Below are positions 1-54,461 of a stretch of 54,461 bases of DNA, piece after piece; the stretch's first letter is position 1, and the number at the start of each line of letters is the position of its first letter. The stretch comes from Scytonema tolypothrichoides VB-61278. Lineage in GTDB: Bacteria; Cyanobacteriota; Cyanobacteriia; Cyanobacteriales; Nostocaceae. Made by a program: the position numbers and the translations under genes. The stretch spans positions 970,430 to 1,024,890 of the forward strand of contig NZ_JXCA02000001.1 of NCBI RefSeq assembly GCF_000828085.3. The letters run 5' to 3'. Below the pieces are notes generated by a model, which ran no database searches, was not told the origin of the DNA, and worked only from the letters and a program-made list of their open reading frames with translations.

Positions 1-358
1 TTTAATAATAGCAATACAGTGGTGATATGTCAATGTTTCAATCCCCTTAACGGGGAATAGATAATTTCAACTACAGCGTTTTATAGCCCAGCAGAATGGG
101 TATTAGGTTTCAATCCCCTTAACGGGGAATAGATAATTTCAACAGCTAAGTCAAACTCGATGGCTGTTGTTTTGGAAGTTTCAATCCCCTTAACGGGGAA
201 TAGATAATTTCAACTACGATGCGAAAAACGACGAATATGAGTATTCTTTGTTTCAATCCCCTTAACGGGGAATAGATAATTTCAACACTAAAGCTTAACC
301 AGACTTACATTACAACCACATGTTTCAATCCCCTTAACGGGGAATAGATAATTTCAAC
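1..358 (-). CRISPR. CRISPR array, leader-proximal end (5 repeats in window, continues off the left edge)
   Basis: Five identical 37-bp repeats lie at 35-71, 107-143, 178-214, 250-286 and 322-358. They are separated by four unrelated spacers of 34-35 bp, and bases 1-34 are probably a fifth spacer. On the minus strand each repeat begins GTTGAAATT and ends GGGATTGAAAC. The final ATTGAAAC matches the usual 8-nt 5' handle of Cas6-processed crRNAs in cyanobacteria, and the CCCC/GGGG pair forms the hairpin stem. I therefore read the array leftward, with its first repeat at 322-358. The absence of any repeat variation fits the leader end. No cas gene is in the window, so the subtype cannot be assigned. 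Confidence 0.97.
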
Positions 359-615
359 TGCGGTCATATGAAACCCATGACCTATTTAGTTTTCGAGGTA
401 CGGTTGCGCGGATACATAGTAAAAGTACCATTTCAGCGATCCAACGTCAAGTAGTGCAAATTTCAAAATAGCCTCAAATCCAGTCCTGATAAAGGTTATA
501 GAAGTTGCGCGGATGCTTTTTTGTGAAAAAACTCTCAAACTCAGAACTGATAAGCATTTGAGTCACAAAATTGCTCCTGACTTTTCATACACCTACCCAT
601 CCGCGCAGTGTCTCC
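359..615 (-). promoter_or_regulatory. CRISPR leader region
   Basis: This non-coding stretch abuts the first repeat on the side expected for a leader read on the minus strand. It is AT-rich with poly-A/T tracts. It contains GTTGCGCGGAT at 403-413 and again at 504-514, and the inverted form ATCCGCGCA at 599-607. Such repeated short motifs fit a region that carries the array promoter and spacer-integration signals. The assignment rests on position and repeat orientation; no start site is proven. Confidence 0.65.
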
Positions 616-1383
616 TCACAGGGAAGGTTTTTCAAATACCATCAAATGCTGTTGGGGTAACAAGTTCTTAGTTTCCCGCCAAACCAAACCAACAGCTTGC
701 ATTTCTTTTCGTACTTGTCTCTGACTCATTTTGTGCAAAGCCTTAATCAGAATAAAGGGATTTTCACCTCGATATTCAACCAGTACAATCCTACCACCTG
801 GTTTTAGCGCCCGAAAAATCCCTTCCATCACTTCTCGTGGATACTCAAATTCGTGATAAGCATCTACCATCAAAGCCAAGTCAACACTTTCTGGTGGTAA
901 ATTGGGGTTAGTCAAAGTTGCCAAAATAGGCTCTACATTGGTGATATTGTTCTCTTTCTTCAAAAACTCAATAATATCCAACATTTCTGGCTGAATATCC
1001 ACAGCTAGCACTTTTCCCTTTGTTAAGAGGGGGGCAATACGAAAACTTATGTAGCCTCCTCCTGCACCAATATCTGCCACAATATCATCAGGTTTGAAGT
1101 TCAAAACGCTAACAATCTTGCTTGGTTGTTCTTCAACCTCTCGACTTGGTCGTTCTAACCATAATACTCCTGTGTGTCCCATGACTTTGGCTATTTCTCG
1201 ACCCATGTAAATTTTACCAATACCATCTGGACTGTGGATCCGTCGGTGTTCGTAAACAGTAGTAGATGGAGAAGCAGCGTTTGCTATACCAGTGGGGTCA
1301 AAAAGCAAGCACCACAGTATAACGAAAATAATTGGGGGAAAACGTAAAAAATCATATTTCTGTTTACGATTGATGAGTTTCAT
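616..1383 (-). CDS. exported or membrane-anchored class I SAM-dependent methyltransferase
   Basis: A 255-residue protein. Residues 16-36 form a hydrophobic N-terminal segment ending in ANAA, which reads as a signal peptide or single anchor. The methyltransferase core follows: motif I VADIGAGGGYIS near residues 102-113, the acidic residue that binds the SAM ribose at D129 (AVDI), and the late motif GGRIVLVEYRGEN. These mark the Rossmann fold of methyltransferase types 11 and 25. The substrate is unknown. An extracytoplasmic location is unusual for a SAM enzyme, so the hydrophobic segment may anchor it with the domain inside the cell. It stands alone beside the CRISPR leader. Confidence 0.85.
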   Translation of the reverse strand: MKLINRKQKYDFLRFPPIIFVILWCLLFDPTGIANAASPSTTVYEHRRIHSPDGIGKIYMGREIAKVMGHTGVLWLERPSREVEEQPSKIVSVLNFKPDDIVADIGAGGGYISFRIAPLLTKGKVLAVDIQPEMLDIIEFLKKENNITNVEPILATLTNPNLPPESVDLALMVDAYHEFEYPREVMEGIFRALKPGGRIVLVEYRGENPFILIKALHKMSQRQVRKEMQAVGLVWRETKNLLPQQHLMVFEKPSL

Positions 1384-1543
1384 GTCACTCAGAGCGTGTT
1401 TATAAACTATTATGAAGAGTTTTGAGGTGTGGTTTACTAAAGAACGACAGATGGATTAATGCCATGAAAATGAAGGCGATATACTACCATTTAAGTAAAG
1501 AATAGTGGTTGATATCTATCAATGGTGAGGAAATGTTCTACTA

Positions 1544-4210
1544 ATGGTATTCCAGAAAAGGACTTGGTTGCTTGTTCTATTTTTGCTGGCATTGGTAAGT
1601 GCGATCGCCTTTCAAATACTCCAAATATCCAAGACTGAAAACTTATATCCCATAAGTGTTGGGTTTCCATATGGATATGTAAACCAAGCAGGAGAACTGG
1701 TTGTTAAACCTCAATTTTCTCAAGCAGAAGAATTTTCTGAGGGATTTGCACCCGTAAAAGTCAATGGCAAATGGGGATTCGTGAACCTTAAAGGTCAGGT
1801 AAGCATTCCCCCACAGTACGATATGGTGGGTGAGTCAGGTTCTCCTTATTTTGAGTTTGATCTTTCACCAAGTTCTTTTTGGGAAGGCTTGGCAGGTGTC
1901 AAACTCAACGGCAAATGGGGATTTATCAATCAGAGTGGGAAACTAGTCATTCCATACCAATTCGATAAAGTTCAGCGATTCTCTGGTGGTGTAGCAACTG
2001 TTCAAATAGGTGGCTTATGGGGCGTTATCAATCCAGAGGGCAAATGGATTATCCAGCCTGTAGACAAGTTTCCGATTCAGTTTTTTCAAGGGATAGCAAA
2101 ACTTAACTTGATTTCTTGGAATGAGTCAGGACAGATCATTGGTGATCCCAACATCTATTGGGATAAATCAGGGCGGCAAGTCGGTGACTTCTACAATCCG
2201 CCTAAGTTAGCGTCCGAGTTTCAAGAAGGACTTGCCATTGTTGAGATAAATAGGTGGGCTAAACAGCAAGGACGTAATGTCCCTCCTATGGTAGTAACCT
2301 CTGAATATTTCACAGGATCGAAATGTGGTTTTCAAGATAAACGAGGGAAAGTGGTCATAGAACCACAATTCGACTACTGTCAAAGCTTTGCATCTGGATT
2401 AGCAGCCGTCCGAGTAGACAAAAAATGGGGCTACATTGACAAAACGGGCAAGTTCATTGTTAGTCCACGATTCGATTATGCAGATCGCGTGATTGAAGAA
2501 CGTGCTTTAGTCGTCTCTGATGGTAAGATTGGTTTTATTGATAAAACTGGTAAAATTGTTATTAAACCAGAGTTTCAGATAGATCCCGAGTTTACAATTT
2601 ATTATCAGAAAGAACCTGCTGCTGTACTTAAGGAATGGAAGTCACTCTTAAAAGAGTTTGGTCAGCCGCTTGAGTTGTCTTCAATCGAGAAATTGCGTGC
2701 ACAGGGGTTTAAGCCGTCTTCAAGCGAGGTGGTGCAACGTCAGTTTTCCAATGGACTTGCAGCTGTCGCAAAAGATAATAAGTGCGGATACATCGATAAA
2801 ACTGGTAAATTTGCTATCCAACCTCAATTTACCAAGTGCAAGCGATTCGATCTACACGGAGTCGCCCAAGTAACTCGTCAGAACGGGGTTGTTGGACAAG
2901 GAGGTTCGGATGAATCTGTTTACATCAATCGTGAGGGGAAAACATTTCCAAAATACGCTGCTTCCTTCAGCAGTTTCTATCCAACTTGGATCAAACTGCT
3001 AACTTCAGTAATGGCGTGCTTGCTGTGGATAGTTGCCATTAGCTGTCATGAGTTTGGGCATGCAATTGTAGCATATTGGGGTGGCGATCGCTCGGTCAAA
3101 GACAAAGGCTATTTAAGCTTCAATCCACGCCAATATATCAATCCTCTACACAGTATCATCCTGCCTGCAATCTTCTTGATGACAGGTGGAATACCTTTAC
3201 CTGGTGCAGCAGTATACATTGAATTTGATCAGATTCGCAACCGTTTGTGGTTAAGTGCCACAGCAGCAGCAGGACCAATCGCTAGTATACTTTTTGGATT
3301 GCTGTTAGTTCCCATATTTCAGTTCAGCCTTGCCTGGAACTCTCCTCACTGGTTCTCTGCATTCATGGCTGACTTTATTAGTTTGCAGTTTTTCATCGCA
3401 CTATTTAACTTGCTGCCAATTCCCCCATTAGATGGTTATCGAATTCTTTCTGTTTGGTTGCCACCTAAGCTACAAGATCGTACTGGCATTGCATCGATAA
3501 TCGGACTATTTTTTCTCTGCTTTGTGTTACCGTTTATCTCGATTGCTGCTGCTCCATTTTTTATTATTCTCTTTGTTGGCTCTTATCTTGTCATGCGTGC
3601 TTCAGGCATTTCAGAAGAATTTTCTCTGGGTGGTTGGCACTCGTTTGATCGCTGGTATATGGCATTATGTCTGCTAGTTGCTGGTCTTGTTTATCTGGTC
3701 TATAAGCCAGCTTCAATTTTTCAATTAGCAGGTTTAGTACTAGAAAACTTCTTTCCTAAAGTAGCACTAAAAATGTACGACAGGGCACTCAAAATAGATC
3801 CCAAAAGTGCTTGGTCATGGGAACGTAAAGTATGGACTTTACGGAGAGTAGTAACACTAGGGGACTATGTAGAAATAATATCTACTTGTGAAGAAGCAAT
3901 TCAACTCGCTCCTTATAATCGTTTTTTATGGCGAGCACTCATTTTGGAACTCAGGCTGTCGCTTATCTTTAATGAATTTTATAAGCAAAAATTAATAGAA
4001 GCTCTTGAAAGATATATCAAACTTTATCCTAAAGATGGTTGGGGATGGGCTGTAAAAGCTTTAACGCTAGATGACTTTGGGGACAGTGAAGAAGCACTAT
4101 TAGCTTGGGAAAAAAACATTGAACTTGATCCTAGGGATCATCTTTATAAATGGCGGACGCAGATGAAAGAATCGACTCTAGAACGGTTAAGAAGTTTAGG
4201 AAAGCTTTAG
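1544..4210 (+). CDS. WG-repeat / M50 site-2-type metalloprotease / TPR fusion protein
   Basis: An 888-residue protein with three parts. A hydrophobic segment at residues 8-26 leads into about seven WG-type repeats (roughly 45-460, with units such as KWGFVNLKGQ, KWGYIDKTGK and KCGYIDKTGK). Residues about 468-700 form a multi-spanning domain with the zinc motif HEFGH at 502-506 and a second metal-site motif PPLDG whose Asp is residue 630. Both are hallmarks of M50 intramembrane proteases. Residues about 740-880 look like TPR units. M50 proteases cut substrates within the membrane. I infer that the WG region is extracytoplasmic and senses or presents a partner, while the TPR end contacts a cytoplasmic partner. 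I do not know a characterised protein with this combination. Confidence 0.85.
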   Translation: MVFQKRTWLLVLFLLALVSAIAFQILQISKTENLYPISVGFPYGYVNQAGELVVKPQFSQAEEFSEGFAPVKVNGKWGFVNLKGQVSIPPQYDMVGESGSPYFEFDLSPSSFWEGLAGVKLNGKWGFINQSGKLVIPYQFDKVQRFSGGVATVQIGGLWGVINPEGKWIIQPVDKFPIQFFQGIAKLNLISWNESGQIIGDPNIYWDKSGRQVGDFYNPPKLASEFQEGLAIVEINRWAKQQGRNVPPMVVTSEYFTGSKCGFQDKRGKVVIEPQFDYCQSFASGLAAVRVDKKWGYIDKTGKFIVSPRFDYADRVIEERALVVSDGKIGFIDKTGKIVIKPEFQIDPEFTIYYQKEPAAVLKEWKSLLKEFGQPLELSSIEKLRAQGFKPSSSEVVQRQFSNGLAAVAKDNKCGYIDKTGKFAIQPQFTKCKRFDLHGVAQVTRQNGVVGQGGSDESVYINREGKTFPKYAASFSSFYPTWIKLLTSVMACLLWIVAISCHEFGHAIVAYWGGDRSVKDKGYLSFNPRQYINPLHSIILPAIFLMTGGIPLPGAAVYIEFDQIRNRLWLSATAAAGPIASILFGLLLVPIFQFSLAWNSPHWFSAFMADFISLQFFIALFNLLPIPPLDGYRILSVWLPPKLQDRTGIASIIGLFFLCFVLPFISIAAAPFFIILFVGSYLVMRASGISEEFSLGGWHSFDRWYMALCLLVAGLVYLVYKPASIFQLAGLVLENFFPKVALKMYDRALKIDPKSAWSWERKVWTLRRVVTLGDYVEIISTCEEAIQLAPYNRFLWRALILELRLSLIFNEFYKQKLIEALERYIKLYPKDGWGWAVKALTLDDFGDSEEALLAWEKNIELDPRDHLYKWRTQMKESTLERLRSLGKL

Positions 4211-4420
4211 TGATATCTTGCACCCTTCGGGTATGCGCAAAGCGCACGCCTTACGGCTTTAGCCCAGAGGGCGTGCCGTAGGCATACGCCAGTCGCTCAT
4301 AGGGGAAACCCTCATCAAGCACTGGCTCACCATTCTCAATAACTGTAGGGTGGGCACTGGTCACAACGTAAGAATAAGGTTTTGAGCGAACTCTAGGCAG
4401 TGCCCACCTTACAAAAATTG
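4211..4420. repeat. palindromic intergenic repeat
   Basis: This non-coding stretch after the fusion gene is rich in nested inverted motifs (GCGCAAAGCGCACGCC, GGCGTGCCGTAGGCATACGCC). Sequence of the same style recurs near 18430-18480, 20370-20445, 23625-23780, 28670-28800 and 51056-51110, so it is a dispersed palindromic repeat family. A further inverted pair, AGGGTGGGCACTG and CAGTGCCCACCTT, lies at about 4348-4411. No gene is supported between 4211 and 4636. Confidence 0.6.
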
Positions 4421-4485
4421 CAATAACGCAACTGGTGCAAGATGTGAGCCTCTGACTAGCGCAAGAAACCGCTAGTAACATATGA

Positions 4486-4540
4486 AAGAAACACTCTTTC
4501 CCTGTTGCCTGTTGCCTGTTGCCTGTTGCCTGTGTTTCTT
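4486..4540. repeat. short element with AAGAAACAC/GTGTTTCTT arms around a heptamer array
   Basis: The 9-base arms AAGAAACAC (4486-4494) and GTGTTTCTT (4532-4540) are exact inverted complements. Between them lie four tandem copies of CCTGTTG. Elements with the same arms and different interiors occur at 34804-34843, 34881-34933 and 36168-36208. Confidence 0.7.
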
Positions 4541-4636
4541 AGGAGTCTAGCTACTTTTGACAAATCTATGGAAGTTTTCTCGTAGAGTTTATACTTTGTC
4601 CATCATCCACAAATAACCTCTGGACACTGAACATTT

Positions 4637-6208
4637 CTAAATCACAAATGGTTCGAGGTGGCGATCGCACCACTCACCCATAAACCATTCACTCACAAAT
4701 GGTCTGACAATAAGCTTCGGTGGGCGTCCACCTCGAACATCAATACGAACAAAAGAATATGGTCGTCGCATTTGAACATCGTATCCATGACGACCAACAA
4801 ACAGAAACGAATCTGCAACTTTCCGACAAGGACTACCTGGAAGATCCTCAAAAGTCTCCATCAATTCTGTTCCCTCCTGGCGTTGACGACGGGGATAATG
4901 ACCGCTACCACCAGAGATGATGCAGTTGATATGCGAGTCAGCGTGTCCGGTGTCCGTTGTGCGAAGATGTTCCAAACAGTGTGCATGACCATTCAAAATC
5001 AAATCGACTATTGGACGACCTTGAGTCAACGAACCAAGGCTGTCTGCGACTTGATCAAACACCCAACGCAAACAGCGGCGAACTGCTAACGTTTGCGCTT
5101 GATGCCATTTCGTCGCTTCTGTGACGTAAGGTGGATGATGAAAATAAATGATACGTCCGCGAACTTCCTCAGTATTCCAAGAAGAAATCAGTCTTTGCTT
5201 CAGCCAGTTCAGTTGTTCAAAGTCTACGACTGAAGACTCATCAGATTCAAGTTGCTTTTCAATATCAATTTTGATTTCATCGATTTGATATAATTTCGCT
5301 TTCAGGGCATCCAGTTGTTCGGCTTCTGAGGGAATATCTGGATTCAGCTTGTCGCAGGCTTCCAGAATTTGGATTTCTTCTTGTTCTATCTCACGCTGAC
5401 GACGCACCAATTTGCGGCGTTCGGCTTCTCCCTCTTTTGTCGCTGGGAGTGGTGATGGTTCATTAAAAGTATTGGAGTCGAGGGCGAAAAAGTCGATCCC
5501 GCCGTAACGAAAAGTGTAGTAGCGGTTGGGTAAGCGGGTGAAACGTCCGGGTTCATAACGCAAACAGTGTCCTGTGTCAGTTTTAGCAGTGTAATGGTTA
5601 TCTAAGTGACGTTCCAACTCTTCACCAGAGGCGAATGCCTTAAGATAATCAAGAAACGCCCGTGCATAAGCGTCACCTTTATAAGATCCATGCCAGCCTA
5701 TCTCGACATTTTTATAGCCAAGTAAGCGACGCAGCGATCGCGTACCTCCAGCAATAAACCGATATATCCCCGGAACATCGTAATAATCATGATTACCTAA
5801 GACGGGCAGAATTGGCAGCTTAAAAACCATGCGATCATATGGAATGCTTTTAGGATTTTGGCCACCCACCAGAAACTCGCGGTAAGGTTCGATAAAGTTG
5901 GTCGGGTAATACTCATGAGATCCCACCACATAAATGACATCACCCGTATGCAGGACAAAACGGCACTCCTTTTGGTGAACAAGCATCAATTCCGCAATTT
6001 TCCGTTGTGGGTGATGTCCGTGATGTTCTGTAGTCCCACTATCACCTATGACTATAAAGGAGAATTCTGGATTATCCGAGTTACCATCATCTAAAACCAT
6101 GCTGGTTTGGTCAATTCCACGTTGGGCAACACTCGGATCTCCCCACCGTACCCGTTCCTTCATCTTTTCGATTTTCACAGGAATTGGTGGATCAAATATG
6201 AATTGCAT
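4637..6208 (-). CDS. calcineurin-like metallophosphoesterase
   Basis: A 523-residue protein carrying the metal-binding motifs of the family in order: GDSG at about 55-58, TGD at 88-90, GNHD at 138-141, HHPPY near 356 and NGHAH near 405. These residues bind two metal ions and hydrolyse phosphoester bonds. A charged, probably coiled-coil insertion rich in Glu and Lys occupies about residues 260-335, which makes the protein longer than the minimal domain. No signal peptide is visible, so it is probably cytoplasmic. The substrate cannot be told. It is transcribed alone between two repeat-filled gaps. Confidence 0.88.
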   Translation of the reverse strand: MQFIFDPPIPVKIEKMKERVRWGDPSVAQRGIDQTSMVLDDGNSDNPEFSFIVIGDSGTTEHHGHHPQRKIAELMLVHQKECRFVLHTGDVIYVVGSHEYYPTNFIEPYREFLVGGQNPKSIPYDRMVFKLPILPVLGNHDYYDVPGIYRFIAGGTRSLRRLLGYKNVEIGWHGSYKGDAYARAFLDYLKAFASGEELERHLDNHYTAKTDTGHCLRYEPGRFTRLPNRYYTFRYGGIDFFALDSNTFNEPSPLPATKEGEAERRKLVRRQREIEQEEIQILEACDKLNPDIPSEAEQLDALKAKLYQIDEIKIDIEKQLESDESSVVDFEQLNWLKQRLISSWNTEEVRGRIIYFHHPPYVTEATKWHQAQTLAVRRCLRWVFDQVADSLGSLTQGRPIVDLILNGHAHCLEHLRTTDTGHADSHINCIISGGSGHYPRRQRQEGTELMETFEDLPGSPCRKVADSFLFVGRHGYDVQMRRPYSFVRIDVRGGRPPKLIVRPFVSEWFMGEWCDRHLEPFVI

Positions 6209-6304
6209 AAATTCGTATTCATGAGTTATTAGTCATTTAGTTATTCTCCCACTACTTCCCAATTTCCTCTACTCTTATTAACTCTCCGGGTATGCGCAAA
6301 GCAA

Positions 6305-6432
6305 CTAGTCAGTTATCAGTTATCAGTTATCAGTTATCAAGGAAGCGCAGTATCAGGTAGGAAACGGACTCGTCTACCCCTTGTTCACTGGTCACTGTTC
6401 ACTGGTCACTGTTCCCTGTTAAGCGTTCCCTG
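6305..6432. repeat. heptamer tandem repeats (CAGTTAT and CTGTTCACTGGTCA types)
   Basis: Four copies of the 7-mer CAGTTAT start near 6309. A second block from about 6380 alternates GTTCACTG and GTCACTG and ends at the stop codon of the ABC exporter gene. These are short tandemly repeated sequences of the kind typical of filamentous cyanobacteria. Confidence 0.75.
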
Positions 6433-8277
6433 TTACTGATATCCTGCTGCTTGCAACGAAAACAGTGTTGCATAGCGCTTTTGTGCTTGTAACAACTCCT
6501 CATGAGTTCCCTGTTCCACAACTTCCCCAGCTTCGATAACAACAATTTTGTCAGCCATCCGCACCGTAGAGAAGCGGTGAGAAATTAAAAATACCATCTG
6601 ATTTTTCGTCAAACTGCGAAAGTGATTGAAAATATCAAATTCTGCTTGGGGATCCATTGCGGATGTTGGTTCATCCAAAACCAAAATATCTGCATGAGTT
6701 CGCATAAAAGCACGCGCAAGAGCAATTTTCTGCCACTGACCTCCAGAAAGTTCTTGTCCATCCCTGAACCATTTCCCAAGCTGAGTCTGAAACTTGTCGG
6801 GCAAATGTTCAATAAAAGGAAGCGCCATGCCTCTTTGGGCGGCAGTTGTCCATCGGTTTTTGTCTTCAAGGTAGTCTACATCCCCCACACCAATATTCTC
6901 ACCAACAGTAAATTGGTAGCGGACAAAGTTCTGAAAAATCACCCCAATGCGTCGCCGCAGCACATCCACATCCCATTCTTGCAAGTCCAAACCATCTAGT
7001 AAGATACGTCCAGAGTCAGGAGTGTAAAGTTGAGTCAGCAGTTTGATCAGCGTCGTTTTGCCAGAACCATTTTCACCAACGATCGCTAACTTCTCTCCCG
7101 GTTTCAGGTGCAAAGAAATATTTTTCAGCGCTGGTTGTAAACTTCCTGGATAGGTGAATGATACGTTTTCAAAGCGAATTCCGTCTTTAGGTTTTAAGCC
7201 TTTGGTGGCTTTGCCTTTTGGCTTTGGAACTTCCTCTTCCAGAAACTCATAAAGATTAGAAAGGTACAAGTTATCCTCATACATCCCCCCAATAGAAGTC
7301 AAGGCACTAGAAAATGTAGACTGTCCTTGGCGAAACACGGTGAGATACATCGTCATATCCCCCAAAGAGATTCTGCTTAGAACTGTCTCCACCACAATCC
7401 AGGCATAAGCCATGTAAAAAGCTAGAGTACTCAACAAACTCAGCAGATAACCCCACCATCCTCGCCGTAACGTCAAATCGCGGTCTTCGGCGTAAAGTCT
7501 ATTAAATAGGCTGTGGTAACGTTCCAGCAACATATCCCCAAGTTGGTAGAGTTTGACTTCCTTAGCAAAGTCTTCTCTAGCCAAAAGAGTTTCCAGGTAA
7601 TGCTGCTGGCGGGTTTCCGGCGCACGCCAACTAAATAGGCGAAAGGCTTCCCCAGCAAATTTCGTTTCCGCAAAGAATGCAGGCATAGCTGCTAAGATGA
7701 GCATCAACACCGCCCAAAATGAAAATTTCACCAGCAAAACGCCGTAAGTCACAAGTGATAAGGCACTTTGCACCAAGCCAAAGGTACGGTTGACCAGAGA
7801 CAAGGGACGAATTGATGCTTCTCGTCGTGCGTTGGTCAATTTGTCGTAAAACTCTGAGTCCTCAAACTGTGTGAGGTCGAGTGTCAGGGCTTTTTCCAAA
7901 ATCAGAACGTTGACTCGTTGACCAAGCAGCATCCGCAACAATGACTGGCAAACGGTGAGTCCTCGCTGACTAGCCGCCAGTAAAGCGACGGCGATCGCCT
8001 CTAATCCCACATATATTAAAGGACGATAATTATTGACAAAATCACTGTTATATGGTAGGTTTTGAGGTGTCGAATAAGATGTCGAAACCACTGCATCGAC
8101 AATTAACTTACCAATATAAGCTATAGCTGCTGGTAAAAGACCAGCCAGCACAGTTAAACTCGCAAAAATAATAGTCAGCGAGCGGCTAGTCGTCCACACC
8201 AAGCTAATAGCTCGTCCACTGTACCGGAAAACTGCGAGAGATTGGCGCAGGCCATTGCGTTTTTTACGAATCCTCAT
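6433..8277 (-). CDS. ABC transporter, fused permease and ATPase (exporter type)
   Basis: A 614-residue half-transporter. The N-terminal half (about residues 25-330) holds several membrane spans of the exporter type. The C-terminal half is the ATPase: Walker A GENGSGKTT near 400, the signature ELSGGQWQK near 506, Walker B DILVLDEPTS near 525, and a late switch His in LISHRFSTV. It would work as a dimer to export a lipid, peptide or other hydrophobic compound. The substrate cannot be inferred, because no adaptor or biosynthesis gene is adjacent. The stop codon lies directly against the repeat block at 6305-6432. Confidence 0.9.
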   Translation of the reverse strand: MRIRKKRNGLRQSLAVFRYSGRAISLVWTTSRSLTIIFASLTVLAGLLPAAIAYIGKLIVDAVVSTSYSTPQNLPYNSDFVNNYRPLIYVGLEAIAVALLAASQRGLTVCQSLLRMLLGQRVNVLILEKALTLDLTQFEDSEFYDKLTNARREASIRPLSLVNRTFGLVQSALSLVTYGVLLVKFSFWAVLMLILAAMPAFFAETKFAGEAFRLFSWRAPETRQQHYLETLLAREDFAKEVKLYQLGDMLLERYHSLFNRLYAEDRDLTLRRGWWGYLLSLLSTLAFYMAYAWIVVETVLSRISLGDMTMYLTVFRQGQSTFSSALTSIGGMYEDNLYLSNLYEFLEEEVPKPKGKATKGLKPKDGIRFENVSFTYPGSLQPALKNISLHLKPGEKLAIVGENGSGKTTLIKLLTQLYTPDSGRILLDGLDLQEWDVDVLRRRIGVIFQNFVRYQFTVGENIGVGDVDYLEDKNRWTTAAQRGMALPFIEHLPDKFQTQLGKWFRDGQELSGGQWQKIALARAFMRTHADILVLDEPTSAMDPQAEFDIFNHFRSLTKNQMVFLISHRFSTVRMADKIVVIEAGEVVEQGTHEELLQAQKRYATLFSLQAAGYQ

Positions 8278-8466
8278 ATTCTTTTTATACTGTAAAATCG
8301 CGCCTGATTGCAGCGTTCACTCCTATGTCTTCCAGCAGAAATTCATCCTGAGTTGCATTCAAAAACAATAGGCAGGATGAGGGATCATATCCAAATAGAC
8401 CAATTGGAGTATTTGAGGTACTGTGAATAAATGTAAAGCTATAACAAGTTAGCTTTATTTTTCAAC

Positions 8467-8745
8467 TTGACATACAGCATCGTGAGTGCTACAGATTTAC
8501 CAGAAACTACAGCCCATGTTAAGATTACCCGTCAATCTTGGCAAGACGGATTTCTTGAAGGTGAAGTCAGAGCGGGTGACTTTGAATGGCAGTTCCAATG
8601 GCATTTCCGCCGGGGAGAACTTTCTGTCAAGCCTTATAGAGGGCGTGCTCTGATTAAGGAACCCCTTGGTCGCTTTTTAGAGCAACGAGATTACCAGCTC
8701 GAACCCGGAGGAGACTATGCTTTCACTATTCGGGCTCAATTGTAA
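8467..8745 (+). CDS. DUF3146-like small cyanobacterial protein
   Basis: A 92-residue soluble protein with the core EGEVRAGDFEWQFQWHFRRG followed by a GRFLEQRDYQLEPGGDY stretch. I recognise it as resembling the cyanobacterial family DUF3146, whose function is unknown. The longest frame starts at TTG (8467). A GTG five codons later, at 8482, is an equally plausible start. No strong Shine-Dalgarno sequence separates the two. It lies divergent from the ABC exporter and converges on the next gene. Confidence 0.8.
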   Translation: MTYSIVSATDLPETTAHVKITRQSWQDGFLEGEVRAGDFEWQFQWHFRRGELSVKPYRGRALIKEPLGRFLEQRDYQLEPGGDYAFTIRAQL

Positions 8746-8784
8746 ACAAAGAACTAAACATATGTTATAATTATTGACCATTGA

Positions 8785-9237
8785 CTATTCATTATTAACC
8801 ACTGATTCAGTTAAACGATTGAGATATCTTTCAATTAACAGGATAGCTACAATGTCGTCTATCGGTCGTGGTGGTTGTCGCAAGCCTTGTGGTAAAAGTT
8901 TGGCAAGTCCTTTAGGAGGATACATCTGCCAGTAGCGATCGCGCGCTTCTAAGGTGGTGTAACGCTCATCCACTAAAACGATGTTCAATGGATCTGGTAA
9001 TTGATTATACAGTTCTTGCTTCCAGCGTTTTGCTGTGGTTTGGTCACCCATGACGAGTAAAGAAATGGGGAACTTTTGACGCAGTGACATGATAGCGGCG
9101 ATCGCCTCAGCTGCCAATACGACTTGGTGATGGTACACTTGTCTATCAAGTCCCATCACAGCTAAACCGCACTTATCACGACCTGGATCAAAACCCAAAA
9201 TAGCTGGTTGGGTTGGCAGGAATTCACGGGAAGTCAT
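8785..9237 (-). CDS. YqgF/RuvX-like RNase H-fold nuclease
   Basis: A 150-residue protein with an RNase H-like fold pattern. The first strand is AILGFDPGRDKCGLAV, with the expected catalytic Asp. A later strand reads IVLVDERYTTLEARDRY, and a C-terminal helix contains an Asp pair (PIDDIVAILL). This is the arrangement of the YqgF/RuvX family, which processes pre-16S rRNA. The low similarity to textbook YqgF suggests the cyanobacterial variant group, so its exact activity is inferred. Confidence 0.75.
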   Translation of the reverse strand: MTSREFLPTQPAILGFDPGRDKCGLAVMGLDRQVYHHQVVLAAEAIAAIMSLRQKFPISLLVMGDQTTAKRWKQELYNQLPDPLNIVLVDERYTTLEARDRYWQMYPPKGLAKLLPQGLRQPPRPIDDIVAILLIERYLNRLTESVVNNE

Positions 9238-9344
9238 AATAAAAATTTAAAATTAAGAAGAACGCAGAAAGCAGAACGAGAGAATTCTCCACAAATGAAA
9301 TATATAGCGGTTTTCATTTGAATGACATACACCATTACAAATAA

Positions 9345-9455
9345 TGTAGAGACGTAGCCCTATGGCTGACGCCACGCCTTCGGCTATCGGGTTCGTCAGT
9401 CGCTACAACGGAGGGAACCTCCGCAACGCGCTGACTCACATGCTACGTCTCTACA
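9345..9455. repeat. 111-bp element with perfect 13-bp terminal inverted repeats
   Basis: TGTAGAGACGTAG (9345-9357) is matched by CTACGTCTCTACA (9443-9455). The interior is itself palindromic and GC-rich. It has the form of a MITE-like or dispersed palindromic repeat. Nothing coding is supported in the whole gap 9238-9838, which also holds the heptamer block listed next. Confidence 0.7.
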
Positions 9456-9784
9456 CCCGTGTATTGCACGCAACCGAGAAGCGCTACATTCTATGTAAGA
9501 AAAAATTTTTTCTCCATAAATGAATTCAGGCGCAAGAGAGTCGCAACTCACGCACCAAAACTCCGCTCTTATTGACGCGCGATTTCTAAATTTATTCTGA
9601 CTACTGAGTTTTAGCCATTTTTTGGGTCAAAAGTCAACAGCTTTTGAACTGTGGACTTTTGCTCATAGATGATGAAAACTTAACAATTAGTAATATATAA
9701 GACTCCTATTTGATTTTTGAAAAAAAACTCGATACACCTTTATTCCTTCTTCGTCTTAAGAGTTAAGCCTTCGGGTGTTAAGAG

Positions 9785-9831
9785 TTCCCTGTTCCCTGTT
9801 CCCTGTTCCCTGTTCCCTGTTCCCTGTTCCT
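9785..9831. repeat. (TTCCCTG)n heptamer array
   Basis: About six tandem copies of TTCCCTG stand just downstream of the DUF3084 gene. The same heptamer forms a longer block at 35215-35275. Confidence 0.85.
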
Positions 9832-9838
9832 TGGTAGT

Positions 9839-11332
9839 TCACGTGCTAAAAATAATCTGCCCGTTTTGGATGGCTATGAGTTTGACTTTCAGTGGTCCAG
9901 CTGTGTATGTATCCTCTGCAGCAATAGCTTTGATATCTATTGGCTGGTTGTACTGTCTCAACTGGGCGATAAACCGAATGAAAGTTCCATCTATTTGAAT
10001 ACTTTCTAAAATACCAGCATTACGAGCGCGAAATTGTGAAGCAGAAATCAGCTGTTCCAGCCGCTGTCGCAGTTGAAAAGATGTCATTGTTTTGGGATCT
10101 GCGCTTGTTGTAGCGATAACTTGACCTCCGGTAAAAACGATTTGATTGCGTGCTGCATCAGCAAAAAATGCAATCTGCTTCTCTCCCCTGACGTAATTGC
10201 CAGCAGAAAAAATTCTTACCACATATTCTCGACCATCATTAATTTGCTTGGTTAATTGATCAACCTGCTCATTTGTCACTTGCAAAATCTGCAAATTTGC
10301 TTGATTGGTCGCACCAGGTTCACTTAATTCGATACTAGCGTTTCGATTAGCTTCCTGTAAAAGTTGAACGATCAACTGACGCCCTGCAAGAGGTTGTTCC
10401 ACACGAACAACGTCTGTAGCAAGAACTTGACCGCGAACGAGTGCGAGTTTTCCTAAACGCAGGTCACGGTAAGACTGGTAATATTTCTCCAGCCTTGCTA
10501 CTTCTTGTTCCAGATAATCTTGTTGTGTTTCCAATTCTTTGAGGCGAGATTCCCGTTGAGCAATGACTTGCTCTCGCGCTGCAATTGCTGTGTTTCGCTT
10601 TTTAATCAGTTGATCCAGTTCAGCAATTTTTTGATCCCGTTGTTGAACAGCTTGCTGTCGATTGGCTAGTTCGCGATCACGTTTCTCAATAGCTGTTTTG
10701 GCTTGCGAAATCGCTTTTCTTGCTTCCTCATAGAGTCGTTGGCGTTCTACCTTTCTTTGTTCAATTTCCACCAACAGCTTTTTTTTCTCATTGTCAACGC
10801 TTTGAAGTTCCGCTATGGCTTGTTTATAGCTAGCGACTGCTTGACTTAGTTGGTTTTGTGTGCCTTGAAGTTGAGCTTGAGTTTGAGCTTGTTGGCTAAT
10901 AGTACGGTTCAGTTGAGTCTGAGTTGCCTGCTGTTTAGCGTTTGCCTCCCGCAACGACTGATTTGTTTGCTGCAAGCGGTCTTGTTGAGCCTTTTGTTGT
11001 TTTCTAGCTTGTTCTAGCTCACCTTTTGTGTCTTCTAGCTGTTTTGCTGTTGTGTTGAGTTGTTCGCGCTTGCGCCTGAGATCTTTTTGAATATTCTCTA
11101 GCTCAAACACTCCTGTGCGCAATCCGTCGTCGGCAGCAAATAAAATTCCTAAGGTTGATGCCGAGACCAAAGTACCTGTCAGAATAGTTATCAGTACTGC
11201 CGTGTTTTTCGGACGCAGGTTAAACAGGGAGAGGCGGGCTTTGCCAACTCGTGTGCCAATGCGATCGCCCACGGTGGCAATGACGCCTCCCAAAATTAAA
11301 ATTGCCGCTATTAGGATGTACCCGGTGGTCAT
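9839..11332 (-). CDS. DUF3084-type membrane-anchored coiled-coil protein
   Basis: A 497-residue protein. Two membrane segments (about 2-20 and 45-68) flank a short loop containing RVGKARLSLFNLRPKNTAVL. A long Gln/Arg/Lys/Glu coiled coil runs from about 75 to 290. A globular C-terminal domain (about 290-497) contains VRGQVLATDVVRVEQPLAG. This layout matches the cyanobacterial DUF3084 family, whose function is unknown. The coiled coil may earn it an Smc-like label in automatic annotation, but there is no ATPase domain. Confidence 0.88.
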   Translation of the reverse strand: MTTGYILIAAILILGGVIATVGDRIGTRVGKARLSLFNLRPKNTAVLITILTGTLVSASTLGILFAADDGLRTGVFELENIQKDLRRKREQLNTTAKQLEDTKGELEQARKQQKAQQDRLQQTNQSLREANAKQQATQTQLNRTISQQAQTQAQLQGTQNQLSQAVASYKQAIAELQSVDNEKKKLLVEIEQRKVERQRLYEEARKAISQAKTAIEKRDRELANRQQAVQQRDQKIAELDQLIKKRNTAIAAREQVIAQRESRLKELETQQDYLEQEVARLEKYYQSYRDLRLGKLALVRGQVLATDVVRVEQPLAGRQLIVQLLQEANRNASIELSEPGATNQANLQILQVTNEQVDQLTKQINDGREYVVRIFSAGNYVRGEKQIAFFADAARNQIVFTGGQVIATTSADPKTMTSFQLRQRLEQLISASQFRARNAGILESIQIDGTFIRFIAQLRQYNQPIDIKAIAAEDTYTAGPLKVKLIAIQNGQIIFST

Positions 11333-11798
11333 CTTCTCCTACCGACGAAATCCTTCCAGATACAGCCTACTACTTCCAGTCATTCTCTGTGGGAAATTAG
11401 TGTAAGCCAAGCATTGACATGACCAAATCTTCACGAGTCTTTATTCCTAATTCCAAGAGAACTCAACAAACGCCATGAACACTTACTATCTCAGTCACTT
11501 ACAGCATAGTGCAAAGCCACGTTTACAACGGGCAAACCCTTCGGATCACCGTATTGAGTTTGCACTCACCAAGCAACTGGCGGGAGTCACGCAGTGGCTT
11601 CAGCTACCTTTAATTTGCTTTTTGGACATTTACAAGTCAGCTTTGCACGGGAAAATCCCACAAACCTTGCATGAAAAAGATTTCTTTCCTTCATCGTTCT
11701 GAGTCAGGAGTTGCTGAGTTCTATTTTCAAGCTAGGAAACTATGCATGGCAGTTGCTTACAGAGGTTGATACACGCCTGGTACCTTCTGAACAGAACT

Positions 11799-11896
11799 CT
11801 TGCAACAAGGAGGGCATTGCCGACAATCCGCTTTAGGTTGCAAGGAATGACCTAAAAGGTGTCAATTCGTCTTGCAACAAGGAAGGCATTGCCGAC
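11799..11896. repeat. pair of 26-bp direct repeats
   Basis: CTTGCAACAAGGAGGGCATT... at 11799-11824 recurs at 11871-11896 with one mismatch. The two copies are 46 bp apart, in the gap between the DUF3084 gene and ntcA. No gene is convincing in 11333-11985: a 75-codon plus-strand frame at 11475-11702 has no recognisable features. Confidence 0.7.
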
Positions 11897-11985
11897 GTCA
11901 GTTGTAGCAAGTGGCGTTTCTGAGTCGTTTTTTCTGACTTTTTTATCTAACTCAGAAATCCCTATTCATGGCTAGTGAACTTTGT

Positions 11986-12657
11986 TTAGGTAAATTGGCG
12001 ACTTAAGGTAACAGGTTTATGAACAGTAATCTTTTTCTTGTGTATTGAAATCATCTTTTTCTCGCGCAAGTCACCTAATAACCTAGTGACAGTCACGCGA
12101 GTTGAACCAATTGCTTCAGCAATCGCTTGATGAGAAAGCTTGAGATCAATTGTGATTCCATCTGCACAAGGAACGCCAAAATCACGACAGAGAATTAACA
12201 AAAAACTCACCAATCTAGAACCCATATCTCTGTGAGCGAGTGTTTCTATCATCATCTCTGTCTGTAAGATCCGCGAAGACAATCCTCGCAGCATTAGCAT
12301 CGACAGTTCTGGGTTTTCTTTAAGCGCTTGTTCCACCTGTTCAATTGGTGCTGAGAGCAATTCTACAGATGTGAAAGCAACCGCATGGTAAAACCTGTCT
12401 GACTTGTTTCCTGTCAGCAAGGATAAGACGCCGAAAACACTATTTTCCCGCAGCAGTGCTACGGTTATTTCTTCTCCTGCTTCATACACCCTGGAGAGCT
12501 TAACGGCACCTTTCAATAGAAAATACACTCGTTCGGCGGGATCGCCGGGGAAAAAGATGGTTTTACTACGTTCAAATGTTTCCACAACCGGCGGAAAAGC
12601 TCCGGTCGCCATCTGACGAAAAACACTTGCTAGGGCTTTATCTTGTGTCACGAGCAT
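11986..12657 (-). CDS. ntcA: global nitrogen regulator NtcA (CRP/FNR family)
   Basis: A 223-residue protein recognised as NtcA over its full length. The N-terminal cyclic-nucleotide-like domain (about 25-140) includes [20 protein letters not shown], and a dimer helix follows. The helix-turn-helix (about 172-195) contains [20 protein letters not shown]. NtcA senses 2-oxoglutarate and, with PipX, activates nitrogen-assimilation and heterocyst genes by binding GTA-N8-TAC sites. The start gives the family's standard length. A perfect NtcA box lies about 90 bp upstream, which fits the autoregulation known in Anabaena. Confidence 0.97.
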
Positions 12658-12745
12658 TTACCTTCCCCTACCCAATGCCGGAAAAATTAAAATCGATTTC
12701 CTAAGAATACACCTGAAAAATCAAGAACACATTGTCAATGTTTTT

Positions 12746-12759
12746 GTACTTTCCTATAC
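12746..12759 (-). promoter_or_regulatory. NtcA-binding site (GTA-N8-TAC) upstream of ntcA
   Basis: The sequence GTACTTTCCTATAC is an exact GTA-N8-TAC palindrome, 89-102 bp before the ntcA start codon. TTGACA also occurs on the minus strand just downstream of the box. The rest of the 12658-13366 gap, shared with divergent fabI, holds AT-rich sequence and a run of CTACTATCTACTACC-like imperfect repeats. I see no gene in it. Confidence 0.75.
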
Positions 12760-13366
12760 TTAACCTCACTCACTCATATAGCAATTCTAAACTATTTGTG
12801 AAATTTACCATAACGTCACCTGTGATTTGTCCAGTGTCTCAGAGCCAAAGTCATAACAAGTCACAAATAAACGCAACTTGTTTTAACAAGGGTAATCACC
12901 AAGAGCGAGATCCTCAAGATGATTCTAACGAGCAGTCTTACAACTTAAATTGGATTGCTCTGTTTATTTGTTCATCATGATACATAATTTTGAGTGTTTA
13001 GATCTAGTCTTTTTTAAAAGTTAATTACAAAAGTTTTGGAAGAACTTTTAGTCAGTAAAAAAAATAGACACACTCATTCTGTAGAAGGTGTCAAACTGTA
13101 GTCAGCAGCTGGTCTATGGTAGATAGAAAAAAATTCTATTGACTACCTAATACCTACTATCTACTACCATACATTTACCATCTACTATTTACTCCTAAAT
13201 CATTTATCACGACTATGTTTTGAGCATATATTTAAGAATTGAACGATGATTTTGTGGTATCAAAAGCTGACTCCAGAATCGTGTTTACAAATAGTGCCCA
13301 AAACAAAGACAAATCGGTGTCAGATTCTAGTATGCTCAAGCAGGAGTGTTCACATTAAGAATTGAT

Positions 13367-14143
13367 ATGCTAGATCTGACTGGAAAAAAAGCCTTAGTAA
13401 CGGGAATTGCAAACAACCGCTCAATCGCCTGGGGGATTGCCCAACAACTGAACGCAGCAGGAGCGAACCTGGGTATTACCTATTTGCCAGATGAGAAAGG
13501 CAAAATGGAGAAAAAAGTCGCAGAGTTGGTAGAACCCTTAAACCCCAGCTTGTTTCTTCCTTGTAATGTCCAAAACGACGAGGATCTTAAGTCTACCTTT
13601 AATGCGATTAGCGATAAGTGGGGATCTTTAGATATCCTGATCCATTGCCTTGCCTATGCCAATAAAGAAGATTTGAGTGGAGATTTTAGCCAAACCTCCC
13701 GTGCTGGCTTCAATTTGGCTTTAGAGGTGAGTACTTACTCGCTGGTGCAACTCGCTGGATATGCTAAACCCTTGATGACTCAAGGAGGAAGTATCGTCAC
13801 TCTCACCTATCTAGGAGGTGTGCGGGCAATTCCCAACTATAATGTGATGGGAGTTGCCAAAGCCGGGCTAGAAACGAGTGTGCGATACCTAGCTGCTGAA
13901 ATGGGACCACAAAATATCAGAGTGAATGCCATCTCTGCTGGTCCAATTCGTACTTTGGCCTCTAGTGCCGTAGGAGGAATCTTAGATATGATTCATCATG
14001 TGGAGCAGGTGGCTCCTCTACGACGCACTGTCACTCAGCTAGAAGTGGGCAATGCGGCAGCTTTCTTGTGTAGTGACCTGGCAAGTGGAATCACAGGGCA
14101 AGTGCTTTATGTGGATGCAGGATATGAAATCATGGGTATGTAA
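13367..14143 (+). CDS. fabI: enoyl-[acyl-carrier-protein] reductase (NADH), FabI
   Basis: FabI catalyses the last reduction of each fatty-acid elongation cycle. The sequence opens with MLDLTGKKALVTGIANNRSI, the altered nucleotide-binding loop of FabI. It has the catalytic YNVMGVAK (Tyr-X6-Lys) and the conserved NAISAGPIRTLASSAV. I use the ATG at 13367, giving the usual 258 residues. An in-frame GTG at 13346 would add seven residues that the family lacks. hisB follows 118 bp downstream on the same strand. Confidence 0.96.
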   Translation: MLDLTGKKALVTGIANNRSIAWGIAQQLNAAGANLGITYLPDEKGKMEKKVAELVEPLNPSLFLPCNVQNDEDLKSTFNAISDKWGSLDILIHCLAYANKEDLSGDFSQTSRAGFNLALEVSTYSLVQLAGYAKPLMTQGGSIVTLTYLGGVRAIPNYNVMGVAKAGLETSVRYLAAEMGPQNIRVNAISAGPIRTLASSAVGGILDMIHHVEQVAPLRRTVTQLEVGNAAAFLCSDLASGITGQVLYVDAGYEIMGM

Positions 14144-14261
14144 CGTTAATATTGCTATTTGCTAACCAATAACTACTATTTGTGTATTTACCATTAGTTA
14201 TTAGGTATTAGCAAATGGCTCTGACCCATTACTCCATAATTAAGCATAAGCCAGGTTCTGT

Positions 14262-14930
14262 ATGCAAATAAGCGATTCCTCCAGCACAGACTCCGTCCTA
14301 CGTCAAATTATCCCCTCACAGCACGAACAGCTCCCTGGGGGCGCTCGTATTGCCGAAATTAGCCGTAGGACAAGCGAAACGGATGTGTATGTTAGAGTCA
14401 ACTTGGATGGGACAGGAGTTTGCAATGCAGCAACTGGCATTCCCTTTTTGGATCATATGCTGCATCAAATTTCCTCCCACGGGCTAATTGACTTAGAAGT
14501 TAGGGCAACAGGAGATTTGCACATCGACGATCACCACAGCAACGAAGATGTTGGTATTACCTTGGGTCAAGCAATAAGCTTGGCCCTTGGCGATAAAAAA
14601 GGTATTGTCCGCTTTGGTCATTTCGTTGCGCCTCTTGATGAAGCACTCATTCAAGTGGCGCTAGATTTTTCCGGACGTCCCCACATCAGCTATGGCTTGC
14701 AAATTCCTACCCAGCGAGTGGGAACTTATGACACCCAGTTAGTGCGCGAATTTTTCGTAGCTTTGGTAAACCATAGCCAAATGACGCTACATATCCGCCA
14801 ATTAGATGGTATTAATTCCCATCACATTATTGAAGCAACATTTAAGGCGTTTGCTAGAGCAACGCGCATGGCAGTGGAAATTGATCAGCGTCGTGCTGGT
14901 ACAATTCCCAGTTCTAAGGGGATGTTATGA
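14262..14930 (+). CDS. hisB: imidazoleglycerol-phosphate dehydratase, HisB
   Basis: A 222-residue monofunctional HisB for histidine biosynthesis. The metal-binding motifs are clear: [33 protein letters not shown] (first half), and [17 protein letters not shown] in the second half. The protein ends [10 protein letters not shown], as the family does. The first 25 residues or so are a variable extension before [11 protein letters not shown]. It lies 118 bp downstream of fabI on the same strand, so the two may be co-transcribed. Confidence 0.96.
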
Positions 14931-15074
14931 ACTAACACAAGCACAGGGAATCCTCTGTCCCTCCCTCTCCCTCACTTGCCATTGAGGGGAGATTAGCTTT
15001 AATGGTGTTATAATTACCAGTCAACTCGGTAATTTGTCATTACATCTTATTTTATCTGTTGTATTAAGCACAAC

Positions 15075-16052
15075 ATGATGTCTCTCGCAAACGTCCCTGA
15101 GTCCCAACTGAATACCACAAGTATTCCGCCAGTTGTTCTAACCTCTGAGTTACAAAAAGTCTATCGCACAGGCATTTTTTTGAATCAAAAAGTTGTATCT
15201 CTCAAAAGTTGTTCTTTGAAAGTTTATAAGGGAGAAACTTTTGGGTTACTTGGACCAAATGGTGCTGGTAAAACAACTTTGTTGAAATTGTTACTGGGAA
15301 TGATTCGTCCAACATCAGGACGAGGATTGCTTTTGGGCAGACCATTAGGCGAGCGTACTCTCAAAAAACGCATCGGCTATCTGAGCGAAAATCCCTCTTT
15401 TTCTCAATATCTCACAGGCTGGGAATTTTTGCAGGTTTGTGCTGGGGTATTTAAAATTTCTACAAAGGTGCAACGTCAACGCATTCCTCAACTTTTGGAA
15501 CTGGTTGGATTATCCCAAGCTGACGCCCGCAAAAAGCTGCTTCGTCGCTACTCTAAAGGGATGCTACAGCGTGTTGGTATGGCAAAAGCACTGATTAACG
15601 ACCCAGAACTGTTGTTGCTTGATGAACCGATGTCGGGTCTTGACCCTGTGGAACGTTACCAAATGCGAGATATTATCATAGCGATTAAAGCCGCAGGTAA
15701 GACAATTTTTCTCAACAGCCATGTTGTGAATGAAGTTGAACAAATTTGCGATCGCATCGCTATCCTTGTTCAAGGAGAACTCATTTCCTCTGGTTCCCTT
15801 GATGAACTCTTAGGAAAAAATCACCCATATCATGTCAAAGGTTACGGGGGTAATTGGGAAGTTCTTAAAAAATGGGTTCCCAATCTAGAGTACCAACCTG
15901 ATGGTTCTTGGCAAGGTAAAGTCCAAGGCGATGTTTATGATTTTCTTGCCAGTTTTCGTCTCATGGGAGGACAACTCATTGGTATGAATTTGTCTCGTCC
16001 CTCTTTGGAAGATTTTTTTGTGGAACAGATCAAAAGACACAATCAGTCTTAG
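15075..16052 (+). CDS. ABC transporter ATP-binding protein (two-component type)
   Basis: A 325-residue ATPase: Walker A GPNGAGKTT at 60-68, a signature variant RYSKGMLQR near 158, Walker B LLLLDEP near 180, and an H-loop LNSHVVNEVEQICDRIAIL. The extra C-terminal domain of about 80 residues is the DUF4162 type found in exporters of drugs, peptides or exopolysaccharides. No membrane permease is adjacent, so the partner is encoded elsewhere. The substrate is unknown. Confidence 0.9.
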   Translation: MMSLANVPESQLNTTSIPPVVLTSELQKVYRTGIFLNQKVVSLKSCSLKVYKGETFGLLGPNGAGKTTLLKLLLGMIRPTSGRGLLLGRPLGERTLKKRIGYLSENPSFSQYLTGWEFLQVCAGVFKISTKVQRQRIPQLLELVGLSQADARKKLLRRYSKGMLQRVGMAKALINDPELLLLDEPMSGLDPVERYQMRDIIIAIKAAGKTIFLNSHVVNEVEQICDRIAILVQGELISSGSLDELLGKNHPYHVKGYGGNWEVLKKWVPNLEYQPDGSWQGKVQGDVYDFLASFRLMGGQLIGMNLSRPSLEDFFVEQIKRHNQS

Positions 16053-16342
16053 ATCATTTCATACGTATGTTAGTCGGCTTGTTTTTCCTCATTCTGACTA
16101 ACTGTAAATCATTCTCGCAAGAAAATGAGCAGACAAAAAACGCAGCGGCGCGGGAGTTGGAATAAAGTTTGTTTCGTTATGGTGACGAATTCATCGTGAC
16201 GAATACTGATTCAGACTCCTGAACTTTAGTCTATTCATCGTCTTCAGTCACAGATTTTTTTGCTCCTTACAAATAACAGATGGCTGAGACAAAAAATATG
16301 CACTCCTCAAACGATTGTCTCTTCTTAGTAACATTTTGATGC

Positions 16343-16417
16343 TATAGCAGTTGCCAAGTAGATTAGGACATGAACTCATGAAAAAATACCGACAAAACAA
16401 CACTTTCCAGCCTGTTT
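16343..16417. repeat. diverged copy of a ~70-bp dispersed repeat
   Basis: This stretch, with the core GTAGATTAGGACATGAACT, matches 35122-35192 over about 70 bp with scattered differences. It is the only structure seen in the 720-bp gap 16053-16772, which holds no convincing gene. The remainder is AT-rich and probably includes the promoter of the downstream export gene. Confidence 0.65.
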
Positions 16418-16772
16418 CCGAGTGAACTGCTGTACGTCTTTTTCTGCTTTGATGACACGCTCTCTTAACTAAGAAATCCTAGTTTTCTTACACGTCAGAT
16501 TTGCTCCTCAAGAAAAATTTTGTTAATACTACTGTACGAAGAGAGTATTTATCAGATAAAATGTCATGAAAACCACAATATTGTCAAAGCAAGTATGATA
16601 AAGTTTCACTCTTTAAATGAACTTCACTAAAAATTCAAATGAAAGAAACAATTATCATTCTGAAAAACAAGATTTTTTAAGAAAAGAAAAGTGTTAGGGA
16701 ACTTGAAGAAAAGACAATAGTCAAGCTTAAAATGTTAAGACAGTACTTTACTAATAGTAGTTTCAGGTAAAT

Positions 16773-18407
16773 ATGGAAAATACAAGGTTAAAGTTTATCA
16801 GCCAACCATTTGGGGGTGTGGTACTGTTAACTGCTATTAATTTCGCTTGTCCGCTTACTAGTTTAGCTCAGAATCCAACCAAACAATCAACAACACAGAT
16901 AAATAATTATACGTCAGGACAAGCCCTACCTACAGCGACACAAATAAATGCAAAAGCTTCTAGAAAAGTAGTACCAGCAGCAACACAGGTAAATAAAAAC
17001 TATACACAAGGACAAACCGTACCCGGCTCCACAATACCAAAAAATACAAAATATACACAGAGACAAGCAGTACCAGCGGCAACACAAATAAATACAAACT
17101 ATACGTTGGGAGGTGGCGATCGCGTCAGAGTCAGCGTATTTGAAGTTCCGGAATATTCAGGCGAGTACCAAATTCCTCCGGGTGGAGGGCTGAACCTACC
17201 TTTAGTTGGTAATGTCTCGGTTTTAGGACTCACCACAGAACAGGCAGCTGAGTTAATTACTCAGAAATACTCTCGCTATCTCAAACGACCAATCATAACA
17301 ATCAATCTTTTATCACCGCGTCCCATTAATATTTTCGTTGCGGGAGAGGTGACACGTGCAGGAGCTTACACTCTCAGCTTACAAGGAGGAGGAGGGAATG
17401 ATCCTGGTGTGCAATTCCCAACTTTACTATCGGCACTAACGACAGCTCAAGGGATCACACAGTCAGCAGATGAGACAAGAGTGGAGTTGAGGCGTAAGAT
17501 AGGACGAGGTCCAGAGCAAGTCATTTCTGTCAATTTGAGGGACATTAGACAAACAGGTAGGATAACGCAAGATCTGACCTTGCGGGATGGAGATACCATC
17601 TACGTTCCAACAGCAACGACTGTAGACTTGGCAGATGCACGAAATTTAGCTTCATCAAGTTATGCGGCAGATCCTACCAAACCTCGTACAGTCGCACTGA
17701 TTGGTGAAGTTCTCCGTCCAGGTTCGTATCTTGTCAGCGAAGGTGCTTCAGAAGGGGGAAATGCAAACAACACAACTGGTGCGCCAAGTATCACTGGACA
17801 ACCAACTTTGATGCGAGCACTGCAACTGGCTGGGGGAATTACGCCACAAGCTGATGTTCGTAATATAACGATACGCCGACCCACCAGAACAGGCAAGGAA
17901 CAATCGCTCAAAGTTGATCTTTGGAGACTACTCAATAGTGGTGACATCACTCAGGACGTGATTTTGCAAGACGGAGATACAATTGTTTTTCCAACAGCAA
18001 CAGAAGTCAGTCGAGCAGAAGCGACTCAATTAGCGACTACGACTTTGGCTCCTTCTCGCATTCAAGTTAATGTGGTGGGTGAAGTGAAAGCCCCAGGCGT
18101 GAAAGAAGTTCAGCCTAATACTCCGTTAAATCAAGCATTGCTTGCAGCAGGCGGATTTAACGATGCGAGAGCAAGTAGAACTACTGTTGATTTGGTTCGT
18201 CTCAACCCAGATGGCTCTGTGACTAAACGAGAAGTCAAAGTAGATATCAAACAAGGAATTAATGAGCAAACTAATCCCATACTCCGTAATAATGATATCG
18301 TGATAGTTAACCGCTCTGGTATAGCCAAGACTGGTGATACTATAGGTGCTTTCTTCAATCCTTTTGGCACTGTGCTTGGTATTTTTAGATCTTTATTCGG
18401 GTTTTAG
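16773..18407 (+). CDS. polysaccharide export outer-membrane protein (Wza-like, SLBB domains)
   Basis: A 544-residue protein with a signal peptide (about 1-32). A low-complexity region follows (about 33-112) with four imperfect repeats of the type PAATQINTNYTQGQ. The polysaccharide-export domain starts YTLGGGDRVRVSVFEVPEYS. Two to three SLBB domains follow (FVAGEVTRAGAYTLS, ALIGEVLRPGSYLVSEG, NVVGEVKAPGVKEVQ). It is expected to form the outer-membrane or periplasmic channel for capsule or exopolysaccharide export. The N-terminal repeats are not part of the usual family and look like a spacer. No Wzc-like partner is nearby. Confidence 0.9.
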   Translation: MENTRLKFISQPFGGVVLLTAINFACPLTSLAQNPTKQSTTQINNYTSGQALPTATQINAKASRKVVPAATQVNKNYTQGQTVPGSTIPKNTKYTQRQAVPAATQINTNYTLGGGDRVRVSVFEVPEYSGEYQIPPGGGLNLPLVGNVSVLGLTTEQAAELITQKYSRYLKRPIITINLLSPRPINIFVAGEVTRAGAYTLSLQGGGGNDPGVQFPTLLSALTTAQGITQSADETRVELRRKIGRGPEQVISVNLRDIRQTGRITQDLTLRDGDTIYVPTATTVDLADARNLASSSYAADPTKPRTVALIGEVLRPGSYLVSEGASEGGNANNTTGAPSITGQPTLMRALQLAGGITPQADVRNITIRRPTRTGKEQSLKVDLWRLLNSGDITQDVILQDGDTIVFPTATEVSRAEATQLATTTLAPSRIQVNVVGEVKAPGVKEVQPNTPLNQALLAAGGFNDARASRTTVDLVRLNPDGSVTKREVKVDIKQGINEQTNPILRNNDIVIVNRSGIAKTGDTIGAFFNPFGTVLGIFRSLFGF

Positions 18408-18483
18408 ACGAAGCTATAAACTGGGGACACTCGCTTCGCTTAAATTCAAAATATGCCCAAAGGGCACGCCAAAGGCGAACAAA

Positions 18484-18519
18484 ATTCAAAGTTCAAAATT
18501 ATTTTTTTGAACTTTGAAT
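18484..18519 (+). terminator. A/T-rich 15-bp hairpin after the export gene
   Basis: ATTCAAAGTTCAAAA (18484-18498) pairs perfectly with TTTTGAACTTTGAAT (18505-18519). The stem is all weak pairs apart from a few G-C. It may terminate the export transcript, or may be one of the AATTCAAA-type repeats common in these genomes. Confidence 0.4.
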
Positions 18520-18603
18520 TCTCTGAAAAAGATGTGGAGATTATTAACTTTGAATTTATAATTTTGTTTGCGTAACGTGCCTAAAGGGCTATGGGTAACT
18601 CAT

Positions 18604-20259
18604 ATGCAGTTTCAACTTGGCAAAAATTGGCGTAAAGCATCTTGGGTACAAAAATTACTCTGTCCTTTGATGCTTGTTTTGGGATGGGGTATGGGAATGC
18701 CTTCCACAATAGCCGCCCAAACAGTTACCATCCGTTTAGGTCCATTTCAGCAGTCAGTGGCGATCGCAGATTTAGAAAAGTTTGCCAAAACCGGGAAATT
18801 ACCAGAAGGACTGGAACTTTTATCACCCGTACTAAACTCGCAAGTGCGCGAATTGCTAACTAAGCGGTTGGAAGTTAATCCTGCTGTTGCAGACAGATTT
18901 ATTGATAACTTGGTGCGATCGCCCGGAGGTAGACAGTTCATTTCATCCGTGGGCGGAGTCATACCAGGCAGTACAGCAGAAAGTATCAAAGCCACCCTGA
19001 ATTTCGCACTCCGACAAGCAAACGGTTTTAACGCATTAAGTTTCTTACGAGCTTACCCAGGAGAGAATGTTACCGTAGACGCTACGAAAGCTGTCGGTTT
19101 GGCAGTTGAGTTTAATCCAAATAATTTACAGAGTCAAGCTTTTGGTTTGTTGCTTGAGAGAGAATTATCTACTGAAAGTACCATACCATTCAAAGCAGCA
19201 TTCGACCCAGCAGCACTCGGGAATCAAACAGTACAGCAGCAGACAATTGTCCTGAATGACCGACAGCGCAACCGTATGATTCCTGTAGATATTTATTCAA
19301 GTCAAGATTCAAGTCAGGGAAACACCGAAAACCCACTCGTTGTCCTCTCCCACGGTTTCGGATCCAACCGGAGATTCTTGAGTTATTTAGCGCGTCATTT
19401 AGCTTCTCATGGCGTAACTGTTGCTGCTGTTGAACATCCTGGAAGCAACGTTGATGCTGTTGGTAAAGCTTCAGATACACAGAATTTGGGACGGCTGCTA
19501 AGCGCTACAGAATTTATGGATCGACCAAAAGATATTAGCTTTGTGCTGGATGAGGTGGCGAAACTCAATACTCAACTTGGTCAACTTCAGGGTAAGTTAA
19601 ATACTGAAAAAGTCACTGTCATCGGTCACTCCTTGGGAGGTTATACCGCTTTGGCTTTGGTAGGGGGAGAAGTGAACTTGGAAGAGTTGCGTAAATTTTG
19701 TAAAGATTCTTTAAATATTGGTGAAGCACCTGGTGATTGGTTACAGTGTTCAGCGACTTCCTTGCGAGAGAGAAAACTGAAGTTACAAGATGAGCGAGTC
19801 AAGAGTGCGATCGCTCTTAACCCTCTGGTTGGAAACCTTTTTGGCAAAAAAGGTCTCACACGCGTCACCAAGCCAGTTTTAATCTTAACTGGAACAGAAG
19901 ACGCCCTCACCCCAGCGCTCAAACATCAAATAGAACCTTTTACCCAACTTAGAGGTGAGAAATATTTAGTCACAGCTATTGGTGGGACTCACTTGAGTAT
20001 TAGCGATCCAATATATCCAGAAAGTGCAGCGACGACTATTGTCAAAGAACGGCGAGGTGAAGAAGCTAAATCTCTCCATCAATTAACCAAAGGTGTCAGT
20101 TTGGCATTTATCAAGCAATTAACACCAGAAGCAAAAATTTACAAATCTTTTCTCACACCAGCTTACGCACAATCCCTCTCTACATCCCAGCTACCATTGC
20201 GTCTTACTTCCGATTTACCAGCAAGTATCAAACGGTGGCTGGAGCCTAGTGAACAGTGA
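18604..20259 (+). CDS. secreted alpha/beta hydrolase with N-terminal DUF1400
   Basis: A signal peptide (about 1-39, ending TIAAQT) is followed by the cyanobacterial DUF1400 domain (about 40-150). An alpha/beta-hydrolase domain comes next: the oxyanion region VVLSHGFGSNRRFL, the nucleophile elbow VIGHSLGGYTAL, a likely acid in LTGTEDALTPA, and the catalytic His in IGGTHLSIS. It probably hydrolyses esters or lipids in the periplasm. I chose ATG 18604, because the signal peptide starts cleanly there. A TTG at 18568 would prepend 12 residues. The stop codon merges directly into a tandem-repeat array. Confidence 0.88.
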   Translation: MQFQLGKNWRKASWVQKLLCPLMLVLGWGMGMPSTIAAQTVTIRLGPFQQSVAIADLEKFAKTGKLPEGLELLSPVLNSQVRELLTKRLEVNPAVADRFIDNLVRSPGGRQFISSVGGVIPGSTAESIKATLNFALRQANGFNALSFLRAYPGENVTVDATKAVGLAVEFNPNNLQSQAFGLLLERELSTESTIPFKAAFDPAALGNQTVQQQTIVLNDRQRNRMIPVDIYSSQDSSQGNTENPLVVLSHGFGSNRRFLSYLARHLASHGVTVAAVEHPGSNVDAVGKASDTQNLGRLLSATEFMDRPKDISFVLDEVAKLNTQLGQLQGKLNTEKVTVIGHSLGGYTALALVGGEVNLEELRKFCKDSLNIGEAPGDWLQCSATSLRERKLKLQDERVKSAIALNPLVGNLFGKKGLTRVTKPVLILTGTEDALTPALKHQIEPFTQLRGEKYLVTAIGGTHLSISDPIYPESAATTIVKERRGEEAKSLHQLTKGVSLAFIKQLTPEAKIYKSFLTPAYAQSLSTSQLPLRLTSDLPASIKRWLEPSEQ

Positions 20260-20560
20260 ACAGTGACCAGTGAACAGTGACCAGTGAACAGTGACCAGTG
20301 ACCAGTGAACAGTGAACAGTGACCAGTGAACAGTGAACAGTGACCAGTGACCAGTGAGTAAGCGTGCTGCAGGAGGGTTTCCCACGCCCGCTGCATCTGG
20401 CGTTAGCGGAGCGGAACCGGAGGTTCTCCCCGAAGGGTGACCAGTGACCAGTGAACAAGGGGTAGACGAGTCCGTTTCCTACCTGATAACTGATACGAGT
20501 GGTACTTGATACTGCGCTTCCTTGGTAACTGATAACTGATAACTGTTTACTGCTGAACAC
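20257..20560. repeat. heptamer tandem arrays and palindromic repeat
   Basis: From 20257 to about 20356 the 7-mers CAGTGAC and CAGTGAA alternate for about 14 units. A GC-rich palindromic repeat follows to about 20445, then a second block of GATAACT heptamers to 20545. Open frames here on the minus strand are only translations of the repeat. No gene is supported. Confidence 0.85.
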
Positions 20561-20574
20561 TATGCTTGCCAAGC

Positions 20575-20868
20575 TTATTTTTCGTCCTGCTCAAGGAGTT
20601 TGGAAAGTCTAGTTTTGATCTCTTGTACTTGCTTATCACCCTTAGGTAGCGTTAACAAACGAACTTCAATCTCTGCAATGTTGTCAATCCGAGTGGTCTT
20701 TTCCCAAATCCTTTTTTCTACGTCGGATTCTTGTTCGTAACGAAATGTTACGGTGTCATCACAAACATCTAAGATTTCCACATTCTTTAACCAGCCGTTA
20801 CTGCTTTTGACAAAAAGCCAAACATTCGACTGACCAATGAGTTCTCTGAGTTTACTCTCCATGCACAT
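20575..20868 (-). CDS. conserved hypothetical cyanobacterial protein
   Basis: A 97-residue soluble, charged protein with the core VWLFVKSSNGWLKNVEILDV followed by VTFRYEQESD and a Trp-Glu-Lys segment, then a helical C-terminus. The pattern resembles small cyanobacterial proteins annotated as DUF6679, but I am not certain of that family. Two adjacent ATG codons (20868 and 20862) could serve as start. It is divergent from glgA, with 248 bp between them. Confidence 0.6.
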   Translation of the reverse strand: MCMESKLRELIGQSNVWLFVKSSNGWLKNVEILDVCDDTVTFRYEQESDVEKRIWEKTTRIDNIAEIEVRLLTLPKGDKQVQEIKTRLSKLLEQDEK

Positions 20869-21116
20869 TAAATCTAAATTCTGGACTGCTTTAATACGCT
20901 TAACAATATTTGTAACCTAACTTAGGATATATTTTTGCATAAATTTCTACTTTTGAAAAGCTTTTGGTTAAAAAAATTTGGCAACAAATGATACAAATCG
21001 CCTAATTTTCTAAGATTTGTACCTAATGACGGGGTGAGTGACTTGCCAATGGATACATCTTTTGTGTCATCATCGAAAAGATAATAAAAATAAATTTTTA
21101 TTAAGCGAGGATAGAA

Positions 21117-22595
21117 ATGTACATAGTACAAATTGCCTCGGAGTGCGCTCCTGTCATCAAAGCTGGAGGTTTAGGCGATGTCGTTTACGGACTTAGCAGG
21201 GAACTAGAAAACCGGGGACATTGCGTTGAACTCATTTTGCCAAAGTATGATTGCATGCGTTATGACCACATTTGGGGACTCCATGACGCCTTTCTTAACT
21301 TGTGGGTACCCTGGTATGGCGGTGCAATTCACTGTTCAGTCTATTGTGGCTGGGTACACGGGCGGCTGTGTTTCTTTATTGAACCCCACTCTGAGGATAA
21401 TTTCTTCAATCGGGGCTGCTATTACGGCTGTAACGACGACAATATGCGCTTTGCGTTTTTCAGCAAAGCCGCTTTAGAATTTCTACTCCAGAGTAACAAG
21501 CGACCTGATATCATCCATTGCCATGACTGGCAGACAGGCTTAGTTCCTGTGATGCTGTATGAAATGTATAAATATCATGGAATGGAGTACCAACGAGTTT
21601 GCTACACCATTCATAACTTTAAGCATCAGGGGTTTGCTGGAGTTGATACTCTCTGGGCAACAGGTTTAAACCGAGAGTCTTACTACTTCCAGTATGATAA
21701 GCTCCAAGACAACTTCAATCCCTTTGCCCTGAACTTTATGAAAGGGGGCATTGTTTATTCCAATGCTGTGACGACAGTTTCACCACACCACGCTTGGGAA
21801 GCTCGTTACACTGATATTGGCTATGGATTAGGTCACACTTTGCATCTACACCAAGATAGATTTACTGGTGTACTCAACGGCATTGATTGTGATTTTTGGA
21901 ATCCTAAAACAGACCGCTATATTCCCTCTCACTACACTCAAGACAATTTTGAAGAAAAAGCTAAGAATAAAAAAGCTTTAAGAGAGCGGTTACTCTTGCA
22001 GGACGTTGATAAGCCAATTATTGCTTACATTGGTCGTTTAGATGAGCAAAAAGGTGTTCATCTTGTCCATCACACAATTTATTACGCCCTCCATAATGGA
22101 GCACAATTTGTGCTGTTGGGTTCAGCAACAGAGTCAAACATTAATAATCATTTCCGCCATGAGAAAGACTTTTTGAACAACAATCCTGATGTTCATTTAG
22201 AACTTGGCTTTAACGAAGAATTATCTCACCTCATTTATGCCGGGGCAGATATGATTATTGTCCCCAGCAATTATGAACCTTGTGGACTCACTCAAATGAT
22301 TGGCTTGAAGTACGGTACTGTGCCAATTGTTCGGGGAGTCGGTGGACTAGTCAACACTGTGTTTGACAAAGACTACGACCAAACCAAACCACCAGAAGAA
22401 CGCAATGGATTTGTGTTCTACCAGTCAGATTATCATGCCCTTGAATTTTCGTTGGAACGTGCTTTGAAGTTGTGGTACAACAATCCAGAAGAGTTCCGCA
22501 AACTTGCTCTTGCGGGTATGGAGTATGACTACTCTTGGAAGAATCCAGGAGAAGAATATGTGAAGATTTACGACCATATTCGACATAAATGGTAG
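21117..22595 (+). CDS. glgA: glycogen (starch) synthase, GlgA
   Basis: A 492-residue GT5 glycosyltransferase that extends alpha-1,4-glucan chains from ADP-glucose. The N-terminus has the substrate loop KAGGLGDVVYGLSREL at 15-30. The middle has IIHCHDWQTGL and TIHNFKHQGFAG. The C-terminal domain has AYIGRLDEQKGVHL, then VPSNYEPCGLTQ and KYGTVPIVRGVGGL, the conserved GT-B active-site region. Cyanobacteria often carry two GlgA forms; this one is closer to the GlgA2 type in my reading. A GAGG at 21107 gives a good ribosome-binding site for this ATG. Confidence 0.93.
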   Translation: MYIVQIASECAPVIKAGGLGDVVYGLSRELENRGHCVELILPKYDCMRYDHIWGLHDAFLNLWVPWYGGAIHCSVYCGWVHGRLCFFIEPHSEDNFFNRGCYYGCNDDNMRFAFFSKAALEFLLQSNKRPDIIHCHDWQTGLVPVMLYEMYKYHGMEYQRVCYTIHNFKHQGFAGVDTLWATGLNRESYYFQYDKLQDNFNPFALNFMKGGIVYSNAVTTVSPHHAWEARYTDIGYGLGHTLHLHQDRFTGVLNGIDCDFWNPKTDRYIPSHYTQDNFEEKAKNKKALRERLLLQDVDKPIIAYIGRLDEQKGVHLVHHTIYYALHNGAQFVLLGSATESNINNHFRHEKDFLNNNPDVHLELGFNEELSHLIYAGADMIIVPSNYEPCGLTQMIGLKYGTVPIVRGVGGLVNTVFDKDYDQTKPPEERNGFVFYQSDYHALEFSLERALKLWYNNPEEFRKLALAGMEYDYSWKNPGEEYVKIYDHIRHKW

Positions 22596-22672
22596 TGGCT
22601 TAGTCTGCTACTGCGACAAATGATATCAACTTGAACCATTAGGCAACGTTGATTCATTTGGGTGTATTACCG

Positions 22673-22693
22673 CCAGGGATGAAAAATCCCTGG
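22673..22693 (+). terminator. hairpin downstream of glgA
   Basis: CCAGGGAT and ATCCCTGG form a perfect 8-bp stem around GAAAA, 78 bp after the glgA stop. Only a weak T-rich tail follows, so intrinsic termination is possible but not certain. Confidence 0.45.
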
Positions 22694-22761
22694 TTCATTA
22701 TAGATAATGCTCTTTAGATAGGATGTAAATGAATAGATAGGTTGATTCTATAGAAAAACGA

Positions 22762-22860
22762 ATGGCACCTTACTCTTTAAATTTACCAACTCAACTGCAA
22801 CAAGAAGCAGAAAAATATGCTGTAAGCCTTGGTATTTCGCTTGATCATATCGTACATTAA
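22762..22860 (+). pseudogene. truncated antitoxin-like reading frame
   Basis: A frame of 32 residues starts MAPYSLNLPTQLQQEAEKYA and continues VSLGISLDHIVH before a stop. The opening closely resembles the N-termini of small cyanobacterial antitoxin or CopG/HicB-type proteins, which continue for another 30-60 residues. I read it as a broken or decayed gene. The Uma2-family gene that follows at 22982 is a separate family. Confidence 0.45.
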
Positions 22861-22933
22861 AGGGTTCCGTGACCCCTACGTCTATACGTAGTATCAGTTT
22901 GAGTTGAGATTGAAATTCCCAACTCAAACTGTC

Positions 22934-22976
22934 TTTAATTTTGAACTTTGAATTTTGAATTTTGAATTTTGAATTG
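22934..22976. repeat. (TTTTGAA)n heptamer array
   Basis: Four to five tandem copies of TTTTGAA lie directly upstream of the Uma2-family gene, leaving only a few bases before its ATG. Confidence 0.75.
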
Positions 22977-22981
22977 TTAAT

Positions 22982-23545
22982 ATGGTTGCTTCACCTGAAA
23001 TTTATATCACCCCCGACGAATACCTCCAAATGGAGGAACACAGCGACATCAAACATGAATACATCGACGGCTACATCTACGCAATGGCTGGAGCGCTTGA
23101 CTCCCATGTTACTATTGCGGGTAACCTGTTTGCTCTCCTGCGTAATCATGTACGTGGCTCAGGCTGTCGTGTTTACATCGCCGATATGAAAGCACGTATC
23201 GAATCTATAAATCGATATTACTATCCTGATGTAATGGTGACTTGCGACCAACGAGATCAAGAAACTCCTGCGTATAAAAAATTTCCCTGTTTAATTGTCG
23301 AAGTTTTATCTGACTCTGCTGAAGCTTTTGACCGAGGAGACAAATTCGCCGATTACCAAACTTTAGAAAGTCTCCAAGAGTATGTTTTAATTAACACCAA
23401 ACGTCAGCGAGTCGAGTGTTTCCGCCGTAATGATGAAGGGTTATGGGTTTTGCAATCATACACAGCAGAAAATCAATCATTTCGACTACACAGTGTTAAG
23501 TTTGAAGGAGCGATCGCGGAGCTTTACGAAGATGTCGTTTTCTAG
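22982..23545 (+). CDS. Uma2 family (DUF820) restriction-endonuclease-fold protein
   Basis: A 187-residue protein with the family pattern: ITPDEYLQMEEHSDIKHEYI at the start, then a nuclease core RYYYPDVMVTC with the catalytic Asp, and LIVEVLSDSAEAFDRGDK with the Glu and Lys of a PD-(D/E)XK site. The end is QEYVLINTKRQRVECFRR. Uma2 genes are greatly multiplied in cyanobacteria and their substrate is unknown; they are often carried by mobile DNA. The ATG is preceded by a tandem repeat rather than a Shine-Dalgarno sequence. Confidence 0.92.
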   Translation: MVASPEIYITPDEYLQMEEHSDIKHEYIDGYIYAMAGALDSHVTIAGNLFALLRNHVRGSGCRVYIADMKARIESINRYYYPDVMVTCDQRDQETPAYKKFPCLIVEVLSDSAEAFDRGDKFADYQTLESLQEYVLINTKRQRVECFRRNDEGLWVLQSYTAENQSFRLHSVKFEGAIAELYEDVVF

Positions 23546-23624
23546 TAGTAATTCCTAAAAAATATCGCAATCCTATATGATTTGTTAAATTTATTTTTTG
23601 AACCGCAGAGGACGCACAGAAGAG

Positions 23625-23780
23625 GACACTTCCCTTCGGGTATGACCTCCGGTCACGCTGCGCTTTAGCCCTTTGGGCGTGCGCAAAGCGCATACGCAGT
23701 CGCCTCTGTCGGGAAAGCCCTCATTCGCGGTGTCTCACCGTGCGGGGGTTCGCCCCCGTTGAGGAAAGTGTCCGTCGCAG
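23625..23780. repeat. large GC-rich palindromic repeat
   Basis: Nested inverted motifs of the same style as at 4211-4310 fill most of the gap 23546-23873 (for example TTTGGGCGTGCGCAAAGCGC). No coding sequence is supported here. Confidence 0.65.
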
Positions 23781-23873
23781 AGGAAAGAGAAAGCAGAGAT
23801 TTTCACGATTCAACTAAGATTGCTATAGATTGTTAAATTGTATGAAGCTCTTTGAATTTATATCTAGATCCTA

Positions 23874-24851
23874 TTAATAGACTTCAGGATTGACACAATT
23901 AGGTAATCGTTCTCCTTTCAACCCAGCAATGAGATTAACGATCGCCATATTTGCCATTTTCTCTCTTGTTTGACGGCTAGCACTACCAATATGAGGTGTA
24001 ATAATCAAGTTATCTAAGCTTAGTAAAGGACTATCTGTTGGTATCGGTTCTGGATCGGTGACATCTATAGCAGCACCTGCAATTTCACCATTCGCAAGCG
24101 CTTGGTATAATGCTTCTTGGTCTACAATTGCTCCCCGCGCTGTGTTGATGAGAATGGCAGATTGCTTCATCAATTTAAACTGGCGATCACTAAAAAGATG
24201 ATAAGTCTCATCCAACAATGGTGTATGAATAGTCACAAAATCTGCCTCTTGCAACAGATGTTCAAACGCCGTAAACTCCACACCTAAATCTCTTTCTAAC
24301 TCCTGGTCACATCTATTTTTGCTGGTATAAAAAACTTTCATATCAAACCCTTTGGCACGACGAGCGATCGCCTGACCAATACGCCCAAAACCAACAATCC
24401 CTAAAGTTGCACCTGTGATATTTGGTCCCAATAACAAATTTGGTTCCCACGTCCGCCACTCACCCCCACGAACAAATCGGTCTGCTTCTACCACTCGTCG
24501 TGCAGCCGCCATTAATAATGCCCAAGTCAAGTCAGCAGTCGCATCTGTTAACACACCAGGCGTATGACCAACTGGTATCTTCCGTGCAGTCGCTACAGGA
24601 ATATCAATATTGTCGTATCCAACTGCCATTTGGCTAATAACTTTAAAAGAGGTTCCGGCTGCTTCTATCAGTTGCTGATCAATCTGGTCTGTCAGCAAGC
24701 ACAGCAAACCATCAATTGTTTTGACTTTTTTTAGTAAAACTGTATACGGAGGCGGTTGGCGTTCTTCCCAGACTTCAATGGTAGCAATCTGTTGCAGTTG
24801 GTCTAATTTGGTAGTGAGGTGGCGAGTGATGAAGACTTGGGGTTTGGGCAT
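23874..24851 (-). CDS. D-2-hydroxyacid dehydrogenase (glyoxylate/hydroxypyruvate reductase type)
   Basis: A 325-residue NAD(P)-dependent enzyme. The nucleotide loop is LGIVGFGRIGQAIARRA. The catalytic Arg is in INTARGAIVDQEAL, the Glu follows in DVTDPEPIP, and the His is in ITPHIGSASRQTREKMA. The N-terminal part has the substrate-side ISQMAVGYDNIDI. It resembles glycerate dehydrogenases that reduce glyoxylate or hydroxypyruvate, a photorespiratory role that is inferred. Part of this gene (about 24570-24660) is duplicated as a fragment at 27624-27710. Confidence 0.9.
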   Translation of the reverse strand: MPKPQVFITRHLTTKLDQLQQIATIEVWEERQPPPYTVLLKKVKTIDGLLCLLTDQIDQQLIEAAGTSFKVISQMAVGYDNIDIPVATARKIPVGHTPGVLTDATADLTWALLMAAARRVVEADRFVRGGEWRTWEPNLLLGPNITGATLGIVGFGRIGQAIARRAKGFDMKVFYTSKNRCDQELERDLGVEFTAFEHLLQEADFVTIHTPLLDETYHLFSDRQFKLMKQSAILINTARGAIVDQEALYQALANGEIAGAAIDVTDPEPIPTDSPLLSLDNLIITPHIGSASRQTREKMANMAIVNLIAGLKGERLPNCVNPEVY

Positions 24852-25074
24852 GGTTGAGGGTTTGTTGGGTTTCGCTTACGCTCAATTTAAGCTACTAGCT
24901 GCGACAAATGATGTCAACTTATACCGTTTCACTTTAAGGTTAGAACATGGTGGGCAGCTCTTGAGCAGGCAGCACCCGAATAGGGGGAAAAAATTAGAAA
25001 CCCATCAAAAGTTACCCCAACTTTGGTATTCTTACGAATTAGAGAATGCAAAAATTGTCTGGAAAAATTAGATT

Positions 25075-26535
25075 ATGTCACAGGAACCCATTTTTGATAG
25101 CATAACAGGCAAATCTAACTTAGTTTCGTTTAAGTTAGAAGACATTCGACTTCAAGTGGAGAATAACGAAGTTGCTGATGTTACAGTTAACTTGGATTAT
25201 ATCGATGGACTGAACCCAAGTGAATTAAAAAATGTCGTACCCATTGCTAATAATATCAAAGATTACCTGACTAATTATCCAAATAATCCCAATGACTTAT
25301 TTGAAGTCATCAATCGCAATCTCACTAAGGAATTACTAACTGATGACAATCTAGGGCTTTCTAAAGTATTGGACTCATTGAGTGTTAATTTGGATGTGTC
25401 ACCAAAAGTTATTCCTTTCCAATTTGATAATACAAACACTCGTACCTCAGATGGAGACATTAACGATATTGTCTCGTTTCAGTTAAAAAATATCCAGCTT
25501 GATGTTACGAATAAAGAGAATGCAAATGTCACCATCACTCTTGATTATATTGATGGAGTAGACCCTAGTAACTTTAAAGAAGTCGGAGTCATAGCTGATA
25601 AAGTCAAAGATTATCTAACGAATTACCCAAATCATCCCAATGACTTGTTTGAAGTCATCAATCGCAATCTCACCGAGAAACTGCTAAGTGATTCCAATCT
25701 AGGGCTTTCTGAGGTGCTAGACTCTTTAAGTGTGAATCTTGACGTCGCACCAGCCATTATTCCTTTCCAATTTGACAACACAAATACTCGTACCCCAAAT
25801 GGCTACATAAACGATACTGTTTCATTTCATTTAGAAGACGTTACATCTCCAATTGATGGTGGTATAGTTGCCGATGTCACTGTTAATTTGGATTATGTTG
25901 ATGGAATTGACTCAAGTTTATTAAAAGATGTCATACCCATCGGTAATTATATTAAAGATTTCTTGGCAAATTATCCAGTAGAAGCAGGCTTGTATGAAGT
26001 CCTCAATCGCGACCTTACCCAAGGATTACTAAATGATAGCACTATAGGGCTATCTGGGGTATTGGACTCATTAAGTGTTAACCTGGATGTGTCACCAAAA
26101 ATTATTCCTTTCCAATTTGACACCACAATTACCCGCACACCCAATGGTAATATTAACGATATTGTCTCATTTCAATTAGAAGATATTTTACTTCCTATTG
26201 ATGGTGCTAGTGTTGCTGATGTCGCCGTCAACTTGGATTTTATCGATGGAATTGACCCAAGCGCCTTCAAAGATGTCATCCCCCTTGGTAATTTCATTGA
26301 AGATTATCTCACAAATTATTCTAATCCCAATGACTCTTTTGAAGTCGTAAACAACAATTTAGGCAATGCATTGCTAACTAATTCTAATCTAGGACTTTCC
26401 GAGGTGCTAGACTCACTAACTGTTACGTTAGGTGCATCACCAGGTGTTATTCCTTTTCAATTTGACAATACTGTCACCCTTACCCCAATTAGGACTACAA
26501 TCTTTGGAGTCAGCGAATTTACTACGGTTTTGTGA
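25075..26535 (+). CDS. four-repeat protein of unknown function
   Basis: A 486-residue acidic protein made almost entirely of four tandem units of 115-116 residues, starting near residues 17, 133, 249 and 364. Each unit holds VSFQLEDI, a V-rich strand with LDYIDGxDPS, a KDYLTNYPNxPNDLFEV segment, LLxDxNLGLSEVLDSLSVNL and IPFQFDNTxTRTPNG. It contains no Cys and no Trp, and no classical signal peptide. I do not recognise the family. The alternating strand pattern suggests a repeated beta-rich fold, perhaps extracellular. The units are also similar at DNA level, so the array grew by internal duplication. A transposase remnant lies just downstream. Confidence 0.85.
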   Translation: MSQEPIFDSITGKSNLVSFKLEDIRLQVENNEVADVTVNLDYIDGLNPSELKNVVPIANNIKDYLTNYPNNPNDLFEVINRNLTKELLTDDNLGLSKVLDSLSVNLDVSPKVIPFQFDNTNTRTSDGDINDIVSFQLKNIQLDVTNKENANVTITLDYIDGVDPSNFKEVGVIADKVKDYLTNYPNHPNDLFEVINRNLTEKLLSDSNLGLSEVLDSLSVNLDVAPAIIPFQFDNTNTRTPNGYINDTVSFHLEDVTSPIDGGIVADVTVNLDYVDGIDSSLLKDVIPIGNYIKDFLANYPVEAGLYEVLNRDLTQGLLNDSTIGLSGVLDSLSVNLDVSPKIIPFQFDTTITRTPNGNINDIVSFQLEDILLPIDGASVADVAVNLDFIDGIDPSAFKDVIPLGNFIEDYLTNYSNPNDSFEVVNNNLGNALLTNSNLGLSEVLDSLTVTLGASPGVIPFQFDNTVTLTPIRTTIFGVSEFTTVL

Positions 26536-26573
26536 TATCGACGGTACTGTCTAGGTTAGGGCGTGTTTTCAAA

Positions 26574-26670
26574 CTACAACCATAACAAAATGCAGGCGAG
26601 CGCAATCATGGCTGTATAATTTGCAGCCAGCTTTTCATATCGAGTAGCGAGGGAGCATCCCAATTTTGCA
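26574..26670 (-). pseudogene. C-terminal remnant of an IS5/IS4-type transposase
   Basis: Minus-strand translation gives FAKLGCSLATRYEKLAANYT followed by AMIALACILLWL and a stop. This is the characteristic tail of DDE transposases of the IS5 group. The frame upstream is not transposase-like, so only the last ~32 codons remain. Confidence 0.6.
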
Positions 26671-26779
26671 AAAATAAAAGAAGAAATATTAACCCAAGTT
26701 GCTAGTTAATCCGCAACTTGGGTTATTAGCAGTATTTTGAAGGCATAGAAAACTTTCTTTCTATCTCGTTCTGTTGACA

Positions 26780-27445
26780 CTAATTCAATTCTTTGTCCAT
26801 CAAGATCGTTCCTGAATGTCCCTCAATTGAGCCAAAAATCGGCATATTGTGGTAAGTGTACTGTTTGTATAGAATTTCGTGACGAGCGACAAAACCACAG
26901 TTTCTAAAAACCTGCTGGGAAATTGAATTTGCTGCTTCCGCAAAAGCAATTTGATAACCTGCATTTGCTGCATTTTCAACGCAAATTTTTACTAAATTCT
27001 GAGCAATTTTTTCTCCTCTGTATTCTGGTGCTACTGCTAACATATGAAGATGCAAATACTCACCTTTGTCAATCCGCTTACCCAGCATATACTGTGTTTG
27101 TAGTTGCTCGAAAAGCTGCATAATTGGCTGAAACTTGTCGTCTTCATTAAGCTTCTCAATTTTGAGAGATGAATCTGCAACAAAGTCACCAGCAATCAAT
27201 ACACCAACCACCTCGTGATTTTGATGTTCTCTAGCAATAATTGTCAGTCCTTGCTCGGCTACTGCTGCACATAACTGGAGAACATAATGTGCGAATTCTG
27301 TAATAGAAAACTTCTGAACTACTGCCATTGGATCGGAATGGATAAATGACTGGGCAACCATTGTTGCCGTTGCATCGAGCGATTCCATTTCAAAAATTTC
27401 GTATTGTAGGCGTTCAGTTTTACGCAAACACTTAGTTGTTTTCAT
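26780..27445 (-). CDS. GNAT family N-acetyltransferase
   Basis: A 221-residue protein. The acetyl-CoA-binding region is LHMLAVAPEYRGEKIAQNLV near residues 129-148, followed by NCGFVARHEILYKQY. These mark the GNAT fold. The N-terminal half has a helix-rich segment and an EHQNHEVVGVLIAGDF strand pair. The substrate is unknown; small amines, amino acids and proteins are all possible. It stands alone between remnants of other genes. Confidence 0.85.
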   Translation of the reverse strand: MKTTKCLRKTERLQYEIFEMESLDATATMVAQSFIHSDPMAVVQKFSITEFAHYVLQLCAAVAEQGLTIIAREHQNHEVVGVLIAGDFVADSSLKIEKLNEDDKFQPIMQLFEQLQTQYMLGKRIDKGEYLHLHMLAVAPEYRGEKIAQNLVKICVENAANAGYQIAFAEAANSISQQVFRNCGFVARHEILYKQYTYHNMPIFGSIEGHSGTILMDKELN

Positions 27446-27623
27446 CTGTTGATCTAAAAACCTTCGGGAGTATGGAAACCTTGTGGCTTTATTTTAACCC
27501 CACAAAATCGCTTTGTTCGCTTTTGGATACTACCCTTTCACTACTTACCCATCCGTAAATAGCTTTATTAATACCAGCAATTGTTGCTCAGCAAAGTTAT
27601 TGCACTGCCCAAAGAGCGATCGC

Positions 27624-27710
27624 CGTTGGTATTTTCCGTACAGTTGCCGCAGGAATATCAATATTGTCGTATCCAACTGCCATTTGGCTAATAACTTTAA
27701 AAGAGGTTTT
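27624..27710 (-). pseudogene. fragment of a D-2-hydroxyacid dehydrogenase gene
   Basis: About 85 bp match 24571-24656 of the intact dehydrogenase gene in the same orientation. A run of nearly 60 bp is identical (including ATATTGTCGTATCCAACTGC). Both flanks are unrelated. The piece is a recent partial copy with no coding capacity. The rest of the gap 27446-27825 shows a GCCCAAAGAGCGATCGCC motif shared with 28787-28803 and no gene. Confidence 0.75.
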
Positions 27711-27825
27711 GGCTCTGCCTTCTGCCTTGCTATTGTGCATTAAAAATGCACAACAGCTTATTTCCAGTCACAGTCATTATCTGTCCACTTAACTTGAATG
27801 CTGCTGATACGGAGGCAAGCGACTA

Positions 27826-28464
27826 TTATGTTCCCGGACGAGAGCGAATATGATCGGGTATATGATGGCGATCGCCTAATATTTCTAACAAAGGACCATT
27901 AACATCAAATTTAACCATACTTACCGACGCGACCAAAATATTCACCCGATAGCGATAGCGTCCCAAATCAATTCCTAATAAACTGCAAAGCATAATCCGA
28001 ATCGTAGCTTTATGGGATACTACTAAAACATTACCTTGGGGATGTTTTTCTTGAATTTCAGCAATGACAGGCATAGAACGGTTAGCAATATCTACCGCAG
28101 TTTCTCCACCTAGTGGTGCATTCCAAGCCGGTTCTGTCAACCATTTTACATAGTTTTCTGCATAATTCTCTTGGGCAAACGATCTACTCTTAGTTTCCCA
28201 TTTGCCGTAACTACCTTCTCTAAGTCCGTCACGCAACTGCATATCCATACCGATAGCATCACAAAATGGCTTAGCAGTTGCAATTGTGCGCTTCATCGGG
28301 CTAACATAAACCGCTTCCCACTTCAATTTTTGATAAACATCGGCAAAACTCTCTGCCATCTGCATCCCTTCAGAGGTCAACTCCGCATCAGTTTCACCGC
28401 AGAAATTACCACTTTGACTAAAAGTAGTTTCTCCATGTCGCAGTAAATATAAATTGAGTGTCAT
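27826..28464 (-). CDS. histidine phosphatase family protein (phosphoglycerate mutase-like)
   Basis: A 212-residue enzyme. The catalytic motif LYLLRHGETTFSQSGNFCGE lies at the N-terminus with the phospho-accepting His. YVSPMKRTIATAKP follows with the second Arg. LREGSYGKWE supplies the Glu, and VLVVSHKATIRIMLC the second His. These define the branch that includes cofactor-dependent mutases and many small phosphatases. The substrate is not determined. It is bordered upstream by heptamer repeats. Confidence 0.9.
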   Translation of the reverse strand: MTLNLYLLRHGETTFSQSGNFCGETDAELTSEGMQMAESFADVYQKLKWEAVYVSPMKRTIATAKPFCDAIGMDMQLRDGLREGSYGKWETKSRSFAQENYAENYVKWLTEPAWNAPLGGETAVDIANRSMPVIAEIQEKHPQGNVLVVSHKATIRIMLCSLLGIDLGRYRYRVNILVASVSMVKFDVNGPLLEILGDRHHIPDHIRSRPGT

Positions 28465-28488
28465 AGCTTGTATCGCGATTGGGTTAAA

Positions 28489-28580
28489 ACAGTGAACAGT
28501 GAACAGTGAACAGTGACCAAGTGACCAGTGAACAGTGAATAACTAGTAACTGATAACTGGTAACTGATAACTGATAACTG
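28489..28580. repeat. heptamer arrays (CAGTGAA and GATAACT types)
   Basis: Tandem CAGTGAA/CAGTGAC units run from about 28489, followed by GATAACT units to about 28580. The same two families stand next to each other at 20257-20545. No gene is seen in the gap 28465-28804. Confidence 0.8.
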
Positions 28581-28804
28581 CAAAAATAAAATATCATCAA
28601 TCTCGCAATCGAGTATGTGACACCAGGACAAAGTCATCAACCAAAAAAGTCAATCAATGACAAACTTTTGCGATACGCCTAGCAGCGTCTGCCCTTTGGG
28701 CAATCGCCGCAACTTTGCCAAATTCAGCTTATATGCCAACCGCCGCAAGTGAGTACGAAGAATTGAATACCAAAAAGTTATTACTTTGCCCAAAGAGCGA
28801 TCGC

Positions 28805-29614
28805 CTACGGCAGAGCTACGCTTAACGCCTCAGCAAACCCCGCAAATGAACTATAATCCTGGGCAACTATTGAGACATTTAAACCTAACTTCTTTGCATT
28901 TGCTGCTGTGTACGGTCCAAAGCAGGCGATCGCACAACGTTCATAATCTCTTTTCGAGTCAACCATTTGCAAAAAACCTGTTACTTCCGCAGTACTACTA
29001 AAAGCAATGACATTTATTTTGCCTTGCCGAATCAGATTTAACTCAACCTCATAAATATCTTTATCTAAACACCGCGTCCTATAAGTTGGTACACGGGTGA
29101 CTTTCATCCCCAAATTTTCTAATCCTGTAACAAAGTTTGGAATCACATCGGGTTCTGGGACACCTACAACTTCTGGAACTGGGACAAGTATATTTTTCTG
29201 AGCAATATCCGGAATTTTAGCTAATTCAGCAATAACTCCTGCTGGGCTGGGTTCTTTGGGTACTAAATCGACTTTGACTCCTAGATCTGCTAATCTCTCT
29301 GCATCTAATCCAATCGCACAAAAACATATATTTGTCAAGACAAAGGGGTTTATCTGCAAATCTTCTAGGCGTTGGAAAAATGCATCGATACCGTTTCTAC
29401 TGGTAAAAGCAATCCAATCAAATGCATCGATATGTTGCAGTGCAGCGTCTAACTCAGTAAAGTTTTCTAGTGGACAAGTTTCGATGGTTGGCATCAAAAA
29501 CGGCATACCACCTTGGTTAATGAGTTGTTGAGATAACCTGGCGGCATAATTACGAGGTGCAGTAACGATAATCCTTACCCCGTGTAAGGGCAGTTTTATA
29601 GATGAAGTAAGCAG
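28805..29614 (-). CDS. hemD: uroporphyrinogen-III synthase, HemD, with apparent CTG start
   Basis: HemD closes the linear tetrapyrrole to uroporphyrinogen III, the precursor of chlorophyll, haem and phycobilins. The body (DWIAFTSRNGIDAFF, FCAIGLDAERLADLG, VIAFSSTAEVTGFL, ACFGPYTAANAKKLG) is typical. The first ATG, at 29506, would remove the conserved first strand. The open frame continues upstream through LHGVRIIVTAPRNYAARLSQ to a TAG stop, with no ATG, GTG or TTG in between. A CTG at 29614 stands 8 nt after a perfect AAGGAGGT, so I place the start there (269 residues). Alternatively the gene starts at ATT or ATA, or lost its ATG by mutation. Confidence 0.85.
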   Translation of the reverse strand: MLTSSIKLPLHGVRIIVTAPRNYAARLSQQLINQGGMPFLMPTIETCPLENFTELDAALQHIDAFDWIAFTSRNGIDAFFQRLEDLQINPFVLTNICFCAIGLDAERLADLGVKVDLVPKEPSPAGVIAELAKIPDIAQKNILVPVPEVVGVPEPDVIPNFVTGLENLGMKVTRVPTYRTRCLDKDIYEVELNLIRQGKINVIAFSSTAEVTGFLQMVDSKRDYERCAIACFGPYTAANAKKLGLNVSIVAQDYSSFAGFAEALSVALP

Positions 29615-29622
29615 TTTGATAG

Positions 29623-29630
29623 ACCTCCTT
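29623..29630 (-). promoter_or_regulatory. strong Shine-Dalgarno sequence deciding the hemD start
   Basis: On the minus strand AAGGAGGT is followed by 8 nt (CTATCAAA) and then CTG. It is the best ribosome-binding site seen in this window. A hairpin (CCACTA/TAGTGG with ACCC/GGGT, 29639-29663) sits directly upstream. Confidence 0.7.
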
Positions 29631-29739
29631 TTATCCCACCACTAACCCATAGGGGTATAGTGGAGGAGTCGAATTTTGTTAAACTTTTGGGCAGCGCGTT
29701 AGCCGAGAGTACGGCACCATACCTCTTATGTTTTAACTT

Positions 29740-31068
29740 CTACTTCGGGCTAACTTTATCAATCGTCTTGATTTTACCGTCGTCCCCAACTGTCCAGATA
29801 TCGTAGATACCGATAACATCGCCGTTTTCGTCAACATCCACATTACCACTAGCGCCTTGGTAGTTGATGTCTTTTCCTTCTTTTAATAACTTCAGTCCCT
29901 CACAAACATCAGTCACTTCTACACCAGGACTGTTAGAAACTTCGCGGATTTTACTGGCTATGCCAACACCTGTATTGTCCTTAGCAGCTTGTGCTGCTAG
30001 CGCTAGCAAGGCGGCGGCGTCCCACCCTTGAGGAGCAAATTCACCTGGTGCAGATCCTCCTCTTTTAGATTGCCAGAGTTTGGTAAGGGCTTCTAATGCT
30101 TTGCCGTTGGAACCTGGTACCGTACCAATCACTCCAGATACGATATATTTACCATCACTGGTTTTGCCGACTTGTCCAGGAAACTCATTTGACTTCATTC
30201 CATCTGTCAGCATCACCTGCACTCCTTGCAGCAAACCTTGCTGGTACGCTGCTTTTAGCAGCAAACTGCCTGTCTCTACATAAAAAACGCCAAGAACTGC
30301 ATCAGGTTTACCAGCAAAAGCCGTAGATGCTTCAGTATCAAAGGTGGTTGCCTTGGGGTCATAGCGGACAGGGTTGTTTTTATTAACAATAGTTCCCCCC
30401 AATTTTTCAAAAGCTTGCACAAATGCTTTTTCAAAGCCGACGCCATAGTCGTTATTTATGACGACGGTAGAAACTTTTTTATAACCTCTTTTACTAGCAA
30501 GTGCGGCTATGGCTGGTCCCTGGTAGCTATCAGGTGGAACAGTACGTGCCCAAAATCCTTGAAATTTACCTTGTTTTGCCTGTTCAGTAAATACGGGACT
30601 GGTACTACCGGGAGAAATCAGCATGATTTTATTTTGAGCAGCAATTGAGACAGCAGCAGTAGAAACGCTGCTGGGAAAGGAACCAACAACACCTGCAACC
30701 CTATCTACAGTTGCCAGTTTGGTCATACCAGCAGCACCAGCTTTAGGATCTGTTTGGTCATCTACAGCAACAAGAGTCACAGGTTCACCGTTCACCCCAC
30801 CGCAAGCGTTGACAGTTTCTACAAGCAAGGGGATTGAGGGTATAATCTGCTGTCCAATAGAAGCCAAGTCACCAGTGGCTGGTAGCAGGGAACCAATTTT
30901 CAACCCTTTACCACTGGTAGCTGTTGTTGTTGTTGAACCTCCTCCTGGGCTGGCACTTGTGCCATTACCAGTTGGGCTATTAGGGGGGGCAGTATCACAA
31001 GCAGCTGCTAGGAAGCCAACTGCCAAGGTAGTCAAAGCCAAAGCAAAGGCAGTATTTATTTTTTGCAT
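29740..31068 (-). CDS. ABC transporter amino-acid-binding lipoprotein (NatB/LivJ-like)
   Basis: A periplasmic substrate-binding protein of the branched-chain amino-acid type. A lipoprotein signal peptide from MQKINTAFALAL ends in the lipobox LAAAC, and a Ser/Thr/Gly-rich linker follows. The type I binding fold then reads KIGSLLPATGDLASIGQQI, VAGVVGSFPSSVSTAAVSIA and INNDYGVGFEKAFVQAFEKL. It resembles NatB of the cyanobacterial N-I neutral amino-acid system, and the symbol is withheld because no permease gene is adjacent. I start at the ATG at 31068, where the signal peptide begins; an ATG seven codons earlier (31089) overlaps the AGGAG. Confidence 0.9.
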   Translation of the reverse strand: MQKINTAFALALTTLAVGFLAAACDTAPPNSPTGNGTSASPGGGSTTTTATSGKGLKIGSLLPATGDLASIGQQIIPSIPLLVETVNACGGVNGEPVTLVAVDDQTDPKAGAAGMTKLATVDRVAGVVGSFPSSVSTAAVSIAAQNKIMLISPGSTSPVFTEQAKQGKFQGFWARTVPPDSYQGPAIAALASKRGYKKVSTVVINNDYGVGFEKAFVQAFEKLGGTIVNKNNPVRYDPKATTFDTEASTAFAGKPDAVLGVFYVETGSLLLKAAYQQGLLQGVQVMLTDGMKSNEFPGQVGKTSDGKYIVSGVIGTVPGSNGKALEALTKLWQSKRGGSAPGEFAPQGWDAAALLALAAQAAKDNTGVGIASKIREVSNSPGVEVTDVCEGLKLLKEGKDINYQGASGNVDVDENGDVIGIYDIWTVGDDGKIKTIDKVSPK

Positions 31069-31089
31069 ATATTTAGTTTCACTCCTCAT

Positions 31090-31444
31090 TTATTCAGGAG
31101 CCTAAAAGTATGATTCAATTTTGATGATGAATTAAATTCTTTAGTGACTCCAGATGATAAATAATAACATCCCCTTTTAGAGGATGTCTAAAAAGTGAAA
31201 AATGTCAAGTCCAAGGTAGCGACAACGCAGTGTTAATCTAGAGTGCGCATGTTCCAGCATTGCAAGAGTGTGTCTTTTTGGAACTTATGCCAGTCACCTT
31301 TGTTGGGAAACGCCTCATTCGTGGGCTTACTTACCGTTACTAATGAAAGAAACACTTTCTTAGTCAAGAGGTTTGTTGAAAAAAAAGTGCTTTGCTCAGC
31401 TACGGCTAAAGTCTTGTCTTCTTTTCGTATTTTTTCTTAATAAA
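31090..31444. other. intergenic region between the binding-protein gene and tRNA-Ser
   Basis: The region holds a small hairpin (ACATCC/GGATGT, 31167-31187) and a single repeat arm GAAAGAAACAC near 31344. It is otherwise AT-rich, and I see no gene in it. It probably carries the promoter of the minus-strand binding-protein gene. Confidence 0.5.
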
Positions 31445-31536
31445 CGGAGAGGGAGGGATTCGAACCCTCGGTACAGCCTTACGAACTGTACAACGGATTA
31501 GCAATCCGTCGCTTTCGACCACTCAGCCACCTCTCC
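31445..31536 (-). tRNA. tRNA-Ser (anticodon GCT)
   Basis: The minus strand folds as a 92-nt class II tRNA. The acceptor stem is GGAGAGG/CCTCTCC with discriminator G, and the D arm contains GGCTGAGTGG. The anticodon stem CGGATT-GCTAATCCG has anticodon GCT at 31500-31502. A long variable arm (GTACAG...CTGTAC) follows, and the T arm reads GGGTTCGAATCCC. The CCA end is not encoded. It reads AGC and AGU codons. Confidence 0.97.
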
Positions 31537-31885
31537 TTGGTCACGAGGATTAATCGTAACAAACTATAAGTCGAATGTCAATAGTTATTTCTCATTTTTC
31601 ATTCGTGATTGATCAGGACAAAGGACTTGCTTTACTTAAATCCAAACTATGGCACCAAAGTGCCAGCCTACGCTATCAAAATTCAAAATTCCAAAGGATT
31701 TTTGTCATTTTGCGGAAAGTTGAGCCAGTCGCGTGGGCGGGTTTCCCGACTTGAGCGAACTGGCGTGCCAGGAGGAGCCAGTACTTGATGAGGGTCTCCC
31801 TCACTTGGTATCTGGCGTTGGTTTCCCGACAGAGCAAACTTTCTAAGACGAATTTTGAATTCCCCCGCAAGGGGTGACAACTTCT
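31537..31885. repeat. repeat-filled gap downstream of crtB
   Basis: This stretch holds AATTCAAAATTC-type repeats and GC-rich segments built around GTTTCCCGACTTGAGCGAAC and GTTTCCCGACAGAGCAAAC, which resemble each other. Overlapping minus-strand frames read only repeat. No gene is supported. Confidence 0.5.
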
Positions 31886-32818
31886 TCATAAGACTTGTGC
31901 TCGTAACCATGCGACTGGCAAAGCACGTAACTTTTGCCATTGAGGCACGTAAGCACGTCGAGTGAACACATTGTAATCGTTGCGTTCAATCACACTCAAA
32001 ATTCGACTGTAATGCATCAGAGATGCCCACACAGGTAAGCGAGCATCGGCAGATAGGTAGGAGATTCCCTTTTCTGCCTTGGCGTAAAATTGGCGTGCCC
32101 GTGCAATTTGAAAGCGCATCAACGTCCGCCAGCGCTCATCCACCACTCCTTTCAACAGGTCTTGCTCTGTGTAGTTGAAGCGCGCCAAGTCTTCTTGGGG
32201 AATGTAAATCCGCCCCCGCCTTGCATCTTCCCCCACATCCCGCAGGATATTGGTGAGTTGATGGGCTATTCCCAGAGTAATCGCTTCTTCAGTGGGGATG
32301 TACGGCTGTTGATGGCAATTCCACGGAGACGTGTTTGTGGAGGTATCAACCCCCATCACTGCTGTTGACATCAAACCGACTGTACCAGCAACGCGATAAC
32401 AGTAAAGGTGTAACTCCTCAAAGGTTTCGTAGCGACTCCGGTATAAGTCCATACGCTGACCAGCAATCATATCCCTAAAGGGCTGAATGTCTATCGGGAA
32501 ACGCTGAACAGTATCCACTAAAGCGACATCAAGATTATCCAATGGGTGTCCCGCAAAAATCGATTCCAGCTGCTGCTCCCACAAATCCAGAGTTTCTGGT
32601 GTGGTAATAGCAGATGCGGGACCATCCACGAGTTCGTCTGTACGGCGACACCAAGCATAAATTGCCCAAATATGTTTGCGCTTTGGCTTATCGACCAGCA
32701 AAGTGCCGATGTAAAAAGTCGTGGAATACTTGACTATAAGCTGGCGACAAAGTTTATAGGACTCGTCCACAGAGACCGGTGTTTTCATGCGAGGGATGGA
32801 ATCAGGCAGTTGCAGCAT
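31886..32818 (-). CDS. crtB: 15-cis-phytoene synthase, CrtB
   Basis: A 310-residue enzyme that condenses two geranylgeranyl diphosphates to phytoene, the first carotenoid step. Both Asp-rich metal motifs are present: RRTDELVDGP near residues 58-67 and NILRDVGEDARRGRIYIP in the second half. GIAHQLTNIL and YCYRVAGTVGLMS are conserved. The start gives the usual cyanobacterial length. It lies 80 bp downstream of crtP on the same strand, the common cyanobacterial crtP-crtB arrangement, so the two are probably co-transcribed. Confidence 0.96.
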   Translation of the reverse strand: MLQLPDSIPRMKTPVSVDESYKLCRQLIVKYSTTFYIGTLLVDKPKRKHIWAIYAWCRRTDELVDGPASAITTPETLDLWEQQLESIFAGHPLDNLDVALVDTVQRFPIDIQPFRDMIAGQRMDLYRSRYETFEELHLYCYRVAGTVGLMSTAVMGVDTSTNTSPWNCHQQPYIPTEEAITLGIAHQLTNILRDVGEDARRGRIYIPQEDLARFNYTEQDLLKGVVDERWRTLMRFQIARARQFYAKAEKGISYLSADARLPVWASLMHYSRILSVIERNDYNVFTRRAYVPQWQKLRALPVAWLRAQVL

Positions 32819-32898
32819 TCGTTGCAGGCTGAAGGGTTTGCGTTTGCAGGCTTTTTGAATTTGCCACCGGATGTGCTTCAGCAGTCGTGTAGCGCGTC

Positions 32899-34350
<1,452 letters not shown>

Positions 34351-34803
34351 TTAACCTTACTGCTCTTGAATATTTTTAATTGTTTTATCGTTTTCATTAT
34401 ACTTTGCAATCCGTTACATTTAGCAGTTTTTCGGTGATCGCTTTTTCAGATTTGCTGCCTCCTTCTGGGAGCATCGTCCATTCCTAGCGCGGCTTATTCA
34501 AGCACAATCTCTGTCTTAGACTCTTTTATACCCCAACACACTTGAGTTAACAATACACTTCCATTAAGAAGATTTTTCCCTTAGCGTAGGCAGTCGCAAC
34601 CCAAGCGCAACAGACAACCCTTTCCACAGAAATGTTCTTGGCTTCTATATTTTATGTATTTTATTTTACTAAGTATTGCAGGATGACATAAAAATATAAA
34701 AATCCTGATACATTTCACTCTCCTGACTCAAAAACTGCTTTTTTCTGATATTTGTGGGATTCTTGTGAGCAGGCGCACTCAAAGGCGTATCACCCGCTAC
34801 GAA
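34351..34803. other. intergenic region upstream of crtP
   Basis: An AT-rich stretch that probably includes the crtP promoter. A 68-codon minus-strand frame (34669-34875) overlaps repeat elements and shows no recognisable features. Nothing else is seen. Confidence 0.4.
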
Positions 34804-34933
34804 TGAAACAAACACCTTTTTTCCGTAACCCCCTGTGTTTCTTGAAAGCAGCGCCACGGGCAGCGCGCCACCCATGATGAAAGAAACACCTTTTTCCCTT
34901 ACACCCTTACACCCCTACACCCCTGTGTTTCTT
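34804..34933. repeat. two AAGAAACAC/GTGTTTCTT-armed elements in tandem
   Basis: The better copy runs 34881-34933, with exact arms around a pyrimidine-rich core containing ACACCCTT and ACACCCCT tandem units. A degenerate copy (left arm AAACAAACAC) runs 34804-34843. Other members lie at 4486-4540 and 36168-36208. Confidence 0.65.
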
Positions 34934-34941
34934 AGGAGAAA

Positions 34942-35076
34942 GTGGACACACTTCAAAGAGAAACTCTGACACAAGAACATAGTGAGTCAACACTTAGAAA
35001 AGTCATCCCGAAACGTTTAGTGGAGATATGTAAAAGAGATAAAGGAAAGGCTAATGGACTTTTGGATCTGACATGA
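34942..35076 (+). CDS. possible 44-residue small protein
   Basis: A GTG-initiated frame with AGGAG just upstream encodes a basic, helical-looking peptide containing STLRKVIPKRLVEICKRDKG and ending GLLDLT. I recognise no family. The Shine-Dalgarno spacing is short (3 nt), and the AGGAG abuts the repeat element ending at 34933, so this may be chance or a fragment of a lost gene. Confidence 0.25.
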   Translation: MDTLQRETLTQEHSESTLRKVIPKRLVEICKRDKGKANGLLDLT

Positions 35077-35121
35077 CTTGTCGTCTTTTAATAGTGTCAA
35101 CTTTGACACCGTATTAACATG

Positions 35122-35289
35122 TATAGCACCAGGTAGATTAGGACATGAACTAATGAGAAAATACGGACACCACCAGACTTTCACACGGCTGTTAAGAGTT
35201 AAGCGTTAAGCGTTCCCTATTCCCTGTTCCCTGTTCCCTGTTCCCTGTTCCCTGTTCCCTGTTCCCTGTTCCCTGCTATATGTCCTAAC
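35122..35289. repeat. dispersed repeat with an internal (TTCCCTG)n array
   Basis: 35122-35192 is the second copy of the repeat at 16343-16417 (core GTAGATTAGGACATGAACT). A long block of TTCCCTG heptamers follows at about 35215-35275. GCTATATGTCCTAAC at 35275-35289 is the inverted form of the left end (TATAGCA...TTAGGACAT). The whole looks like a small inverted-repeat element invaded by tandem heptamers. Confidence 0.6.
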
Positions 35290-35430
35290 GTATATGGCTA
35301 TGGCTATAAATCTAAAATATAATTTTTGTTAATTTTTTTTAATAACAAAAATGGTAGTTTTATTTGTCTGCCATCAATTTTACTGTTATATAATACTGGA
35401 AAAAAACTATATTAAGAGGATATTAAAGCT

Positions 35431-36153
35431 GTGCGTAATGATTTACAAGGATTAGAGATTGGTCAAAAAGAACTCCAAAAATTGACTAATTTGCCTGTGA
35501 ACGATGAACTGATAATTCTTCTTGACCCTATGAAAAGACTACTGAGTCAAGTGATAGAAAGAGCCAAAGGTTCTGAGGCTGCTACGGTAGTTTTTCTTGG
35601 AATGACAACACTAGTTTTTAGTTATGTCGCATTTGATGTTATTATCAGAGTATTTGCTCATTGGGTTACGATACCTTCCTGGCTACTATTAGTCATATCT
35701 AGTTGTTCCGTAGGAATTTTGACACAAATATTCTTTTATATTTTATGGAAACAAAGAACTCGTACTGTCAGTCAAAATATGACACATTCGCTGAAAATTC
35801 TCTTGAATGATGTTGAGAGATATAATGCTGTTATTAAAGCAATAGACATCAACGACCAAATAGAAGCGGCAGGAAATTCAGGAGTAAACTTGAAGGAAAG
35901 AAACAAAGTTATAGAAGCACTAAAACTGACAAGAAATGATCTAATTCGGGCATTAAAGACAGAAAAAATACTAAGAGAAAATAAAAAGTTTATTGTTAAC
36001 AAATTAGAGTTGTTTGCTGATAATTTAGCAACATTAACAGCAATGCAAGTAAGCGAACAGGCTAGTGAACACGGGCGATTGCTTAATGAAGCATTGCAGA
36101 TTGCACTGGATGTACAACAAGAAATGAAAAGTTTACAGAGTCAGGGATCTTAA
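35431..36153 (+). CDS. two-span membrane protein with C-terminal coiled coil, unknown function
   Basis: A 240-residue protein. A charged N-terminus (1-48) precedes two membrane spans (about 50-72 and 82-106), and a long helical, charged C-terminal region (about 115-240) follows. I recognise no domain. Orientation is likely with both ends in the cytoplasm. The start is GTG at 35431, preceded by AAGAGGA at a 10-nt spacing. The gene stands alone, with repeats on both sides. Confidence 0.7.
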   Translation: MRNDLQGLEIGQKELQKLTNLPVNDELIILLDPMKRLLSQVIERAKGSEAATVVFLGMTTLVFSYVAFDVIIRVFAHWVTIPSWLLLVISSCSVGILTQIFFYILWKQRTRTVSQNMTHSLKILLNDVERYNAVIKAIDINDQIEAAGNSGVNLKERNKVIEALKLTRNDLIRALKTEKILRENKKFIVNKLELFADNLATLTAMQVSEQASEHGRLLNEALQIALDVQQEMKSLQSQGS

Positions 36154-36167
36154 GGCTGTAAAGTCTT

Positions 36168-36236
36168 AAGAAACACAGGGAACTCTTAACAGGGAAAGAG
36201 TGTTTCTTTCATTCATAACGGGTGGCGCGCCACCCG
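36168..36236. repeat. armed element (inverted orientation) plus 18-bp perfect palindrome
   Basis: AAGAAACAC (36168-36176) and GTGTTTCTT (36200-36208) enclose a short purine-rich core that is the complement of the 4486-4540 type. The perfect palindrome CGGGTGGCGCGCCACCCG follows at 36219-36236. It lies between the convergent ends of two genes and could act as a bidirectional terminator. Confidence 0.65.
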
Positions 36237-36279
36237 TGGAGAATTCTTAAGAATCTCCGAACCTGAAAAACGGACAGTA

Positions 36280-37119
36280 TCAATATCTATGCTCTTGCAA
36301 AAAAGCCTTCACAGTTTGGTTAAACGCCTCAGGCTGTGTTAAAAAAGGCCAATGATTACCAGGGACTTGACAAAGGCGTAAATTTTTCAGATTAGTTTTG
36401 TAAGGTTGGAGTTGCCAATCTTTGCGGTTAAGTCCTTTTTCTGGCTGCACAAACAAGGTGGGGATATGAATGGGGGTTGTAAAACCGGGAGAGAGCATCA
36501 CTTCCTCAAAAATTCTATCGCGAGCTGCGATGGTAAATTTACTACCCCAAGTCCCATCGCTTTTTTGTTCAATACTTGCTTGAAAAACTTGCTGTTGTAA
36601 GGGACTCCATCCTTGAAACTGATTTAACTGACGCGCTTGCTGTTGGGCTTCCTCGTAACTCGCAAATGGTCCCATACCTTTAAGAAAGGATAAAAATTGG
36701 TACAAAAGGGGAAAAGTAAGCTTGAAAAAGCTGGGTATTTTCCAAATAAAAATGGGATCAACCAGAACCATACTCCGTAAACGCTGCGGATTGATCCTTG
36801 CCCATATAACAGCTAGTTTACCTGTCCAGGAGTGAGCGACAACATGAGTAGCTGACCATCCCAAGCTATCCATCAGTGCTTCTAAGTCTTTGATCGCACT
36901 CTCAAAACTATAATCTCTCTCAGGTTTGCCACTCTCACCATGACCGCGCATATCTGGGGCGATTATATGGTAATCTGGCGCTAAGTCATCTGCTAGGCTC
37001 GACCAAACTAGGGCGTGGTCGGCTAAACCGTGTAATAGGAGCAAAGGTTCTTGACCTTGGTTCCATTCTAAATAAGAAAGTTGGATATCAGGTTTCGAGA
37101 AGGTTTGACGTACTGGCAT
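36280..37119 (-). CDS. alpha/beta hydrolase
   Basis: A 279-residue cytoplasmic hydrolase. LLLLHGLADHALVWSSLADD gives the oxyanion loop, and IAPDMRGHGESGKP is the classic second strand. VVAHSWTGKLAVIWAR is the nucleophile elbow, with Trp after the Ser as in haloalkane-dehalogenase-like and epoxide-hydrolase-like members. VPGNHWPFLTQPEAF carries the catalytic His. The substrate is unknown. Confidence 0.9.
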   Translation of the reverse strand: MPVRQTFSKPDIQLSYLEWNQGQEPLLLLHGLADHALVWSSLADDLAPDYHIIAPDMRGHGESGKPERDYSFESAIKDLEALMDSLGWSATHVVAHSWTGKLAVIWARINPQRLRSMVLVDPIFIWKIPSFFKLTFPLLYQFLSFLKGMGPFASYEEAQQQARQLNQFQGWSPLQQQVFQASIEQKSDGTWGSKFTIAARDRIFEEVMLSPGFTTPIHIPTLFVQPEKGLNRKDWQLQPYKTNLKNLRLCQVPGNHWPFLTQPEAFNQTVKAFLQEHRY

Positions 37120-37276
37120 GATCGCAGATTACTAGACTTTGAGAGGGTTTTCACTTCTACAGATTTACAAATTCATTTATTTCTTTTACTTTCTTATCAA
37201 ACGAAACCGTTTCTACACATCCGTAGGTTTTATTTTATCTGGCAATGAAACAATCTCAAAAGTAAGGAGTGCACTA

Positions 37277-37360
37277 CCTACACCTGTCTTTTGTATAGAC
37301 TAGGTGTAGGCTTTTAGTAACCCTGAACGGTCTGTGCTGAGATGATAGCACAAACCGTTC
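37277..37360. repeat. two strong hairpins downstream of the acyltransferase gene
   Basis: CCTACACCT/AGGTGTAGG (37277-37310) is followed on the plus strand by CTTTT. A second hairpin, GAACGGT-TGTGCT/AGCACA-ACCGTTC, lies at 37325-37360 with one mismatch on each arm. They separate two minus-strand genes and may end the acyltransferase transcript, although the minus-strand tail is not T-rich. Confidence 0.5.
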
Positions 37361-37415
37361 GAGCCTCTGGGACTGTTTACGGGGCGTTGCTAATATGGTT
37401 TATCAGTTACGAACC

Positions 37416-38603
37416 TCAGTTTACTGAATCTTTGATTTTATGTCCTTTTAAGAAATTGGACATGAATGGTCGCTCAAATACTAAGTAAAACAAATAGCCA
37501 ACAAGTAACGAGCTTCCCACACTCAATACATATAATGTCACTGCGAACACCACTGGAGACATTTTTAGGGTTATAAGCCAGTGATTCACTAGCGTTTCTA
37601 CTGGTCCGTGAGTCAAATAGAGACTGTAAGAAAACGTCGAGAGTGCGATCGCCCAAGGATGCTCAAGTAGCTGCATAATCAGAGGTGGCGTTTTACGCGA
37701 AATCACAATCTTAGTGCAATAGATTATCAAACAAGCAGCCGCTATACTAGCAAAGGTTTCGAAAATCCAAGCATCAATTCCGAGTTTCTTCCACTGAGTG
37801 ATGACAGCAACGCCAGCAAAAATCATGGCAAGTCTACCCCAAGGTAAAGATTTTCTGAGTTTCATCAGTTGTGGTTTTTGCGAAAATGCAATCTCGGCTG
37901 CAGCCATTCCGATAGTAAATGAACCCACAAACCAAGGACGGCTAACATCCATATAACCATTAAATAAATAGTGAGGCGTTAGTCCAATAAAAAAAGCGAT
38001 CGCGATGACTGACAATAAACCCCAACGCCGCAACACAGGGAGAAAAACCACAGGAAATAAAAAGTAAATCTGCCATTCTAAAGCAACACTCCATAATGGC
38101 ACATTCATCACAAAAACATCCGTTCCAGGAACAAAATTATAAATGACTAGAAAGTGCAAAATCACATCTACAAAAGAAAAGCGAGGAGAGAACCAGTCGA
38201 ATGCCATCTCACGCCATTGGAAAGTAGTAAATCTCTCTAAACTTAATATGATCACAGCTAATACACAGCAGAAAAGAATTGCTGCATAAAAAGGCGGTAA
38301 AATTCTTCGCGCTCTTCTTTTAAAGTAATCTAATAAATTTCCTGGAATATAACCTGTTTGAGAGCGAGTTACTGGCAGCATTAAACAGTACCCAGAAAGT
38401 ACAATGAAAACTGCAACACTAAAAGAACCATATCTTAATAGTTTGGTTGGCAAAATTATCCACAGAGGTAAGTTCTCCCCTTGGTGCGGTAAAATATGAC
38501 AAAATACCACATATAATGCTGCCAAACCACGTATTCCATCTAAGAAAGAAAGACGTATTTTTTGCTCAGTAGGTGTCTTTGTCATTTGATCCATTCCATT
38601 CAT
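37416..38603 (-). CDS. acyltransferase family 3 membrane protein (OafA/YrhL-like)
   Basis: A 395-residue protein with about ten membrane spans. The N-terminal family motif is LSFLDGIRGLAALYVVFCHI, with the functional His at the end of the first span. RRARRILPPFYAAIL follows on the cytoplasmic side, and NVPLWSVALEWQIYFLFPVV is the conserved loop. Members O-acetylate sugars of surface polysaccharides or peptidoglycan. Two in-frame Met codons (positions 1 and 4) precede it. A remnant of a second such gene lies upstream at 38710-38855. Confidence 0.93.
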   Translation of the reverse strand: MNGMDQMTKTPTEQKIRLSFLDGIRGLAALYVVFCHILPHQGENLPLWIILPTKLLRYGSFSVAVFIVLSGYCLMLPVTRSQTGYIPGNLLDYFKRRARRILPPFYAAILFCCVLAVIILSLERFTTFQWREMAFDWFSPRFSFVDVILHFLVIYNFVPGTDVFVMNVPLWSVALEWQIYFLFPVVFLPVLRRWGLLSVIAIAFFIGLTPHYLFNGYMDVSRPWFVGSFTIGMAAAEIAFSQKPQLMKLRKSLPWGRLAMIFAGVAVITQWKKLGIDAWIFETFASIAAACLIIYCTKIVISRKTPPLIMQLLEHPWAIALSTFSYSLYLTHGPVETLVNHWLITLKMSPVVFAVTLYVLSVGSSLLVGYLFYLVFERPFMSNFLKGHKIKDSVN

Positions 38604-38709
38604 ATAATGTTATGTTTGGATACATTTTTTTGCTATTAATGCTAGAAATAATCGTGCTGTTCTCCTCTACATAGGAGATTTACGCAGATATTATGCATGA
38701 GTGTTTCTA

Positions 38710-38855
38710 TCAACTCACACCATTTTTCACTTGGCGTTTTTTCAAGAAATTGGACAGAAATGGTTGCTCAAAGACTAAATAAAACAGATAAGCAACTAGT
38801 AATGACATTGCCACCTCTACTAAGTAGGATGGTGTTGCAAATGTATCTGAAAGTG
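38710..38855 (-). pseudogene. C-terminal remnant of a second acyltransferase-3 gene
   Basis: The minus strand encodes AMSLLVAYLFYLVFEQPFLS followed by NFLKKRQVKNGVS and a stop. This aligns with the last ~35 residues of the intact neighbour (SSLLVGYLFYLVFERPFMSN...). Similarity fades above about 38855 and the rest of the gene is absent. It fits tandem duplication followed by deletion. Confidence 0.75.
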
Positions 38856-39458
38856 AATTGAATTGTCGCCTATGTCCAGAGCAAATTACCTAGGCTAACC
38901 TTACACAAACCTAGTTTGAAGATGACAGAGAAAATTCACTAGACTTGGCAAGTTCCTTACTGCACACTTAATTCCATCTTCGCTTTAGAATTGCAGATTA
39001 GCGAAAAACTGTCAGATAGCTAACATCAGGTTTCTCAAATGTTTGAAAAATCAAACGTTAAGCTCTAACTTTAGGAACTATTAAATGCAGATATTGTTTA
39101 ATAGATGTACAGCACAAGAAATACTCTGTTTATTCACAAGTAAATCCTGTCGCTAGTATTTAGTATTCACATCCATTTGGAAATCAAATAAACCACTCTT
39201 TATCTTCGGAACTGATTAACAACTGAATATTAATGCTTCGCAGCAGCATCAACCATCTAACTCTCAATTTGCGTTAGTTCGCAGACCGACAAGTTATTTT
39301 AATTCAGGTACTCAGTTATCGAAATATCAAAGCAGTTATTTCAACTCAATTGCATCTTTTGAAGCCATTCCAAAGGAAGAGCGAAATCTTTTCACTCCAC
39401 AAAGATTCAATTATTGAGTCTCTCATGAAATTTCCAAACAGATCTAAGCACATCTGAA
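38856..39458. other. non-coding stretch between the acyltransferase remnant and small gene A
   Basis: An AT-rich region with a small inverted repeat (CCTAGG...CCTAG near 38889-38915). On the plus strand about 65 codons are open from 39220 to 39417, reading a Ser/Gln/Asn-rich peptide with SYFNS twice, but there is no normal start codon. I call no gene here. Confidence 0.4.
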
Positions 39459-39590
39459 TCAAGGAGGAGTATCTCCTACATCAGCCATCACGTTGAAGTC
39501 AACCATCGGAGCGAATAAGTAAATACTTCCCCGACTACTATAACGGCTTTCTTGCAGCCAGTTTTTGTAGTTTGCTGCTGTTGTAATCAT
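39459..39590 (-). CDS. small protein A of a paralogous pair flanking sulP (43 residues)
   Basis: ATG at 39590 opens a 43-residue frame containing KNWLQESRYSSRGSIYLFAP and ending MVDFNVMADVGDTPP before TGA. A second copy at 41699-41827 encodes the same core. Over the 35 or so aligned codons most differences are synonymous third positions (for example TAC/TAT, GTT/GTC, CCT/CCC) or conservative (I/V, D/N, D/E), which indicates that the protein is under selection. I know no family. It lies downstream of sulP on the same strand, 225 bp away. About 100 bp upstream of the ATG are also similar between the copies. There is no clear Shine-Dalgarno. Confidence 0.6.
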   Translation of the reverse strand: MITTAANYKNWLQESRYSSRGSIYLFAPMVDFNVMADVGDTPP

Positions 39591-39814
39591 GATGTGCCAA
39601 GAAAATTTACATATTTACTAAAGCGCCTTTTTACTGACACAAATAGTGTACATCTACCATACTAGAATTAAGTGACAAAATGTTTGTCAAGAAACAGTAA
39701 ATTTTTTCAGACAATCATAAAGATTTCAAAAACACACACTTCCGTGTCTTTCATTATTCATCATGTAGAATCTGGCAAATTGGGACAAAGCCACCTGATT
39801 GTGCTTGTGATAAT

Positions 39815-41296
39815 TTAGTGGTTATTAAGGTTTTCTAGCGCGCCTGGTTTATCGTGAATAGCCAGCTTTTCTAGCAATGTGGCACTCGCTTCATTCAGTC
39901 CCACGAGGTCTACTTCTACACCATTTCTACGAAACTTAATCACTACTCTATCGATGACTGCAACTGCTGCTTGATCCCAAATGTGAGCATGGGTCAGGTC
40001 AATTTTCACACGTTCCAATTCTTCTTTCAAATCAAAAGCAGCAAAAAATTCTTCCACCGATACAAAGAAAAGTTGACCGGAAACGCTGTAAATCCTATAA
40101 CTTTTATCATCGCTAAGAACTGTGTCTACAAACACAATTTTGGCAATGTTGCGGGCAAACAAGACAGTGCTAAATGCTATACCTACGAGAACTCCAATTG
40201 CTAAATTGTGTGTGAGTACAGTCATGAAAACAGTTGTAATCATGACAGCAGTTTCACTTCTCGGTATACGGTGTAAGTTCATTAGAGATGACCAACTAAA
40301 AGTTCCAATCGAAACCATGATCATCACTGCAACTAGGGATGCCATTGGTATTTGCCGTACCCATTTACCTAATACCAAAATGAAGAACAGTAACAACACT
40401 CCAGCACATAAGGTAGAAAGACGACTGCGTCCCCCAGATTTGATATTAATGACCGACTGACCAATCATGGCACAGCCTGCCATCCCCCCAAAGCATCCTG
40501 CCACAATATTGGCAACACCCTGACCTACAGCTTCTCTATTCTTATCACTTGGGGTATCGGTCAGTTCGTCGAGTAGTGACGCAGTTAACAACGACTCCAG
40601 TAAACCTACCACAGCCAAAGGCAATGCATAGGAAAAGATAATCGAGAGTGTCTCAAAGGTCAATGGAACTGTAGGTAAGCTGAAAATGGGAAAGGTAGTA
40701 GGTAATTCACCCATATCGCCTACTTTCGGAACTTTGGTACCCGTAAAGATGGAAAAGGCTGTCAAGACAACAATTGCAACTAATGGCGAAGGTACTACTT
40801 TAGTGAAGCGGGGTAGCAAGTAAATAATGGCAAGACCTACAGCAAGCATGATATAAACTTGCCAAGGCACCCCAACCAACTGGGGCAACTGAGCCATAAA
40901 AATCAAGATTGCCAAGGCATTGACAAAGCCGAGCATAACTGCTCGCGGCACATACTTCATCTGGCGACCTAGCTTGAGCCTACCACAGATAATCTGAATC
41001 ACACCAGTTAGAATTGTCGTTGCAAACAGATATTGCAGTCCATGTTCTTTGACCAATGTAGTCATTAACAGCGCCATTGCTCCCGTCGCAGCTGAAATCA
41101 GCCCAGGGCGTCCCCCTGCAAAAGCTGTCACCACTGCTATGCAAAACGAGGCGTACAGCCCGACTTTAGGATCGACGCCTGCAATAATTGAAAATGCGAT
41201 CGCCTCCGGAATCAGCGCTAGCGCTACTACAGTACCTGCTAAGATATCTGCTTTAGTATTGGAGAACCATTCTCGCTTTAAAACGGTTGTGTTCAA
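39815..41296 (-). CDS. SulP family inorganic anion transporter with STAS domain
   Basis: A 493-residue membrane transporter. The N-terminus [20 protein letters not shown] and the following [19 protein letters not shown] are the SulP/SLC26 signature in the first span. Ten or more spans follow up to about residue 385. The C-terminal STAS domain (about 395-480, with [20 protein letters not shown]) is cytoplasmic. Relatives carry sulfate or, as BicA, sodium-driven bicarbonate; the substrate here cannot be decided. It is flanked by a SulP gene remnant and two copies of a small gene. Confidence 0.92.
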
Positions 41297-41359
41297 GTTA
41301 CCCTCTGCTATTTAGATGTGGAATATTAAGACAGACTACTTAGTGAAGTAGCTTGCTGA

Positions 41360-41510
41360 TTAGAAGCATCGTAATGCACAGAAAACTATTTTGACATTCA
41401 CTTGTTTAGCATTCGCAGCAAAAGTCAAAAATTCAGTCATCAGTGCGAATGCTATAGTTATTCCTGCTATAATGTCGCTTCTAATATTAGAAACCTCTAA
41501 TTTTTTAGAA
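41360..41510 (-). pseudogene. N-terminal remnant of a second SulP transporter gene
   Basis: The minus strand encodes LEVSNIRSDIIAGITIAFAL followed by MTEFLTFAANAKQVNVKIVF, then a stop at 41360-41362. This matches the intact neighbour's [21 protein letters not shown] region at roughly half of the positions. Only the first span remains, and the key PE and following residues have decayed. It sits directly upstream of the intact gene. Confidence 0.65.
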
Positions 41511-41698
41511 GATTTGAAATTTAGGTTCTGTCGTACTTTTAGAAATCCTATATTTCCTGAAGTTGTGCAGTTAAGAATGCAGCTATTTCAAAAAACTATA
41601 TCTATGATAGTTATACGAAAACAGAAGTGAAACCTAATCACTTTCATTAAGATATAATTATTGAATTTTCCTATTCTTTACAACTCATTGCTAGCACA

Positions 41699-41827
41699 TC
41701 AGGGGGGAGTCTCGCCAACTTCAGCCATGACGTTGAAGTTGACCATCGGAGCGAATAAATACACACTTCCCCGACTACTATAACGGCTTACTTGCAGCCA
41801 GTTTTTAGAGTCTGTTACTGTAAACAT
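41699..41827 (-). CDS. small protein B of a paralogous pair flanking sulP (42 residues)
   Basis: ATG at 41827 opens a 42-residue frame containing KNWLQVSRYSSRGSVYLFAP and ending MVNFNVMAEVGETPP before TGA. It matches small protein A from the KNWLQ motif to the last residue, with substitutions mostly at third codon positions. The stretch VYLFAPMVNFNVMA is hydrophobic and could be a short membrane-associated or beta segment. It lies upstream of the SulP remnant on the same strand. The function is unknown; an accessory role to the transporter is conjecture from position only. Confidence 0.6.
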   Translation of the reverse strand: MFTVTDSKNWLQVSRYSSRGSVYLFAPMVNFNVMAEVGETPP

Positions 41828-42085
41828 GATGTACAAAAGCAATTTACACCCTCACTAGATTGCCTTTATATGCAAACAAACGATGTGTAAACATTATCAT
41901 ATAACGAAGTGACGAAATATTTGAAAATTATAAAACTTTTAACATATTTGCCTATTAAATCAAGAAATTGCTGTTGGGGTAGTCAATAGACTTCTTGCAA
42001 AAGTCAATTTTTTGAATCTGAAAACAGATAGATTGGCTAAGTCGGCGAGAAAAATTCAATGTATATGAAGAAATATAAATTTTAT

Positions 42086-42165
42086 GTAGAGTGCATTGTC
42101 GCGCTGCGCAACGCACCTTGAATTGTTGACGGTGCGTGATGCTGCCGTAGGCTAACGCACCCTAC
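42086..42165. repeat. palindromic repeat GTAGAGTGC...GCACCCTAC type
   Basis: The inverted motifs GGTGCGT and AACGCACC, with GCGCTGCGCAACGCACC, form a cyanobacterial-style intergenic palindrome. The remainder of 41828-42347 is AT-rich with short TTCCCTATTCCC repeats. I see no gene in it. Confidence 0.55.
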
Positions 42166-42347
42166 ACAGGCTTTATGCTGGCTTTGAGACCTCAGCGTTG
42201 TACCTCTATTACTTGCAATGCGCTGTATAAAAGAAACGCCATTCATCCTGTTAAGAGTTCCCTATTCCCTATTTCCTCAATAGATACCAAAGTGGATTTT
42301 AGATTTGCGATTAATCCTAAATCTACAATCTAAAATCCAAAATCTAG

Positions 42348-44504
42348 TTACCGATTGACTGCAGCTGCTTCTCGCGCTGCGGCTGCTTGTTCTGGGTGAA
42401 TACCAAGGCGGGTAAGATTAATTCTGCCTTTGTTATCAATTTCTCGCACTTTAATAATCACTTCATCACCAACTGTGACTTCGTCCTCAACTTTGCCAAC
42501 ACGGTAGTCAGCCAGTTGGGAAATGTGGATCATCCCTTCCTTGCCAGGAAGAAATTCCACAAAAGCACCAATTGGTATAATTCGTGTTACTTTGCCTACG
42601 TAAACATCACCTTCATTGAGCTTTCTTGTCATGCCTTGGATAATGAGCCGTGCTTTTTTCGCTTTGGTTTCATCCACAGCAGAAATCGTCACTGTGCCAT
42701 CATCTTCAATGTCAATTTTCGCTCCAGTCTCCTCAGTAATACCCTTAATTGTCTTGCCTCCTGGTCCAATGACCAGACCAATCATGTCTGGATCAATCCG
42801 GATAGTCAACAGACGTGGGGCATAAGGTGACATTTCAGGGCGCGGTTGTTCGATTGTCTGAAGCATTTTCTCCAGAATGTGCAACCGTGCTGCTTTGGCT
42901 TGGTTGATGGCTTGGGAAATAATATCCAAGGATAGACCGGAAATTTTCATGTCCATTTGTAAGGCGGTTATGCCTTTGTCTGTCCCAGCAACTTTAAAGT
43001 CCATGTCGCCCAAAAAGTCTTCTATACCCTGAATATCAGTCAGGACTCGGACTTCGTCGCCTTCCTTAATCAAACCCATTGCAGCACCACTGACGGGTTT
43101 AGAAATGGGTACGCCTGCATCCATCAATGCCAGTGTCGAACCGCACACTGAACCCATTGAGGTGGAACCGTTGGAAGAAAGCACTTCCGATACCACCCGA
43201 ATCACGTAGGGGAATTGTTCTTTTGGCGGAAGTACTGGTAATAGTGCTCTTTCTGCCAGCGCGCCGTGACCGACTTCCCGACGTCCTGGTGCACGTAAGG
43301 GTTTTGTTTCCCCAACGGAGAACGGTGGAAAATTGTAATGGTGTAGGTAGCGCTTATGTTGATCCTGTTGCAAGTCATCAGCCAGTGATTGAGCATCTCC
43401 TGGTGTACCGAGAGTGCAAGCGGATAGCACCTGAGTTAATCCCCGGTTAAATAAACCGCTACCGTGGACTCGCTTGGGCAAAATGCTAACATCACAAGAT
43501 ACGGGACGTACTTCATCAAGCTTACGACCGTCAACACGAACATTATCTTCAATGATTTGACGGCGCATAAGCTTTTTGGTAAGGTCTTTGAATGTATTAT
43601 CAAGAGCCTTACTATTTGCCAATGCGGCAACGCGAATAGAATCTTCTTCTGCAAGTTCTGTGATCGCAGCTTTAATCGATTCCTTGACTGCATCTAAAGC
43701 TGTATCGCGCTGTGTTTTATCAAAATCAAATTGTGACAGAATGTTCTTAATTTCAACACCAGCGCGATCGCGTATATAGTTTTCCAGCGTTGAGTCTACC
43801 TCTGGTGGCTCTTCTTGTGGAATTTCCAAACCAATTTCAGCAATCAAATCTTGCTGCGCCCTAATCAGATCCTGTACAGCTTCGTAGCCAAATTCAATTG
43901 CTTCGATAATGTCTCTCTCTGAGAGTTGATTTGCTCCTGCTTCCACCATGATGACACCTTGTGGTGAACCAGCAACGATCAGATCCAGGTCTCCAGCTTC
44001 AATTTCTGCATAGGTGGGGTTAATGATAAAATCATCTCCTACTAACCCGACACGCACTGCCGCCATTGGTCCGTTAAATGGTATTTTAGCCATTAAAGTG
44101 GCGATCGAAGCACCTGTGACTGCTAGTACATCCGGTGGTACTAACTCATCCATTGAGAGTGTCAGCGCAACAATTTGTAAATCGTCTCGTAACCAAGACG
44201 GGAACAAAGGACGTAGTGGACGGTCAATTAAACGACTAGTGAGAGTTGCTTTTTCTGGCGGACGACCTTCACGCCGCATAATTCCTCCAGGAATTCTACC
44301 TGCGGCATACAGTCTTTCTTCGTAATCTACTGTCAAGGGAAGAAAATCAATGCCCTCTCTGGCTTGTGATCGCGTAGCCGTCACCAAAACTGTTGTGTCC
44401 CCAGATTCTATCAACACCGAGCCACCAGCCTGGGGAGCTAAATGACCAACCTTCAGTCGAATATCCCGTCCGTCAAAGGATATTGACTTCTCAAATTCTC
44501 CCAT
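42348..44504 (-). CDS. pnp: polyribonucleotide nucleotidyltransferase (PNPase)
   Basis: A 718-residue phosphorolytic 3'-5' exoribonuclease. It has two RNase PH domains (about 1-230 and 315-550) with [20 protein letters not shown] and the second-domain catalytic region [20 protein letters not shown] and [11 protein letters not shown]. The KH domain has [16 protein letters not shown]. The C-terminal S1 domain has [20 protein letters not shown]. It works as a trimer in RNA turnover and tail synthesis. The length is normal for cyanobacteria. AAGGA lies upstream of the ATG. Confidence 0.97.
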
Positions 44505-44610
44505 TCAATTTTTTTTCCTTCTATGCACGCTATTCTCTCTCTGTGGCAATCCTAACATTTATGCTCTATCGCTGGCGTCAGTTACACACTAAAGATCAAC
44601 AACTTTAGAC

Positions 44611-44754
44611 TTAAGCACCCAGTATCAAGTCTGTTGAGAGTGGGGGTTTGATTAAATCTGTAAAAATCTGGGCAACCGTATGATCAAACGTACCATTTAG
44701 CGTCCACATTTTTGTAATTTGGGCGCTTTCTTGCAAATATGCAGCAAATAGCAT
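44611..44754 (-). CDS. possible 47-residue small protein or gene remnant
   Basis: From an ATG at 44754 the frame reads MLFAAYLQESAQITKMWTLN and continues with GTFDHTVAQIFTDLIKPP to a stop. It has protein-like composition. The frame stays open upstream for about 12 codons (KNLGNSRNFGIGYS) before a TAG, so it may be the tail of a decayed gene. I recognise no family. The rest of the 850-bp gap 44505-45356 shows no other candidate and should contain the promoters of pnp and of the helicase gene. Confidence 0.28.
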   Translation of the reverse strand: MLFAAYLQESAQITKMWTLNGTFDHTVAQIFTDLIKPPLSTDLILGA

Positions 44755-45356
44755 ACTATATCCAATGCCGAAATTGCGACTATTGCCCAGATTTTTCTAT
44801 ATTTTCCCAAGGGGTAAGACTTTTCATGAGCGATTGCTCTCCCAAATGTTAAGAAAGATCCGGGTAACGAATAACCGGAGCTTAGGGGGTGTATTCTGGT
44901 GTCTTCTATTGCATTTGCAATCCGCTATAATCAGCAATCAGGCAGAATACTACTAGCTCTTTGATTAGGCAGTTGTTTTGAGGAATGTATTTTATCTTTT
45001 CAAATAGCAAGATCTGGTCATTTTTTGAGCTTTTGTTCTTTTACTCTATGAAATCTTCTAGGAATACCAAGTTACATTGTGAAAGCGTAATTTGTCCGAC
45101 TCAAACGGAACGTAGTTTAGCTTGGCAATCTCATGCCTCAAAATGACACCACCAGACGGCAAATTGGTATAAAATAGTATAAATAAATGTATAGTGTCTT
45201 TGCTAAAATTGATGATTACTTTTGCAAAATCATCATTCAATTGATTAGCATTGAAAAGATTTAGTCATAATATGATAAGTCAAAGAGTTATGTAATTTTC
45301 GACAAGATAGAACAGACTATTGACCTTAGTTTAGCGAACATCTGAGTAATTGTTAA

Positions 45357-48300
45357 ATGGCAATTTTACACGGTACTTGGTTAACACAAAACAGTGGTTG
45401 TTTATTTGTTTGGGGGGAGACTTGGCGAACTCTTGGGACAAATTATAGTCAGGGTTTGTTAAATAATGATGTATCAAAACATCCTCTGGCAATGACACCA
45501 TTAGAGTTAATCGAGTGGGTGCATTCACGTAAGATTTCAATTGGTAAAATAGCGCACTCAAAACGTGTAGAGACGTCACAGACAAAATCTATAAAAAATG
45601 GGAAAACGCCGAAAGCAGTCAGTGTAGCCGATGTGAGTTTGCCAACACACTCCCAAATTGTTGCCCTACCAAGTTATATCTTAGAAAATACTGAAGGAAC
45701 AGTTGAAATCTTTCCAGCGCATTCTGCCACATTAGATTTACCAAATAAAACTCCGCAATACTTACAACCGTGGCTTGTTGAAGGTTTTTGCCTCAACCCC
45801 GAAGAGGCAATAAAATTTCTAACCTCCTTACCTCTAAGTGTTCCTAACGGGGAAGAGAATTTTTTGGGAGGAGATTTACGCTTTTGGGTGCAAATTGCCC
45901 GGTGGAGTTTAGATCTCATTTCGCGTGGTAAGTTTTTGCCCACAATTCAACGCCAAAGCGATCATTCTACGGTGGCGAAATGGCAAGCACTTCTAGATAG
46001 CGCCCAAGATGGAACTCGTTTAGAAAAATTTTCTCAATTGATGCCATTGGCTTGTCGAACTTATGAGGAAAGTTTCCAAGAAGGGGAAGATAAGGAAGCA
46101 AAATCCTCCTCATCTGTTCACATAAACTTGCCACCCGAACCTCAAGAATTACTGCTGGGATTTCTTAATAGTACGATAGATGCTCAAGTACGAGCGATGA
46201 TGGGTTCCCAACCTCTGCTAGAAACCAGAGTGATGGCATCTTTACCAGCGACGGTGCGACAGTGGTTAAATTCTCTGACAACTGCGTCTAACACCTACAG
46301 TGCTGATCCCTTTGGAGTGCAACGACTAGAGGCGGTGCTGAAAGCTTGGACTATGCCCTTGCAATACCAAATGGCGGGGAACAACCAGTTTCGTACCTGT
46401 TTTGTGTTGCGTTCTCCAGAGTCAGGGGGAGAGACTCATTGGACTTTAGCTTATTTCCTGCAAGCTGCTGATGATTCCAATTTTCTTATAGACGCGACAA
46501 CGATTTGGAACCACCCTTTAGAAAAATTTGTTTATCAAAATCGAACAATTGAACAACCGCAAGAGACATTTTTACGCGGTTTGGGATTAGCTTCACGATT
46601 GTATCCACCCATTGCAGCCAGCTTAGAAACTCCGTATCCTCAATTTTGCCAACTCAATCCAATTCAGGCTTATGAGTTTATCAAGTCTGTAGCATGGCGG
46701 TTTGAAGATAGTGGTTTGGGTGTGATTTTACCGCCTAGTTTAGAGAACCGCGAAGGATGGGCAAATCGTTTGGGTTTGAAAATCACTGCCCAAACATCTA
46801 AGAAAAAGCAGGAACGTTTGGGTTTGGAGAGTCTGTTGAATTTCAAATGGGAACTGGCAATTGGTGGACAGACGATTTCCAAAGCAGAATTTGATAGGTT
46901 GGTGGCTTTGAATAGCCCATTGGTGGAAATTAATGGGGAGTGGGTGGAGTTGCGATCGCAAGATATCAAAACAGCACAAACCTTTTTCGCTTCTCGTAAA
47001 GAACAAATGGCGCTGTCTTTAGAAGATGCTTTGCGTATCAGTACAGGAGACACTCAGACGATTGAAAAATTACCAGTCGTTAGCTTTGAGGCGTCTGGGG
47101 CATTACAGGAATTGATATCTGCCTTGACGAATAACAAAGCAGTTGAACCCTTACCCACACCCGCCAGTTTCCAAGGAAAATTGCGACCTTATCAAGAACG
47201 TGGGATGGCGTGGCTTGCCTTTTTGGAACGTTGGGGCTTGGGTGCATGTCTGGCGGACGATATGGGATTAGGAAAAACGATCCAATTCATTGCCTTCCTC
47301 TTACACTTAAAAGAACAAGAAACACTAGAAAAACCAACACTGCTTGTTTGCCCAACTTCAGTTTTAGGAAACTGGGAAAGGGAAGTCAAGAAATTTGCCC
47401 CAACGCTGAAAGTTATGCAATATCACGGAGACAAGCGTCCTAAAGGTAAAACGTTTGTAGAAGCAGTCAACAAGCATGATATAGTTATCACTAGTTATTC
47501 GCTCATTCACCGCGATCTAAAATCATTGCAGAGCGTTTCTTGGCAAATCATCGTTTTAGATGAAGCACAAAATGTCAAAAACTCAGATGCGAAACAGTCA
47601 CAAGCAGTACGACAAATAGAATCTACATTTCGGATTGCTCTTACAGGAACGCCAGTAGAAAATAGACTGCAAGAACTCTGGTCGATTTTGGATTTTCTCA
47701 ATCCTGGTTATTTGGGAAATAAGCAATTTTTTCAGCGACGTTTTGCGATACCAATTGAGAAGTATGGTGATGCGGCTTCGTTGAACCAATTGCGTTCGTT
47801 AGTTCAACCTTTTATTCTGCGTCGTCTGAAAAGTGACCGCGATATTATTCAAGATTTGCCAGAAAAGCAAGAGATGACCGTATTTTGTGGTCTGAGTCCC
47901 CAACAAGCTCAACTGTATCAAAGAGTGGTGGAAGAATCTTTGGCTGAGATTGAAGAAGCTGAGGGATTGCAACGCAGAGGCATGATTTTAGCTTTACTTG
48001 TGAAACTAAAACAAATCTGCAATCATCCATCGCATTATTTGAAGCAAGACTCATTGGAACAATATCACTCTGGGAAACTCCAGCGGTTGCAGGAAATGTT
48101 GGAGATAGTTGTAGCAAGTGGCGATGCTCCAGCAGGGAGCCGAGCCCTTGCGGGCGATCGCGCTTTAATTTTCACTCAGTTCGCAGAGTGGGGTAAGTTG
48201 CTAAAACCATATCTGGAAAAACAGCTAGGACGAGAAATCTTGTTTTTATACGGTAGTACTCAGAAAAAACAACGCGAGGAAATGGTAGACCGTTTCCAAC

Positions 48301-48656
48301 ACGACCCCCAAGGACCACCAATTATGATTTTGTCGCTGAAAGCCGGTGGTGTAGGATTAAATTTAACACGAGCCAATCATGTTTTTCACTTTGACAGATG
48401 GTGGAACCCAGCAGTAGAAAATCAGGCTACAGATAGAGTTTTTCGTATTGGTCAAACTCGCAATGTCCAAGTTCATAAATTTGTTTCCACTGGCACATTA
48501 GAAGAAAAAATTCATGACATGATTGAAAGTAAAAAACAACTTGCCGAACAAGTTGTTGGTGCGGGTGAAGATTGGCTGACAGAACTGGATACAGACCAAC
48601 TCCGCAACTTATTAATACTTGATCGTAGTGCAGTTATAGAAGAGGAAACAGAATGA
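45357..48656 (+). CDS. SNF2-family DNA helicase/ATPase
   Basis: A 1099-residue protein. Residues about 1-590 are a SNF2-associated N-terminal region typical of bacterial members. The ATPase follows: LADDMGLGKTIQFIAFLLHL (motif I near 634), VLDEAQNVKN as DEAQ (motif II near 735), ALTGTPVENRLQELW (motif III), LKAGGVGLNLTRANHVFHFD and QATDRVFRIGQTRNVQVHKF (motif VI near 1027). It is expected to translocate on double-stranded DNA, in repair, transcription recycling or defence. The stop overlaps the start of the SWIM gene by 4 bp (ATGA), so the two are translationally coupled. Confidence 0.95.
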   Translation: MAILHGTWLTQNSGCLFVWGETWRTLGTNYSQGLLNNDVSKHPLAMTPLELIEWVHSRKISIGKIAHSKRVETSQTKSIKNGKTPKAVSVADVSLPTHSQIVALPSYILENTEGTVEIFPAHSATLDLPNKTPQYLQPWLVEGFCLNPEEAIKFLTSLPLSVPNGEENFLGGDLRFWVQIARWSLDLISRGKFLPTIQRQSDHSTVAKWQALLDSAQDGTRLEKFSQLMPLACRTYEESFQEGEDKEAKSSSSVHINLPPEPQELLLGFLNSTIDAQVRAMMGSQPLLETRVMASLPATVRQWLNSLTTASNTYSADPFGVQRLEAVLKAWTMPLQYQMAGNNQFRTCFVLRSPESGGETHWTLAYFLQAADDSNFLIDATTIWNHPLEKFVYQNRTIEQPQETFLRGLGLASRLYPPIAASLETPYPQFCQLNPIQAYEFIKSVAWRFEDSGLGVILPPSLENREGWANRLGLKITAQTSKKKQERLGLESLLNFKWELAIGGQTISKAEFDRLVALNSPLVEINGEWVELRSQDIKTAQTFFASRKEQMALSLEDALRISTGDTQTIEKLPVVSFEASGALQELISALTNNKAVEPLPTPASFQGKLRPYQERGMAWLAFLERWGLGACLADDMGLGKTIQFIAFLLHLKEQETLEKPTLLVCPTSVLGNWEREVKKFAPTLKVMQYHGDKRPKGKTFVEAVNKHDIVITSYSLIHRDLKSLQSVSWQIIVLDEAQNVKNSDAKQSQAVRQIESTFRIALTGTPVENRLQELWSILDFLNPGYLGNKQFFQRRFAIPIEKYGDAASLNQLRSLVQPFILRRLKSDRDIIQDLPEKQEMTVFCGLSPQQAQLYQRVVEESLAEIEEAEGLQRRGMILALLVKLKQICNHPSHYLKQDSLEQYHSGKLQRLQEMLEIVVASGDAPAGSRALAGDRALIFTQFAEWGKLLKPYLEKQLGREILFLYGSTQKKQREEMVDRFQHDPQGPPIMILSLKAGGVGLNLTRANHVFHFDRWWNPAVENQATDRVFRIGQTRNVQVHKFVSTGTLEEKIHDMIESKKQLAEQVVGAGEDWLTELDTDQLRNLLILDRSAVIEEETE

Positions 48657-49489
48657 CAAATGAGACCCTTCAAGCAAATCGAGAATGGTGGTCACAACGG
48701 TGGCTTGATTTGTTGGATTCCTATCGTTTTAAAAAACGTTTGGAACGTGGGAGAATTTATGCACGTCAGGGAAACGTTCTTAGCATTGAGTTTCAAGGCG
48801 CAAAGGTATTAGCTAGGGTGCAAGGTTCTGACCCAGAACCATACAAAGTTTCCTTGTCCCTTGACCCCTTTAGTGAAGAACAGTGGGGTTATGTGGTTGA
48901 AACTATGTCTCAAAAATCAATGTTTTCTGCTAAGCTACTAGCAGGAGAAATGCCGCAAAATATGGAAGAGGTTTTCACTGCTAATGGTCTTTCTCTATTT
49001 CCTTTTACCTTATCTGATGTTCACAGTAAATGCTCTTGTCCTGATAAGGCTAATCCCTGCAAACACGTCGCTGCAGTTTACTATCAGTTAGGCGATCGCT
49101 TTAGTGAAGATCCATTTGTTCTTTTTCAATTACGCGGCAGCACCAAAGAGAAAATTATCAGTGATTTACGTCACTTACGTACTAAAACTGTTGAAACTTC
49201 ACAAAACGAACCAGCCGAGGTTCAAGAGTCAACACAAGAAAAACGATTCTCTGTCAACATCGAATCTTTTTGGCAATACAATGAGCCACTGGAATCTTCT
49301 TTAGTTGTTATTGTACCATCAACAGGCGAAACAGTTTTAGATGTGTTGGGGTCAATTCCTTTAGCTAAGGAAGAGGAAAATTTAACAAGTTTAACCGCTG
49401 CTGATGTGGTGATGAAATATTTACAGACAGTGTACAAAGATGTTAGCCAGAAGGCTGTTTTGGCTGCAATGAATGTTGGAGGAGGTTAA
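48653..49489 (+). CDS. SWIM zinc-finger protein partnered with the SNF2 helicase
   Basis: A 278-residue protein with the SWIM pattern SKCSCPDKANPCKHVAAVYY near residues 125-145 (Cys-X-Cys...Cys-X-His). It opens with REWWSQRWLDLLDSYRFKKR, and GRIYARQGNVLSIEFQGAKV is typical of the family. SWIM fingers bind DNA or protein, and in bacteria they are commonly encoded next to SNF2 helicases. The 4-bp overlap supports a joint complex. The C-terminal 100 residues are variable. Confidence 0.93.
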   Translation: MTNETLQANREWWSQRWLDLLDSYRFKKRLERGRIYARQGNVLSIEFQGAKVLARVQGSDPEPYKVSLSLDPFSEEQWGYVVETMSQKSMFSAKLLAGEMPQNMEEVFTANGLSLFPFTLSDVHSKCSCPDKANPCKHVAAVYYQLGDRFSEDPFVLFQLRGSTKEKIISDLRHLRTKTVETSQNEPAEVQESTQEKRFSVNIESFWQYNEPLESSLVVIVPSTGETVLDVLGSIPLAKEEENLTSLTAADVVMKYLQTVYKDVSQKAVLAAMNVGGG

Positions 49490-49738
49490 AGGAACAAAGA
49501 CGAAAGACATGAAAGCAGTTATCAGTTATCAGGTACAAGATGGGAATTGAAACGCCAAAGTACACTGACACTTATATAAGTGCTTGACTCCGACTACCAT
49601 GTGAAAAACTGGTTAGCTGATTGTTGTGAGCATCTGTGTAGACAATTTTGGACTTTGCTTTAGTATATTTTTAGTATTCCTGATAATTTTGTTCAATGAT
49701 GGAATGCTATAAAAGCAGAGTAATCCAGTCAAAGACAC

Positions 49739-50038
49739 ATGGAACTTCAAACCAAGATCATTACAGTGGAACTTACTGATGGTACAAGTGTTAAAGTTGA
49801 AGCGACACAGATAGGCGATCGCAAAATAAATTTTCAATCCCGACCTTTTGAAGAAGTCACCACCGCAATTGAATCGCTTACCAAAGAAATTGTGGAAGCA
49901 TTACACAAGGTTAAGCCAGATCGAGCAAGTGTAAAGTTTGGTGTAGATATTGCTATTGAATCTGGTAAACTTACCGCTTTACTGGTAAAGGGTTCTAATA
50001 CAGCCAATATAGAGATTACCTTAGAATGGGGTCAATAG
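49739..50038 (+). CDS. Trypco1-like (trypsin-co-occurring domain, CU044_2847 family) protein
   Basis: A 99-residue single-domain protein. The pattern is an opening strand KIITVELTDGTSVKVEA, a central helix IESLTKEIVEALHKVKPDRA, then SVKFGVDIAIESGKLTALLV and a final strand ANIEITLEWG. I recognise it as the domain often found with trypsin-like peptidases and effector-associated proteins in bacterial conflict systems. Here no peptidase gene is adjacent, so it is either a solitary member or acts in trans. Confidence 0.75.
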   Translation: MELQTKIITVELTDGTSVKVEATQIGDRKINFQSRPFEEVTTAIESLTKEIVEALHKVKPDRASVKFGVDIAIESGKLTALLVKGSNTANIEITLEWGQ

Positions 50039-50131
50039 TTTCTCACGAAGTTATGTAAAAACATTTAGATAATTGTCACCATTATCACCTAAATGAAAAG
50101 TAGTAACAGAGATTAACTAAAGTAACCCAAA

Positions 50132-51013
50132 TTATTTCAACTCTGCCAAAGTTTCCTGAACTATTAAAACTGACTTCACTGGTCGTTTTACCAGACTTCT
50201 GTTTGAATCAACTTTTCCATAAAAGGTTTTGCCGTCGTAATAAAGCGAAGACGAACTTCCACCATCCAGATTCATCGCTTTCTCAACAGCAAGGGTTTTC
50301 ATAAAACGAGCCAGTTCTGGCAAGGACATCCCGGAGTTAGCAGGAACATCTGGCTTTTGAGCAACCATCACCAAAACAATGGTACCATCACCAGTGATAC
50401 CAATAGCAGTTCGAGCATTAGGTTTGGTGCTACCAAGAGCATCTCGTCTGTTAGCATTATCCACAAAACCTTCTTGCACTAAGGTTAATTCTGGCAATAG
50501 TTGCGGACCACCACCCACAGCATCAACTAATTGACAACCTACTTGTAGAGGTTCACTGTGGAGAGTGATAGAATAGCGGACAGTTTGCTCGCACAGGTAT
50601 CGCCGAAATTCTGCACGATTGAGAATCTTATCGAGGTAAGGTTTGAGGTCAGGATTATTTACCAATCGTTCATTGTCTTTAGGATTCGCTATTAGTTTTC
50701 CTTGTTGAAAAATAATCGACGTTGTTTTTTGGTTGACTGGGTCAAAAAAGCCAGCATTGATGATAGCAACTGCTTGATGCTGTTTGGCAAATTCCTCTAC
50801 TGTATTTAGTTGTGACGACAATGCAGGAGTTACCACAAATTGGCTATTAGATGGAATATTTAAGATATGGACAATGCTGTTGGGTAAATTGCGTTGCTCA
50901 TATTTAATAGTTTTGGTGATTAAGTTTGTTTCTTTTGATGTCGCAGTACGAAAAAACAAAAGCAGCACAGTCGCGCTGACAAACACTCCTGCTAGTATCC
51001 ACATTTTTCTCAT
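50132..51013 (-). CDS. phosphodiester glycosidase family protein (NAGPA/DUF2233), membrane-anchored
   Basis: A 293-residue protein with an N-terminal hydrophobic segment (about 4-24) acting as signal or anchor. The NAGPA domain follows: AVAIINAGFFDPVNQKTTSI, then VDAVGGGPQLLPELTLVQEG, KPNARTAIGITGDGTIVLVM and KAMNLDGGSSSSLYYDGKTF. Family members remove GlcNAc from phosphodiesters in animals; bacterial roles concern cell-wall or exopolysaccharide sugars and are largely untested. Confidence 0.92.
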   Translation of the reverse strand: MRKMWILAGVFVSATVLLLFFRTATSKETNLITKTIKYEQRNLPNSIVHILNIPSNSQFVVTPALSSQLNTVEEFAKQHQAVAIINAGFFDPVNQKTTSIIFQQGKLIANPKDNERLVNNPDLKPYLDKILNRAEFRRYLCEQTVRYSITLHSEPLQVGCQLVDAVGGGPQLLPELTLVQEGFVDNANRRDALGSTKPNARTAIGITGDGTIVLVMVAQKPDVPANSGMSLPELARFMKTLAVEKAMNLDGGSSSSLYYDGKTFYGKVDSNRSLVKRPVKSVLIVQETLAELK

Positions 51014-51223
51014 GCATTATCGCCTCAACTTAGACGAATGCATTATATCCTTTGAGGTTGGGCGATTGCCCAAAGGGCAGACGCCAGAGGCGTATCGCTT
51101 TACCGATAACGCTTTGTTACGATGAAATCCATAGACTAGAGTTTTATTCCTAAACCACTATAGCAATCCTCCGCAGATTTGTGTGAAAGTGCCTGCGCGT
51201 AGCGCATAAGTCGCGCATCCTCA

Positions 51224-51254
51224 GATTCCCGACGTCTTTTAGACGTCGAGAATC
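51224..51254. repeat. hairpin in the gap upstream of the glycosyltransferase gene
   Basis: GATTCCCGACGTCT and AGACGTCGAGAATC form a near-perfect stem around TTT. The gap 51014-51749 also holds a palindromic repeat at 51056-51110. A 23-codon frame at 51294-51365 is too short to call. No gene is supported. Confidence 0.6.
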
Positions 51255-51749
51255 TTGTTGTTCACAAATGATTTAGGACTGCTATATATATTTATGATGA
51301 CTACAGGAACACCCGAAACTCTGTTAAAATCATTTCCAGATCATAAGCAGGCTAAGCGCATCTAAATTCTTCTCAAAAAAAATATTGGTGAATGATTAAA
51401 CAAAAAAATCAGGATTTATTCTTTGATTGATTTTCCAAGGGTAAAAGCGATTACCTCATCATTGTGAATAAGTAAAGATGAATCCAACGAATGATTTTGG
51501 ACTGTATTAACACTCAGGTGTTCTGATTGACAAGATGCCCATTACCTGGAGATCATAAACAGTTGCTAGAATCAGATGATCATTTGTGAGCCACTCACTT
51601 GCAAGGATTCCCCAACAATGATTAAGTTGATGAACTTAACGCTCTTTAAGATCACATTATTAATGTAATCTTAAACATCTACTGATAAATTAGCAGCAGC
51701 TACAGATTCTTTCAAAAAAGCTGGACTGAAAAAATCGAGGTATAGTCAA

Positions 51750-52970
51750 ATGCGCTTATTAATAGTACAGTATGGTGGGGATTATCGTGAAGCTTTTAAG
51801 CATTTCTCACAAAATGGAATTGAAACCTATCATTCCCAAAAATATGTCATTAGTTCTATTGTTGAAATTAGTAAGCAAATAGAAGAAGCTACCTTACTAT
51901 GCTGCCAGACAAAAGAGTCCTACAACGAGGTTCTTCAAGATGGGTTGCGTGCAATTGCGGCAGGACTTGATCCATATAAACAGAAACGAGAAATTTTAAA
52001 ATTAATTGAAGAGCAAAATCCAACACATTTATTGGTTCATGCACCAATCCCAGGCATCTTTAATTGGGCAATTCAAAACAAAGTCCGAACAATAGGCTTG
52101 CTAGCGGATTCTTTTTTAAAAACCAGTTTGCGCCAACAATTTAAAAATTATTTGTTGGCTCGTCTCTTAAACAACAAGCAAATTGAATGGATTGGTAATC
52201 ATGGGATTAATGCTTGTCTATCACTTCAAGAAATAGGAGTCAATCCTGAGAAAATTATTCCTTATGATTGGGTTCATACTATGACACCTGACTATTATTC
52301 ACCGAAGAAATTTAGACAAAATGTAAATACATGGAATTTAGTCTATGTTGGTGCAGTTGCCGAAGTTAAAGGTGTTGGCGACGTCATAGAAGCCGTAGCA
52401 AAATTAAAAACTAGAAATATCACAGTAAATTTGCAGGTAGTTGGCGGCGGTGAAATTGACTATTATACTCAGCGAGTTAGACAATTAAATATTGAAGACT
52501 GTGTAAAATTCCTGGGATTAGTTGGGAATCAAACAGTCATGAATTTGATGAGGGAGGCAGATATTGTTGTAGTACCTAGCAGACATGAATATCCAGAGGC
52601 TTGTCCTTTTACAATTTATGAGGCTTTTTGCGTTCATACTCCAATAGTTGCCTCTAATCACCCCGTATTTAAAGGTAATTTACAAGACGGTATTAACGCC
52701 ATGATTTTTCCTGCTGGCGACTCAACAGCGTTAGCAGCATCTATTGAAAAACTTATTTCCAACCCAGAAATGTATGAAAGGCTTTCCGAAGCTTCATCAA
52801 AATCTTGGGATCACTTGCAAATACCTGTAAAGTGGGCGGAATTCATTAATTGTTGGCTACATAATTCATCAAATAATCAGGATTGGCTGCTCAAACATAG
52901 GCTGGCTTCTGGAATGTACAATTCTTGGTTTAGCCAAGACAAGCAAAAGTTATTCTGCGGTTTCTACTAG
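51750..52970 (+). CDS. glycosyltransferase family 4-type protein (GT-B fold)
   Basis: A 406-residue protein. The N-terminal half lacks a strong signature. The C-terminal half is a clear GT4 domain: WNLVYVGAVAEVKGVGDVIE near 190-210, VNLQVVGGGEIDYYTQRVRQ, then READIVVVPSRHEYPEACPF followed by TIYEAF, where the Glu pair contacts the nucleotide sugar. The acceptor and sugar are unknown; surface polysaccharide synthesis is likely. No other glycan gene is adjacent. Confidence 0.88.
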   Translation: MRLLIVQYGGDYREAFKHFSQNGIETYHSQKYVISSIVEISKQIEEATLLCCQTKESYNEVLQDGLRAIAAGLDPYKQKREILKLIEEQNPTHLLVHAPIPGIFNWAIQNKVRTIGLLADSFLKTSLRQQFKNYLLARLLNNKQIEWIGNHGINACLSLQEIGVNPEKIIPYDWVHTMTPDYYSPKKFRQNVNTWNLVYVGAVAEVKGVGDVIEAVAKLKTRNITVNLQVVGGGEIDYYTQRVRQLNIEDCVKFLGLVGNQTVMNLMREADIVVVPSRHEYPEACPFTIYEAFCVHTPIVASNHPVFKGNLQDGINAMIFPAGDSTALAASIEKLISNPEMYERLSEASSKSWDHLQIPVKWAEFINCWLHNSSNNQDWLLKHRLASGMYNSWFSQDKQKLFCGFY

Positions 52971-53024
52971 GAATAGGTTGTAGCTAGGCGATAATAAATT
53001 AAGTTTGCCGATAGAAGCATAGTT

Positions 53025-54461
53025 ATGACATGCTGCCTTAATCCAGGTTGCCACAATCCCCCTAATCCTGATGGCACAATGTTTTGTTCCAACTGCGGAA
53101 CAGGACTGGTAGTGCTGAGAAACCGCTATCGCCCGATAAAATCATTAGGTAGCGGGGGATTTGGCAAAACTTATCTGGCAGAGGATATTGACAAACTGAA
53201 GGAAAAATGCGTCATCAAGCAATTCGCACCACAAGTACAAGGAACTGGCGCGTTTCAAAAGGCAAAGGAACTATTTGAACAAGAAGCAATACGTTTGCAA
53301 CAGTTAGGGGATCATCCACAAATTCCCACGCTTCTAGCATATTTTGAGCAAGATCATCGCCTGTATTTGGTGCAACAGTTTATCGATGGGCAAGATTTAT
53401 CAGATGAATTAAAACAGCAGGGTAATTTCAGTGAGCAGCAAATTCGGGAATTATTGGTTGATTTGTTAAACATACTAAAGATTGTTCATCAACACAAAGT
53501 TATTCACCGCGATATCAAGCCAGGGAATATTATTCGTCGCAGCAGTGATCGCAAATTGGTGCTGATAGATTTTGGTGCTTCCAAGCAACTGACAGAAACA
53601 GTCATGTCTGAACAGGGAACAACGATTGGCAGCTTTGGTTATGCACCATTGGAACAAATGCAGGGTGGCGAAGCGTATCCAGCAAGTGATTTATTCAGTT
53701 TGGGTGTGACTTGCTTTCATTTGCTGACTAATATTCAGCCTAGGGGACTGTTTAATAAACAAGGTTATGGGTGGGTGTCCTCTTGGCGACAGCATTTGCA
53801 GCAAAGCGTGAGTCAGGAATTCGGGCAAATCCTCGATAAGTTGCTGCAAGAAGATTACCAGCAGCGTTATCAGTCACCGGGGGAAGTTTTACAAGATTTG
53901 CATCCACTGCCACCACCGCCTGCTGTACCTCCGACAGTACAGCCGCCTCAACCGTCACCGCCGCCGCCTGCTGTACCTCCGACAGTATTGTTTCAGCATC
54001 AACCGCCACCAACACAGCGTGCAACTCCATTTAAACCGAAAGGCAAGTTAAGCCCATTGCTGCTAGGTGGTGTCATTCTGTTGCTGGGGTTGGTAGGAAT
54101 TGAAATCTATGGGTATTGTGTGTATGCAGTCTTTCCGTTTACTCCTATACTTATTGCCAGTCTATCTAGCATAAAATCTACCCTGACTGAGCATAGCAGC
54201 TCGGTTAATTCCGTCGCCATCAGCTCGGATGGCAAGACTTTGGTGAGTGGGAGTCTCGACAACACTATCAAGATTTGGAATCTGCAAACGGGTGAGTTAA
54301 AATCTAACCTTACTGGACATACCAAATCGGTTGATTCCGTCGCTATAAGCCCGGATGGCAAGACTTTGGTGAGTGGGAGTCTCGACAACACTATCAAGAT
54401 TTGGAATCTGCAAACGGATGAATTGAAATCTACCCTGACTGGGCATACCAACTGGGTTGGT
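53025..54461 (+). CDS. serine/threonine protein kinase with zinc ribbon and WD40 repeats (runs off the right edge)
   Basis: ATG at 53025 opens a frame still open at the window end (479 codons seen). A zinc ribbon with Cys pairs (MTCCLNPGCH and MFCSNCG) occupies about residues 3-27. The kinase domain (about 35-290) has GSGGFGKTY at 42-50, HRDIKPGN near 161 and IDFGAS near 181. A Pro-rich linker and a membrane segment (about 350-390) follow. WD40 repeats with SPDGKTLVSGSLDNTIKIWN start near residue 396. This is the cyanobacterial membrane kinase type with a WD40 propeller, probably outside the cytoplasm. The propeller is incomplete here. Confidence 0.93.
   Translation, partial: MTCCLNPGCHNPPNPDGTMFCSNCGTGLVVLRNRYRPIKSLGSGGFGKTYLAEDIDKLKEKCVIKQFAPQVQGTGAFQKAKELFEQEAIRLQQLGDHPQIPTLLAYFEQDHRLYLVQQFIDGQDLSDELKQQGNFSEQQIRELLVDLLNILKIVHQHKVIHRDIKPGNIIRRSSDRKLVLIDFGASKQLTETVMSEQGTTIGSFGYAPLEQMQGGEAYPASDLFSLGVTCFHLLTNIQPRGLFNKQGYGWVSSWRQHLQQSVSQEFGQILDKLLQEDYQQRYQSPGEVLQDLHPLPPPPAVPPTVQPPQPSPPPPAVPPTVLFQHQPPPTQRATPFKPKGKLSPLLLGGVILLLGLVGIEIYGYCVYAVFPFTPILIASLSSIKSTLTEHSSSVNSVAISSDGKTLVSGSLDNTIKIWNLQTGELKSNLTGHTKSVDSVAISPDGKTLVSGSLDNTIKIWNLQTDELKSTLTGHTNWVG
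54228..54417 (+). repeat. near-identical WD40-unit DNA repeat, 126-bp period
   Basis: A 64-bp segment starting GATGGCAAGACTTTGGTGAG at 54228-54291 recurs exactly at 54354-54417, one WD40 unit (42 codons) later. The identity at DNA level points to recent unit duplication or gene conversion inside the kinase gene. Confidence 0.9.

Follow-up and report, generated by a model that had tools for sequence, protein, structure and literature searches.

The DNA studied here (the window) is a stretch of 54,461 nucleotides from the cyanobacterium Scytonema tolypothrichoides VB-61278, and its minus strand carries two upstream open reading frames (uORFs) that encode closely similar short peptides. Copy A (39459..39590) has 43 codons for 43 amino acids and terminates in VGDTPP, copy B (41699..41827) has 42 codons for 42 amino acids and terminates in VGETPP, and in both the Thr-Pro-Pro is followed by TGA. 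A first-pass annotation had reported both frames at these positions with a shared peptide core, and had counted about seven synonymous and five replacement changes between them; our codon comparison over the last 35 codons agrees with this count (7.5 synonymous and 5.5 replacement differences). A third copy of the uORF is located on a different contig of the same genome. Copy A precedes an intact acyltransferase-3 gene (PF01757; 37416..38603, minus strand), its presumed target, and between the two lies the C-terminal remnant of a second acyltransferase-3 gene (38713..38859, minus strand), which was absent from the earlier annotation. Downstream of copy B, we found a gene for a SulP/STAS transporter (39815..41296, minus strand) and an N-terminal SulP remnant (41405..41542, minus strand), already recognised in the first pass and indeed real, which begins inside the expected 3' half of the copy B leader. 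A -10-like hexamer (TAGTAT, 39659..39664, minus strand) is positioned 68 nt before the start codon of copy A; in most of 19 related leaders this position is occupied by TAGGAT or TAGTAT, and we infer a promoter there.

Members of the uORF family are common among Nostocaceae. A search with copy A gave a match at E <= 0.01 in 34 of 59 genomes (its own included), comprising 7 of 7 genomes of the same genus, 25 of 28 of the same family and 2 of 24 of the same order. None of the 55 uORF matches in the 59 genomes contains an internal stop; with these homologues and the third copy, the likeness of the two frames goes well past what chance would give. Across the phylum, an alignment of 28 peptides used as query matched 42 of 386 genomes at E <= 0.001, 40 of them in the window's own family and two in one other family. 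Moreover, named genomes were scanned, and 116 of the 152 candidate stretches were confirmed; the best 80 of these 116, which constitute our named-genome set, belong mostly to Nostoc, Anabaena, Dolichospermum, Scytonema, Brasilonema, Calothrix and Tolypothrix, and also include Gloeocapsopsis, Aliterella and Trichocoleus. No match to the uORF was found in a plasmid collection. Neither peptide matched a family in Pfam or NCBIfam, the best hit (Pfam MC8, E 0.18) remaining under the cut-off, and the description of the family as unrecognised therefore holds. The 165 copies assembled, some of which are one locus present in two collections, were thinned at 95% identity in a fixed register to a non-redundant set of 122. 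Candidate start codons are situated 38 to 44 codons before the stop codon, mostly 42, so that the length of the uORF hardly varies. For the 48 copies of gapless form among the 55 (52 loci), pS was 0.60 and pN 0.10 when pooled over pairs, values that are uncorrected for saturation or relatedness. This difference indicates purifying selection and bears out the earlier view that the frames are real small genes; judged by their codon evolution, both frames are confirmed to behave as real coding sequence under purifying selection.

The most constant feature of the peptides is their end. A C-terminal Pro-Pro is present in 121 of the 122 non-redundant copies, with Pro-Ser in the other one, and in 2 of 510 neighbouring ORFs, all distinct and at least 150 aa long. 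The stop codon itself is free (TAA in 67 copies, TAG in 31 and TGA in 24). According to an excerpt of PMC3985003, Pro-Pro is underrepresented at bacterial C-termini, and in this position it favours the tagging of chains stalled at the stop codon. Directly before the last two Pro codons, 120 of the 122 copies have a T (39468 and 41708 in the window, minus strand), in a codon for Thr, Asn, Ala, Phe or Val, and this T represents a constraint at the nucleotide level. A hairpin within the coding region, formed by GGAG and CTCC around the VGDTPP codons, was rejected on two grounds: pairing between the third base of Val(-6) and that of Pro(-2) occurs in 49 of 121 copies against a shuffled mean of 59.9, and an ungapped consensus of 69 uORFs folds weakly (-1.0 kcal/mol).

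To type the partner genes, all loci were turned to one direction and the first co-directional gene was compared with reference clusters. In 114 of the 122 non-redundant loci this gene encodes an O-acyltransferase, which is of the hexapeptide type in 98 cases, of the acyltransferase-3 type in 14 and of a second acyltransferase-3 group in 2. The other loci have a glycosyltransferase (4), SulP (2), another gene (1, a divergent copy, L083) or no gene at all (1, at a contig end, L044). The 110-copy set taken alone gives 93 hexapeptide enzymes, 10 acyltransferase-3 and 2 of its second group, 4 unassigned genes that are the same glycosyltransferases, no SulP and one locus with none. Pfam typing, carried out on representatives only, found PF00132 (Hexapep) in the L085 and L073 proteins, PF01757 (Acyl_transf_3) in the window gene and in one acyltransferase-3 of the second group, PF01501 (GT8) in L100 and PF00535 (GT2) in L160; L099 and L113 were typed as glycosyltransferases through their likeness to L100. 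Between the uORF stop and the partner gene the spacer mostly measures 250-900 nt, its extremes being about 100 and about 1100 nt; in most groups it is poorly conserved. Genomes with several copies, such as G003 with 6 uORFs, hold one before each partner gene, as predicted by an action in cis. Close paralogues in the same genome (L196, L201 and L202) have no uORF within their 1.5 kb flanks, indicating that only some acyltransferase genes carry the leader.

Several neighbourhoods show further particularities. At L073, the gene located 295-1540 downstream of the uORF stop encodes a hexapeptide acyltransferase that carries a GAF domain (PF01590) at its C-terminus, and the domain may point to a ligand from the same pathway. 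The version of this enzyme in L052 is similarly long. In 19 of the 110 copies (for example L127, L145 and L163), the leader and the hexapeptide enzyme are followed by a DUF3769 gene. The DUF3769 protein of L068 matches PF12600 and, more weakly, LptD_N, which hints at a link of this neighbour to outer-membrane or envelope polysaccharide. Finally, in a decayed copy (L038, G003:C1:6350846), an N-terminally truncated acyltransferase-3 begins about 100 nt after the leader stop.

The first-pass annotation let the likeness between copies A and B end at the TGA. This is wrong, since one hairpin model of the downstream RNA matches both leaders, at 39313..39434 (minus strand, 101.4 bits) for copy A and at 41560..41681 (minus strand, 87.7 bits) for copy B, both being seed rows of the model. 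This model of the core hairpin region (P2), named R1, was seeded with 36 of the 122 leaders, picked partly for having the stem. In the 59 genomes, R1 gave 27 matches at E <= 0.01 against 55 uORFs, and all 27 start 15-27 nt past the uORF match. Among the fetched loci, 28 of 55 and 47 of 80 (the best 80 of 116) match R1 at E <= 0.01, seed rows included; the other matches in these loci up to E 1 are weak and coincide with uORF sites, three being on the opposite strand. When 86 held-out leaders were aligned by sequence alone, 73.6% of cells paired in the hairpin, compared with 68.8% for arms taken from different leaders (highest value 71.4% in 500 draws) and 36-44% for slid arms, and at least 12 of the 16 hairpin pairs formed in 30 of the 86. 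The hairpin is therefore common, occurring in about half of the family, and is not universal. Rfam covariance models gave no match at E <= 1 in 38400-42900 of the window. A further hairpin, upstream of the start codon, is not claimed, its consensus folding about 2.5 SD beyond column shuffles in two groups.

In the clade of copy A, the hairpin is part of a much larger structure. The structured leader RNA of copy A spans 39168..39446 (minus strand) as judged from covariation, folding z and model match, and its outermost pairs begin 12 nt after the stop codon. Its main closing helix joins 39429-39437 with 39177-39185 (UUGGAAAUU with GAUUUCCAA, 9 of 9 pairs), opening 21 nt past the stop codon and closing about 250 nt later. 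The corresponding alignment (A3) consists of 23 leaders from the stop codon to +330, drawn from the copy A clade and from Nostoc hexapeptide leaders. Its consensus fold has -53.9 kcal/mol, compared with -10.7 +/- 3.0 for 30 column shuffles, of which the lowest gave -15.9. Changes on both sides occur in 33 of 76 pairs against 19.6 in shuffles, and the share of paired cells is 87.0%, compared with 83.3% after shuffling and 35-46% after sliding. All these controls flatter the fold, because the structure was predicted on the same alignment and the rows are related. The fold of about 280 nt in this clade is supported by covariation. Taken alone, copy A has a folding z of -4.48 (0 of 200 shuffles) and copy B one of -1.80 (7 of 200); in copy B, 15 of the 16 P2 pairs and 7 of the 8 inner pairs are intact, but only 4 of 9 in the main closing helix.

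R2, a model built for this large fold, scored 285.1 bits for copy A and 101.3 bits for copy B, both being seed rows. At E <= 0.05 it matched 32 of the 80 named loci (the best 80 of 116), of which 15 are seed rows and the remainder include same or near-identical loci. In 36 genomes, R2 matched 13 places, each adjoining a uORF when compared by eye with the uORF matches. Another 20 leaders were aligned on sequence only: the paired fraction reached 0.67 or more in 6 of them, at least two being close kin of seed rows, and 0.46-0.64 in the other 14, the slid-partner control giving 0.36-0.42. The structure varies between groups. The 25 leaders of the hexapeptide/DUF3769 group show the hairpin only (-1.4 against -0.1 +/- 0.2 in 20 shuffles), and the 10 leaders of a Brasilonema-type hexapeptide group support a variant fold (-44.8 against -22.5 +/- 3.3 in 20 shuffles). 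More generally, 61 leaders (every second of the 122) have a mean folding z of -2.56, with 19 below -3, and control segments 320-620 nt downstream have a mean of -1.22, with 7 below -3.

These observations suggest that the uORF and the leader RNA probably form a cis-acting regulatory leader that governs the downstream gene. The uORF shows two general features of a leader peptide: it is a short and conserved ORF, upstream of and co-directional with its partner, and selection acts on the peptide sequence. Given the position of the -10-like site, the transcript would start about 60-70 nt before the uORF of roughly 42 codons, which codon evolution suggests is translated. The C-terminal 35 residues and the Pro-Pro before the stop codon would then slow or arrest the terminating ribosome, perhaps in response to a metabolite or to translational state. 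About 35 conserved residues reaching to the stop codon suit a chain that acts in the ribosomal exit tunnel. A ribosome with a stop codon in its A site covers roughly ten bases beyond it, and its front would thus adjoin the start of the leader pairing, namely the hairpin in about half of the family and the fold of about 280 nt in the copy A clade. The ribosome would touch only weaker outer pairs, since the best closing helix does not begin until 21 nt past the stop codon. Expression of the gene that follows would depend on whether the leader RNA is folded or held open; in nearly all cases this gene encodes an O-acyltransferase, presumably acting to acetylate a cell-surface glycan. It is the combination of a Pro-Pro-stop end, a peptide of tunnel length and pairing near the ribosome front that leads us to propose a ribosome-controlled folding of the leader.

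How the arrest would be read out is constrained by the apparent lack of Rho. Rho exceeded the curated cut-off in 0 of 20 genomes (the window's own included) against 8 of 14 control genomes; the weak Rho-model matches present in 19 of the 20 reach at most 32.8 bits, the cut-off being 509, and are presumably other ATPases. A TnaC-like read-out through Rho was rejected on this count, and any read-out by Rho appears unlikely in these bacteria. In a leader tree built by a quick method, in which 52 of 119 inner branches are open and which came with long-branch warnings, 14 changes of partner type are needed; starred branches alone require at least 4 changes between hexapeptide and acyltransferase-3 labels. 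We also put forward, tentatively and as possible rather than probable, a composite regulator in which a Pro-Pro-stop nascent-chain sensor would be combined with a large RNA fold starting where the arrested ribosome has its front, in bacteria without a Rho match over the cut-off. It would have been recruited repeatedly (the 14 changes in the quick tree) to unrelated surface-glycan enzymes, with O-acylation following one intracellular signal.

Other explanations have to be considered. The conservation of amino acids over 35 residues is strong and the gene order is constant, as would be expected of a small protein acting in trans, such as an acyltransferase partner or inhibitor encoded next to the enzyme. 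However, the enzymes accompanied are of unrelated types (hexapeptide, acyltransferase-3 and glycosyltransferases), there are several uORFs where a genome has several partner genes, the C-terminus is fixed at Pro-Pro-stop, and an RNA element often comes directly after the uORF; we thus regard a function in trans as unlikely. We attach an equally small chance to the uORF and its structured tail being a separate small mRNA or dual-function RNA with a 3' end of its own, the enzyme gene having its own promoter and being linked by position only. The spacer is indeed long and poorly conserved, and the structured part ends well short of the enzyme gene, but the co-directional link is kept in 114 of 122 non-redundant loci and no intrinsic terminator-like site was found in 38500-39800 and 41280-42340 of the window, and so none past the fold. 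An exported peptide that served as a signal, or that the neighbouring enzyme acylated as its substrate, would explain the constant acyltransferase neighbourhood, but is very improbable, since reading the sequences by eye revealed no hydrophobic or signal-like stretch, the conserved part extends through the last residue, and glycosyltransferases follow as well.

A cis-acting leader has parallels in known systems. To our knowledge, few leader peptides have been characterised in cyanobacteria. One likeness is to TnaC of the tryptophanase operon, also a short uORF with Pro before the stop codon, in which an arrest of termination, with Pro in the P site at the stop codon, controls the downstream gene (excerpt of PMC8429421, which names Trp12, Asp16, Ile19 and Pro24 as residues of TnaC). 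In contrast to TnaC, the peptides described here have about 42 residues rather than 24, end in Pro-Pro and use any stop codon; moreover, Rho is not over the cut-off, a hairpin or large fold comes after the stop codon, and the genes downstream encode glycan-modifying enzymes. The arrest peptides of the RAPP type, found upstream of protein-localization genes, share a conserved C-terminal Pro-Pro in an upstream ORF (excerpt of PMC12992588). Here, however, Pro-Pro is mostly preceded by Asp/Glu-Thr, the stop codon follows immediately and the downstream genes are mostly for acyltransferases; none of the 28 aligned peptides ends in Arg-Ala-Pro-Pro or Arg-Gly-Pro-Pro. A conserved short peptide and a conserved RNA structure before a gene are also combined in odc1 and uORFC-6-1, for the latter of which stalled ribosomes have been suggested (excerpt of PMC8632094), but these concern other taxa and genes, and in our family the fold comes after the uORF stop and reaches about 280 nt in one clade. 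In the literature on cyanobacterial leader peptides, arrest peptides, uORFs and acyltransferases, represented mostly by the openings of abstracts, we found no paper on this uORF family and no leader peptide before acyltransferase genes. The 26 novel genes of a proteogenomic study of Nostoc 7120 (excerpt of PMC8557916) could include the leader peptide. If the proposed regulation is true, the family would provide a marker for surface-polysaccharide-modifying genes of filamentous cyanobacteria, a new candidate arrest sequence open to cell-free testing and an example of RNA folding under ribosome control that does without Rho.

The view of the first pass, a small-protein family tied to SulP transport and duplicated as a block, can hardly be right: copy B does precede SulP here and in one related species, and SulP lies farther downstream, behind acyltransferases, in four more non-redundant loci (L041/L101, L048/L108, L062/L128 and L093), but SulP is directly next in only 2 of 122 copies against 114 for O-acyltransferases, copies A and B belong to different clades, and the copy B leader is truncated. 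The two SulP cases are a single locus in two species, the window locus and the counterpart in a relative (L033 and L035), so that direct adjacency does not recur beyond it, and a SulP-specific function was rejected on these neighbourhood counts. In the same quick tree, the acyltransferase leaders that group with copy B come from Scytonema and Tolypothrix (support 92), and those that group with copy A from its own genus (support 97, starred). This separation rules against a recent block duplication, which we rejected accordingly. As the copy B leader RNA ends where the SulP remnant begins, the position before SulP looks secondary, and deletions likely joined this leader to SulP. The best reading of the window is that the acyltransferase-3 gene has a complete leader in copy A, and that copy B is a truncated leader now joined to SulP. 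At about 42095-42180, the window contains a GC-rich stretch with the look of an inverted repeat (minus strand, TGCGTTGCGCAGCGCGAC), which we take to resemble the scattered repeats of filamentous cyanobacteria.
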